Of a stretch of DNA of 59,610 nucleotides, positions 1 through 59,610 are shown piece by piece (the stretch's first letter is position 1; every line of letters starts with the position of its first letter). A model generated the notes under the pieces. It was not told where the DNA came from. It saw nothing but the letters and a program-made list of their open reading frames with translations, and did not search any database. The DNA lies in assembly GCA_025201805.1 (NCBI GenBank), contig MU619282.1, positions 158,930 through 218,539 on the forward strand, read 5' to 3'. The position numbers and the translations under genes were made by a program. Origin of the DNA: Parasitella parasitica (Eukaryota > Mucoromycota > Mucoromycetes > Mucorales > Mucoraceae).

Positions 1-873
1 ATAATATGCTCTTCTTGATCTTGATCCTTTGTAGCAGAGTCAAAACATTCTTGATACATTCGTTGTCTAAAATTTGCTAGCCTCTCTTTACAACCCAACA
101 ATCTTTGATTGATTTCATCCCTTGTGTTTTTCAAATGTTGAATTTGCGTATACAAAGATGTCTGATTTTTGCTATTTGTCCAAGCTCAGATAAGATTCTT
201 CCTGTTTTCGTTCTTTGTTAAACAATTGCTTTCTTGCATGGTAAGACAGTCTAATAAGTGATATATCGTCAACGGGAATAGAGCTTGCGTATTGTTTGAC
301 ATTACGAGCATTTTGACGGTCCCTTTGACGATCTAAATAATCTCGTTTTTTAGCCTCACGCAAGGGAGCTAAATGAACACGAAGGAGAGCAAGCAACAAA
401 TGATTAAGCAGGGAATAGAACGCCTTGTTGTTGGACCACATGTTTAGAAAATTGGTTTTGTATTTCGCCAAAGCCATCTTCATGATAAAGGAATCTGCTT
501 CGATATCTGATTTATTTGTGATAGGAAGTGCCGATATTATAGTTTTTTCGATTCGACGGTTGTCTTTTTTACCAAGTTTATCAAAATATTCAGAATGAAT
601 ACGATCCAAGTGGCTGTCATTAAAAAGTTTATCAAATTCTTGAGTGAAAGATTTCATTCGATAGACAATCGCCTGGTAACAGTGGCGGCATTTGTCCAAA
701 CCGCGGATTGAAATGATATCCTGCTGGTAAAACAAGGGCAGGGTCTTGGCCAGTTTTTGGTTCAAGAGCTACACGATCATTTTCATGCAAGACAAAGGAT
801 GACGTTTCAAATAGCAAGACGATTTTCAATACGGTACCACTTCTGTTTCCTCAATGGCTCTTTTTTTGCCCAT
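1..873 (-). pseudogene. Broken unidentified ORF, runs off the left edge
   Basis: Read on the minus strand from an ATG at 871-873 (start MGKKRAIEETEVVPY). The coding frame must change about three times, near 830, near 690 and near 175, so the gene is broken. The longest open piece is 172-765. It contains a C-x2-C-like pair (KCRHC), a basic stretch rich in K, R, D and Q, and near the left edge a region with coiled-coil character that is still open at base 1. I do not recognise the family. It lies beside DIRS and mariner debris and may be an accessory gene of a mobile element, but that is inference from position only. The coding frames are inferred from continuity of protein-like sequence. Confidence 0.4.
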
Positions 874-1221
874 TGATTTCCAGTGTGTAGGAGTGTTTAT
901 TTATGTGACGCCAGGAATATAAGTTAATCGTTGTTTCTTTTTAATTCTAGCCATTTTTCATCCGCAAAGGTTATACAAAAATGAAAAGAGAAAGAAAAAT
1001 GAATTACAGAATATTCATGATTTATTCATGAGAACAAAAGGGTCTGATGCATATGTTTCCAAATTTATCTCTGTGTGACACCTTAAACAATATCGTTCTT
1101 CAATTAGAGGAACAATACGAATCTATCAGTTACTTCCTCGGTGATGTTTTTATGTCGTAGTATTTTTTGTTTATATATGGAGACCTTGGTCCTGATTTTA
1201 TTTGAGTGAAATTTAATGTAT
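874..1221. other. AT-rich spacer, no gene seen
   Basis: No convincing ORF or RNA gene is visible here. The sequence is AT-rich and stop-dense in all frames. Confidence 0.5.
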
Positions 1222-1355
1222 CCGTATTTACTCGAAAAAATTAAATAAACATATCCAATCAAAAAAATAGAATACCCACCCATTGGCTGATATGGTTTTT
1301 GAGTTACTGAAAATGGATAAACTTTCCCTTTCTAACTGTTTTTGAGATTACAGTA
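1222..1355. repeat. Dispersed repeat, copy 1
   Basis: This stretch (core AATAAACATATCCAATCA, then GGCTGATATGGTTTTTGAG) recurs at 58617-58845 in the same orientation. The copy here lacks about 90 bases that the other copy has before CAACTGTTTTTGA. Both copies lie a few hundred bases beyond the 3' end of a minus-strand ORF (1576 here, 59044 there). No coding capacity is evident. Confidence 0.7.
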
Positions 1356-1575
1356 CATCTTAAACTTGTAAGTTTATAAGGTGATGAGAGTGGTTAAACC
1401 ATAGTTAATGAATTTGCAAAGATATATAAGAACTGCCAAGTCATAATAAATTTTTATAAAAACAAATTGATATTTACTTATATATTTATATAACGTAAAG
1501 TAAGTATCTTCGATAATTTTAATAACTAAACGAGTCTTATATTTGTTCTACATGTAGCATAGTTAATGGTCGTAT

Positions 1576-1820
1576 TTAGTCCTCAATGTTATTATTCCAA
1601 ATGCTTTGAAGTCTGATAAGCTTCTTCTTCCATATTTTCAATTCTAGTTCTCGCTTCTCAATGAGTTGCTCTAAATTGATACTATTTTTTAAATCGTCTT
1701 CCCATTGTTCGCTTAATCTTCTTTTTTGTCCAATTACGATACTGACAGTATCATCATCAGATTGAGTATTTTCAATTTTGTGTACAGTAGCAATAGTACT
1801 TGCAATAGGTTGGTGATTTT
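1576..1820 (-). pseudogene. Coiled-coil tail fused in frame to the DIRS remnant
   Basis: This is the last 80 or so codons of the frame that carries the RNase H start of the neighbouring DIRS relic. From about codon NHQPIAST onward the sequence is no longer like RNase H. It is a Ser/Thr-rich linker followed by a K/E-rich segment with heptad character (EKRELELKIWKKKL) and ends in NNNIED. The general layout (Ser/Thr-rich, then a basic/acidic coil ending in ED or EDF) resembles the C-terminus of the gene at 54351. The resemblance is weak and could be convergent. It may be a gene end that a retrotransposon fragment landed in. Confidence 0.35.
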
Positions 1821-3075
1821 CAGTTTCATTGATTGGCAGCTGTTTTTCTTCCTCTGTCCAGAAGCCATAAGTCTGCATCATTGGAGAACTTATCCCCCAA
1901 CCTGTGTCCGAACTGTCCGTGGTGATTATGATCTTGGGCTTCTTTAGTTGAATTTTGTGGATGGGTAACCCGTTCTTCTTGGTTATGAACTACTTCCACC
2001 ACATTAGCTCCTCCATTGCTAGTGTGGACAATTGACATCGGTCTTCCCAGTTGTAGTTCCGTTGAGTCAGGCTGATTGCCAAGCTCCTCTGTAAGTGGCG
2101 GATGTGCAATAAGGCTTCGCCCACCGCAGGTAACATGGCGGTAATCTTCCCAAGTAGTCCAGCAATCCATCGGCAAGATCTTGTTATGGGCGAAAGTGCT
2201 TGTTTGATCTTTTGTATCAGCTTCTTGACCTTCAATTCCGGTACCTTGATCTTCATGGTTACTGTGTTGAATTGAAAACCCAGATATTCCTGTGTTTGGG
2301 ATGGAGTCAGCATGCTTTTCCTCCGGTTGATAACGAATCCTAAGGACTCGAGATGATGTATTACCGTCTTTGTTATTTGTTCCAAATCCTTTGCGTCCCT
2401 TGATAGCAGACAAATGTTCAAATAGTACACCAAACAGATTCCTTGTTTTCTTAACGGTTCGATGGCATGACGCAGTATTTTGGAAAAAATTCTTGGGGCT
2501 ACATTTAATCCGAAATTTAGTGATTTGTATTGGTAAATTATGCCTTCGTTTTCGAACACTAAGAAAGGTTTGATTCTGGATGTATAGGTATTACGGTGTA
2601 TGCGTCCTGCAAATCCAGCTTGACCATGTAGTCTCCTGATTCTATTAAATCTCTTAACGCCGGGACGCCTTCCATCTTGAAATGCTCCACCTGTATACAT
2701 TGATTGATTCGGCGGCAACCCAGAATCGGGCGTCTCTTCGTTGCTTCCTGTAGTGTGAAGAACCTGGATAGGAAACCTCGTGATCGCGGGTTGTGGCATA
2801 CTTCTATTATTCACGCTGTAAGAAATTTGTTTACGGCAATGTTGATTTCGTCTTGCTCTTCTCTTGGAGTTGTAGTTCTTGGTAAGCGCCAAGGACTTGG
2901 TGTTTGAGCAAACTGAATTTGGTAACCTTCTTTGATAATCTTCAGTGGCCACGGATGTTGAACGATCTTTTGCCAATTGTGTAGACATCGAAAAGATCAT
3001 TGACTTCGATTCACCACCTACCGTAATTCCAACAGTGGACACAACTATGGAAATCGACTCGCTTACGGAAAGCAT
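1821..3075 (-). pseudogene. DIRS-type retrotransposon reverse transcriptase / RNase H relic
   Basis: The minus-strand frame encodes a reverse-transcriptase palm and thumb typical of DIRS elements: SKPFLVFENEGIIYQY, FGLNVAPRIFSKIL, VYYLNICLLSR, then FVINRRKSMLTPSQTQEYLG. After an in-frame TAG at 1990-1992 the same frame continues with an RNase H start (TTDSSDTGWG). It is dead. The catalytic YLDD box reads YLNI, so one Asp codon is lost and the other is changed to Asn. The fingers region upstream of about 2600 is in other frames, and RNase H breaks off after PINETE. No terminal repeats or tyrosine recombinase are seen, so only a fragment is present. Confidence 0.8.
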
Positions 3076-4228
3076 AAAAGATTGTATCTATTGACGACGG
3101 TAGCAAAAAGTACAAGAAGTACACACCCGAGTAAGTGCGCATGTTCATACAGATAATGCAAGACGAAGGCACTACTGTACCTAAAGCGGCAGTACATTGT
3201 AACATTCCTCGACAAAGCGCTTACAGGCTGCTCAAGGAATTCAACGATAGCAACGGTAGTGTACTGTCTGGTTTTGCTCCGAAAGCCAAGAACAGAGGTA
3301 CGAAACAAAAGCTTTTCGATCAGCATTCCCTGTTTTTGATTAATTACCACAAGTCTACAACACTTGGATTGGCCAAAGAAGTTCTTCCCAAGCAATTTCC
3401 AGACTTGGAAGATATTTCTATGCCTTCTCTGTGGAAGCATGTAACAGTAAATTGTGCTTTTTCGTTAAAAAGTGCATCTATATACAACGAAGAAAGAGAC
3501 GCTGAACGAACACTTCGCCTTTGCTGTGAGGTGGTAAGTAGATGGAAGGAAATTGGCGTCGACTTTAAAAAGAATTGCGTATTTGTAGATGAAGCAGGCT
3601 TTAATACGCATATGATAAGAGGGCGAGCTTGGTCCAAAGTAGGAGAGCCAGCGAATGTTACTGTTCACAAGCAAAGAGGTGCTAATATCAGTATCGTTGG
3701 ATGCATTGCGTATTTTGGAACAGTCATTTTTTCAAAAGTAGAGAGCCTTTAACAAAGGTAGCTGCAGAAAAGCTTGAACAAGAGTATGCAAACCCTGCCA
3801 CCAAAAAAAGAAAAGCAAAAGACCCTGAGAAGAAAAAGCCTTTGAAAAAGGGAACCACGGCATATCATATTGTCAAGTTTTTGGAAGCAACAATGGAGAC
3901 ACTTGATAGGCACGACAAAAAGGGATTTTTCATAGTAATGGATAATTGTAGAATTTACCACTCTGCATTTGTTGCTGATGCTATTAATAAGAGAGGGTAT
4001 AAACCTTTGTTCATGCCTCCTTACTCTCCTTTTTTAAACCCGATCGAAGAATGCTGGTCAAAAATAAAGAGCAATATCAAGAGAAACCCACTTGATAAAG
4101 CAGATAGTTTGACATCGCGTCTTCCTGGAGCTTGCGGATCTGTTACTGTTCAAGACTGCCAAGGTTGGATCAGACATGCTGAGATCTTCTGGGACAGGTG
4201 CATTAACAAAGAACTAGGATTAAGGTAA
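3048..4228 (+). pseudogene. Broken Tc1/mariner-like transposase (DD34E)
   Basis: Homologous in layout to the two intact transposase types further on. An N-terminal helix-turn-helix region (IPRQSAYRLLKEF) is followed by the DDE core: VFVDEAGF (first Asp), FIVMDNCRIYH (second Asp) and PPYSPFLNPIEECW (Glu), with 34 residues between the second Asp and Glu. It is inactive. There is an in-frame TAA at 3132-3134, a frame change just upstream near 3100, and another at about 3720-3755 where the ORFs 3135-3752 and 3701-4228 meet. No terminal inverted repeats were found beside it. It lies head-on against the DIRS relic. Confidence 0.8.
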
Positions 4229-4538
4229 ATATTATCACTGTATGTTATCTTTTTCTACATATTTAATCCCAAAATGAAAAAATTCGTCCCAACTTATGCG
4301 GTATCAAAACCTGTAGTGATAAAAAAAAAAAAGTTTTCAATGCAATGGACAGCGTATGACAGCTAAGCCTTACTTTGTTGTGATATTAAAATTGGCACAA
4401 TAAATCAATTCTTTTCAATCATTGAGCTGCTTTCATTGCACAGACACGAGGCGATTTATTATAGATTCTGAGAAAGAAAAATTGAGATACTACAAAGGTA
4501 TAAAATAAAAGTAGAAAGAGAACAATAATGGCTATTTT
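4229..4538. other. Intergenic, no gene seen
   Basis: Sequence between the broken transposase and the syntaxin 3' end. It contains a 12-A run near 4321 and probably the syntaxin 3' UTR. Nothing else is recognised. Confidence 0.4.
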
Positions 4539-5453
4539 TTAGGATGAACTCTTGGGAGCAAGAGTAACAGCCAAAACTACGATAAGAATAATAATAATAA
4601 TAACAGCAATACTAAAACAGATCCACTTTTTACGACGCATAGACATTGCAGATGTTTTCGCCTTTTCAACAAATTGAACACCTTGTTCCAAATTGGCAGT
4701 AGTTTCAAACGCACTCTGCTCGATGGTATCCAGCACCTTGGACTGAGCATTCAACATAACTTGCATCTCTTCAAAGAGCAGAGACAGCTCTTGCACGCTT
4801 TTGGCCAAGCGTTTGATGTCCTCATGACGTTCTTGTACGGCATCCAAAGTGGTTTGAGCCTCGTGACGTCTATAATCGCCACTGACAGATTGAAGCAACT
4901 GTTGAGTAAACACAGCACCTCCACCTTGCTCTGCATTAGCGATGGCTTTTTGAATGTCTTGGGAGGTGGCATTCGGATTAGCAATCTTAATTTGTCTTTC
5001 CAGCTGTCTCCCTTCTTCCTTTTGAAAGTTCAACGCAACTCTACGGTGATTTTCAATGGCATCCATAAAGGACTTTGTTACAGAGCTAAAGGCATTCTTT
5101 CTCATGGCCAGGTCGGTGTGTCGAGAGGTCGGTTCGATCTCTTTCAGCTTTTGTTTAACGTGTGTCATGATGTTTTGAGTGTCTGCGGTGAGTTGATCAA
5201 GTCGCTGACTAGAGTCGTCTCTAGCGTCAACAGTTTGAAGTATGCTCGATTGCAAGGAGCCGATAGCCTTGACGTTGACATTGATCTGGGTTATACTTTC
5301 CTTTACATGAGAGACTTGGTCAAGAAATCCCTCGACAGAAGTGATATCGCCAGTGGTTGACAAAAGGGGGCGCATCTCATAGCCTCCGCCTACATTCCGA
5401 TCCGAGCTACCATTGTTGTCTCTTTTGAGATCTGCAAGTCTATTTACGCTCAT
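4539..5453 (-). CDS. SSO1: Plasma-membrane syntaxin (Qa-SNARE), Sso1-like
   Basis: A 304-residue tail-anchored t-SNARE that acts in fusion of secretory vesicles at the plasma membrane with SNAP-25-like and synaptobrevin partners. Residues about 30-180 form the Habc-type helical region (DQVSHVKESITQINV onward). The SNARE motif follows (about 200-265), with the zero-layer Gln in LLFEEMQVMLNAQSK, then a basic patch RRKK and a C-terminal hydrophobic anchor (ICFSIAVIIIIILIVVLAV). I place the start at the ATG at 5451-5453 (MSVNRLADLKRD). The 24 codons open upstream are a pyrimidine-rich leader of mostly Phe and Leu and look like 5' UTR. No intron is needed. Intact and well conserved; the nearest reliable host gene to the left mobile cluster. 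Confidence 0.9.
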   Translation of the reverse strand: MSVNRLADLKRDNNGSSDRNVGGGYEMRPLLSTTGDITSVEGFLDQVSHVKESITQINVNVKAIGSLQSSILQTVDARDDSSQRLDQLTADTQNIMTHVKQKLKEIEPTSRHTDLAMRKNAFSSVTKSFMDAIENHRRVALNFQKEEGRQLERQIKIANPNATSQDIQKAIANAEQGGGAVFTQQLLQSVSGDYRRHEAQTTLDAVQERHEDIKRLAKSVQELSLLFEEMQVMLNAQSKVLDTIEQSAFETTANLEQGVQFVEKAKTSAMSMRRKKWICFSIAVIIIIILIVVLAVTLAPKSSS

Positions 5454-6196
5454 TTGGTAGAGGAAAAAAAAGAAAAGAAAAAAAGGTAAAGGTGTGGAAG
5501 AGAGAAAGAAAAGAAAACGAGGCAAGACATTATTATTGTTATAAACAAATGTCGGGGTTGTGTGATAGACAATCTATTTATATTTCATTTCCTTTAGGCA
5601 AAAAAACAAGGGGCTCAGCCAAAAAGTGTTTATTTGAGTTTGATTAGCACTTTTGTACGTATCCAATTACATTAATCAAGGCAAAGCCAAGCACTCTTTT
5701 TATTGCTCTTTTTTTTATTGAAACACATTAAATCTTGCCTATGGATCTCTCAAGATATTTTTCTTACCCACCATTGCTCCGGTTGTTAGTAAACTGTGAT
5801 TTTTTATTATCAACATATCGGACAACCATCTCACTCTTTGTCCTGACAGATTGTAACAATATAAGCAAACAATAATAATAAAAACATCAGTGAAAGCTGT
5901 TAAACAAACCATAAACCTTACAAAATAGACACACTAGACAGGCACATAGATCAAGTTAAGCGCCTATCCATACGTGTTATACGCTTAATATTGACTATAA
6001 TTAATCTTGATCGAGTTTACCACCATTCTTGCAGCAACATTCAGTAAGAATAGCGGGATTTGAATAGTGGAGATGGATTCCAGGAACAAAACCACAAAAC
6101 ACCCAATACACATGATAAGGGTAGTTGGTGTATTAAGTACTCTCCAATTGATCAAAGTCATGAATTTTTTGATATTTACTTTCTTCTACTATCAAT
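5454..6196. other. Syntaxin upstream region and AT-rich spacer
   Basis: The first 100 bases are the CT-rich (coding strand) syntaxin leader and promoter. The rest is AT-rich with no convincing ORF. A motif at about 6105-6155 (AGTTGGTGTATTAAGT) recurs near 32380-32420. Confidence 0.5.
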
Positions 6197-7302
6197 ATGC
6201 CTCCTTTTCAGACTAGAAATTGCACAAGCTGCAAAATTTCTCTTCCTGAAACCTCTTCGTTCCGAAAATGTGATTCATGTAGTGTAAGTAAAAATTGTTT
6301 GCCGAGTAAAACTGTAAATTGAGCAAACTTTTTTTTCAGGAACGTGCCCGAAACTAGGCCAGACATAGAGCTGCGTCAAGGCCGGCAGCACTCAGAGCAC
6401 CCAGAGCACCCGCAGCTTTTGTTTCTGAATTGGCAAGAATGCGAACCTCTGATCTGGGAACGATGAATGTTGAATGTGATGGTTGTGGTGCCTTGCATTG
6501 GGAAGCAGAAAGAGCTACCAATCAAATGAGAAACGACAATTGCTTCTATGCTTGCTGTAAAAAAAGAAAGGCTATATTGCCCTTACTACAAGAACCGCCT
6601 GATCAACGGTAATCATCCACGCTCAGCGCATTGCTTGCAGCATACGAGACAGTACAACACTTTGTTTACGTTTACCTCATTTGGTGCTGACGCTACCCCT
6701 GAGCAACTTCAACGAGAGAGCCAAGAAGAAATCAGAGGTGGGATCATACTCGAATTCGTGTTCATGGAGAACTGTATCATATGCAAGCTCCTTTGAATTT
6801 GAACAACAGCCCAAAATACAACCAGCTGTATATTTATGATCCGGATTATTCTGCTGCAATTCGATCTGCAGATTAACGGAATGAAGGGTTAGACGAGACA
6901 ATCATTGAACAGTTGAGAGAGATGATTGCTAATCCAGATATTTGTGGCAACCCTTTCGTCCAAATATACAAGCACGCTCACGAAATTTTGAGAGAGGAAG
7001 AGGAGCGACAAGCCCAAAATGGTATCAACGAGGATGCTCACATCAGGCTCAATCCTCAGATGCGAATGGAGCTAATTGTTGGTGAAGACAGACGCACCCA
7101 AAATCTGCCAACTGTCAACGAGATTGCGGCTATTATACCCAACGAATATGCTGACAGGAGTTTCAGAGATATTTTGATCACATATCGAAATAGCTCCTCC
7201 TCCAGTGCTCAGGGTCTTTTCAAAAGAATTAATGAAACGCATGCTGCCTATATGCCTCTTCATTATGTCTTGCTTTTCCCTAGAGACGAATATCCACAGT
7301 AG
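6197..7302 (+). pseudogene. Helitron Rep/helicase protein, N-terminal part, degenerate
   Basis: Starts with a Zn-ribbon-like MPPFQTRNCTSCKISLPE, followed by a probable intron (GT near 6282, AG at 6340). Then, with several frame changes, comes the region that precedes the Rep domain in eukaryotic Helitron proteins: ALHWEAERATNQM, NDNCFYACCKK, QHTRQYNTLFTFTSFGAD, LYIYDPDYSAAIRSA, GNPFVQIYKHAHE, and finally NETHAAYMPLHYVLLFPR. The protein stops at 7300-7302. The Rep nuclease and Pif1-like helicase domains are absent, and a Helitron-type 3' end follows directly. This is a deleted, dead copy. Frames change at least at about 6430, 6600, 6790 and 6870. Confidence 0.75.
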
Positions 7303-7452
7303 AGAGGGGTGGGGTGGGGGGGGGGGTTCAAGGGGGATACCTCCCCCCTGACTATTATGTAAACTTCTCCATTATCAATGCTTTATTGTAGTGTAAATTA
7401 TATCTTCCCGCAGGGCGACGCCGTCATCGAGCGAAACGAGATCAAACGGCTA
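7303..7452 (+). mobile_element. Helitron 3' terminus ending CTAG before T
   Basis: A short hairpin-bearing sequence with GCAGGGCGACGCCGTC, then GAGCGAAACGAG, ends in CTAG followed by T. That is the CTRR end and AT-type junction expected of Helitrons. A close relative of this end occurs at 50400-50447. It sits immediately after the N-terminal Helitron pseudogene, so the middle of the element has been deleted. A G-rich tract (7305-7326) precedes it. Confidence 0.65.
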
Positions 7453-7709
7453 GTAAAACTTAATACCGCCAAATGGAAATACCTTGGACATAAATAAGAT
7501 ATTGAAATCAGCCTCTGTTCCATGCAACGTCAATGTTTAATTATTTATCTCTAACGATATTATTGCAACAAAGCTTGAAAATTTCGACAAAATAACGAGG
7601 AAAGAAGGAAGCACCGTCATCAACAACAGTGGTGTTTTAGTTGCGGTGAGTGTAGGTTACTTTTCAAGCTGACTTGTCGTGGACCTTCAATTGTTTAGTC
7701 CAACCTGTA
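7453..7709 (+). pseudogene. Left fragment of a host gene split by element A
   Basis: A protein-like stretch with a clean intron: donor GTGAGT at 7646, CTGAC branch-like site, acceptor TTTAG ending at 7698. The exon then begun (7699-7709) is cut by the TA at 7708-7709 where element A starts. On the other side of element A (18478) the exon resumes and meets another donor at 18498. Joined, the pieces stay in phase with the next exon of the gene at 18478-19441. Upstream it is also cut by the Helitron end at 7452. The coding frame left of 7646 is uncertain. Confidence 0.4.
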
Positions 7710-9671
7710 CAGTCAAACCTATGGAAATTGGCGTTTTCACAAAAATAATTGTCACTTTCATAAAAATGATTAACCGAAAGGCAAAAATAATTGGCGGAAA
7801 TTGAAAAATAAATGTCACATGCTCAATTCTTTTTGTAATTTTGGCCAAGAATATTTGTCCATGCCAAGTAATTAAATTAGGCGGTTAAGTTACAATATTG
7901 TCCCTTTTCTTCGTTACTGAATTTTGTTATTTTTTTTTCTACTAAAAACATTTTCTAACAATGAGCACATTTTTTTATGAAGATGGACAAGACAACATTT
8001 ATAATGAGCAAGGAGAAATCGTTACGATCCGATGGAGGATGTTCTTACACAAATTGATGATCCGAATGTAATTCTTGAAACAATTACTAGCCAGAAAACC
8101 TATTTAAGTGTTAAACGCCTGGAGAAAACTGTTGAAGAGTCTCCTTCTAAAAAGCAACTGAAGACTAAAGTACCAGATTTGGATAGACCATACAAAAACT
8201 ATAGCGACTTTACCAGAGAGACGTTTATAGATCGTATGATTGAAAAGCCTGAAGAACGTGGGTTGGTGACTAAGGTTGCAAATGACCTAAATATCAATTA
8301 TCGCACTGCGTTAAGATGGTGGAATAGCTATAAAGAAACAGAGGAGATTCCATATAAGAAATCCGAAGAAAACAGTGGCCCTAAAAGCTCGTTCACTGCT
8401 AAACATAACGAGTATCTACAGGGTCTATTGGATAATGATCCTCAACTATTTTCGGATGATATTATGAAAAGCTTGACTGAACAATTTGAAGGCTTCACCA
8501 TCTCAAAGTCGCAACTAAATAATCATTTACGTAATACAATGCTTATCACTATCAAGAAACCATTGTTTGAGCCTGAAATAAGAAATTCACCAGAAAACAT
8601 GGAGACAAGATTTGAGTGGTTTATGAAATGGAAGGACTCTAATCTTGATTTTACAAAGAATTGTGTTTTCATTGATGAAGCCGGATTTCACATTAACATG
8701 AGAAATAATTGGGCAAGATCAAAAAAGGGTAGCCCTGCTATAGTAAAACGACCAAAAACTAGAGCGATAACACATACTATTATTGGTGCTATCCATTCAT
8801 CTAGTGTTGTTCATGTTGTGATGAAAAAACCTCCACCAAGAAAAGAAAAGCAATCTATTAGTAAAAAGAGAAAAGCTAATAGTGGAACAAAAAGAATTGT
8901 AGCTGAAGTTGATTTAGAGGATCCAGAGTTTGAAGATCCTACTGATAATAAACCAGTAGCAAAAGGCACGACTACTGCGCATTTCGTTAAATTCATGAAT
9001 GCGCTTCTTGATATAATGGACCTTGATGAAAATTTGAAGGGAAATTATATTGTAATGGATAACGCCTCATTTCATAAATCCAAGCCAATGATACGAAAAA
9101 TCGAACGTAGAGGTTATAAAGTGATGTACTTACCTCCGTACTCACCTGAATTGAATCCTATTGAACAGTTCTGGGGAGTAGTCAAAGGCAAAATGAAGCG
9201 TGATCGATTATTGGCTGAAGAAAATTTATCTGATCGAATTGCTGATGCCTGCAATGATGTCCTTATCAGCGACCTCTATGGTTTCTGTAATCACTCAAAA
9301 CGTCAGATTATTAAATGTTATAAAAAAACACCATTCTAATATATACATATACATTAAATAAACAATTATTTTTAAAACGGCAAACATATATGATTAACTC
9401 TAGCCCCAAATTTAACTACTTGATATGGACACTTTTTAGAGATTCATTTGGTCTACAGTATTTTGTGTTTAAAAAATATAATGCTTGGTGGAACTAAATC
9501 TGTTTCGTAGATCACTCCAATACAAACGTTTCAGAAGAGAGTATAATTGTTAGGCCATTAGTGAATGGGAACCTAACCCAAAGATAACAAGTCATCATTG
9601 CACTGTGGGGACGGCAGTTTTTTTTTTTGGCGAGATGATCTTTGAATTAAACTGGGGCGAAATAGAGAATT
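7710..9671 (+). repeat. Element A left terminal inverted repeat (arm A1)
   Basis: Identical, as far as compared by eye at both ends, in the homopolymer run and throughout the coding region, to the reverse complement of 16513-18474. It contains a 5' region with repeated AAAAATAATTG-type motifs, the transposase gene, and about 330 bases of 3' sequence ending at GAGAATT. Confidence 0.85.
8032..9339 (+). CDS. Tc1/mariner-like transposase, DD34E (element A, copy 1)
   Basis: A 435-residue transposase that would cut and rejoin element ends at TA. Residues about 55-115 hold a helix-turn-helix (VANDLNINYRTALRWW). A second DNA-binding helix region follows (ISKSQLNNHLR). The catalytic core has VFIDEAGFHINM (first Asp), IVMDNASFHKS (second Asp) and PPYSPELNPIEQFW (Glu), with 34 residues between the last two. 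Basic KKRK clusters near residue 280 may be a nuclear signal. The ATG at 8032 may not be the original start. An ATG at 7961 opens MSTFFYEDGQDNIYNEQGE, matching the start of the element B transposase, but is out of frame by one base at about 8024-8030. Identical to the copy at 16845-18152. Confidence 0.9.
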   Translation: MEDVLTQIDDPNVILETITSQKTYLSVKRLEKTVEESPSKKQLKTKVPDLDRPYKNYSDFTRETFIDRMIEKPEERGLVTKVANDLNINYRTALRWWNSYKETEEIPYKKSEENSGPKSSFTAKHNEYLQGLLDNDPQLFSDDIMKSLTEQFEGFTISKSQLNNHLRNTMLITIKKPLFEPEIRNSPENMETRFEWFMKWKDSNLDFTKNCVFIDEAGFHINMRNNWARSKKGSPAIVKRPKTRAITHTIIGAIHSSSVVHVVMKKPPPRKEKQSISKKRKANSGTKRIVAEVDLEDPEFEDPTDNKPVAKGTTTAHFVKFMNALLDIMDLDENLKGNYIVMDNASFHKSKPMIRKIERRGYKVMYLPPYSPELNPIEQFWGVVKGKMKRDRLLAEENLSDRIADACNDVLISDLYGFCNHSKRQIIKCYKKTPF

Positions 9672-10477
9672 AGGCTGGTATAACGTGTCCTTGGGGATAG
9701 AAAGAAGTGTTGCCTTTTAAGTAATTTTGAATAAAGCTTCCAAAGTAGAGGTATTTTAAATTTAATAAAAATTAAGTTTCTTAAAACAGCCCCAATGGAG
9801 TTGCTGTGTGGTTTCCTATTTCCAAATGAAAGAAGGGTTTTAATACTTCCTGCTTATTAAAAGTAATAGTAAAGGATTACTAGAATACTCAAAGCAACGT
9901 AAATGTGTTTTAGAATTCCTAATAGCGGTGCTTTCTTGTGCTAGCCATTTCTTTAAAGCAACTTAATAGCAATGGAAAATATAAAGAAAGGAGATAACGT
10001 ATTATTTTACTTTTTATACAAAAAAAAGAAATATTATCTGTTTTGATTGATCGTGGCCGCAAAAAAAATTAAGGTAATAGAATGCTGGAAGTATCAGCCG
10101 AAATACCATTCGTTAGTGAAGATTACCCAGAATGTGGCGCCAGTTTCAGATTTTCATTTAATAATGCCATAGCGAAGATCATGTTCGTCATAAAAGATTA
10201 ATCACAATAGTCAGCTTGAAGTGTAACAAATGTAATAATGCCCTTAAAAATCATACTTTTTTTGCTAGAAAAGGACTTGACCTTGGCCTCAAAAGAAAGG
10301 AGGTTTGCAAAAAGCACAATAATAGATAAAACAGCCAAAGCGAGATATTGTGATTAGTAATTATGTAAACTGCCTTTCTCATATTTTTATGCTTACCAAA
10401 CGTATGATCTAAAAAAGCCTAAAGGCAATGATCAATACCGTGATGAATACAAGGAGATAAAAAACCACCAGGTTTTA

Positions 10478-10712
10478 CTGAGGGCCTAGGGTATTACACG
10501 CACCTAGTATCAGACATAACGGGTCCAGCCTAACGGCCTTCAAGCCTCACGCAATGCTGAATTCCAAAGTCATCGCTAATTGGAGCCAAAGCCTTCAACT
10601 CAAATAGCCTCCAGTCACATTAAATAAAGGGCCAAGGGTATTACGCGCACCTTGTACCAAACATAACGGGTCCAGCATCACAGCCTTCGAGCCTCACGCT
10701 ATGCTGGATTCC
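10478..10712. repeat. Pair of about 87-bp direct repeats
   Basis: The units 10478-10564 and 10624-10712 share GGGTATTAC.CGCACC, ACATAACGGGTCCAGC, GCCTTC.AGCCTCACGC and ATGCTG.ATTCC with about 15 percent differences. The spacer is about 60 bases. They do not fold into an evident tRNA, and no function is known. Confidence 0.75.
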
Positions 10713-10987
10713 TCTATTTGAACTAACTGCTATGTGAATTGTCAGAGAAAAAAGAAAAAAGTTTTAGTGGTTTAAACGGGGGTATACTCACAATTTTTTT
10801 CGCATTCTTTTATCATTCGTCATCATTAAAGATTTTTGAATACCGCTTAGAAGTCTGACGTCATAATTTTTGACATAATTCTATTTTTCTCAAAGAAAAA
10901 AAAAACCTTTCATCACACATTTTTAAGTGAAAAAAAGCCTACATGTCTGATCTATCAAATGGTAATCTCTTATATTAAAATGATAGA

Positions 10988-11107
10988 AATCGTAAAAAAC
11001 AGTCCTCAGCGCTTAAAATTGAATCGTAAAAAACAGTCCTCAGCGCTTAAAAATGAATCGTAAAAAACAGTCTCCAGCGCTTAAAGTTGAATCGTAAAAA
11101 ACAGTCA
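10988..11107. repeat. 34-bp tandem repeat, about 3.5 units
   Basis: The unit starts AATCGTAAAAAACAGTC and continues CTCAGCGCTTAAAATTG, repeated three times with one or two changes, then a partial unit. The flank TAGAAATCGTAAAAAACAGTC is echoed at about 12652-12676, just past a Helitron-like end. Confidence 0.85.
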
Positions 11108-11249
11108 TATTTTTTCATTCAATGCCATCTTTCATGCACCAAGTGTTACAGTTAAAAGATGGCCATACTGCTCACTCAAGATTTGGAATTTTTCTTAACT
11201 GCAATGATTCATCTGTGTGTTCTTTGAGACCAAGATCTCTTGGAACAAG

Positions 11250-12394
11250 CCTTATTTATCTAGGATGAAGCATCGATGAACAGCCGTGATGTTCTCGAAA
11301 CAGTAGACAGGACATTTAAAGATGTCATGAAGCAATATTTAAATAGACGAAAGACAGGCTGATTTTCCCTTTGGAGGAAAATTTATTGTATTTGTTGGCA
11401 ATTTTGGTCAAATTTTACCTATGGTTCCTCATGGCAGTAAAGAAGAAATCATTCAAGCATGCATTCTGACCTCAAATCTTTGGCTGCATGTACAAGTACT
11501 CAGCTTAACAACAAGCATGAGAGATTAGCAAGCCATGTCATTACATAACGCTGCATTGGCCACCTCATTACAAAATTTTTGCTGATTTCTTGCTTGCTAT
11601 TGGCAATGGCTCCTTCCCTATTCAGCCCAACACAGCTGACTTGATTCGTATTCCGTAATAAAATATGCTTCTGCCTGGCAATGTTATTTCTGTCCTTTGC
11701 CAACATGTATGTGTCTACAACAACTTTGCGCTCACTGCTGATACCACCCGCGACAACTTAATGTCGAAGGCTATCCTGACACCGACCAATGCTTTTGTTT
11801 CTAAATTAAATGACTTCATGCTTGAGAAGTTTCCCGGTGAATTCACTGAATTCCTGAGTACTGACACGGCGTTGAGTGAAGACGATGCTTTAGAGCAGCC
11901 ATCAAAATTCATGAATTTTCTCAACTGTGGTAGTCTTCCACCTCACCAGCTCAAGTTGAAAATTGGCTCGCCAATCATGATGCTCAGAAACATCGATCCT
12001 GCTCATGGTGTTTATAATGGTACAAGGCTTATTTGTCGAGCATCCACAAGGAACACTATCCAGGCTGAAGTTGCAACTGGAACTTATCAACGCAATGTTG
12101 TGCTCATACCCAGAGTTACCTTTAAACTCGATAGTTGAGCAAGTCGTCGTAGAATTCAAGCGTTGTCAGTTCCCTGTCAGACCAGCTTTTGCCATGACGA
12201 TAAATAAATCGCAAGGTCAAACTCTGGACTTTGTAGGGCTGTATCTTCCTGTCTCAATTTTCTCGCATGGCCAATTATATGTCGCTCTATCTCGAGTTAA
12301 AAGGCCAGATGACATCTCAATTATCATCAACCCCAAGCCAAGAAGGAGTATATGTACATCAAACGTTGTCTATACTGAGATTTTTCAAAATTAA
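11250..12394 (+). pseudogene. Helitron Pif1-like helicase, C-terminal part, degenerate
   Basis: Contains late helicase motifs of Helitron proteins in more than one frame: VDRTFKDVM, VFVGNFGQILPMVP, then in ORF 11665-12138 ILTPTNAFVSKLN, NFLNCGSLPPHQLKLKIG and MLRNIDPAHGVYNGTRL, and in a third frame (ending 12394) FAMTINKSQGQTLDF and SHGQLYVALSRV. Frame changes occur near 11660 and near 12135, with several stops before 11660. The Rep domain and Walker A are missing. It ends just before the AT-rich stretch and terminus at 12506-12645, so it is the 3' end of a Helitron. Confidence 0.8.
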
Positions 12395-12505
12395 CCAACT
12401 TCGAGGATTTAAACAAAAAATACCAAATAATCATAATATATCGTATCTTTATACAATACGTAAATGTTATTTCCACTCATTGTTTCTTATTTCGTTTGAT
12501 TTAGC

Positions 12506-12645
12506 ACTGTGTTAAGTGGGACAGCCCGCTGCAGGCGCGAGCTGTGTACCCCCCAATAAGAACGAAGGTCGAAAAATATCACCGAAGCGAAGCGAAGGTC
12601 GATTTTTTTCACCATAGTTCGGGGGGTGTTAAAAAGCTCGTAATA
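12506..12645 (+). mobile_element. Helitron-type 3' end, second type, copy 1
   Basis: GGGACAGCCCGCTGCAGG, then CGAGCTGTG, then ACCCCCC pairs with GGGGGGT about 70 bases later, around repeated GAAGCGAAGCGAAGG sequence. The block ends near AGCTCG before T. The same block, with the preceding TCTTTATACAATAC..AAATG region, recurs at 13973-14117. It follows the helicase relic directly. Confidence 0.6.
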
Positions 12646-13086
12646 TATTTAAAATAATAGAAATCATAAAAAACAGTCAAAATCGTTGCTAATTTTCAGT
12701 CACTTATACCCCAACTAATTTAAGAAATTGTGTGTGTGTCCCGAGATATTACAAGCACTTCGTGTAATAAAACAGAAGTGGTTCCAAAGCAATCTGTGTT
12801 TGCATCAGTCCAAAATGTACAAGAAGTTTACTTGGTAAGCCTTTGAAGTAAAACCAACTACGGATTACTTTGAGTACATTCTAAGAAGTCCCGATTATTA
12901 TCAACATTAGAAAGTAGCATGTTGTAGCAAACGATTAGAATTAGTATAAATACGATAGAATTATTCATTCAATAAAAAATTACTTTTCATGATATACATA
13001 AATCATCCGAACCCACACTAAGAATATCACATAAACGGGTCATAGTCGTAGATCTCATAGGAATTGTCCACTCAATCCTGTCAACC
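12646..13086. other. Spacer between two Helitron fragments, no gene seen
   Basis: AT-rich and stop-dense. It begins with an echo of the 34-bp repeat unit (ATCATAAAAAACAGTC at about 12661-12676). Confidence 0.4.
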
Positions 13087-13905
13087 TTGCTAATGCTGAA
13101 AATATTGCTGCCTCCACCAATGTTAACGACAATGTAGATTTACTTGCTCTCTTTTTCTTCAAAGTGCATTAATTTTAGTTTCTCTGTTAATAGGTCGATG
13201 CCATGGATGTCGACATGGAACCCGAATTGCCAAATGTTGAGGATTGTCAAAATACCCAGGTTCGATACGCAGCATGTGGCAACAGCTTGGACATTCACGC
13301 AGGACAAACCGCCTTTGTCCATTGAATGCCACCAGACAAACGGAGCGTAGCTTTTTCAAACTTGCCATGCAGACTGCTCATCTTCCTGAGCGACATGACT
13401 TAGTTCGAATGTCTGTTAGATACTTTTCTTGCAATGCATGAGAGAGGAGTTTCGACCGCCAAATTCCAATTATGCTGTGGTTCAGGCCGATATGTTCTTC
13501 CACCTTTATAAGCTTCTATACCACGAGTCATTGCTGATTTGGTCCAAAACAACAATCGTAGAAGCGTAGAGCTCAAGAAAAATGTGCGCTCTTATAACAA
13601 CGCACTTTGTTTCACCTCAAAGGGGAATAACTTGGATAGCAGTGTTCCAAATTCACGAAGTGGTGCTTGCGCATTCAGAATCCATGGAAGCATTTACCAT
13701 AAAATTGGGTCCTTACTTCCAACGGAAAATAGTTCGCCTGCATTTGCTCAGATCTATGTTTATGATGCCAGCAATGATACTAGCAATGATACCAGCAACA
13801 GACATTTAGTAGCCAGTCATGTAGATGCTCAGACTTTGGAGGAGCTACAACGCTTAATGTATCGAATCAATACAATCGCGCCAGAGACTAAAACTCAAAG
13901 AATTA
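13087..13905 (+). pseudogene. Helitron protein N-terminal part, degenerate
   Basis: Fragments typical of the region before the Helitron Rep domain: LCCGSGRYVLPPL, then in ORF 13539-13934 VRSYNNALCFTSKGN, ACAFRIHGSIYHKIGSLLP, FAQIYVYDA and LDAQTLEEL-like (VDAQTLEELQRLMYRIN). It has internal stops and frame changes before 13539. At about 13905 the coding sequence runs straight into the same AT-rich stretch that follows the helicase C-terminus at 12430. The Rep and helicase regions are therefore deleted and the N-terminus is joined to the 3' end. Confidence 0.75.
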
Positions 13906-13972
13906 TATATGTCATATCTTTATACAATACATAAATGTTATTTCCACTCAATATGTTTTATTTCGTTTGATT

Positions 13973-14117
13973 TAGCATTGCATTATGTGGGACAGCCCGC
14001 TGCAGGCGCGAGCTGTGCACCCCCCAATTAGAACGAAGGTCGAAAAATATCACCGTAGCGAAGCGAAGGTTGATTTTTTTCACCGTAGTTCGGGGGGGGG
14101 GGTGTAAAATAGCTCGT
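13973..14117 (+). mobile_element. Helitron-type 3' end, second type, copy 2
   Basis: Near-identical to 12506-12645 (GGGACAGCCCGCTGCAGG, GAAGGTCGAAAAATATCACC, then a long G run and AGCTCG before T). It ends only about 35 bases before the open frame of the gene at 14150. Confidence 0.6.
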
Positions 14118-14149
14118 TTTTTTTAAAAAAACTTAATCTTACTGCTATG

Positions 14150-16079
14150 ATAATTAAAAAATACCCAACTCGTAGCAATAGACACTTATATATCTGATCA
14201 TAAGACTCCTTCTCTGGCAGCCTTTGTCTTGGACCACCAAAGTCTTGTTTCCACATATATTGGACAATTTGACAAAATTACAGACGCCAAGGCTAATCTT
14301 GAGAGAAAAATGAGGACTGCATACTTTGCCAAGAATCCCAAGAGAAAACGAGGTCCAGGCTTAAAGGTGAATCTTGAAAAACTGTGGTCATCTTCTAAGC
14401 TAGATGATTCAGTCGAAATCGAAGGAAATAAAACTTTAGAGGCATCTATTAAGGCTAGTGGACGAAAGGCTAGAAAGCGACTAGAGGTATTTATTGAATA
14501 AGGCTCACTTACATCCGGTTTATGTTAATTTTTTCTTCTAATAGAATAAAAATGCGACAAAAGAGAAAGAGACAAAAGAGAATGAAAGTGAACAATCCAG
14601 TGAAGTAGAAAGCTCTTGTATGAGTGATGAAGAAGAGGAAACAGTGGATGAAATTGCATATAAACTTAATAATGAAGATGCCACTGAATTCGAGCAAGCC
14701 TTACTTTCTAATACTGACTCACCACATATACTGAAGAATGGTCACGACTTTAGCAATAGCTTCAAGAGATTTCAATTAAAATCATATCAGGAAGCAAGGT
14801 CTTCTGGTTTATTTATTAACGCCAATGTTCATGAAATATTGTAAGTAGGCTTTATATGCATCATTCATTAGTACAGATTCTGAATGGCACCAATTTAGAT
14901 CTTTATATCACACAGTATTGTTGCGAAAAGACCAGCATGACCAAGCAATGTCAAATGTAATTGGACTCGACAATATTCAAGAATTTCACACGGAACTCTT
15001 AAATAAATATGTTAACCAAGATATAAAGATGGAAAAGAATCTATTCAATGAACTAACCGACATCTTCAGAGTGAGTATCTAATAACGACATCTGACTTAC
15101 TTTGACAGCTTACATCCTTTTTTTTTAGAGCGTAAATGAAAAATCTGATCGTAAAGCACTTAAAGTAAAATTACATAATTTATACGAAGCTGCCGACCCA
15201 TTGGATTCCAAGATAATTGATATATTGATTAACCTGTAAGTACAACATACATGACCCAATAAAATATTTCTGTTTGGAGGTCTAACATGTAATACATAGT
15301 ATAAACAAGTTACCTGGCAATATTCTCATAAATGAAGTGGTTAAAGAATTCGAATTAATAACTAATTATCTTGATACGGTCCTCAGTCCTATATTTCATG
15401 ATCCCCAAAAGAAACTGATGTACAGATGGTAGGTGCAAACGCAAAGATCGTGTGATCATCATGCCAAAAAATATATACGCTAACAGCTTTTCTGTAACTA
15501 GGCTAAATAAAGCAACGGAGTCTTCGGGCGATAGATATCCTGATGGTGGCAGTTGCATTGTCAGTCAAAGACAAATTTCTTGTTCTACTGGCTTCTGTGA
15601 AGTGAAAGCAGATTATATGAAAAACAATACTGTTGGTACACATCTAGATTTACTCAGATTATGCATATTCGGCAAGGATACTATTGACAATGAAGATGTG
15701 GAGAATGTTGTCTTATTGCAAGCAGTTGGTAAATTTAGTATTTGTTACTTGCTATTGCAAAATATATTTACATATAGATTTTCATGATATAGGACACCGT
15801 GTGATTGTATATCTGTACCAACAACATGATGGTGGTTTTTATTCTGCCTTTGAAGTTGATAGTATTGAAGTTCCCAAATCGATCCTTGAGTTACCTGGTT
15901 TCATAATGAAATTGGATGATATTAAACGCTTGATCAACCTCTATGAGCTCTTCTGTGCTACGAAGAAGGACAGGTCAAATTTTTTCAAGCGCAAAATACC
16001 CTCACCAAACATTTATGAAATGAACACAATCATCAATACCCGCAAACCTAAGAAGGTAAAGACTTCTCTTGAATTTTAA
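14150..16079 (+). CDS. Seven-exon cargo gene with PD-(D/E)XK-like signature, 5' end missing
   Basis: Spliced exons: 14150-14486, 14545-14840, 14872-15070, 15131-15235, 15300-15428, 15502-15728, 15793-16079. All six introns have GT..AG ends and keep phase, and no stop interrupts the joined frame, so the retained part looks intact. There is no in-frame ATG near the start. The frame is open back to about 14150 and a Helitron end lies at 14117, so the first exon(s) were probably cut off. The product has an acidic, Ser-rich stretch (SCMSDEEEETVDE), a helical middle, and near the C-terminal third GDRYPDGG, then GFCEVKAD, spaced as in PD-(D/E)XK nucleases. The family is not one I can name. Two relatives follow at 18478 and 21446. 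A nuclease role is inference. Confidence 0.7.
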
Positions 16080-16512
16080 TTACCCTTCTTCTTTCTTCCA
16101 TCACTTTTTACCCTATGTACACAAACACATACGTTTGTACAAGCAGCCAGAATATTATGTACTCCTTAAAAAACGCTTCTTTTTTTTTGCAAATTTAATT
16201 TGTAAAATAAAAAAGTTTACCGTATCACCAATGTTTTTGTTGACTGTCAGCGATCTTTTTCTATTCTATTTATGCCCTATTGAGTTTTGACACTTAAAAA
16301 TTGTGGTCTGATCGGTGTGGGATAAATGAAATTGTCTAATAAAGTTAAAATTAAGTAAAGAAAAAAAAGTCGTCTTAGCCCATATATCTCAATGACTTTA
16401 TCTCAATGACTTTGAAATAGTCTCACGTTAGTTCAATCTCGTCTTAGTGTTGCATTAGTTTTTCTCAACCCTTCTGGGGAAACGTATGACAATTTTTTAA
16501 ATTGTCTTTGTA
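16080..16512. other. Element A cargo, right end, no gene seen
   Basis: 3' flank of the cargo gene, T-rich then AT-rich, ending at the inner border of arm A2. An ORF at 16069-16290 is low-complexity and overlaps the gene end. Confidence 0.4.
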
Positions 16513-18474
16513 AATTCTCTATTTCGCCCCAGTTTAATTCAAAGATCATCTCGCCAAAAAAAAAAACTGCCGTCCCCACAGTGCAATGATGACTTGTTAT
16601 CTTTGGGTTAGGTTCCCATTCACTAATGGCCTAACAATTATACTCTCTTCTGAAACGTTTGTATTGGAGTGATCTACGAAACAGATTTAGTTCCACCAAG
16701 CATTATATTTTTTAAACACAAAATACTGTAGACCAAATGAATCTCTAAAAAGTGTCCATATCAAGTAGTTAAATTTGGGGCTAGAGTTAATCATATATGT
16801 TTGCCGTTTTAAAAATAATTGTTTATTTAATGTATATGTATATATTAGAATGGTGTTTTTTTATAACATTTAATAATCTGACGTTTTGAGTGATTACAGA
16901 AACCATAGAGGTCGCTGATAAGGACATCATTGCAGGCATCAGCAATTCGATCAGATAAATTTTCTTCAGCCAATAATCGATCACGCTTCATTTTGCCTTT
17001 GACTACTCCCCAGAACTGTTCAATAGGATTCAATTCAGGTGAGTACGGAGGTAAGTACATCACTTTATAACCTCTACGTTCGATTTTTCGTATCATTGGC
17101 TTGGATTTATGAAATGAGGCGTTATCCATTACAATATAATTTCCCTTCAAATTTTCATCAAGGTCCATTATATCAAGAAGCGCATTCATGAATTTAACGA
17201 AATGCGCAGTAGTCGTGCCTTTTGCTACTGGTTTATTATCAGTAGGATCTTCAAACTCTGGATCCTCTAAATCAACTTCAGCTACAATTCTTTTTGTTCC
17301 ACTATTAGCTTTTCTCTTTTTACTAATAGATTGCTTTTCTTTTCTTGGTGGAGGTTTTTTCATCACAACATGAACAACACTAGATGAATGGATAGCACCA
17401 ATAATAGTATGTGTTATCGCTCTAGTTTTTGGTCGTTTTACTATAGCAGGGCTACCCTTTTTTGATCTTGCCCAATTATTTCTCATGTTAATGTGAAATC
17501 CGGCTTCATCAATGAAAACACAATTCTTTGTAAAATCAAGATTAGAGTCCTTCCATTTCATAAACCACTCAAATCTTGTCTCCATGTTTTCTGGTGAATT
17601 TCTTATTTCAGGCTCAAACAATGGTTTCTTGATAGTGATAAGCATTGTATTACGTAAATGATTATTTAGTTGCGACTTTGAGATGGTGAAGCCTTCAAAT
17701 TGTTCAGTCAAGCTTTTCATAATATCATCCGAAAATAGTTGAGGATCATTATCCAATAGACCCTGTAGATACTCGTTATGTTTAGCAGTGAACGAGCTTT
17801 TAGGGCCACTGTTTTCTTCGGATTTCTTATATGGAATCTCCTCTGTTTCTTTATAGCTATTCCACCATCTTAACGCAGTGCGATAATTGATATTTAGGTC
17901 ATTTGCAACCTTAGTCACCAACCCACGTTCTTCAGGCTTTTCAATCATACGATCTATAAACGTCTCTCTGGTAAAGTCGCTATAGTTTTTGTATGGTCTA
18001 TCCAAATCTGGTACTTTAGTCTTCAGTTGCTTTTTAGAAGGAGACTCTTCAACAGTTTTCTCCAGGCGTTTAACACTTAAATAGGTTTTCTGGCTAGTAA
18101 TTGTTTCAAGAATTACATTCGGATCATCAATTTGTGTAAGAACATCCTCCATCGGATCGTAACGATTTCTCCTTGCTCATTATAAATGTTGTCTTGTCCA
18201 TCTTCATAAAAAAATGTGCTCATTGTTAGAAAATGTTTTTAGTAGAAAAAAAAATAACAAAATTCAGTAACGAAGAAAAGGGACAATATTGTAACTTAAC
18301 CGCCTAATTTAATTACTTGGCATGGACAAATATTCTTGGCCAAAATTACAAAAAGAATTGAGCATGTGACATTTATTTTTCAATTTCCGCCAATTATTTT
18401 TGCCTTTCGGTTAATCATTTTTATGAAAGTGACAATTATTTTTGTGAAAACGCCAATTTCCATAGGTTTGACTG
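16513..18474 (-). repeat. Element A right terminal inverted repeat (arm A2)
   Basis: Reverse-complement twin of 7710-9671. The run of eleven A/T bases near the inner border is also the same length in both arms. The outer end is GGTTTGACTG followed by TA. Confidence 0.85.
16845..18152 (-). CDS. Tc1/mariner-like transposase, DD34E (element A, copy 2)
   Basis: Encodes exactly the same 435 residues as 8032-9339, on the opposite strand, so both genes point into the element. The upstream out-of-frame start is present here too (ATG at 18221-18223 on the minus strand), with the same one-base offset. Identity of two 1.96-kb copies indicates a very recent duplication, gene conversion, or formation of the arms in one event. 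Confidence 0.9.
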   Translation of the reverse strand: MEDVLTQIDDPNVILETITSQKTYLSVKRLEKTVEESPSKKQLKTKVPDLDRPYKNYSDFTRETFIDRMIEKPEERGLVTKVANDLNINYRTALRWWNSYKETEEIPYKKSEENSGPKSSFTAKHNEYLQGLLDNDPQLFSDDIMKSLTEQFEGFTISKSQLNNHLRNTMLITIKKPLFEPEIRNSPENMETRFEWFMKWKDSNLDFTKNCVFIDEAGFHINMRNNWARSKKGSPAIVKRPKTRAITHTIIGAIHSSSVVHVVMKKPPPRKEKQSISKKRKANSGTKRIVAEVDLEDPEFEDPTDNKPVAKGTTTAHFVKFMNALLDIMDLDENLKGNYIVMDNASFHKSKPMIRKIERRGYKVMYLPPYSPELNPIEQFWGVVKGKMKRDRLLAEENLSDRIADACNDVLISDLYGFCNHSKRQIIKCYKKTPF

Positions 18475-18477
18475 TAC

Positions 18478-19441
18478 CTGGCAATAAAAAGAGAAAGGTT
18501 TGTTTAGTTTATAACTTTGACCTATCCTAACTATTAAATATCATTACATGTTATTTTAAAGATCTCAAATATCAACCAGGATGGATGTTGGACGATTAAT
18601 AGCGATGAAGAATTCTGGGATAGCTGGAGAGAATATCTTGAAGGTTGTGATTGCCACGAGTTTTGGTAAGCCTATAGAACATTGGAGGATAAGCCTTATC
18701 CATAATTCATTTGTTTTCTAATTTAGCCTGGAGAAAGATCACGTAATTGAATGTGGTTACACCATCAAGTGCAAGCCAAGCTATGACCAAGACCTTTATC
18801 ACCAACTTGGTGATTATACAACACAATTAGTAAAGTCACCATTCATGACTCATAGCAGCTACCCCTCTCAAGTAATCAAAGCTTTCATGAGGTAGATATT
18901 AGGCGTCAACTATTTCTATTCCCATTCTAAAGCTATTTTTATCAAGGGAAAGGAAAGAGCCATTTTAAAAGCTTTATCGTGTGATGCACATTGGGAGTTG
19001 ATTGAGGGATCTAATCCAACTGCAAAATATGCTTATGACTATTTTCAGTTTATGTAATTATTGAATCTATTTTGATAAGATGAAATATTGTGCATTTTTT
19101 CTATAGGTATACGTATCAAATCAGTAACAATTCCCGTAATCGAGTTTTGCCCTGGTGAATTATTACTGGCTTCGGCAGATGAAGATTACAAAGCTGATGG
19201 CCTTATAAAGTTCGATGGCATGGAGATGTGTCTTTTAGAGACATCAGGAAAGTATGACCTCGTTGACTCGCCGAGGTTTGGTTTCGACAACATTAAAGGT
19301 TCGTTTGGTTGTCTTATGTTTCTACGTAATTTGTTGAAGATTTGGTATTTCGCCAAATTAAGTACTGAATGGTCTGCAGCTATGACTGAGGCGTCTTTGT
19401 CGCAAACTCCAGCTTCTTTGAGAAAACTATTCTGCATTTAG
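18478..19441 (+). pseudogene. Right part of a host gene split by element A (PD-(D/E)XK-like family)
   Basis: Exon pieces: 18478-18497 (continuing 7699-7709), about 18562-18664 (DGCWTINSDEEFWDSW), about 18727-18894, about 18944-19057 and about 19107-19441. The last exon reads DYKADGLIKFDGMEMCLLETSGKYDL, with an Asp and then Glu-x-Ser in the spacing of PD-(D/E)XK folds, followed by FDNIKGSFGCLMFLRNLLKIW. The junction between the third and fourth pieces does not keep phase with simple splice sites, so the gene may be decayed. It is split by element A inside its second visible exon and followed at once by Helitron sequence at 19456. The family is unnamed. Confidence 0.5.
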
Positions 19442-19455
19442 TGGTGTAATTATGG

Positions 19456-21204
19456 TTGGATCATAAAGAAAATATGGCTGAAGATTACCTCTTTGCGTAT
19501 CAACGAGAACCAAGAAATGCGCATGAGCTTCGTTTCGAAATTTCTACTGAAATGTATGAGCACTGTCTCCCGGGCTTAAATGATATCTTGGCAGACCATT
19601 GTTATGATTTGAAGTCAATGGAAGGGTTCAGCAGCGTATTTCCCAATACTGATACCCGAACCGATAGAAGCACAAACCACTCCAACACTTATGAGAGAAT
19701 GCATAGTCTGCTGTATGCTGAATCATTAGATGCATCTGACCCTGATCTTTTGCCTTTCAATGAAAGCCAAGCTTTAGTTTATGATGCTATCAAAGCATCT
19801 GCTTTTCTCATAATTCCCCAAGGATCCCGCATTTTCTTCGTTGATGGACCAGGTGGTACGGGCAAGACATTTGCATTTAATGCACTCCTTGATCGTGTCA
19901 GACGAGAAGGTGATATTGCAATTGCTGTGGCATCGAGCGGAACTGCTGCATTGTTGCTCAAAGGTAGACGTATTGCTCACTCTACCTTCAAGATGCCTTT
20001 AGAGGTAGCTAGCACTAGCATGTGCGACATTTCTCCCCGCTCTGACAAAGCCTCATTTATCCAAAGAGCAAAAATTATTGTTTAGGATGAATGCTCAATG
20101 ATTAGCAAGGACTTGATAGCAACAGTTGATCGCTCATTTCGTGATATAATGAACATCGATCTCCGTTTTGGTGGCCTTTTCATGGTTTTCGGTAGAGATT
20201 TTTGTCAGATTTTGCCAATAATCCCTGGAGCCAGCAGGTCGGTTATTGTTGGGCAGTGCTTGAACAAAGCCAGCTTTTGGCCATTGGCGTTCTCAAGGCA
20301 ATTGCGTACAAACATGAAAGTTCAGCAGGCTCTTCAAACTGACAATCCAGGCCTTGCTAACGAGCTTCAACAATTTGCTGATTATCTACCTCAGGTTGCG
20401 TCAAGGTACTGTTCCTACAATTACTCTGCCCAGAGACATACCTTCAGATTTTATCCAAATTCCTTGAGGAGATGCTCATATCTGGAGATAATTTGATTAA
20501 TTTGAGAAGAAGCATTTTCTTTGATATTGCCACTGCGGCTAACAGTCTTGATTACTTTGCTGGGAGGGCTATCTTGACTGCAAAAAACAGAGATGTCAAG
20601 GTGATAAACGATATACTCTTGGAGTGCATTGAAAAGGCGCAAAATGTCGTACGTCAGTAGTGATCAAGCCTGCGAAGATGAATCTCAATTGACAATGCCG
20701 GTTGAGATGCTTAACACCATCGAAAATGGGTCTTTGCCTCCTCATATTCTTGATTTGAAAATTGGTGCTCCAATTATGGCAATCAGAAATATTGATCCTG
20801 CGGCTGGCATCTGTAATGGTACGAGATTAATCGTCAACTTACTGATGACGAATATCATCGAAGTAATCATTGCTACCGGGCCCAATGCTGGTAACATTGT
20901 TGTTATCTCCAAAATCAAATTCATCTCTCTTGTCACTGAAGACTTCTCACCTTTTAATTTTCAACAAATTGAGTTTCCTGTAAGACTGACCATCAACAAG
21001 TCGCAAGGCCAAACGCTGAATTTTTTCGGTTTGTACCTAAAAAGCCATTCATTTGGTCATGGCCAACTGTATGTCGCTTTATCACATTTGCGGACGCCAA
21101 CCTCTGTCGAAATAATGATCTCTGATGATATATCCAAAATAGACAATTACACTGGGTCATATACTCACAACATCGTTTATAAAAAAGTTTACAATGCTGC
21201 ATAA
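19456..21204 (+). pseudogene. Helitron Pif1-like helicase, degenerate
   Basis: The most complete helicase relic here. ORF 19456-20085 carries the linker (MAEDYLFAYQREPRNA), then Walker A (FFVDGPGGTGKTFAFNALL), then VASSGTAALLLKGRRIAHS. Walker B reads IIV-stop-DECSM, with a TAG at 20083-20085. The next ORF has FGGLFMVFGRDFCQILPII. After frame changes near 20450 and 20640 come FAGRAILTAKN, GSLPPHILDLKIGAPIM, RNIDPAAGICNGTRL, RLTINKSQGQTLNFFG and GHGQLYVALSHLRTP. The Rep nuclease part is missing. No CTRR end was recognised after 21204. Confidence 0.85.
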
Positions 21205-21445
21205 GAACTAATACTGTGCTTCCACTCCCACTTTCCCACTTTTGTGAAAATGCCGCCCACTTTTTTGACATTTGTGTGAGGCCAAATTGCCCAGAAAAAT
21301 GAGACTAATTTGGTAATATTGAAGGTTGCTACTGGAATGCAAAACACTATCAAAGAAAATCGTCGAATTTGAATGAAAAAACTGGATATGAGCTTGTTAG
21401 TGTCATGTAAATTTATATCGTTTTAAAAACCCCTACTTGAATGAT

Positions 21446-22309
21446 TGACAAAATATGTATTAGTCTCGATAAAATGATCAAACACAGTTCTATATTTACC
21501 GTCTCGAAGCCCATTCCATCAGAGGCAGACATCATAATCAAAATATGGGCAGATCTATTTGAGGTTCTTTTCTTTAATACTGGAATCCATATTCGATGGT
21601 AAGTTTTACATAAAGTTTATTTCTATGAATAAAATTGACTTACATTATTAGGAATAGGGGGGAGAAAGGTTTAACCAGTGATGATGCTGATCACGTATTT
21701 TTGAAGTTGGACGCAAAACTTGTCTTAGTATATGATGATACAGAATATCCAGTTTCTTGTGTTGAATTTGCTCCATATTCTGGTCAAAAAAAAAATCAAA
21801 ATGGACAGGAGTAAATTATTAGTTGAAGCCAAAACAATTTACAACCAAGTAATGGGTGTGGACATTAGTGAGGAAAACAAGGATTTGTTGAGAATCACCA
21901 ACATCCAAATTATGGGTAAAATTGGAATCTATTCCTCACTCTATTACATGACTAAATCATTAACATGTCATTATTTCAGGTCTAGAAGCAGATGTTCTGT
22001 CTCTAAACACTGCTGGTGATCACTTATACATTGCTAGTTCGATTGAATCATATATACTACCATCAACCGCTTCCCAATTTAAAACACGAAGCAAGCCTAT
22101 CATTGGCAGCCTATTTGATTTTAAGGTTGAAAAAAGAAAAGAAACGAAAATAGTAACCTAATACTAATATATTTAACTTTTAGCATTATACCTTGAATAC
22201 TGCAGATACTATAAAACAGGGACTCAATGATAAAAAAAATAAGAAACAAAAGCATGAAAAAAGTCGTAGTCTCTTTCAATCTTCTTTAAAATCAGAAGAA
22301 GCGTTTTGA
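21446..22309 (+). pseudogene. PD-(D/E)XK-like family member with a homopolymer frameshift
   Basis: Exons begin before 21446 and run to the GT at about 21601, then resume near 21653. One reads LFEVLFFNTGIHIRW, then, across an intron at the same place as in the 14150 gene (after RW), SDDADHVFLKLDAKLVLV and YPVSCVEFAP. A run of ten A bases (21786-21795) puts the rest in another frame: DRSKLLVEAKTIYNQ, ITNIQIMG, an intron, LEADVLSLNTAGDHLYIASS, a further intron, and a lysine-rich end (tga at 22307-22309). The position usually holding Lys in the E-x-K motif is Ala here. It may be a pseudogene, or the A run may be miscounted. No start codon is certain. Confidence 0.5.
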
Positions 22310-24794
22310 CAACCTTGTTAGACTCCATTAGGCTATTGACAGCTGTACTATTCTGTGCACTACTTTAAAAAGAATTGCTACTGTTATCAATGGATTCTTC
22401 AAACCCACTACTAGTTAAGGATGGCAGTGTTCGTGACATCTAAAATTGGTTTGTTCGGCTTAATGGAATTGTTGTCACTACTTGATTCTCTCTTTTTACT
22501 TTTTTTTTTGACATAATACTTGATTAATCAGGATAATTAAAATGATAAAAAGGTAAAGAAGACAAAGTTTGATCCTCGAAAATCAATCTGGGCTATTTAA
22601 AAGGGCATCCCCCTGAAAAAACTATCACAAGTAGCTGGTCGAATCGTGCACAAATTAGATTTATTTCAGCAACCAAAAAGCTGGGTTCACTGGTCTGAAC
22701 TTGCGAAGCGTATTTCAGATACCAGCAGTGGGCCCCCAAAACCACCAAGAAGATCTCCATGGTAATTAAAACTCAGAACTGCTGGTTTTTGCGTTTTTGA
22801 ACGAAAGTTACAACTTTAGGAAACCATAGTTAGTTTGATTCAGAACATAAATAAATATTGCTGCATTCATTAAGATTTCATGCTTCTTGGTTATCGAATG
22901 ATGGTCTTTACAAATGTATAACATGCGTTACCAGCCCACGCTCCGATTTTGAAAAGTAATTTTCGTGATGGCAAGGAAGAAGGTTGTCTAGGACCTTCTA
23001 TCAGTTCGAAAGCTACTAAAATTTAGATGAACTCGTTCTAATGTAGTATCAAAAGATAGGTAAAACACTGGAGAGTCTACTGATGCCATTTTCGCATCAT
23101 TTGAAATTAATTTAGTTTATTTTTATATCTTCTTTTGATGTCTGATGCGTATGGAATAATGCAAAAGTTAATGGTAATATTTGTTTATTATTTTATACAG
23201 CAGAGTGTCATTTTAACAAAAAGCATAAATCAATTTGACAGATATTACTTCATCTGTATCACACGATAGCTTAATAGAGTCAAGTGATTATGTAGCCTTT
23301 TCATCCTATGCCACCTTTCTTTAGCTATACGCCTCAATCTATGCCACCCTCCTTAAACTATATGCCTCAATATGTGCCATCTTCTTTTTAACCTACGCCT
23401 TAATCCATGCCAAAATTCAATTATATGTCACAATCTCAACATATGCCACCACTTACAACTCAAAATTTGCAATCAAGTTCATCTGGCTCAGCTGACAGCA
23501 ATATAAGAGCAAGAAGAACCTGCCAAAATTGTTGAATGCAAGATTGTCCTGGCGCTTCGCCTAGAAAATTTTATGTCAACACATTATATGAATAAACTTA
23601 GTAGTAATTATGTTTTCTTGAGTCATATAAAACGAAAAGCTCAATTGGCAGGTGGTAGATCAAAGAAGATCAGAGTAGATTAGGACAAAGCTCTTAAAAT
23701 TGACATATTTGATCACTTCAGGATGATTGCAAAGCTTCGATACTAAGGTGCAATAAAATCTAGTAGCCGTTTATTTTGATGCAAATTGAAGCTTTCTTCA
23801 TAATGACAACGTTTTAAGTAGTGAGCGAATAGGCTTGCTTTTCGTAAATCATGCGAAAGAGGAGAATTTATTGTAAATTTCTCAATTTCTGCAAGGGTTT
23901 GATTCAAAGTAATTCAAAATGCTTCAGGAGATGTCTATTGGCGAGTGTACCTCAAACAAGTGAAAAAATTCATGAGGAAAGCTAGAGGCTCTACTTATTA
24001 AAAAATTAATTCTGAACTCTAGATATGGTTAGAGCCATATAGAGGAGTCCTCAAGTAGATTGCAGTCCTCATTAAAACAAACTGGCTTTATAGGCTTCAC
24101 TACAAGGCCGGCCTTACAAGAAGCTTGTAGAACATTCACCTCTGCAAAAAAAAAAAAAAATGAACAACCAAGACTCACCGAGCTTAATAGATGCATCTTT
24201 TGATGTAAATGAAAACAGCGTATACCAAGGGAGAATATAAGGGTAGTAACTAAGAAAAGCCACGTGTGGTGTTCAAATCAAACCTTTTTTCCCAAATGAA
24301 CCGCCCCCAAGCTCTCAATTCCACGAACGGTAGTGGCATCTTATTTGAAAAACTCAATGAAGTAGATAGACATGACAAATTGAAATCCGGCGTAATCGAC
24401 AACGCTGAAGAAAGGCAGAACGAAAAATGCCAATGAGGCGACAACAAAAGGATAGAGTGACAAGAAAGTTGAGGCCAAGAAGCGCTATCGACATTTAATT
24501 GCCTAAAAGGCCAAATCAGCACCCTCGCTACATCTGTCTCTCATCGCAAGCCCGCTAGCATGATCTTATTCATTGGACACAAGCCTAAAGTCAAATGTTT
24601 CAATATTAAAACGAACAATCAAGCGCAAAGTGCTAATACAAACAGCAGTGTGATGTAGTTTTCATTTTTAGATATTCTGGTAGTGATATATGTTTTTACT
24701 TATTGATGAACATTGCTGTGGTGGTGAGATGATTGTTTTCTATTTACATTTGTAATATACAACTTTTACTAGTACATACGTGCATGTCTATTGT
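22310..24794. other. Decayed region between the mobile cluster and ILV1
   Basis: No intact gene. Two scraps look formerly coding. About 22640-22760 (+) reads RIVHKLDLFQQPKSWVHW. About 23290-23580 (+) is a Met/Pro/Tyr-rich repeat (PMPPFFSYTPQSMPPS) followed by a Cys pattern RTCQNC-stop-MQDCPGAS, like a small zinc knuckle. Both have stops. Around 24300-24390 (+) a scrap reads KLNEVDRHDKLKSG. The ORF 24250-24522 (-) is antisense to it and is not credited. Confidence 0.4.
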
Positions 24795-26569
24795 CTAACA
24801 CAAGAATGATTTATACACCACATTATCAGTCTCTTCTATGTGTTGATAACCAAGTTTGACCAGTCGGGCCAAATATGCATCAAAGTCGGTGGAATCTTCA
24901 GGAGGTACCTGGACGCCCAAAAACACTTTACCCATGTCATCACCATGATTACGATAATGAAACAATGATACGTTCCAAGTAGGATCTAGTCCTTCCAGGA
25001 ATCGGATCAATGCGCCAGGACGCTCAGGGAATATAAATCGGAACACACGTTCATTGACAGGTCTACTGCCACCCACCATGTAGCGAGCGTGGCATTTAGC
25101 CAACTCGTTATCACTGACATCAATGCCCCGGAAGCCTTCCTTATGCCAGCCTTCCAAAATCTCCTTGACTTCGCTATCCAAATCTTTGACCTTGAATGAT
25201 ATGTAAATTTGAGCCTCATCAGGATCTGAGTAACGATAAGAAAACTCGGTGACAGCTCGGGGTTCCACCTGGTAGATCATTTTCATAAAACTTCCTGGTC
25301 TCTCGGGAATTATAACTGTGCAGAAAGCCTCTGTCTTTTCACCCAATTCGGCTCTTTCAGCAATAAATCGAAGACGATCAAAATTGACATTAGCACCGGA
25401 AACAATGGCGATGTGGACCTCGTCTTTAGTTTCGGGATGCAGGTGAAGATATTTTTTGATAGCCGCTAGCGAAAGAGCGCCAGTAGGTTCACAGACCGAG
25501 CGAGTATCTGTTGTAATTTGAGAGAGTTCGAGTCAAAACTAGCAAAATTGGAAAATTCCATTTCGACATACCTTCAAATACATCCTTGATAGCAGCGCAT
25601 ACTTCATCACTGTTTACAAGCACAACGTCATCAATGAGGCTAGTTACGAGTCGATAGGTCTCCTCTCCAACCAGACGAACAGCAGCGCCATCAGCAAACA
25701 AGCCCACCTCCTTGAGTAACACACGATCTCCTGCTTTTAAGCTTTGATTCATGGCACAAGCATCATGTGTCTCAACACCAATGATTTTAATATGAGGAGC
25801 GATGCGTTTCACATAGCTGCCAACACCAGCAACCAAACCTCCTCCCCCGATGGGGATGAAAATCGTAGAGATTTTGCTCAGATCATGCTGTCTCAGGATT
25901 TCCATACCAATGGTGCCTTGACCAGCAATGACATAGGGATCATCAAAGGGCGGAATATCCAAGAGTCCCTCCTCGGCTGTCAATCTAGCGCACTCTTTCT
26001 TGGCCTCATCAAAATCGTTGCCGTGCAAAACGACTTCAGCACCGAGTCTTGCCACATTGCGCCACTGGAAAATGTAAAGCGAATAAGATTTCGTGGTGTG
26101 CAATATTCTACTCGACTTACCTTGATCGCAGGAGTGGGTACAGGCATGACAATCTTGGCCTTAATACCCAGCTTTTGGGCCGAGATGGCGACACCTTGAG
26201 CATGATTACCTACCGACTATAGTGTGAGTTTCCTTTGCACTTTGGCTCGAGTTTTTTAAAACTATATATATATTTACCAGCAGAGCAAGCAATAACGCCC
26301 CTCTTTTTTTCCTCGTCAGTCAAATGAGCCAAACGGTTGTAGGCACCACGAATCTTGAAGGAAAAGACAGGGTGCAGATCCTCGCGCTTGAGGTAGATTT
26401 TGGAGCCAAGTTTTGCATTGAGGTTGACAGCTTCTTGGAGTGGAGTTTCTTTGACAATGTCATAGACACGAGCTGTCAAAATCATGCGTAAATAGTCGGG
26501 ATGCTCAGGAGCATGAGGTTGATTTTGCGTGCTGGCAGGGCCAGAAGGGGGACGAGTCGAGTTTTCCAT
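24795..26569 (-). CDS. ILV1: Threonine deaminase (threonine ammonia-lyase), biosynthetic
   Basis: Spliced as 26569-26278, 26209-26121, 26064-25572 and 25507-24795, giving 528 residues. All introns are GT..AG and in phase. The enzyme makes 2-oxobutanoate from threonine, the first step to isoleucine, normally in mitochondria. The PLP-binding Lys is in [13 protein letters not shown] (about residue 72), SAGNHAQG is rebuilt across the first intron, and the phosphate-binding GGGGLVAG is near residue 200. The last exon has two ACT-like regulatory modules ([19 protein letters not shown] and [17 protein letters not shown]), as in the isoleucine-inhibited form. The N-terminus ([14 protein letters not shown]) is not a clear mitochondrial presequence, so a different first exon or a cytosolic form is possible. 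Confidence 0.95.
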
Positions 26570-26832
26570 CTATGAGGACAGAGCGAACGAAAGAAAAGGA
26601 CGCTGGTTCTCTTTTTTCCATCTTGTTCTTTTATGTAAAAACTGCGTTTTGAATCATCCAAAGTAATTGGCTGCATCGTTTGTATTCTTTATTCCAAATG
26701 ACTCAGTAAAATCCAGTTACTTTTATTGGTTACAGATGTTTAAAAGGAATGGAAGGTATATATGTGTTGTATGTATAATTTTTAGGTGTTATGAGTCAAT
26801 CATTTTATACAGTTTTGTATTATTATCATAGG

Positions 26833-28005
26833 CTATGCAGTGACCTGAGGCTTCAAAGTATTAGCAGGCTTAGTCTTGCGTTTCCATTCTACTACAACGG
26901 GCGATGCATCAGGCCTCTGGATTTTAGGTGCAGCAGCAATTGACTCAATCATATTGTTGCTCGATGCCGCGCTGTTGAGGTGGATTTCAAATCTACCCTT
27001 TTTGATGTATGTGTCTTGGTTTAGAGCCATGTTGTATTGGCTGTTGCGTTTAAGTTCGTGTAAAATTGGCGGTGGTTCTATGCTTGTGCTAATGAATGTG
27101 TTTGTTTTCTGTATGAGTTCTTGTGATAGTGGCGGCAGTGGTGGGCTTTCGCCAGGTCGTTGCCAGAAATCCTGGTCCCAGATTTGCGGGTCTTGCTCCA
27201 CCATACTAGAATACTCGGCTGCATCTTTATCTAGGTCTTGGTCGTCGTCCATCAGGATTTCGCTCTTGTTGTATATGCTGGTGTTTGTTCTGCACGGCGT
27301 GATGACTAGCGAGGGTATGTCGTTCTCTTCATCGCCACAAAATGCGCATATCTTCTTTTTCAAGAGCGAGCCTTCGCTGTCGTTTTCAAAATCATGGTCG
27401 TCATCTTCAGATAGAATTCTAATACCTGCGATGTCTGCAAATTCTTTGGCGGTCAAGTCTTCTGAATTCACAGTAATGTTGGACGCAGATATACAGGAAA
27501 CATGTGAGTAGTGTCGAACGTGGTGTGCTTTTTTCCTCCTTGTTGTCGTGATGGCGGACTGCGTGCTCTGCGTGTGTCTGTGATGGTATCTTTGTTGATG
27601 CGGTTTTGTGTTGAACAATGAGGCATTGGGTGATTTGTGTTTCATCAGAATGCCAGTGCTTCCTTGTGTCGTTTTGGGCGACGGTGACACATGCTCGTCA
27701 TGTAGTGTACTTGCATTGTTTGTCTTTTTTTGCTGGTTGTATCTGTGTTGCTCAAACCATGCATCATTAGCGAATGGATGCTGCTGGTCATCCTGCTCAT
27801 CTGAGGGCCGAAAATAATCGATTATTGCGCTGAGAGACGATCGCCGATTGACATTTTCCACAGTGCTAAACGGCTTTCTTTTTTTATTGCTGTAAAACGA
27901 ATTAGCGAGCCTGCTGAAGATTGCATTCAGCTTGGATTCTTTTTTAGCTGAAGCACTTGCAGAACGATCTCTCTTTAGCGAAAGAGCAGAAAACGAATTT
28001 GTCAT
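26833..28005 (-). CDS. Disordered protein of unknown function with a GRFEI motif
   Basis: About 390 residues in one exon. I start at the ATG at 28003-28005 (MTNSFSALSLKRDRSAS). An ATG 18 codons upstream gives a hydrophobic leader that is probably UTR. Basic and Ser-rich at the N-terminus (SNKKRKPFSTVE), then Gln/His-rich, then an acidic block (ILSEDDDHDFENDSE) next to KKKICAFCGDEEND. The C-terminal part has QIWDQDFWQRPGESPPLPP and KKGRFEIHLNS. RFEI fits the RFx[V/I] docking motif read by OSR1/SPAK-type kinases, and the kinase gene at 45085 carries the same kind of motif. No catalytic domain is seen. It is probably a signalling or scaffold protein, but that is a guess. Confidence 0.7.
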   Translation of the reverse strand: MTNSFSALSLKRDRSASASAKKESKLNAIFSRLANSFYSNKKRKPFSTVENVNRRSSLSAIIDYFRPSDEQDDQQHPFANDAWFEQHRYNQQKKTNNASTLHDEHVSPSPKTTQGSTGILMKHKSPNASLFNTKPHQQRYHHRHTQSTQSAITTTRRKKAHHVRHYSHVSCISASNITVNSEDLTAKEFADIAGIRILSEDDDHDFENDSEGSLLKKKICAFCGDEENDIPSLVITPCRTNTSIYNKSEILMDDDQDLDKDAAEYSSMVEQDPQIWDQDFWQRPGESPPLPPLSQELIQKTNTFISTSIEPPPILHELKRNSQYNMALNQDTYIKKGRFEIHLNSAASSNNMIESIAAAPKIQRPDASPVVVEWKRKTKPANTLKPQVTA

Positions 28006-30103
28006 GAAAGGAAATGAGTGGAGAGTGAGGACGAGAGATGAATGGAGGAAAGTAAACAAAAAAAAAAAAGAAGCGAAAAGCTGAAAAAGGAGAGAGATAC
28101 ACTGCCTTTTTATATAAGGAGAAGAAGAGGAGAAAAGGATGCGATAAAGAATATGCAGAAAAAGACTATTTTACAAGACAAAAACATCCAACATGTTTGT
28201 TATTTATTGACAATGATGATAAAATTAGCTTGACTGCTGGGGATATATACAGGCGTTTGCACCTGTATTTATAACACACACTGTAAGAAGATGTATCACG
28301 TTTGCACAAGCTCCCAGCAGAGACAATTGCCGCATGATAGCATCTTTTAATCATAAACCTGGGCTTTCATACCTTGTCTATTTTAGTGAGTTATTCATGC
28401 AACTCGTTTTTTTGTATTGTGTATATATGGATACTATAAGGGGATCAGATAATAAAGGGGGAAAATAGTCCATAATAATCATACGAAATGATGGATCAGC
28501 AATAAAAGGAAATAATTTCATATAGAAACAACAATTATTATGCATTTCGATAAAGAAATCAAAAGGGAAAGGTCTAGGTCTATGTGGGTTTAATCAACAT
28601 GTCAGAATGAGACCCTTTCCCTTCATGGCTAATGGATGCTTGACCCCCTTTTATGTTATACAGTATAACGTGCTCTTTATTGTATTTTATTCTTTTTTTA
28701 TCTATCATGTAGCATAAATAAATAACACTTATGCATGTAAAATGCTTCCAATTACTAGATCTAGCCATCATCGTGCTTATACGTCAAGGTAATCATACTG
28801 TAACGGTATACGTTATCCTTGATCAATCACATGTAAGGATAAAAAGACCATTACATGTATATTGCCATTACTACTGTTGCTGCCGTCTGTTGGTTAAACG
28901 GACACACAAGAACTTTATCTCCCAGAGCAAACTTGAATATCTGTAAATTATCAGATTCTCCTCATTGTGTCATTTAGAATAATACACGCTCTCATCGTCT
29001 AATAGAATTTGAGGAGACATTATCGTCTATATTATGATTTAATATAATAGTCAGAGCCTATATATTTGTGTATAAAAATATCAGTTGTTATACATACATC
29101 GGAATCTTTTGCTTCCCTTACATTGCATTTCAAATTATACGCCCTAGAACCATGCAGATTTGTATAATACAGCTCGCATGTGAAATCAAGTAAACATGAC
29201 AGCAGCAAGATGATCTAAACTAATGAATGTCATCTGTTGTGCTCTCATTTTTTAACTTTGCTATATATACTTTCAGTTGCAATATTAAGATCTATTCTTG
29301 GAAATTCAAGTATTTACCATCATCTAACATTACCCGGTAAAACGCAAAGTTAGTTCCTTCTTTCAGACACACATATGTATGCATACCGGGCTTCCGCGAG
29401 ATAACACATTTGTGTATACCTGAGCAGCAATGAAAGCCATCCATTTTCATGCACTGTATCTGTATGTTCTAGGTTTCATCATCTTCATCCCTTCTGTTGA
29501 AAGTGCCGAAACCAAAAAAAAATGTAGTGTACGTCGCTACCTTTAAAATCAAAAGGACAAGGCACAGCACCGGTATGTATACGTTTTATGGCAAATACAT
29601 GGATTTTTTTTTTTTGTAAAAACCATTAGTTACAATGAAGGATCAAACAGCCACGTACAAGGTGGACTCATTATTTCATTTGAATTCTATATTTTACATT
29701 TATTGTTGAGCTGTATCTTTATTTTTTTTATTAACAATGACAGTATGTAGGAACGGTGTATAGCGGCTGCTATAACAATGAATATTTCATTAAACTAGAC
29801 CTAGTTGAAAATATACGGGGAAAGTCGTTAGCATATCAATGCTTGGCATTGTTTTATTTTATTTTTTTATTTATGTATTTGAAACCAGCACTGTATACCA
29901 ACGTTACATGACAAAGGCTCGTCTAGTTTACTGTTTCATCTAAAATTGTTGATTGATTGAACCCAGAAAAAAAAAAAAAATGCATCATATATATTTTGTA
30001 TAGGTAAAAGGAACAGAAAAAGAGAGTTTTTGTATGGAAATAATAAGGAAGAGAAATGCTGGAAAATTATAAAACTACATTACAGAGGTTATTTTGTTTG
30101 AAT
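28006..30103. other. Long intergenic region
   Basis: Contains the purine-rich leader of the 26833 gene (on its minus strand CT-rich), then AT-rich sequence. A 38-codon ORF at 29430-29546 (+) begins MKAIHFHALYLYVLGFIIFIP, which looks like a signal peptide, but the ORF ends shortly after KKKCSVRRYL, so a gene is doubtful. No tRNA or other RNA gene is evident. Confidence 0.4.
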
Positions 30104-31441
30104 TTATTTCTTGCTCTTGTGGTTGGGCGCACTGGGTTTTGTCACCTTGCCACCTTTACTGCGCTTGCCACCTTCAAAGCCAGGACGAGCCTTCTTGGCA
30201 GCGGGCTTGACCTTGATGCCTCTCTTCTTGTTCTTCTTTTCCTCGATCTTTGCTCGAATATTCTCTTCTCTCTTTTTGATCAACTTCTTTTCGTCATATT
30301 TGACCTTCTCAATACGCTTGTTCCACTCTTGACCACTCTTTGTCTTGAGCTTCTCCTGTCTCTTGATTGTCTTTTTTAGTAATTTAGCATCGTCCTTGGG
30401 TTTTTCACCGGTAGCCAAGGCAATAACTTTGTTCCACTCTTCTTTTTCAATCATTTCTTCTGCTTTGGACTTGTTTTCTTCCTTTAGTTTGTCAATCTTT
30501 TCTTTCTTTGCTTCGAGCATCTTTAATTGCGTCTTGGCATCAGAAGGCCCTTTCTTTTTCTTTTGATCCTTGGAGCCACCAACTGCAAGCTTACCAAAGA
30601 ACACATCGCCGTCCATCTTGATAGAATCGGCAGAGGGGCGAGTTTTGTCATGAGAGGCCTGCACGCAACACTACATTAACAACAAAGATGCTACAAAATA
30701 CTTGACACGCTACCTTTATATTGTCAAACTTGACGAGCTCTTCAGAAGCTGCTTTGCCGCCCTTCTCCTTCTGTGCCTTTATCGCCTTCTTCCTATCTTC
30801 TTTTTTTTTGTTTCTTGCCACCAATATGTCTTCGCGGCTTCTAGGGTTGGCAGTGTTTGCACCAGGAGCATTTCGCTTTTGACGCAGCTGGCTAATACGT
30901 TCATGGAGGCGATTACGAAGCTGAGCAATGTCACTCTTTTCCATTGGCTGAAGATTGACTAGTAAACATGTTAAAAAGCAATTCAACACTATCGCTCTTG
31001 TAACATCTTACCAGGCTCTTGCAGAGTTGTTGAGTCAGTAGTGACGGATTCGCTATCATCGAGCTCACTGAAAGTACCAGAGTCAACATCCATCTTTTCA
31101 GTTTCTTCCTGCTTATCGCCATCCTCGTTATCGTCATCCTCATCAGCAGATTCGGCATCGGATTGGTCTTGTGCAAGCTGCTTTGCTCTCTCTTCTTGGA
31201 CTTCTGTTATCGACTTGGCATTGCTAGGATCAAGTTTCGCTTTCTTTGCCTTCCTGGTGGCCTCTTTAATGGCTTGCTTGGGCGCCTTCTTACGTTTATT
31301 ATATTGAAATTTGCCGTTAGCTTCTTCAGCCTTGTCCATGACATAGAACTTTGCGGGTATAAGCTTCAATAAATCGTCGAAAATCTGGACATCGTGCATA
31401 AGACGTTCAGACAGAGTGTCAGCTATGTGATTCTGTACCAT
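30104..31441 (-). CDS. RRP14: SURF6 / Rrp14-like ribosome biogenesis protein
   Basis: Exons 31441-31012, 30958-30714 and 30658-30104 join in phase to 409 residues. Nucleolar protein of the SURF6/Rrp14 family, needed for assembly of the large (and partly small) ribosomal subunit. The N-terminal part starts MVQNHIADTLSERLMHDVQIF, with KFYVMDKAEEA and a basic KRKKAPKQAIKEATRKAKK patch. An acidic stretch follows (DEDDDNEDGDKQEE). The C-terminal SURF6 domain is very Lys-rich (EEWNKVIALATGEKPKDDAKLLKKTIKRQE, in pieces) with EWNKRIEKVKYDEKKL and ends in a K/P-rich tail. Both introns have consensus-like donors (GTAAGA, GTAGCG). No sign of damage. Confidence 0.92.
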
Positions 31442-33273
31442 TTTATTGATGGAATGAACTAAAAAAATTTGTGCAAAATGTTGGATGTCAATGATGAAAA
31501 AAAGTTTTGTGGCTGACTGTGGTCACAATTGTGACCATGATGCCTGTCTGTTTGAATCCATGGTGCATCCCGTTGCTTGGTTACATGCACTATCAGTCTT
31601 TGATGATCTGATGATTACAATTACAGACAAAACAGCATATACCGTGATAATGATTAAGTCATAAATCAGATTAAAAATAGCTCTTTGGATGGCAATGCTG
31701 TATGCTCGTTACTATTCTCAATTTACTACTCGATGCAATTAGCTCCTCCTCAGCATCAAAACAAAGCTTTTATAGAGGTATACAGCTGCTAGGAAACTTT
31801 TCAAAAGTGTATATAAACTCACAAAATCATGAAATTTACAATAAATTCTGCACAAAACTCAAGGTTATGAGCCATATTTGTACTCTGACATTGCCATCCG
31901 TCACTGTTAAGTAGCATAATCCCGCACAAATCAAGCATATTTCTGTTGAACCAAATGCTCGAACCGCGGTACCATGAGGCTCCTTCCATCGTTATCTAAT
32001 GCCACATGAACTAAACAAAATTGTAAAATAAAGCGCATATTTCTGAGCTGATTCTATTTATTGCTGTATTAAAGAGGCAAAAGAAATTCGCACAACACCC
32101 CGTTCGGTGAATTTGCGAATTCCAAGACAATTGGAAAAATATTGTGTATTCTGCAATGATCCATAATCTAGAATGATCTCGTAAAAAGTAGGCTTAGGTT
32201 TTCCAGATACCTTTTGAAATATCGTAGTATGATTTCTATGCACTGAGTAGTGGATCACAGAATCTCTAAAGCGAAACATTGGTAGCAGGTTGCAAGTGAA
32301 CGGAGTTTAATTCTTGAAAGTGCTTTTTTTTGCTCCACAATAAAGCGAAAATTTCAGTGTTCCAATACACAAAAACTCGCATATTAAGGGTGGTTGGTGT
32401 ATTAAGTGTTCCCCAATTAAAATTGAATTCTTCGTTTAATCATGTATTTTTTGACTAACTTTTGTAAGAAAATATGTTTGTAAGCTTGAAAAACTTAAAA
32501 CCGCTGTTTTTGGATAAAAAACACGTCTGAAGGAATAAAATAAAGTAGTAGTCATTAGAATTATTTATGAATAATTTGCGGCTACAAATTGCGGTATTAT
32601 ATGCCATTATAGCTATATTTTTCGTGGAGATATTCAACTTTAAAGACCAAATTTGGACATTTCGGAAAATCGAGGACCACCAAGTATAGGCCAAAACGGA
32701 AGTGGATCAAACCATTTCATTTGATCTCACTTTTCTCTGCCAAAAATTGGTATTTTTTTAAACTGTAAAATGGAATAGATAGGCGTCATTAAGGGTCATT
32801 AAATGAGACAGAAATATATGGCTTCACTCTATCCATTGATTTTTACGTTACAAAAAACATGAAAAAATACAGAAATTTTTTTTTCTTTGATACTCCAACA
32901 TGTTGTAGAGTATTCAAAAAAAAGCTTTTTTCATTACAGCTAAACAGCTGTAGCTTGCTTTCTTGTTAAGATATTACTCTTCAAAGTTGGAAATTTTGCA
33001 GTGTAAATAAAACTCAGCAAAAACTAACAAAGTGCTTGTAAGAAGCAATGTATTGAAAGTCAATTCCTATAGATATCTGTATCCTACGTGTATACGCTTG
33101 AATGTAGTGGCTGTTACAAATTGGAACTCATAGAAATATATGCATACAATGCAAACGCAATCCAGCTTCCTTATTTTACAATACAACTTGTTCGAATATT
33201 AAAAACAAATGAGAAAACAGGATGTGTCGCATACGGTATTATTAGGAAAAACAAGGGGGTTATGTTTATAGGG
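31442..33273. other. Intergenic, with a dispersed motif
   Basis: No gene is recognised. At about 32355-32420 CAATACACAAAAACTCGC is followed by TTGGTGTATTAAGTG, matching a stretch near 6105-6155. Short minus-strand ORFs at 32058 and 32455 have no recognisable domains. Confidence 0.4.
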
Positions 33274-35771
33274 TTATAATGTTACAGGTGGTTGTTCTTG
33301 CTGTTGCTTGTCCAATTTATCCATCCATTCTTCTGGTATTATTGGTATCATAGAGTGTGAGTTGGTATTATTTTCTTGATTCGGTGAAGATGACGCTTTG
33401 AAATCCCAATGCGATGAAGTCATGTGAGCAGTCTTTGGAATAGAGAATGGCAGCATGAATCTAGTGTCTTTAGTTTCGTGAACGTCCACTTCTTGCTCAT
33501 CGTCATTTCTATGCAATGTTGTTTGCTCATTATTGGCTTTGAAGGTTATTGGCGGCAGCTCTTCAGATATCGGTGTAGAAGGGCCACTTTTGCTGAGGCC
33601 AAGGAACTGAGTCATACTTTGACGCTTGGACATCTTTTGACTTTGAGTGCGTAACAACGGAGTTGCTCTTGCTTTGTCCACAAACAGTTTCTTTTGCTTA
33701 TGTCTCACGGTATCTTCAGCACATTGCATAGCATATTTTTCAATCTCTTCAGGAATGCGTCGTTCATTCACCTCGTATCGATACGAGGTCACACATCTTT
33801 TCACTTGAGATGCATTTAGCGCATCAAACTTTTTACTTGTATTAATAAAATCAACGAGATCTTCTAGTTGACTGAGACACTGCAGCAGCTGAAGTAGTTG
33901 GATGGTAGGGTTAAGATAGCCAAGCAGATGATTCGGGAGCCGTTTGACAGATACCCAATCCTCCAAATGTGAAAAATTTATGCGCACCTGCATTGCTTTT
34001 GAACGGCACAGCAGCTTTTTGTTTGTAAGTATACGGTTGAAGAGCTCACACGACATGTAGTGAAAGAATTGGGCCATTGCTTGGACGGTAATAATGGGAT
34101 GAACATTGTAGGATTGTAGCACAAATAAGGTTGATGACAATAAGCTTGTAATCGATTGAGGTGTTACTGCGGAGATCGGAGCACTGTCGCAACCATCCGC
34201 TGGTGGTACAACGACTGAGCGCCTTGCGTTTTTGCGAAAGAAACGGTGCCAGTCATCTTTAAAGTCTACTTGATTGATGCCCGAGATTTCTTCGTGGTCC
34301 AACATAGCGAGACACAGTATTTTGGATAATCTCTTTGTTGTGTCTTGAATGATGAGGTTGTAAGTTTCAGATATCAGTTCAGATATGCACAGCTGCTGTT
34401 CGGCGGTGACTACGACAAGCCCAGTATCTTTTTTGAGGTAAAATAGTAATTGCATTAAATTAGTGATCCAGAAGGCTAAGACGTGAACATTTTGAGCATT
34501 TGTCTGATAAGCTGATTAATGACGATACAGATACAATGCATTGTGCAATTTGTTATTACCTTGATTGCCTTGCGAATTCTATTTAATGCACCTTCCAGCA
34601 CCTGCTCCAGGAGCTCAGAGCTCGAAAAGTAATGTGCAAAGCGTGCACAGAGAAAGACGATGTTTGTTGCAACGCATATGTCTCGCTGCTTTGCTAAGGG
34701 GAGCTGGATATGTGTGATTACTGTGTCTAGGATGTAGTCCAAATCATTCGAGTTGAACACAAACATTTGATCATGAGAGCACCTGTCCCATTGGAAGTGA
34801 GTCTCGTCAACCTTTCCATTCTCGTCCTCCTCGCTTTCATCTGCAGAATTTTGCTCCGAGTCGTCAAAATCAAGTTGCATGGTAGACTCGAATAGCCTTT
34901 GTCGCAATTCGGCCTCTTCAGACATAAAGTTATTAAATCCCTCAGCTGTAGACTGGTAGTAAAAATCATTTTCTGTACTCGATGTCGACGAAGAAGCGCT
35001 ACTTGTTCTATAAAATAAACTGGATGTGGAAGATACACTATCGCGAGGGTTTGTTGCCAATATCTCGATGATTTTCTGGTTATCCGTGTTGATAAAATCA
35101 AACACTGTTCTTCCTTTGGCTGACTTTGTTTGCGACGACGCACCATGTTCTAGCAGAATCTTGACTAGAGTTTCATGGCTATTGTTTGTAGCCCACATTA
35201 GAGCTGACCAGCCAACTAAAATACAGTAATTAATGTTTGTGCAACATAAGTTATAGTGACAAAATAAAAATAAAAAACAAGGAGGAATTAAAAACTTACA
35301 ACTATCTTGAGCATCAATCTGAGCTCCTGCCTCTATCAAGATTTTAGCAATTTCAGTTTTACCAAAGCAGGCAGCATATATCAGCGGCGGCGTGCCGTCT
35401 TTGTCTCTGGCATTTATATTGATATGCTGCTTTATGCTTGCATCAGACAACATTTCCTTGACTTTAGTTACATCGCCGTTAGAAGCAGCACGAGTGAATA
35501 ATGAAGTCCATTTCTTGGTTTCCTCGCTGGTTTCCTCTTGCTCGACTTGGAAATCTTCGTCCAAAGAATGAGAACTGGATGTGGATGCTGTCGAGCTCAG
35601 GATTTCTGATATCTGTCGGTTGCTTTCTGCAAGGCGTTGAGACATTTCGTCAAAAGACATGTTTTCATACTTTCTCTTCAGCACATCATGATCGTCTTCG
35701 TATTCTTCTTTTATTTGTGGTAATTCTGTTGGATTTGATTGAAGAAGCGTGTCGCTATAACTGGTGGTCAT
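33274..35771 (-). CDS. Ankyrin-repeat and DIL (dilute) domain protein
   Basis: Exons 35771-35300, 35215-34560 and 34503-33274, all in phase, give 785 residues. I start at MTTSYSDTLLQSN. The upstream open frame is translated GAGA microsatellite. Ankyrin repeats lie at about residues 95-215 (DKDGTPPLIYAACFGKTEIAKILIE, in pieces; GWSALMWATNNSHETLVKILLEHGA). The DIL domain, as in class V myosin tails and afadin, spans about 320-570 (NVHVLAFWITNLMQLLFYLKKD across the second intron, then LFVLQSYNVHPIITVQAMAQ and NFSHLEDWV). The C-terminus is disordered. DIL domains bind Rab or cargo partners, so a role in vesicle or organelle positioning is likely but inferred. It is divergently placed to the 36756 gene, which also has ankyrin repeats. 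Confidence 0.88.
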
Positions 35772-35811
35772 ATCGTTATTAAAGAAAAAATCAAAAGAGT
35801 AGAAAGAAAAT

Positions 35812-35833
35812 AGAGAGAGAGAGAGAGAGAGAG
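35812..35833. repeat. GA microsatellite in 5' leader
   Basis: About eleven GA units, in the leader of the ankyrin-DIL gene. Confidence 0.9.
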
Positions 35834-36755
35834 ATTTATTTTTGGATTGATAGTTTTGAGCCTTTTTCATCCCCAATTTTCGTAAGCTAAAAACAGAAAG
35901 TCGTTTTGTTAGCGGAATTGAAACGATTACATACAGGAGCTGAATAGCTGCTGATGGAGACGTCTAGGAAAGACACTAAGAGTACCAGCGGCTTGAGCCT
36001 TGCTGCATGAAAATATAGGTTTATTCTGCTGCAGCTATTATCGTTCTTTAACGATTTAGAAAGACTACATGAATCTGCGAGGATGGAGTAGAGTGAGAAG
36101 CTACTCTACCCTCGCTCATTCGGTTGGAATCCAATGTATATTACGAGACATTATATATATAGACGGCTGCAAAATTGATGCCATTCTGAGCTTTTACTTG
36201 TGATTTATACATATATGCAGAATTGAGTCCATTCAAGCTTATGGGATGAGAGAATCTTGAAAGGGCATTTCAAAATATTAGAAAAGAGGGCATGAAAAAA
36301 AATAAGGCATAGTTTTCTTGAGGTACGCAATGAGAGATACTAATGATGAAAGTACACCCCTCTCGCCAAAAGATTTTTTTCTCAAAAAAGCTGGCTATCG
36401 ATGGTTGCTTATTACTTGTCTTGTGCATATTATTTGACTTTCGTAGACTCTTTGCAGATTGATTCTTTGAATTGATGCACATTTGCTAAACTAAAAGAGG
36501 CTTTATCAATGTAGCAATAAAAACTTTATTGTCATTTTATACAAAATCTTGTTTTTACAAGTCAAGAACACATCCAAGGAAAGTAGATAAAAAGGTTAAA
36601 AGCGGAAGAGGTTGTCCATCTGCAGAATAAACAGGGATCTCAATTGGGCATCCCCGAGTTTTACAGCGACGCTATATATTATAACACGAGGTTCTCCCCT
36701 TTTTTTTTATTTTTATTTTTCTCTTTTTTTTTTCCTAACAAACTTCATTATACAA
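35834..36755. promoter_or_regulatory. Shared divergent promoter region of the two ankyrin genes
   Basis: About 0.9 kb separates the starts of the ankyrin-DIL gene (left, minus) and the ankyrin-DysF-FYVE gene (right, plus). A T-rich leader (36694-36730) precedes the plus-strand ATG at 36756. TATATATA-type sequence occurs at about 36151-36160. The ORF 36270-36482 (-) has no recognisable domain. Promoter function is inferred from position. Confidence 0.4.
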
Positions 36756-38991
36756 ATGGGAGTGGACATACTAGAATTCTGTACCCCTCCTATTCCAGGA
36801 CAACCTCATAAATATTACGGAAATGCCCATAATAATTTCATTAAATTGCCTGTAGCTATACCACATACAACCATACAAAAGACAGTGTCGACAAACAACT
36901 CCTTACATTCCATAGCAACCAGTGGCAATTTGACACTACTAAAAAGCATTTTACCGCTCTTACCGACACCTCAAAAAGCTGTAAATGAACCACACCCTTC
37001 TACTGGTTTAACTCCCTTACATTTCGCTGCTTCAAGAGGTCATTTCAACGTTGTAAAGTATCTCGTTGATGACTATTCTGCTTTAGTAGATGCAAAAGAC
37101 AGAGAGGGCGAGGTAGGGACTCTATGGCAGCTTTGACAGCTGGTAAATCTCACTACTAAATTACGTATAGACTGCACTTTTAAAATCAGCCTACAATGGC
37201 CATTATCATATTGTCGAGTACTTGGTCTCCAAGAGCGCCAATGTACATTTAAAAGACAAAGATGGCTGGACAGCTCTTCATAACGCATGTGCGAGAGGCT
37301 TCTTGCCTATCGCGCGATTACTTATTAAAAAAGGCGCCCGAGTAGATGTAAAGAGCAAGATGGGACACACTCCTCTAAGTAAGATGTCAAATTTATCACG
37401 ACAATCAATACATATTAGCCATGCTAATGATTTTATGTAGTTAATGCTGCATCCAAGGGCTACATCTCAATTGTAGAGTACCTATTGGTTGAATCTCATG
37501 CAAACCCCTTGATCAAGAATAATTTTGGCGAGGCAGCATATGATGTAAGCGCAGCTGCTGGGGAGTCTTACATATGCGAAATGCTACATAGAGCTGGTAA
37601 ATCATGGTGGAAAATGCAACACAACTCGGAAGGTAGCACGTTCTTGTGAGATATTAAAAAAATGTAAAACTAACAATCAATGAAGGCAATGGATCAGCTT
37701 CAAGGTACAATTTGCTGGATTTCCATGTTACGGTTATGGTCGTCATACATGAAAATGAAAGATCGTCTTCTTTATTGGGGCTATCAAAACCTCAGTTTAG
37801 TACTGCGTCCCTTACAAAGTACGATGTACGCGGTCCTTGGTCTCTTTCTCCTTCAGGTAGACCAAGTACAAAGGAAGAAGTAAAGCTTCCGCAGAATAAT
37901 AGCAGCGCCAATGGATCGGATTGGTTTTGGCTTACAGATTGGCAGATTGATTATAGTGATCCACGTATTGATCCCACATCTGGCTGGCAGTATGCTCATT
38001 CTTTTGATGATCCTGACGATGTATGGACACCAGTTACGCCTACAAGTGGCTATGGTTGGGTAAGACGCAGGATCTGGGTGCGTGTGATGAAACGAAGAAT
38101 GGACCTACTTAAAGGAAGCCACATTGGATCGCCTGCTATGGATGAAGAAGAAGACTATTTATGCAAAGCAGAGGACATTGTTCAGAATTCCAAGCTGGAA
38201 CCTGCACTAGCTGCTACGGAAGAGCCTTCAATCCAACAGCTTACTATCGAATTACGTGCTTACGAAGAAGCAGTTCAGTTGCTTCGTGCAGGCATTAAAA
38301 GTAGGCTTTTCATACAATGCTATACTAGATACTTACATGCACATGTACCGTAGATGATGGCAATCAGTTTAGAATACATCAAGCCAAAGCACTGATTACT
38401 GCTTATACTTCTCAGATCGATGCACTTAATTTACAAATAACACAGCTCGCACATACTGTATCAACGCCTATTACACCGCTTCCTGTGCAGCATAATGCAG
38501 AATTGGCTCGGGAATTAGGGTTCAACGATAGACAAGCGCCAGAAAATAACGATCTAGATACAAACCCATGGTCTCGCGACGCTAATACTGCCTCAAACAC
38601 AGAATGGCAAGCATCCAGTATCTTGGAAAGCACAAGCTACAATCATGTTGATTTAATCGGCCATGGTATGGAAAGCCAATATGAGTACGATGATCAAGAT
38701 GATATGGGGCAGGAAATGAGAGGCCCAAAACAATATATTTGGGAATCTGATTTAGAAGCAAAAGAGTGCAGAGGCTGTAGAAGACGATTCGGTTTCCTTG
38801 TAAGAAGACATCATTGCCGGTGCTGTGGTTTAATCCACTGTGATCGATGCTCTATGTCTCGAGCCCGTTTGAGTTCGACGCAAATCCTGCAAGATCCAAA
38901 TGGACCTTTAGAATCTTTGGAAGTTTTGGCTTCCCAGCACCAGCGAGTGTGTGATACCTGTTATGCAAAACTTGGTGGTATCCCACCTTGA
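36756..38991 (+). CDS. Ankyrin - DysF (peroxin/ferlin) - FYVE zinc-finger protein
   Basis: Exons 36756-37112, 37171-37378, 37441-37632, 37686-38300 and 38354-38991 join in phase to 669 residues. Four or so ankyrin repeats occupy about residues 50-235 (TGLTPLHFAASRGHFNVVKYL, in pieces; DGWTALHNACARGFLPIARLL). Residues about 330-392 form a DysF-type domain of dysferlin and yeast peroxins (WFWLTDWQ, DPTSGWQYAHSF, GYGWVRRRIWVRV). The C-terminus is a FYVE finger: W-x-x-D (WESD), ECRGC, RRHHCRCCG, and RVCDTC, with the full set for binding phosphatidylinositol 3-phosphate. That places the protein on endosomes or vacuole. The third intron (37633-37685) is the least certain boundary. Confidence 0.87.
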
Positions 38992-39179
38992 GTTTTAAGC
39001 TACATTTTACTACAATTAAAAAAAAATATACCACCTTTCTGTTCATTGCTACGGTACCGTATTCATCTCATAACGTACAGTCCTATAGTTACAGTATTGT
39101 AAATCATACATGTGACTGTAGGTAAACTTCTTTTTGTTTTTGCTGAAGCTTTTGCTCTTATCACTGTTTTTATTAAATC

Positions 39180-39773
39180 ATGTCTGAACAGTCAGAAGAA
39201 GATCGTATCTATGATTTGATGGTAGATGGTAAGACTTGCGAATTAAAGCCAAAAGTCGAGAAGGTTTGTTAGGATATATCTTGATCACTCCAGTTTGGAA
39301 AACCTCATCATGTTGAATAGATCCTCAAAGACATTTTTAAAAAGTTTGACAAGGTAAATCAATCGCAATAAAACAGACTCCTTAAACAATTTACATAAAT
39401 TGCTATCGTTAAGGACGAGGATGGGAAATGGAATTTAAAGGAGCTTCAAGAATTTGCAACAGCTACAAATGATCAAGCAGTAAAGTGTTAATTATTGGCA
39501 AATACTCATCAGATTTTAATACATTCTTCAAGTTTGAAGATTCTGTGATCGACGAAATTAGAGAGTCATTTCAAGTCGATGGAGAGGGCCGTTTGTTATA
39601 CGAAGGTTTCTACGAAATGTATTATATGCAGACAATTTCTGAGCCAAAGGAGACATTAAAGGACTTCAAAAAACGTTAGTTGTCGCTCACATTTTTCAAA
39701 CGTCTTTTTCGAAGCTAACAACATTTTCATTTTAAAAATAGATGGTTATGATGATAATTTAGATTTAGAATAA
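39180..39773 (+). CDS. Small EF-hand calcium-binding protein
   Basis: Built by hand from five short exons: 39180-39263, 39321-39353, 39414-39479, 39533-39674 and 39742-39773, all with GT..AG introns in phase, 118 residues. It starts MSEQSEEDRIYDLMVDG. A canonical EF-hand loop is assembled across the second intron (FDK joined to DEDGKWNLKELQEF). A second, poorer hand is FQVDGEGRLLYEGFYEMY. It ends GYDDNLDLE. The protein is acidic and has no membrane segment. It is probably a calcium sensor or buffer, partner unknown. No single exon exceeds 50 codons. Confidence 0.75.
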
Positions 39774-40671
39774 AAACTGCAACCATTCTTTCGATTGTCG
39801 AAACTGGCTTACTGATAAACGTCCTATTTACAATGAAAACAGTTAAAATAGTAGAGATAATTACTGTAATGGGGTTTGAGGAGCAGCAAACATTCAAGTA
39901 AAATGATGGATGTATTTCTTTATTTAGTCTCTGTTGCTTTTACTGCCGCTGCATCAGTTATTTTTTCAACATGTTATTATCTTATTAGAGCTTTTCTTAT
40001 TATCTATTGCTGTCTTTTTCACGCATAAAAATACCGCATTTTCCCTTCTGCCATTACTGAGTGTTGTAACAACTCATTATTACATAAGGATGGGTGTTGT
40101 ATCCTAGAAGAAAATGGTTACCATCAACTTAGCTACGTTGTCATGGCAGCCGTCCCTGGATCGGACCTAATGTTGGATGAAATAGAAGCAATTATTGGAA
40201 TCTCTTGTATAAGAACCCATTTATTATCATATCTTTAAACTTTAGCCTCAGTAGTAGAATCATTCAAGATACTTGCCACGCGGAATCGACACCCAAAAAC
40301 GTGAAACTGTTTTTGCAGGTGACTTTAGATAGAGACGTCGCCCAGTGGGAAATCAAGTTATGCTCAGATAACAATGATCATGCTCCTTTGATATTTTTGG
40401 AAACCCCAACAAAAGAACAATAGCATACCACTCAGAATGACTTTTGGACATATCCCTAGGTTAATTTCAACCCTCTAATTAACATCTATTCTGTTTCTTT
40501 TTTTTTCTTGGGGGGGGGGATGTAATGCTACCGAAAATCTCAGTAGAAAGTGATACACGGTGATATTCCAGGTTGCAAGTTTCCAATGCGTCTCAATAAT
40601 ACTCCAGGACATGCAGTGCTCACACAAAATGGAAATGTGAAAAGAAAGTGTTTCAACATCCTTATATTTAT
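39774..40671. other. Intergenic region with two doubtful small ORFs
   Basis: 39903-40028 (+) could encode a 41-residue, very hydrophobic peptide (MMDVFLYLVSVAFTAAASVI and onward). 40205-40423 (+) ends with KLFLQVTLDRDVAQWEIKLC and could be the last exon of a small gene, but I could not build an upstream exon in phase. A G9 run lies near 40511. Confidence 0.35.
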
Positions 40672-43137
40672 TTATACATGACCCATAACAACGGTAAACC
40701 TCAAAGTTGGCCCACTATTACTTGTTGAGGATGTGCTTTTTCCAGCGTTGTTCTTTTTTACATTACTATTCAATGCAGTTTTAAGTGTTCTCAAGTCATA
40801 GGTACTTTGCAAAGAATGAAGCTGATTGGAGGTCTGAGGAGCGTAGATCAGGGGCGGAGGAGACGAGGATGTAGTCGTAGCCGCAGTGTCATTGTTGTTG
40901 CTACCGCTGGAAGCTTGCTCATTTGCGGTGCTACTTGTTGCAGTGCCCAAGTGAATATTATTGGAATCTTCATCAGCGCAAAGAGTGGTACTTCTCCACC
41001 CCTAATTTTTAGCAGTACAGATTTAGTCAAGTAAGAAAAAAAAAAAAAAAAAATAGATCAGGCGGCATCTTACCCAGCTTTGCAAAACCGAAAAGTTATC
41101 AGGGCTGCTTTGAAACAAGGTTAATGCATGCTTAGGCCCTCTTGTTGGACAGTATATCTTGAACCAGGTTTTGACAACTTTCCGCTTGTCTGAATAGCGC
41201 GAAAATGACCAAGCTTGTTGATTGGAAGCAGCAGATGCCAAAGATAATGAAGGAGATGCATTGCTAGTGTTGGGATACAATTCTTGTTGCTGTGGCTGTG
41301 GCTGTGGTTGTGGCTGTTGCTGTTGCTGTTGCTGCTGCTGCTCTTCCATAGAAGCCGAGGGACCGTTGTGGTTTTGAGGCACTGATTGACGGTGTAAATA
41401 AACGCCTAATTGAAGTATGCCTTTTCGCTGCGATCTTGTTTTTTGTATGTACATGTTCCAATTAGACCTGTTCAGAAACTTAGGACCTAATAGTCATGCC
41501 AATTTCAGCTGTAATTTACTCACCCCGCATAAAATACCGTATCCGAGTAAACTCGCATGCCATGTTTAAGCGATGATACATCTGCAAATTCAACGCTGAA
41601 TCGAAAAGGAGGGTAGACCGAGAATTGATCCACAGCAATGATAGGTTGCGATAGTATTCGTTTTTTGTTATAGTTCGCTGTTGATGTGGATGAGGCCAAC
41701 GTTATCGCAGATTCTCCAGTGTATGTAGTTGTGTCATCTGTAGGGATCGGATAGTATCTTCTAGTCGACTCTTCGTCAAGGCCATCGTCAAGGCCATCGT
41801 CATCAACGTCTTCTTCCTCTGTTTCGCTGTCGTCATCTCCTCCGCCATCCTCTGTGCGATTCTTGCTTCTTTGGTTATTGGCAATTTTCGTATCTAGCTT
41901 TTGCTTTTCCAGGCTGGATATGGTCATGTTATTGAGCTTGATATCTCGTTCAGAAGCTGATTCTATCTTTGACCTCAATTGCACCTGCTGCCACAGCGCT
42001 TCCTTCAAGATTTTTCGAGGGACTAGCCGTTGCTTTGTCAAAGGGTGTATATCGCTTTGTATGGATTCCAGCTGTTCAAATGTCATGTGCATGTAAAATA
42101 TTGACTGTGAAATAACATGGCAATTTGCATTGGTATCTAATTCCGTCAAGACAAAAGAGGTTGATTTCGAGCTGGAATAAATGTCGTACCGCGCACGTAT
42201 AATCTGTTGTATAAACTGGTATCTCTCGTATTCGCTTCCGAAAAAAAGGTTAACAAAAGTACTGCATTTCCTGCTCTACAACTAGCTACCTGGGTACCCA
42301 GAATGCATCGCTTTCAATGACTTTCTCCAGCCATTCCAATGGCAAGGAAGCCAAAACTGATCGGTCCATATGATACGCTTCTCGGCATAAAAAGGTAAAC
42401 ACAGCATCGCATATTCTATCGCTGCCTTGGACCATCAGTTCATTGGTAAAAAGCAGATAGTCCACGACATTTTGGTGATTGAGGTTTCTCAAAATAAAAT
42501 CTACACAGATGCCGCACACGTCCAGCTGAAAATACGAGCTAGTAGCCAAAATCTGCCTCACGTTTGCTTGAGAGATCAGGGGTTCGTCAATCTTTCCATA
42601 CAGATATTCCAATACAAACTGAAATGACTCCATTGTGATGAAAGAATTGTCTTTATCGAAATGCAGTGTGATTTTGCTCGACTCGGCTTCCCGGAATCCG
42701 CCCTGCAGCAGTAGTTTAAAGTATGGGTTTTGGTCGAGCACCAACCGATGCAGTTGATACGTTTTGTTCCATGAGGGAATGTGGACCTGGACGTCGCTAC
42801 CAATGCCTTCTACAAGGCCGCGTGTGAAAATATGTCGACACAGCATCAAAGAGTGAAGCCTCCAGTCGTATTTTGAACTGCTTGCTACGGTGGGTATGCT
42901 GGCCGAGGTTGACATTGTCGCAATTGAAGTGTTGTAATTGGTTGATTTGGCTTCTATAGATGAGCTGGGCGAGGGACCTTGATCTGAATAGGGTGCGCCG
43001 GCAGTGAGCCAAGGATGGTCTGTTACCTTTGCAGTAGAGCGTATGTCTCTGGGTGTGGAAGAGCTGGTTCTTATGGAGTTAGTTTGTGCATTGGCACCGC
43101 TGCTGCTGCCACGTCTACTCGAATTATTATCTTCCAT
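40672..43137 (-). CDS. BTB/POZ domain protein, germ-cell-less-like layout
   Basis: Exons 43137-42290, 42234-41524, 41467-41074 and 41001-40672 join in phase to 760 residues. After a Ser-rich N-terminus, the BTB domain lies at about residues 95-190 (GLVEGIGSDVQVHIPSWNKT, HRLVLDQNPYFKLLLQGGF, FQFVLEYLYGKID), followed by a BACK-like helical region (ILATSSYFQLDVCGICVDFI, EWLEKVIESDAF). Exon 2 carries an acidic insert and YPPFRFSVEFADVSSL, and exon 3 continues SNWNMYIQKTR and LQLGVYLHRQ, a C-terminal part also seen in germ-cell-less-type BTB proteins. A Gln/Pro-rich tract (about residues 550-575) is low complexity. BTB proteins of this kind often act as Cullin-3 substrate adaptors; that role is inferred. 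Confidence 0.85.
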
Positions 43138-43343
43138 GATTCAGGCGAATGAAAAGAGAGAAAAAAAGAAAAAGAAATGAAAAGTGGAAAAGGGCGAAAA
43201 GAAAGGGAGGGGGGTGTATATGAATAAAGACCATGTAGCAGTTGCAAGAAATACACAGCTGACACACGTGACAAATGGCAAAGCGAATATGATCATTTAT
43301 ATATAAACATATTAAAAACAAGGTGCTGTGAAGAATGGAATAA

Positions 43344-44655
43344 TTATTGGGCTACAGCAGGATCTTCCAAGGACGAGGCGACTTCGATCATGGGAGGGCT
43401 GTTTATTTGCGTTAATGCACGACTCAATAATGCTGCCCGCAGGTCTATATATAAAAACACATACCTCTGTCTTCTGCCTTCTTTAAAAGGAATTTTCACG
43501 GCAGGATGGTCCATTGGTGTCAGCAACTCAAAGCTGCACAACAGTTCTTCGTTGACGCTCATAATGGCACCAAAGTTATCAAACTCGCCACAATAGTTTG
43601 GAGCACTGAACACTGTGACAAGAGTCCTTTCGTTAAAAAACTGGTAGCCGTCCTCTACAACCATGTGTGCCCTGCACACCAGATCGAGGTCGAATTTGGA
43701 TAGAAATTCATTCACAATCTTTTTTCCAAAGCAGTAAGACACGCCTCGCTCACTGTCTTCCCAATCAAGCGCTGTATCAGAGGGGTCTGCCCATAGCAGA
43801 TCGTTTAGCAAGCCAAATTCAGGCACATCTGTCGGTCGAACAATGGTCCGAATGTCTTCCATTGTGCTCAGAGACGGACTCAAGCCGCCGTGGACACAGA
43901 ATATCTTTCCTGCAACTAGCCCCGCAATGGGCAGAGAATTGAATACATCCACAAACGTCTTCCAAATCTTGACATTGGTGCGTCTTTTGCACTCGTCATA
44001 AAAGCCGTACACTTGCGTCCTTGTTAATAACCGCATACTGTATGTCCAGGCTGGCTGTGCTTACCTCTAGTAACGTTGGCACATTCGTGGTTTCCTCGCA
44101 ATAAAAAGAAATTTTCAGGGTATTTGATTTTGTAGCAAAACAATAGCAGTATCGTCTCTAAGCTCTGTTTCCCCCTATCAACATAGTCGCCTAGTAGCAG
44201 ATAGTTTGACTCTGGCGGAAAGCCGCCCATTTCGAATAGCCGGATCAAATCTTGAAACTGCCCGTGAATGTCACCCATAACTTTAACTGGAGGGTTCAAT
44301 TCGATCAGAGTGGGCTGGCTCATGAACGCTTGATGCACTGCTTTACATATAGCCACAATTTCCGAATTTCGAAAGCATATCGACTTGGATACCTTCCCGC
44401 TTGTGCCAACTTGTATTAATCTGTTGATACATTCGTCAATGTCCAAGTTTTTTCCGAACGATTGCGCTGATGCGGCTGTAAGCTGGTTTTGGGAGCTCAA
44501 GCTCATTTGATTTATAGACGTGATTGTATCTTGATCAACATCTTTGGTGTTGTTGTTATCAGAGCTTGTGTCGTTGTTGGCTGTATTTTTCGGTGATATT
44601 GCATTCGGAAATGGATAGCAATCTTTGGCTGTGTTGGGAATGTCCATAGGCGTCA

Positions 44656-44687
<32 letters not shown>

Positions 44688-44812
44688 TGGTTGACTAGAA
44701 TGGAGTTTACCGATGTTGCTGTTGTATTGGAGTATTCGTTGTCTGGTATATCATTCTCTGCTCGAATAACACTTGGCCTTGCTTTGCGTTTCTTTGAAAC
44801 GGCATTTCCCAT
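43344..44812 (-). CDS. PPZ1: Ser/Thr protein phosphatase, Ppz type
   Basis: Exons 44812-44065, 44011-43465 and 43398-43344 join in phase to 449 residues. The N-terminus MGNAVSKK is a typical N-myristoylation signal, as in yeast Ppz1, followed by about 115 disordered Ser/Asn-rich residues. The PP1-like catalytic domain has GDIHG (about 180), GDYVDRG (208), [20 protein letters not shown] (across the first intron), [20 protein letters not shown] and [11 protein letters not shown]. All metal-binding residues are present. Ppz enzymes regulate salt tolerance, K+ transport and wall integrity. The last intron (43464-43399, donor GTATGT) is my choice; without it the frame stays open and adds 22 residues. 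In both cases the end is [18 protein letters not shown]. Confidence 0.92.
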
Positions 44813-45084
44813 ATTGCTTGATCAAATGATATTATATAAAATTAAAAGGCAAAGCATAAAACAAAAAGAAAAAGAAAAAGAAAAGGTTTTAATTGAGGTT
44901 GTTTCAAAGCTAATTAGAATTCTCAAAATCCATCAAAACATTGGCCTTGATTTGTGCGAAATGCATGAATTTCATAATGTATTCCCCGACCCTTTTTTTT
45001 TTACATGCGGAAGATTTTCATTTGTCATGTTGTGATTATTGTTTAGTATGATTATCATTATTGTTGTTATTACAATGGTACGGA

Positions 45085-47271
45085 TCAGTTTAGCTTCAAT
45101 TCCTTTAGCTCTCTTCTAAGGCTTTCGTTTTCCTTTTGCAGCCGAGCATTCTCCTTGAGAGTTTGCTGGATCGATTTATCTAAATGCTCCACGGTAGCAA
45201 CTAAATCGACATTGTTTCTAACACGGTAGTAAGGTTAGTTTTGGCGTGGAACACAAAAAAAAACACCGTAGAAACTTACTGCTGCTGTGGCGATGCTTCA
45301 TTCTCGCTTTCATTGGCAACAGAATGAGCAGCCGTCTTTTTTAAATTCAATCTTAGTTCGTGCAACAGGATTCTTTGTGATTCGTTTGATCGAAGTAGCT
45401 CCTCGATTTGATACTGAGGATTGATGATGGCAGGGGCTGGTGTATGCTGTTGATGATGATGATGAGTATCTAAATGGCTTGATGAAATGCTGCCTCTGGG
45501 TGTAATGTCTACAGATGAGCTATTTGATCCACCAGTTAGCTCAAAGCGACCTATTTTTCTGGAGGATTCGGTCAGCAATGCAATATTCTCCGTGGTTAAT
45601 AGCTCTTGGGGTGGGTATCGCTTCTCTGTTACTGCAGTAACGTTTGGTTTGCTGTTGGCTGAAGAAGAGGAATAAGAAGAACCATCGCGAGACAGTGGCA
45701 CTGGTTGGTATAGCATGGGCGAACTTGTGTTGGAGGACACTTCAAATCTTGATTTGCGGTCATTTGCAGATAAAAAGTCTTGGCTAGGCATTTTGTGCAA
45801 TTGTTGCTGTTGTGCCTGTGGTTGGTCCTCTTTGACATAAAACCTGCCCTTCATCACTTCACAATCCTCGTCATGCGTCGGGCTGGATGATCTGACAGAG
45901 GATGAAGTGTCTTGAGATGACTCTTCAATAACAAAACGGGATTTCTTGGGAGGCGTCATTGATAACGGGGGAGAGGTGGATGTCAAAGCAGGAGCATGAT
46001 CAGCAGGATGCACCGACATGCTATTATTACGAACTACAACATCACCAAAGGAGATGTGTCTCGCTGATGGCTTTGGCTTTGTGTTTTCTTGTGGTTGCTG
46101 ATTCAGGACCAACTGCTCGGCAGCAGGGCCGTTGTGATCTGATAATAAAAGCTCCTCTACTTCTGTGTCAACATCATTACTGTTTCCATCATCGAAATCC
46201 CACTCATCGGTCTTTGCTATAGCCACTTGTTTTAGGGGTATCTTCTTGCGAGGCCTCTGCTCCAGCGGAGGCAGTTCGTAGAGGATGGTTTTGATCAGAT
46301 AATCCTTTCTCTTGGACAGCTTGAAAAACGGATGCAGCAGCAGCTTTTCCGCATTGGGTCTCTTCAAAGGGTCTTTGGACAGGCAGATATCGATCATCTC
46401 TTTGAATGACTTGGAGTACTTGTGGATTGTGCTGTCACGATCCAATGTGGGTGGTTCGTTAGAGAGTGTCATCATTAGCACCTGTACGGTATGTTTGTTT
46501 GTTTTAATTGATCAGATGCTGCATTCAACATTTTAATATACAGCCATACCTTTAAAGGCGGGAACTTTGCAAAAGGAGCATGGCCAGTTGCTAATTCAAT
46601 CGCTGTGATACCGAAACTCCAAATATCAGCCTTATAGTCGTATTCCGCTTGTTCCATGACCTCGGGAGCCATCCAACATGGCGTACCTACAAACGTCTTT
46701 CTCATGCCTCTTTCGCCTGTTTCCATCAACGAGCTGGAAACACCAAAATCAGCAAGCAAAACTGTGCCGTCTTCATCCATCAGCAGATTCCCCGCCTTAA
46801 CATCACGATGGATGTGTCCATTTTTGTGCAGATAAATCAAAGCCTCCAGTGTCTGCTTCAATATAGTGGCGATGCTCGTTTCATCTAGGCCCTCAGGAAA
46901 CCTGGTCTTCATGATGTCCAGACAAGATCCCCCAGCAAGATATGGAGTGACGATATAGAGCTTTGACCCATGCACAAACGAACCATACACACGTAACACA
47001 TTGGGATGTTTGGAGAGTGCCATTAATGCTGTTTCACGCTAAATAAATTCAAACCTCGACGTTAGTGGCATACTCCTTCACTCCTTCACTCCTTCACTCC
47101 TTCGCTCCTTAGCAAACGCTTACTCGGAGTTCATCGATTTGATTCCTTTCAAACTTGTCAAGGTCAATCATCTTGAGCGCCATGCGTCTATTTAGCGGCT
47201 TGTAGATGGCCTTGTAGACTATAGCGGAGGAGCCGTAACCTAATATAAAAAAAAAAAAAAAAAAAAAAACG

Positions 47272-47306
<35 letters not shown>

Positions 47307-47580
47307 GATCTGTTATACCAATGGCTTCTTTGATTTCAAAATCGTCAATTTGGCTAAAGTGATGCTCAGATAACAGTTGGGACGAAACAGGAGAAGGCGG
47401 AATAAGACTGTCGCTATTCGGCGTGCTGCTTGTCATGATTTTCAGGCCACTCAAAAACTCTATGCCGCTGATGGATCTCTTTGCGTGGTGATGGGACGAC
47501 GGCGGTGATGTGGATGGAGGTGCGATTAAAATGGGCCTTGTGATTTCTTTGTCAGAGTGAGTGCTATCTATACGCTCCAT
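45085..47580 (-). CDS. Ste20-family kinase, GCK-VI (Fray/OSR1-like), with RFx[V/I] motifs in the tail
   Basis: Exons 47580-47319, 47239-47124, 47038-46550, 46481-45280 and 45217-45085 join in phase to 733 residues. The kinase domain (about 80-345) has [49 protein letters not shown] and a [13 protein letters not shown] block, so it should be active. Family members phosphorylate targets in osmotic and polarity signalling. The 380-residue tail is disordered, with four similar motifs: SRFVIEE (about 470), GRFYVKE (502), SRFEVSS (534) and GRFELTG (601). The protein ends in a coiled coil ([16 protein letters not shown]). The first intron is almost only T on the coding strand. I take [10 protein letters not shown] as start; an upstream in-frame ATG adds 15 residues. 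Confidence 0.9.
47072..47110. repeat. 8-bp microsatellite in a kinase intron
   Basis: CTCCTTCA repeated about four times, with one G change, inside the second intron of the kinase gene. Confidence 0.85.
47247..47303. repeat. Long homopolymer in kinase intron 1
   Basis: On the plus strand 23 A, then CG, then 32 A. On the coding strand this makes the intron almost pure T between donor GTATAAC and acceptor TTAG. Confidence 0.9.
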
Positions 47581-48965
47581 TTGACGAGTTGTATTACAGA
47601 CAGATGGGAGAAACGGGAACAACACAACAAAGAAAAAGGGAAAAGGTAAAAGGCTTTTCGAGTCAAATTTATACTAATTTTAAGGAACGAGATTATTTTT
47701 TGTGCGCAAAAAGCACAGCCAGCAGGCAGACAGGTAGACAGGCAGACAGGCAGACAAGGCTTGTGCGCCAAGCTTTCTTGCACACGATGTAGAGAATTAA
47801 TGACGCAGCCTTCAGCCTGTCTCTTTGTCAGTTTATCCCAATAAATTATGTTGTCCAGACCGAACAAAATGTCACCTAATCAGAAGTAAAATGTTAGCCA
47901 ACCAGGAATTAGATTTTACTCTCACAGATTACTTTTTCTTGAGCTTACGAGATGAATATTTATAGTGAAAGCGGTCAATTAACGTAGGATATTTTATGTC
48001 AACTATCGACGATTCCAATATTGTTCTAGAAAATTTGGTTACTCATTCTTCTTGTATGAAAATAAAGCCGACTGGAAACAAAAAAGTTCTTCCCGACAAA
48101 GAATTGTTACACACCAGGGCGGGCTCGCTGGGTGCGCTGCAGGTCCCCTCAAGCGAATTCCACCCCCATCAACTTTTTAGAGCAACACTGATTCTTCCTC
48201 GTCTATGAAAGACAAGACTCTCTAGCGCCGGCGGAAGGGACGACCCTGGCTTTTGTGGTTTGATAAGGTGAGTCGTCCTTGGCCAAGCTATTTTCAATAG
48301 TTGCGGTAGGGTGAATCTCAGAAAAGCGCTTGTTGCTAATAGTATTAAAAGTGAATACCCTAGTATTCTTCAGGTTTACGACTTTCGTAGACTGCCCCCC
48401 AAATGGTTCATTTGGTGAATGTCCTTCATTGAAGAAACATCAAAAAAATAACCGTTGTGGAAATCGAAAAAGACGACTGTGGAAGAGGATGGCAAAACTG
48501 TCCCTATTACGGTGTCCAGAATCTTGAGATTCTGTTTGTGTTTATCTGGATTTACCTATAGTATTACACTGTAGATGCGGTACATTTAGTTGTTTAATCG
48601 TAGTAAATTAATCGATATTTTGCAGCATCTGTAAGCATTTGAACCGTAGCACAAGCATCAGAGATAGGTTTGCTATTTGCACTCGCCGCCAAGTGCTGCT
48701 TCGGGCTCAAAATCTTGAATTCATGAACTTTACTGATTGATTTTTATTTACATATTGACAGGCTTATCGCACTAAAAAAAAAAAGGTCATCACTCTTCTG
48801 CAAACAAATCAATTTTTGTTGCTACGTATCGTTTTTTGGCTAACTGAATGTGCTTGACGTTGAAGGATTTTAAGGCACTAGCAAGTGAAAAATTATAAAT
48901 TTCAATCAGCTCCTTTTTGGTTTCTTTGGGTGGAGACAAAGAAAAAGAAGATTTTCGATGCTGGT
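47581..48965. other. Intergenic, with an 8-bp microsatellite
   Basis: A CAGGCAGA repeat lies at 47723-47757. A short GC-rich patch at about 48224-48260 (GCGCCGGCGGAAGGGACG) stands out in AT-rich surroundings. No gene is recognised. Confidence 0.4.
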
Positions 48966-50045
48966 TTAAGAAGACAAGATATTTCTTAATGAGCTTCTAA
49001 CAGGGCTAAGATAAAAGTCATCTTGAGCTAGCATTTTCAGTAGCAGCTCGTTCATCTCTTTTTGATGTATTTCTTGGTATGCAAAGGACTTGATTACAAG
49101 CGATGCAGCTGAATGCATGATATGTCGACTTTCAAATAATAATAGGTTCGCTGGCGAGAAGCCATTGTCCTCATACCTCTTGCTGTAGAATCCCCCGTTG
49201 TTTTTTGCATTTAGCTTATAGTATTGGTTCATTATCCTGTTCTTGCGAATGTATTCTTTTTGTTTGATGGCAATGAAAATCTCATTGATCGAGATGGTTC
49301 GATAGCTTGTTGTGATAGTAGGTGGAAGCAATGAAACTGATGACCCAAGGAAAGGGGAAAAAAAACGTACCATCCACTGAGCCAAAGAATCCACTTGTTG
49401 CGAGTAATTCAACATAACCAAACCTGTAACTCAATTCAAAGTAGTCTTTTCCAAGTTTTGTCTTTCTTCTGATAAAAGCCACGGCTTTTTCTTGGCGTCC
49501 TACCTTTGACATGTCGGCACAATCATCTATCTGGTTGTTGTTATGAATGAAACAGGAAAAGCTGGTCGTAAAAAACCAATATAACAACTGATTCGACAAA
49601 CTTTGGTCCGTACTCATTAACGATTCTCGAGGCTTCCACTGCATCCAGGTCTGTCTTCTTCATTAACAAATCGTCGCTAAAATCGTTTTTCCAGACGCGA
49701 TATTCTTTGGAGTTGAAGAATCGATTGATAGAGGAAGCGATCATATGGCTAAGGTTACCCTTCATGACTATAGTTTCTTTGTTGGCAAGGTAATAATCGC
49801 GTTTTAGGATGTCTTTTGCGCGTTCAACTTATGTTCTAACTGCTTCTGGAGTGACATTTTCATTGATATCAGTGAGCTGCTCGTCTCCACTGATCTTTAA
49901 AGTGACATGATCCATTTCATCTTCTTCCACTATGAACTTGAATTTCCGTTCAAATCTTTCAGGTACAATGGAGGTAATCTTCTTGTGCTGTGGCACTTGA
50001 AAGTATGTTGTTGACCCTTTGCCCGACATACCTGAGTTAATTGCT
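48966..50045 (-). pseudogene. Truncated multi-exon gene of unknown family
   Basis: Four exonic stretches read in phase: from about 50045 (SGMSGKGSTTYFQVPQ, FKFIVEEDEMDHVTLKISGD) to a GT near 49600, then about 49533-49371 (DDCADMSKVGRQEKAVAFIR, YFELSYRFGYVELLATSGF), then about 49336-48966 (TISINEIFIAIKQKEYIRKN, NNGGFYSKRYEDNGFSPANL). One in-frame TAA interrupts it at 49829-49831 (AVRT-stop-VERAKDIL). The 5' part is missing: Helitron sequence starts at about 50046 on the other strand. The 3' half is otherwise well preserved with clean GT..AG introns, so the damage may be recent. I do not recognise the family; it looks like a lineage-specific one. Confidence 0.55.
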
Positions 50046-50263
50046 GATTTTCTGTTAGACCGGTATTCACCATGACCATCAACAAGGCCCAAGGTCACTC
50101 GACTTTCTTGGTCTTTTTCTCACATGGCCAGTTATATGTTGCTTTCTCGCGCATTAAGCAGCTATCTTCAATCAAAATTCTTCTGCAGAGAAAAACCTCA
50201 ACTGCCAAAAACTATACTGGATCATACACCGATAATACTGTATTCCATAAAGTATTTAGATAA
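50046..50263 (+). pseudogene. Helitron helicase, last segment
   Basis: Reads FSVRPVFTMTINKAQG, then SHGQLYVAFSRIKQLSS and YTGSYTDNTVFHKVFR, which are the final motifs of a Helitron Pif1-like helicase (compare the end of the relic at 19456-21204). Only about 70 codons remain, with a short loss after AQGHS. It abuts the truncated gene to its left. Confidence 0.8.
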
Positions 50264-50447
50264 CTCTACTGATTTTTACATTTTTTTTTCTATTATGCCT
50301 TACTACATCCATATTTTTATTTCTGCCTAACAATATGTTTTAAGTTACAATAAAAGAGCATTGAATATCTGATTAGCATTTATCAAAAGATTGAGCTCCT
50401 GGCAGGGCGACGATGGCCGTCGTGAGCGAAGCGAGCAGGTCAGCTAG
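50264..50447 (+). mobile_element. Helitron 3' terminus with hairpin and CTAG end
   Basis: GGCAGGGCGACGATGGCCGT can form a short CGACG/CGTCG hairpin, followed by GAGCGAAGCGAG and AGCTAG at 50442-50447. This matches the terminus at 7408-7452 closely. The base after CTAG is C here rather than the usual T. Confidence 0.7.
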
Positions 50448-51828
50448 CCTTATATGTGTTTTTGCGAATTACTAAATTTGTGGTATATAGGGGCATCCTT
50501 AGGAATTAGCTTTCTTTACTGCTAGTGTCTGGTGCAACATTGCGAACTACAACCACCATATAAATGCCACCCTCTCCATTGTTATCGTACCCTTCTCTCA
50601 TTTTTACCAATAATCTCAATTGGTATGAATAATAACATTTAAAGTTGGTTGATATGTTAAACTAGAAATCACGGTCTACAATTGCCCTCAAAAGAAACTC
50701 CTCAAATTAAATCTTATAATAAAAGGACCTAGGGTTTGATCAAGTCTTTTGAAATCACAAGCGTCATAGCAAATGATAGTATGCCAAAGCGTCTCTTCCT
50801 CAAGACAGGAGTTCAAAAACAACAATTCCGTATTTACGGTCTGATGCTAAGGCTTATATATTGGGCAAAGATGAAAGCGACGGGATACATGTACGAACGC
50901 TCCTCTGCACAGCTCAAATGGCTTACCACAGTCGTTTTTGCCAACCACGTAAGGTGGGTGTCGACAACAGCATCTTTTTTGGTGTTGTTACTTTTTTGGG
51001 ATCAGATGAACTTCTACCTTCTCGTGGTTGATCCTGTTAATCATTATAACTTAACAGTTATTTTGAGAACTAAAAGAAGTTTCAGTCTATTTGCATTTAT
51101 ATTAATAATCAATGAATAAATAAAAATGTTTTGTAAATTACATCTTGACTTTTTAGTTTCTTGTAAATGCTTTTTTTTCAATGCTTGCAATAATAACGGG
51201 GTTTTATAGAGATTCTTTAGGGCTCTCTGAATTGAAGCAGCTGCAGTATTTATGATAGAACTTGCGAATATTGTGCTGGTCTCTTCATCAATCTTGAGTT
51301 TTGAAGTAGAGTTTGCGATGGTAATCCTAAAGCTCAGGTTCTAGATGCAGTTGCTTCACATTAAGAAATTTGAAGTGTTAATTCTAACCTCATACTCTGT
51401 ACAGTATCAAATAAAGAAGTTGTGTTCTTTGTCCTCTGGTTTTTTATAGTAAACTGAAAGCTAATAGCATAACATTAAGAATCAACGGAATCTTTCTCAA
51501 GATATTTTATTTTGTAATCGTCCATGATCAAATAGTTAAATTGAAAGGTTTTGTCCTTGATGTTCATCGTGCCCTTTGATGATCTGTCATCTACTGTTAC
51601 TTTTAATGTTGCTGCTGATGTTTTTCATGCTGTTGTTCTTTCCGTTGTTCTTTCTGTTGTTGTTGCTTTTGCTGTGCCCTTTCCACCTCGCTTTCACATT
51701 TATGCTTATGATAATGCTGGTTACAGCCCATCCGGCAAAACAAAGCAAAGAAAATAATAAGTGCATTATCCTTACAACAATTCATAATTTCTTTTTTGTT
51801 ACCTTTCATACAATAGCCGCTCGATTTA
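50448..51828. other. AT-rich region, no clear gene
   Basis: The ORF 50736-51119 (+) has no recognisable domain, and another frame of the same stretch (KAYILGKDESDGIHVRTLL) looks as protein-like. A minus-strand ORF at 51603-51854 is Gln-rich from a CTT/GTT repeat. Neither is credited. Confidence 0.4.
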
Positions 51829-51924
51829 AGGCTGTTCGATATAAGGCTATTCACGATATAAGGCTAAAATTTTTGTGAATTTTTTTTTTAAGCAGGGAGT
51901 TAGCCTTATTAGCCTTATTCGATA
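51829..51924. repeat. CGATATAAGGCT repeats, target of element B
   Basis: The motif CGATATAAGGCTA or a near copy occurs about three times on the plus strand (51831-51867), and as AGCCTTATT..CG in inverse form next to the left end of element B. Single copies lie at about 58527 and in part at 58252. Such repeated motifs are common in ends of pogo/Tigger-like elements; a pogo-like coding remnant lies at 58264-58452. Confidence 0.6.
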
Positions 51925-51925
51925 A

Positions 51926-53576
51926 CAGTGCTCACGGTACCAATTTGCGGTTTTATATTTTTTTTTGCGGGTTTACAAACTTCCAATTTGCGGGTTTTTC
52001 ATTGGCCAATTTGCGGTTTTTTTATTCTCACTTTACGGGTTTGCTAGATCCCAATTAGCGTTTTTATTTTTTCAATTTACGTTTTACTTTACAAAATAAA
52101 CAGCTATTATGTTTTCAATTTCAGGCAAGATCATCTTCGAAGATGGCCAAGGAAATCTCTATAATGAGGATGGAAAAGAGGCAATGGACTGGGAAGAAGA
52201 TGTAGATCCCTACAATTTAGAAAACCTAACTAACTTGACTCAGTATAAAGAACATCAACCAGTTGAATTAGATTCAAATGATCCCGCTTTGGATAAACGA
52301 ATGGAAGACATTCAAACCAAAGTTTCAACGGGAAATACTGCAGTTAAATACAAAACATATTCCGTTGACCAAAAAACTTTGTTTTTGTATTATATTAAGA
52401 TCAAACTTTTTAAAGCTGCAAAAGCTGCAAAATTGTCTGGAGTAAACGAACGCACTGGACAGCAATGGGCGAAAAGACTTAGGGAAGATCCTGAATGGGA
52501 TATATATGAAAAAAACACGAACAAAGTTAACCGAAAATCCAGTCAGCTTCAAGAGGAGCATAAGCTGTATTTGATAAACTACTTTGATGAGTTTTCTCAG
52601 GCACGCACAAAAGACGCAGTAGATAGTTTGACTGAAAACTTCGAAAACTTTAGTTTAAAAGAAACAGTCGTTGGAGAGTTTATCTCAAGGGAGTGCAATC
52701 TTTCTATCAAGAGCGTAACCCGTCACCCTAAAGCTCGAAATAGCCCAGAGAAGCTTAAAGCTCGTCGTGAGTGGGTAGAGTTATGGTCTGAAACCTCAAT
52801 GGATTTTAATACCAATTGCATTTTCATCGATGAAAGTGCTTTTGATATAAACATGAGGCCACCTACTGCAAGATCGGTTAGAGGAACACCGGCTGTTGTT
52901 GTCACGCCTTCTACTAAGGCTATTAGCCATACTATTCTTGGTGCTGTTTCTGCATTGGGAATAATAAACATTGAGATACGAGTTCCAGTACCACCAAAAA
53001 AAGTAAAAGTAGTAGGTAGCCGTAAAAGAAAATCAACTGCTGTAAAGAAGCCTTCTTTTGGAGGAACTAATTCCGGTCACTACCTTAATTTTATTAAGAA
53101 AACTCTCGATCAAATGGATAAATATCCTGAGATGAAAGGATTTTATCTCATTATGGATAACTCTCCTATTCATGATAAGAAAGACGGTGATATTGACAAT
53201 ATTATTGAATCTAGAGGCTATAAATGTGTTTATCTTCCTCCTTATTCCCCAGAACTTAACCCCATTGAGCAGTTCTGGGCAGTAGTTAAGAGTAAAGTTA
53301 GAAGAAGCCAGTTTGGGAACACTGAGGATCTTAAGACCAGGATCAGTGAAGCATGTAATGAAATTCCTTTCAAACATCTTCAAGGTTTTGTTAAACACTC
53401 ATTCGATACTTTTGAAAGATGTTTGAACGAGGAACATATATAAAAAAAAATATTTTAATAAAACGTAATTTGAAAAAATAAAAACGCTAATTGGGATCTA
53501 GCAAACCCGTAAAGTGAGAATAAAAAAACCGCAAATTGGCCAATGAAAAACCCGCAAATTGGTACCGTGAGCACTG
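51926..53576 (+). mobile_element. 1651-bp Tc1/mariner-like transposon B1
   Basis: Terminal inverted repeats start CAGTGCTCACGGTACCAATT. Inside the ends, CAATTTGCGG-type units recur. The left end has one extra unit of about 45 bases compared with the right. One transposase ORF fills the middle. The right side is followed by TA (53577-53578). Confidence 0.9.
52109..53443 (+). CDS. Tc1/mariner-like transposase, D-D-36-E (element B, copy 1)
   Basis: 444 residues. An acidic N-terminus (KIIFEDGQGNLYNEDGKEAM) is followed by a helix-turn-helix (AAKLSGVNERTGQQWAKRL) and a second DNA-binding region (LKETVVGEFISREC). The catalytic core has CIFIDESAFDINM, LIMDNSPIHDKK and PPYSPELNPIEQFW, with 36 residues between the second Asp and Glu rather than the 34 in element A. 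A basic GSRKRKSTAVKK may be a nuclear signal. No stop or shift is present. Clearly related to the element A enzyme but far from identical. Same sequence as 56733-58067. Confidence 0.92.
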   Translation: MFSISGKIIFEDGQGNLYNEDGKEAMDWEEDVDPYNLENLTNLTQYKEHQPVELDSNDPALDKRMEDIQTKVSTGNTAVKYKTYSVDQKTLFLYYIKIKLFKAAKAAKLSGVNERTGQQWAKRLREDPEWDIYEKNTNKVNRKSSQLQEEHKLYLINYFDEFSQARTKDAVDSLTENFENFSLKETVVGEFISRECNLSIKSVTRHPKARNSPEKLKARREWVELWSETSMDFNTNCIFIDESAFDINMRPPTARSVRGTPAVVVTPSTKAISHTILGAVSALGIINIEIRVPVPPKKVKVVGSRKRKSTAVKKPSFGGTNSGHYLNFIKKTLDQMDKYPEMKGFYLIMDNSPIHDKKDGDIDNIIESRGYKCVYLPPYSPELNPIEQFWAVVKSKVRRSQFGNTEDLKTRISEACNEIPFKHLQGFVKHSFDTFERCLNEEHI

Positions 53577-54069
53577 TACATCTTTTTGGCAACTTATTTG
53601 TCACTTTTCTTGATGAAATAGAATATACAGTGAATCCATTTTCACATTGCGAACTAGCTGAAAATTTTCATACATGTGACGAAGTTAAATCCAATCAAAT
53701 GCAGAAATAAGCTTTTTACTAAAATACAGTCCGGCTGGTGGACATTGTCGGTTACAAGAAAGATAACTGGATTTAATTTGTTAATTAATATAAAAACAAT
53801 TGTCGGTCAAATACGAATAAAATATAATAAGAGGAAAAGATGCTGCTAGGCTTAATTCATAGTGATTAGCCATGATTTAACTAACAGAATCATACAGTGT
53901 TTCGGTTTTCGTTAAAATTAATAGATATTTATTCAATTACAAGCTTTGTCAAGACACTTCTTCAACTGAATTTAGAAAAATAAATAAAAAATTTAAGCCA
54001 TAACTTATAATTATCATTGCAAAAAGCTATATAATAAACCCAAGTACAAACTGTTTGGGCGTAAAATGT
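53577..54069. repeat. Inner flank of element B, left copy
   Basis: 493 bases after transposon B1 that recur, inverted, at 56107-56599 next to transposon B2. AT-rich, no ORF. Because it lies outside the short transposons yet is duplicated with them, the duplication cannot be two independent insertions. Confidence 0.85.
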
Positions 54070-54086
54070 CACAAAGATCTATGGTC

Positions 54087-54200
54087 GCTTACGAATGAAC
54101 GTTTTTGATAATTTTATATGCTATTTTTATAGATGCTATACAACTGTGGTCACGGAGAAAATTCATAGCGTGTCTTTCCAATACTTTAATGTTTTACCAT
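54087..54200. repeat. Cargo-flanking direct repeat, left copy
   Basis: About 114 bases (GCTATACAACTGTGGTCA and TTTAATGTTTTACCA included) that recur at 55801-55915 in the same orientation with about 15 percent differences. The pair brackets the cargo gene. Confidence 0.8.
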
Positions 54201-54350
54201 AAATATACATATACTATTATTAATATTAGAGAACATATTAAATGAAATAATTTATTTTTGTGATATAAATTTAACAGCAAACAAATAGTGTTTCTCTTAA
54301 CAATAAGAATAATATTCGTTGTGAGAGGACTTAAAATGATAAACGAAGCA

Positions 54351-55222
54351 TTAAAAATCCTCTAATCGTCTTAACTTTTTCTGTAATACCTCAACCTCCT
54401 GTAATTTTCTTTCGATTTGTTTTTTAATTTTTGATTTAGCCTTTTCAATATCCTCGTTATAGTCGTCACTTGTACTAATAATAGTAGAAGCTGTCGTATT
54501 TGGATTGGTATTTGTTGATGTTGTACTAGATTCATGATTATTTGCATCAATTGTAGAAATGACAGGCGTATCGACGTTACGGTTGCTTGGATTGGTATTT
54601 GTTGATGCTGTACTAGATTCATGATTATTTGCATCAGTTTTAGAAATGACAGGCGTATCGACGTTACGGTTACTTGGATTGGCATTAGATGTTGAATTGT
54701 TGCTGAAACTTGCGGTGGAATCATTGCTAATGTTAGTGCCAAGAGCGATAGAGCAATGGCACATCAATTTTGAGGATGAGCTAATTCGTGGTTGTACTTG
54801 AAAATTACTCTAAATAAGAATGTTAAGTATACTCTAATTTCACTTAATAGTAAATAGTGAAGCCTTACATAATTAATAGGCTTGTTATCTAATAGACTTG
54901 GGTTTACTCCTATTCCTTCAAGTCTTTTGCATATAAGCTTTTTCTGAATACAATAAACATAGTAAAAAGTCGAAGCATCAAGTTCAGATTCGAAATGAAT
55001 GAGCGCAAAGCTACTATCAAAAGTTAAATCTTAGTCAAATACTGTGATATTTTGCTTACTTTTTTTGCTCCGTTTTGATAACATGTAGGGGCTTAACAAT
55101 AGAACATTCTTTCAGAATTTGTTTTAATCGTTCACTTTTGATGCCTGTTATGCTATCACCACAAAGCTGAACGTGGCATTTTCTGTTACCACACGTCTCG
55201 CACATGAAAGAAATCTGTGGGA
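54351..55222 (-). CDS. Element B cargo gene: Cys-rich start, Ser/Thr repeats, coiled-coil end
   Basis: Exons on the minus strand. About 55222-55061: Cys-rich, CETCGNRKCHVQLCGDSITG. About 55027-54870: SSFALIHFESELDASTFYYV, LEGIGVNPSLLDNKPINY. About 54812-54351: SNFQVQPRISSSSKLMCHCS, two 26-28 residue repeats containing NPSNRNVDTPVIS and TDANNHESST, then a Lys/Glu-rich coil EVLQKKLRRLEDF. A possible first exon with an ATG at about 55292 has a GTAAGT donor. The join between the first two exons is off by one with the obvious splice sites, so the gene may be damaged there. The pattern of Cys and His suggests a small metal-binding module. The family is unknown to me. Confidence 0.5.
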
Positions 55223-55497
55223 AAGCAAAAAAAAATTAATTTTTTTTTTTTTAAATGAGTTTTATTTGTCGCACGTAAAGATGGACTTACAGACCATCAG
55301 AAGCGGTGCTCAACAATGTGAAAATATGGATAAGGATAATTATACTGAAAAGAAAAAGATAAAATAAATCTAAGATAATAGCGCGAGGAGAAAAAAAATT
55401 AATGTAGTTTTGTTCTTGCTATTTCACAAGACTGTAACTCAAAATAAGTGATGACGTAATTAAATTAATTTTATTTATAGTGACCTAGCGTTTTTTT

Positions 55498-55644
55498 TTA
55501 CTTTCGTGGTAGGCATTTTTTTATTTCTTTTGAGTCATCTTTCGTGGGTGGCATTAGGTTTACTTTCGTGGTAGACATTTTTTTATTTCTTTTGGGTCAT
55601 CTTTCGTGGGTAGCATTAGGTTTACTTTCGTGGTAGACATTTTG
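55498..55644. repeat. 62-bp tandem repeat, about 2.4 units
   Basis: The unit begins ACTTTCGTGGTAGRCATT and contains a second, shorter echo CTTTCGTGGGTRGCATTAGG, so it is itself an internal repeat. Confidence 0.9.
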
Positions 55645-55800
55645 GATATGAATTGCTAATCACCTCCTCGTGGTCATATCTGGACAACTACTATTTCTAT
55701 GGAAGTAGTAGGCTAAGTATTAGCATTTTGATTAGTTTAGCGCTTTTTTTTTTTAAATAAAGTTTATTGGTTATTGTTAGAGTTAGAAAGACAAATGATT

Positions 55801-55915
55801 GCTTACAAACATATGATTTTGGTAATTTTATATATACTGTTTTTATAGACGCTATACAACTGTGGTCATGGAGAAAATCCACAGCATGTCTTTCCAATGC
55901 TTTAATGTTTTACCA
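55801..55915. repeat. Cargo-flanking direct repeat, right copy
   Basis: Partner of 54087-54200 (see there). Confidence 0.8.
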
Positions 55916-56106
55916 CACATAAAATGGGAAGGTTCAAAAGTCCAGAATTTCTTTTTTACAGTAGTGTCTATACTTAATATATTAGGCACAGCGTCTCATT
56001 GCTAAATTATTTCAGGGGTCAAGAATGAGTGCAGAGAAATGAATAGTAAAATTTATTTTATAATCCTTACGCTAGTCTTTTAATTACTTCTTCAGATCCA
56101 TTTTTT

Positions 56107-56599
56107 ACATTTTACGCCCAAACAGTTTGTACTTGGGTTTATTATATAGCTTTTTGCAATGATAATTATAAGTTATGGCTTAAATTTTTTATTTATTTTT
56201 CTAAATTCAGTTGAAGAAGTGTCTTGACAAAGCTTGTAATTGAATAAATATCTATTAATTTTAACGAAAACCGAAACACTGTATGATTCTGTTAGTTAAA
56301 TCATGGCTAATCACTATGAATTAAGCCTAGCAGCATCTTTTCCTCTTATTATATTTTATTCGTATTTGACCGACAATTGTTTTTATATTAATTAACAAAT
56401 TAAATCCAGTTATCTTTCTTGTAACCGACAATGTCCACCAGCCGGACTGTATTTTAGTAAAAAGCTTATTTCTGCATTTGATTGGATTTAACTTCGTCAC
56501 ATGTATGAAAATTTTCAGCTAGTTCGCAATGTGAAAATGGATTCACTGTATATTCTATTTCATCAAGAAAAGTGACAAATAAGTTGCCAAAAAGATGTA
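56107..56599. repeat. Inner flank of element B, right copy (inverted)
   Basis: Reverse complement of 53577-54069; ends with TA (56598-56599) before transposon B2. Confidence 0.85.
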
Positions 56600-58250
56600 C
56601 AGTGCTCACGGTACCAATTTGCGGGTTTTTCATTGGCCAATTTGCGGTTTTTTTATTCTCACTTTACGGGTTTGCTAGATCCCAATTAGCGTTTTTATTT
56701 TTTCAAATTACGTTTTATTAAAATATTTTTTTTTATATATGTTCCTCGTTCAAACATCTTTCAAAAGTATCGAATGAGTGTTTAACAAAACCTTGAAGAT
56801 GTTTGAAAGGAATTTCATTACATGCTTCACTGATCCTGGTCTTAAGATCCTCAGTGTTCCCAAACTGGCTTCTTCTAACTTTACTCTTAACTACTGCCCA
56901 GAACTGCTCAATGGGGTTAAGTTCTGGGGAATAAGGAGGAAGATAAACACATTTATAGCCTCTAGATTCAATAATATTGTCAATATCACCGTCTTTCTTA
57001 TCATGAATAGGAGAGTTATCCATAATGAGATAAAATCCTTTCATCTCAGGATATTTATCCATTTGATCGAGAGTTTTCTTAATAAAATTAAGGTAGTGAC
57101 CGGAATTAGTTCCTCCAAAAGAAGGCTTCTTTACAGCAGTTGATTTTCTTTTACGGCTACCTACTACTTTTACTTTTTTTGGTGGTACTGGAACTCGTAT
57201 CTCAATGTTTATTATTCCCAATGCAGAAACAGCACCAAGAATAGTATGGCTAATAGCCTTAGTAGAAGGCGTGACAACAACAGCCGGTGTTCCTCTAACC
57301 GATCTTGCAGTAGGTGGCCTCATGTTTATATCAAAAGCACTTTCATCGATGAAAATGCAATTGGTATTAAAATCCATTGAGGTTTCAGACCATAACTCTA
57401 CCCACTCACGACGAGCTTTAAGCTTCTCTGGGCTATTTCGAGCTTTAGGGTGACGGGTTACGCTCTTGATAGAAAGATTGCACTCCCTTGAGATAAACTC
57501 TCCAACGACTGTTTCTTTTAAACTAAAGTTTTCGAAGTTTTCAGTCAAACTATCTACTGCGTCTTTTGTGCGTGCCTGAGAAAACTCATCAAAGTAGTTT
57601 ATCAAATACAGCTTATGCTCCTCTTGAAGCTGACTGGATTTTCGGTTAACTTTGTTCGTGTTTTTTTCATATATATCCCATTCAGGATCTTCCCTAAGTC
57701 TTTTCGCCCATTGCTGTCCAGTGCGTTCGTTTACTCCAGACAATTTTGCAGCTTTTGCAGCTTTAAAAAGTTTGATCTTAATATAATACAAAAACAAAGT
57801 TTTTTGGTCAACGGAATATGTTTTGTATTTAACTGCAGTATTTCCCGTTGAAACTTTGGTTTGAATGTCTTCCATTCGTTTATCCAAAGCGGGATCATTT
57901 GAATCTAATTCAACTGGTTGATGTTCTTTATACTGAGTCAAGTTAGTTAGGTTTTCTAAATTGTAGGGATCTACATCTTCTTCCCAGTCCATTGCCTCTT
58001 TTCCATCCTCATTATAGAGATTTCCTTGGCCATCTTCGAAGATGATCTTGCCTGAAATTGAAAACATAATAGCTGTTTATTTTGTAAAGTAAAACGTAAA
58101 TTGAAAAAATAAAAACGCTAATTGGGATCTAGCAAACCCGTAAAGTGAGAATAAAAAAACCGCAAATTGGCCAATGAAAAACCCGCAAATTGGAAGTTTG
58201 TAAACCCGCAAAAAAAAATATAAAACCGCAAATTGGTACCGTGAGCACTG
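56600..58250 (-). mobile_element. 1651-bp Tc1/mariner-like transposon B2
   Basis: Inverted twin of 51926-53576, with TA on both sides (56598-56599 and 58251-58252) and the same ends and repeats. Confidence 0.9.
56733..58067 (-). CDS. Tc1/mariner-like transposase, D-D-36-E (element B, copy 2)
   Basis: Encodes the same 444 residues as 52109-53443. It points into the element, toward the cargo, as does the other copy. Intact, so the element may still be able to supply its own transposase. Confidence 0.92.
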   Translation of the reverse strand: MFSISGKIIFEDGQGNLYNEDGKEAMDWEEDVDPYNLENLTNLTQYKEHQPVELDSNDPALDKRMEDIQTKVSTGNTAVKYKTYSVDQKTLFLYYIKIKLFKAAKAAKLSGVNERTGQQWAKRLREDPEWDIYEKNTNKVNRKSSQLQEEHKLYLINYFDEFSQARTKDAVDSLTENFENFSLKETVVGEFISRECNLSIKSVTRHPKARNSPEKLKARREWVELWSETSMDFNTNCIFIDESAFDINMRPPTARSVRGTPAVVVTPSTKAISHTILGAVSALGIINIEIRVPVPPKKVKVVGSRKRKSTAVKKPSFGGTNSGHYLNFIKKTLDQMDKYPEMKGFYLIMDNSPIHDKKDGDIDNIIESRGYKCVYLPPYSPELNPIEQFWAVVKSKVRRSQFGNTEDLKTRISEACNEIPFKHLQGFVKHSFDTFERCLNEEHI

Positions 58251-58263
58251 TAAGGCTCTTATT

Positions 58264-58452
58264 TTACAGTAAATTGACGGTATTTAAATTTGTGTTGTGT
58301 TGGAAACTGAGCATTATGCTACAGATTTCGTACTTTTGCTCGATAGTGAGACGCTCTCTTGATTGTTGATTAATGCTTATAGTATAATTGTTTGTCAAAA
58401 TATGCTTTTTTAAGAATAAAGAACTAAATGAATTTGACTGGACATGTGTCAA
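58264..58452 (-). pseudogene. Possible start of a pogo/CENP-B-like transposase
   Basis: The short frame includes SRERLTIEQKYEICSIML, which resembles the first helix of the CENP-B-type DNA-binding domain of pogo/Tigger transposases. The frame then ends near the right border of element B. With the CGATATAAGGCT motifs on both sides of element B, it may be what is left of a pogo-like element that B landed in. The match is short and the call is tentative. Confidence 0.3.
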
Positions 58453-58616
58453 ATTAATCTAATAGCTGTAGTACCGTATCAACTATGCATGTGACTGTTT
58501 TAAGAGTAATAGTCACATGCACGATATAAGGCTATGTAATAATTGTGGCTTACGAACGATATAAGAATAACTCAGATAACAGACCAGATAATTGTTATGA
58601 TGCAATCATATAATAT

Positions 58617-58845
58617 ACTGTATCCGTATAACCACTCAAAAAAATTAAATAAACATATCCAATCAGAAAAATAGAATACCCATTGGCTGATATGGTTTTT
58701 GAGTTACTGAAAATGGATAGACTTCCCCTTTGGGAAAAAAAGATCAAATTTACCTTTTATTTCAATATTTTTCTCAAATTAAAGGTGCCCTGGAGAGACT
58801 TGAGGGCCTTTATGAGAGTCTCTCAACTGTTTTTGATATTTTGTA
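58617..58845. repeat. Dispersed repeat, copy 2
   Basis: Longer copy of the repeat at 1222-1355, with about 90 extra bases before CAACTGTTTTTGA. Confidence 0.7.
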
Positions 58846-59043
58846 GATATACCAAGGTAGAGTGTTAATTGTATATCTTACTGATATTGAGGAATAAATA
58901 AATCGAAACAAGTAGCTTTCGATATATAATTTATTGTCTGACAAATTATATGAATTGCATGTTAAGAGCAAAAAAAAAAAGAGGCATATGTAAGTATTAA
59001 TTATTTTTTGAAATAGTTTATATTGTAAATGTTATAAATATTA

Positions 59044-59610
59044 TCAAGGCTCAGGCTGGTAAGGAATAAAAGATATATCCTTTGCTTTACCTTTTCCCTT
59101 CGTTCTTCGGTTTTTGGCCATCAAAGGAGGCGTCGGTCTAATATGAAGAGGTGTAAGAGGGCGAGAGGGTGGAGCAGGGACAAAAGGCACAGAGGCAGAG
59201 GGCACAAAGGCGGAAGGCACAGAGGCGAAAGGCACAAAGGCAGGAGGCATAGAAGCAGAAGGTAAGGCGGTTGGAAGAAGAGAGGCAGGAGGAACAGAGG
59301 CAGATGCTGCAGAGGGAGAAGACACAAAGGCAGAAGATCCATAATTACTACCTTGGCCAGCCAAGGCAAGTTGTAGCTGCGACGTTAGGAATTGTTGGCT
59401 TGTTAACATTGTCTGGATCATGGCCTGTTGCTGTTTTATCTGTTGATCTTGCTGTTGCAGCTGGAAGGACAGTGCATTCAATAAAGAATTGTGGTGAGAT
59501 TTGGCCTCAACTTCTTGTTTATGATTGCTGTTGATGGTATGCATCATAAAAGCAAATTGCTTGTCAAAGTGTTGGTTGGTGCGCAAGATCTGATTGTTTA
59601 TTTGCAGAGT
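59044..59610 (-). CDS. Gln-rich coiled coil with ASVPxAFVP repeats, 5' end off the window
   Basis: The frame is open to the right edge, and upstream codons are consistent with a longer protein (QILRTNQHFDKQ). It has a His/Gln-rich helical stretch (QLQQQDQQIKQQQAMIQTML), then imperfect repeats of ASVPSAFVP and ASMPPAFVPF, then a basic end KNRRTKGKGKAKD and YQPEP. This is low complexity, so homology would be hard to prove. It may be the last exon of a larger gene. No known domain. Confidence 0.5.
   Translation of the reverse strand, partial: TLQINNQILRTNQHFDKQFAFMMHTINSNHKQEVEAKSHHNSLLNALSFQLQQQDQQIKQQQAMIQTMLTSQQFLTSQLQLALAGQGSNYGSSAFVSSPSAASASVPPASLLPTALPSASMPPAFVPFASVPSAFVPSASVPFVPAPPSRPLTPLHIRPTPPLMAKNRRTKGKGKAKDISFIPYQPEP

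What the first reader, a model, noticed from the sequence alone, without database searches (positions are those of the whole stretch)
7710..18474. A 10.77-kb Tc1/mariner-like element whose terminal inverted repeats are 1.96 kb long and each encode a transposase
Directly visible: two inverted blocks of exactly equal length (1965 bases with the shared TA), identical 435-residue ORFs pointing inward, outer ends CAGTCAAACCTATGG in mirror image, and TA on both outer sides. Typical Tc1/mariner elements are 1-3 kb with one central transposase gene and short repeats. Here transposase genes form the ends, and about 6.8 kb of other DNA, including a multi-exon gene, sits between. This would be a cargo-carrying Tc1/mariner-like design that I do not know as a described class.
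Basis: partly seen in the sequence, partly recalled or inferred. Interest (0 to 1): 0.93.

Follow-up and report, generated by a model that had tools for sequence, protein, structure and literature searches.

The report
Jumping gene with doubled transposase ends
In the genome of a fungus that appears to be Parasitella parasitica, a 10.8-kb jumping-gene-like unit has each of its two ends built from an identical copy of a transposase gene, enclosing another gene; similar doubled units occur elsewhere in the same genome, which suggests that simple jumping genes there have repeatedly turned into larger ones.

Summary
Arms 7707-9671 and 16513-18477 are 1965/1965 identical in inverse orientation, start at TA-CAGTCAAACC, and each carries an open 435-aa IS630/Tc1/mariner transposase. 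Each arm keeps a 37-nt remnant of an ordinary second end just behind the transposase; a relative (C83) still has that end complete, and a sister family consists of ordinary 1.88-kb elements. So the unit derives from a normal short element whose inner end was lost at the same point in both arms. It is not unique: seven further convergent transposase pairs within 12 kb were found in this genome, six with near-identical 1.5-2.4-kb arms. The spacer is nested Helitron-like debris plus a multi-exon gene of a Mucorales family, relatives of which lie inside three other pairs. In pair C128 one arm holds only the 3' end of that gene, so that arm is a copy of the other. Best reading: one end was copied onto the other (extended TIR, as proposed for Galileo), giving a composite-like unit. 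Movement of the whole unit is inferred, not shown. The nuclease guess for the inner gene rests on a motif only.

The parts
7708..7709 (.). left TA target-site dinucleotide
7710..7892 (+). left outer terminal inverted repeat (183 nt, starts CAGTCAAACCTATGG); length taken from the alignment to C83
   Evidence: TIR positions 1-183 align to the right end of C83; shorter pieces in C77, C20, C58, C128:55-58.5k, C3 and a 67-bp two-ended element on C25
7707..9671 (+). left arm (1965 nt, identical to the right arm)
8032..9339 (+). transposase ORF, 435 aa, IS630/Tc1/mariner; DDE triad read as D215, D343, E378
   Evidence: triad assigned by motif reading (recalled)
9395..9431 (-). remnant of the inner end: matches only the inner 37 nt of the 183-nt TIR; the outermost about 146 nt of this end are missing
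   Evidence: local score 37 against a maximum of 28 in 200 shuffles; C83 has the complete end here
9432..9671 (+). 240 nt behind the truncated inner end, shared by both arms; no other copy found in the genome
9963..10796 (+). spacer stretch also found on C77, there joined to a piece of the outer end (93% identity over 851 columns)
10965..14137 (+). stretch made largely of dispersed repeats, Helitron-like (Pif1 helicase pieces; includes direct repeat 12436-12626 / 13907-14097)
   Evidence: 'Helitron' by gene content, recalled
14178..16079 (+). multi-exon gene, 7 exons modelled (14178-14486, 14545-14840, 14899-15070, 15129-15235, 15300-15428, 15487-15737, 15778-16076, then stop); no start codon found
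16513..18477 (-). right arm (1965 nt)
16753..16789 (+). inner-end remnant in the right arm (mirror of 9395-9431)
16845..18152 (-). second, identical transposase ORF, 435 aa
18292..18474 (-). right outer terminal inverted repeat (183 nt)
18475..18476 (.). right TA target-site dinucleotide

Best explanation
A derived, composite-like Tc1/IS630/mariner unit. Shown: both ends are copies of one half-element (outer TIR, transposase, truncated inner TIR, 240 nt of further DNA), and the only complete ends detected are the two outer ones. Inferred formation: during repair of a break, for example after excision, one end of a larger element was repaired from the other end, entering through the short shared TIR and copying inward past the transposase, so that the inverted repeat grew from about 183 nt to 1965 nt with an arbitrary inner boundary; later gene conversion may keep the arms alike. 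Inferred function: transposase from either arm acts on the outer, TA-flanked ends and moves arms plus spacer as one unit. The spacer gene recurs in such units and is probably not random cargo; a nuclease role for its product is a guess from a motif.
For: Arms 1965/1965 identical, beginning at the terminal TA on both sides. The same truncated inner TIR and the same 240 nt behind it are in both arms, which two independent insertions of a complete element would not give. C83 keeps the complete second end at that place, behind the 3' part of a transposase; the sister family (C34, C65, C16; C35 rearranged) is 1.88 kb with 178-nt TIRs. Other families: W2 arms run about 498 nt and C25 arms 168 nt past a complete inner TIR. 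In C128 the arm boundary falls inside the spacer gene and the far arm holds a copy of only its 3' part (arm limits), which gives the direction of copying there. Within-pair transposase identity is 98-100% in 7 of 8 pairs, while the best match outside the pair in the set of 17 compared sequences is 40-72%; for W1 the nearest long DNA matches elsewhere are 79% (C20) and 85% (C83). Stop codons are shared by the two arms of C30, C66 and C45, so copying or conversion did not need a working transposase in that unit. 8 of 12 neighbouring pairs are convergent, 0.73 convergent expected by chance. C77 carries the outer end joined to spacer DNA at another site.
Against: No second complete copy of the unit, no empty site (flank searches), no reads or other strains, so movement as one unit is not shown. 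C77 is one-ended in the 4 kb read, with a 1.06-kb interruption inside its end piece. C30 looks like two nearly complete short elements. C87 has two different transposases (33% identical) behind 199-nt TIRs, so the model does not cover every pair. C45 arms do not begin with a recognisable terminus; W2 and C66 have TA on only one outer side. C55 carries DNA like the C25 spacer with its inverted inner flanks but no match to the C25 transposase arms at the two edges read, and no transposase hit on C55: that spacer may be an element of its own.
Confidence: 0.6

Rival explanations
1. Plain composite transposon as in bacteria: two complete short elements inserted independently in inverse orientation around unrelated DNA, each still able to move alone.
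For: Relatives are ordinary short elements; C30 shows two nearly complete short elements; a macrotransposon with an element at each end is reported for maize (passage).
Against: In W1 both arms lack the same outer part of the inner end and share 240 nt behind it; W2, C25 and C128 arms also run past the element into shared DNA. Independent insertions would stop at element ends. Arms resemble each other far more than the other copies compared.
Confidence: 0.17
2. A static inverted duplication: ends and spacer brought together by rearrangement and kept alike by gene conversion, never moved as a unit.
For: No second complete unit and no empty site; three of the similar pairs have disabled transposases with shared stops.
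Against: The arms of W1 begin exactly at TA plus terminus on both sides, both ORFs are open, and C77 has end plus spacer DNA at another site.
Confidence: 0.17
3. Assembly or amplification artefact (a false inverted join).
For: Perfect identity of the W1 arms; the window's second pair lies 1.4 kb from the contig end; reads were not available.
Against: Outer boundaries coincide with transposon termini and both flanks and both spacer edges differ; the six other near-identical pairs carry 1-18 mismatches between arms; the structure recurs in unrelated families.
Confidence: 0.06

Closest known systems
Short IS630/Tc1/mariner elements of Mucorales (the 1.88-kb sister family in the same genome; Tc1-MP1 of Mucor piriformis, passages of PMC9977792)
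   Same: transposase superfamily and TIRs; TA target recalled for the superfamily; presumed ancestor type
   Different: one transposase, TIRs of about 180 nt in the sister family, no spacer gene seen there
Galileo extended-TIR copies (P superfamily, Drosophila mojavensis; PMC3573991, passages seen)
   Same: TIRs lengthened by recruiting neighbouring internal sequence in inverted orientation; the authors suggest repair of one TIR with the other as template
   Different: other superfamily; there the longest TIRs are in copies without transposase, here the whole transposase gene lies inside the repeat at both ends
Maize Ac/Ds macrotransposon (one passage of PMC3260210)
   Same: two nearby elements supply the outer ends and mobilise the DNA between
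   Different: two separate elements; movement was shown there and is inferred here; here the inner ends are truncated
Bacterial composite transposons such as Tn10 and Tn5 (recalled, no call)
   Same: two inverted transposase-bearing ends around other genes
   Different: prokaryotic; flanking elements complete at both ends
Mariner elements with endonuclease and methyltransferase or Fanzor genes in algal viruses (PMC3627910, passages seen)
   Same: mariner-type transposase accompanied by further genes, one an endonuclease
   Different: single transposase; the spacer gene here is not shown to be a nuclease

Membership tests
IS630/Tc1/mariner superfamily | DDE transposase of the family | tested here: met
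   Pfam DDE_3 90.6 bits (cut-off 28.6); NCBIfam IS630 114.6 bits (cut-off 100); weak sequence matches to SETMAR (E 2.5e-5) and Sleeping Beauty (E 0.003) chains
IS630/Tc1/mariner superfamily | acidic triad with 34 residues between the last two | tested here: met
   D215, D343, E378 by motif position; assignment recalled, not structural
IS630/Tc1/mariner superfamily | TA target-site duplication | tested here: met
   TA on both outer sides; an empty site could not be shown
Composite transposon (two complete, separately mobile elements) | each arm has two intact ends | tested here: not met
   inner end reduced to a 37-nt remnant in both arms
Composite transposon / macrotransposon | outer ends move the whole unit | not testable with these tools
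   needs an excision or transposition assay or strain comparison
Extended-TIR (Galileo/foldback-like) structure | TIR longer than in relatives through recruited internal sequence | tested here: met
   1965 nt against 183 nt aligned in C83 and 178 nt in the sister family
Galileo (P superfamily) | P-element transposase | tested here: not met
   transposase is IS630/Tc1/mariner
PD-(D/E)XK nuclease (spacer gene product) | sequence motif E ... PD ... ExK | tested here: inconclusive
   in 8 aligned sequences of my choosing E 8 of 8, PD 7 of 8, ExK 8 of 8; motif recalled; no Pfam model above its cut-off (best 17.3 bits against 27, E 0.0037, an unrelated family)
PD-(D/E)XK nuclease (spacer gene product) | nuclease fold | tested here: inconclusive
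   models of relatives P0123 (pLDDT 40) and P0125 (pLDDT 56, motif region under 50); no convincing fold match for the latter

The most novel reading that the evidence does not exclude
Mucorales carry a recurring class of large Tc1/mariner units that arise again and again from short elements by copying one transposase-bearing end onto the other, enclose an accessory and possibly nuclease gene whose product takes part in the break repair that drives this copying, and spread as units between genera.
Probability: 0.15. Interest if true: 0.78.

Novelty: new variant of a known kind. Interest (0 to 1): 0.57.

Why it matters
Cut-and-paste elements of the Tc1/mariner type are usually small and carry one gene. 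A genome in which several unrelated families have doubled their transposase-bearing ends gives a natural series for studying how short elements become large gene-carrying ones, a step known mainly from bacteria. The spacer gene recurs in these units and has close relatives in other Mucorales genera, so the case also offers a test of whether larger units spread in early-diverging fungi, including a mycoparasite.

Tried and rejected
Rejected: a unique design (seven more convergent pairs); a simple two-insertion composite for W1 (shared truncation); random cargo only. I also dropped an argument of my own: the spacer gene being tail-to-tail with a transposase means nothing inside a convergent pair, because a gene between two convergent transposases is tail-to-tail with one of them in either orientation; of the 5 loci outside pairs only C74 is tail-to-tail, C178, C47, C83 and C27 are not.

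Searches returned no paper. For most papers I saw only the listing. None of the listings or passages that I saw describes a Tc1/mariner unit with a transposase gene inside both long TIRs; the library holds open-licence papers only, and the survey of fungal cut-and-paste transposons (10.1093/gbe/evx261) was not held. Absence in print is weakly tested.
Full report
CHECK. The two blocks are real. 7707-9671 equals the reverse complement of 16513-18477 at all 1965 positions and the match stops at once on both sides. The element proper is 7710-18474, between TA at 7708-7709 and 18475-18476. Each arm has a 435-aa ORF that Pfam and NCBIfam place in the DDE_3 / IS630 transposases above their cut-offs. 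A protein search found 493 relatives, of which 120 are listed: the best is 96% identical (an unnamed metagenome source), the next 85% (Rhizopus delemar).

SOURCE. The window lies in a 30.7-Mb, 232-contig genome on contig C46 of 218,539 bases. A protein named for Parasitella parasitica (P0130) comes from a contig of that same length and is 99% identical over 120 aa to my model of the spacer gene. I take the organism to be P. parasitica, order Mucorales; this is inference.

ANATOMY OF THE ARM. Fifty-five bases behind the transposase stop, at 9395-9431, the arm holds an inverted remnant of its own outer end: the inner 37 nt of the 183-nt TIR (local score 37 against at most 28 in 200 shuffles). 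The remaining 146 or so, with the CAGTCAAACC terminus, are missing, and 240 nt of other DNA follow before the arm ends. Copy C83 of the same family has the full end at the corresponding place (TIR positions 1-183), behind the 3' part of a transposase; its 5' half is absent and another transposase is nested inside. C34, C65 and C16 are ordinary 1.88-kb elements of a sister family with 178-nt TIRs, and C35 is a rearranged one. The ancestor was therefore probably an ordinary short element. A search of the W1 spacer with the TIR gave only scores in the shuffled range.

THE SPACER. 9963-10796 recurs on C77, joined there to pieces of the outer end (arm 1-63, then after about 1.06 kb of other DNA arm 130-231), with the transposase missing. 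The C77 match runs past the TIR into the transposase-side leader, so C77 may be an internal deletion of a unit with this order. 10965-14137 is largely made of repeats found in many places, with Pif1 helicase pieces, Helitron-like. 14178-16079 is a gene modelled with seven exons; no start codon was found. Relatives of its product: 5 proteins with the single sequence and 32 with a profile of 8 sequences (in both only the 8000 best candidates were scored), from Rhizopus, Mucor, Circinella, Helicostylum, Phycomyces, Benjaminiella, Cokeromyces and Parasitella plus unnamed sources. Identity to W1 over the parts matched is 83-93% for records of Rhizopus arrhizus, R. delemar, Mucor flavus, Circinella umbellata, Phycomyces nitens and Benjaminiella, but 34% for R. 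stolonifer, 28% for Mucor velutinosus and 47-75% for several others. In this genome, apart from a degenerate stretch on C39 (87% DNA over 363 nt) and short pieces, the relatives are about 24-35% identical. This may mean exchange between genera, but I had no yardstick of ordinary gene divergence.

RECURRENCE. The transposase search gave 108 hits, merged to 87 copies; the tool calls its counts lower bounds, and more distant families than this query reaches are not seen. Twelve pairs lie within 12 kb: 8 convergent, 3 direct, 1 divergent, against 2.9 expected in all; 8 convergent against 0.73 expected, P about 1e-6 under a uniform placement. The convergent ones are W1, W2, C25, C45, C66, C30, C128, C87. 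Arms differ by 0 of 1965, 2 of 2151, 2 of 1853, 18 (plus 19 gap columns) of about 1790, 7 of 1473, 5 (plus 5 gap columns) of about 1490 and 1 of 2374 positions in the first seven. C87 is different: only 199-nt TIRs match (98.5%), and its two transposases are 33% identical. W2 arms contain a complete short element plus about 498 nt, C25 arms one plus 168 nt. In C128 the arm boundary cuts the spacer gene, and its 3' part is repeated in the other arm. In C66, C30 and C45 stop codons are shared by both arms, with one further stop in the right arm of C66 and a shifted frame in the left arm of C45.

THE SPACER GENE AND TRANSPOSASES. The W1 spacer gene has relatives in the spacers of C25, C87 and C128 and in C83. 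The other four pairs (W2, C45, C66, C30) do not show it. A genome search gave 46 hits that I merged by hand to 22 loci; 9 of 22 lie within 5 kb of a transposase copy, 0.69 expected, P 1e-8. Five of these nine were known to me before the search; without them it is 4 of 17, P 0.002. Thirteen of 22 have no transposase of this list nearby. In an alignment of eight members E, PD and ExK are kept in 8, 7 and 8, the pattern of PD-(D/E)XK nucleases as I recall it. No Pfam model passed its cut-off, and two structure models of relatives were too weak to decide. I treat the nuclease as a guess.

HOW IT MOST LIKELY WORKS. The shared truncation and shared 240 nt in W1, the shared stops elsewhere, and C128's copied gene end all say that one arm is a copy of the other, bounded outside by the transposon end and inside at an arbitrary point. 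Repair of one TIR from the other, copying inward, is the mechanism suggested for Galileo (PMC3573991, passages seen). Here it would have carried the whole transposase along. Inference: the transposase, open in both arms, acts on the outer ends. Not shown: that the unit has ever moved as a whole.

AGAINST. No full second copy, no empty site, no reads. C55 carries DNA like the C25 spacer (pieces of 64-92% outside a dispersed repeat) with its inverted inner flanks, but no match to the C25 transposase arms at the two edges read, so that spacer may be an element of its own. C30 fits two separate insertions. W2 and C66 lack TA on one side. C45 arms have no recognisable terminus.

KNOWN RELATIVES AND NOVELTY. 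Parts of the picture are published: extended TIRs (Galileo), a macrotransposon (maize; PMC3260210, one passage), mariner elements with an accessory endonuclease (PMC3627910, passages). I found no paper with a transposase gene inside both long TIRs of a Tc1/mariner unit, but the searches were few, mostly seen as listings, and the library is partial. I call it a new variant of a known kind.

CHANGE OF ODDS. On checking I lowered the novel case from 0.20 to 0.15 because the tail-to-tail arrangement, on which it leaned, is uninformative inside convergent pairs.

Noticed in passing
window 51925-58251: A second inverted pair: 2151-nt arms (2 mismatches) around 2025 nt, each with a complete short Tc1-type element (366-aa open stretch compared) plus about 498 nt of shared inner DNA; the spacer holds 87-nt and 62-nt tandem repeats.
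   Followed up: partly
L047 (C87:119700-129600): Convergent pair whose two transposases are only 33% identical although the outer 199 nt match at 98.5%; a gene of the W1 spacer family lies between.
   Followed up: partly
L049 (C128:44800-54700): Arm boundary lies inside the spacer gene; the opposite arm holds a copy of only its 3' part.
   Followed up: yes
L046 (C66:61700-71600), also C122:73306-75611 and C49:110033-111721: Another spacer gene family (476-aa ORF in C66); outside C66 two further members lie tail-to-tail with a transposase, 205 and 704 bp away (2 of 17 loci, not significant).
   Followed up: partly
L045 (C45:28500-38000): Spacer ORF of 316 aa belonging to a multi-locus family (49 hits) with a D...EIQ stretch; not specially linked to transposases. 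The arms' inner boundary lies in a short tandem repeat.
   Followed up: partly
L052 (C25:245790-245856): A 67-bp stretch with two CAGTCAAACC ends, TA included on both sides: a very small derivative of the same family.
   Followed up: no
L061 and L062 (C55:70450-71450 and 65800-66800): DNA like the C25 spacer with its inverted inner flanks but without a match to the transposase arms at the edges read; it may be a separate element.
   Followed up: partly
L003-L006 (C35, C34, C65, C16): Copies of an ordinary 1.88-kb sister family with 178-nt TIRs, 99.5-99.9% alike to L004 over the aligned stretches, which looks recently active; C35 is rearranged at one end.
   Followed up: partly
proteins P0121, P0122, P0128, P0129, P0134, P0135, P0136: Products of the W1 spacer-gene family in other Mucorales records are 83-93% identical over the matched parts, while most relatives in this genome are about 24-35%; possible exchange between genera, no yardstick tested.
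   Followed up: no
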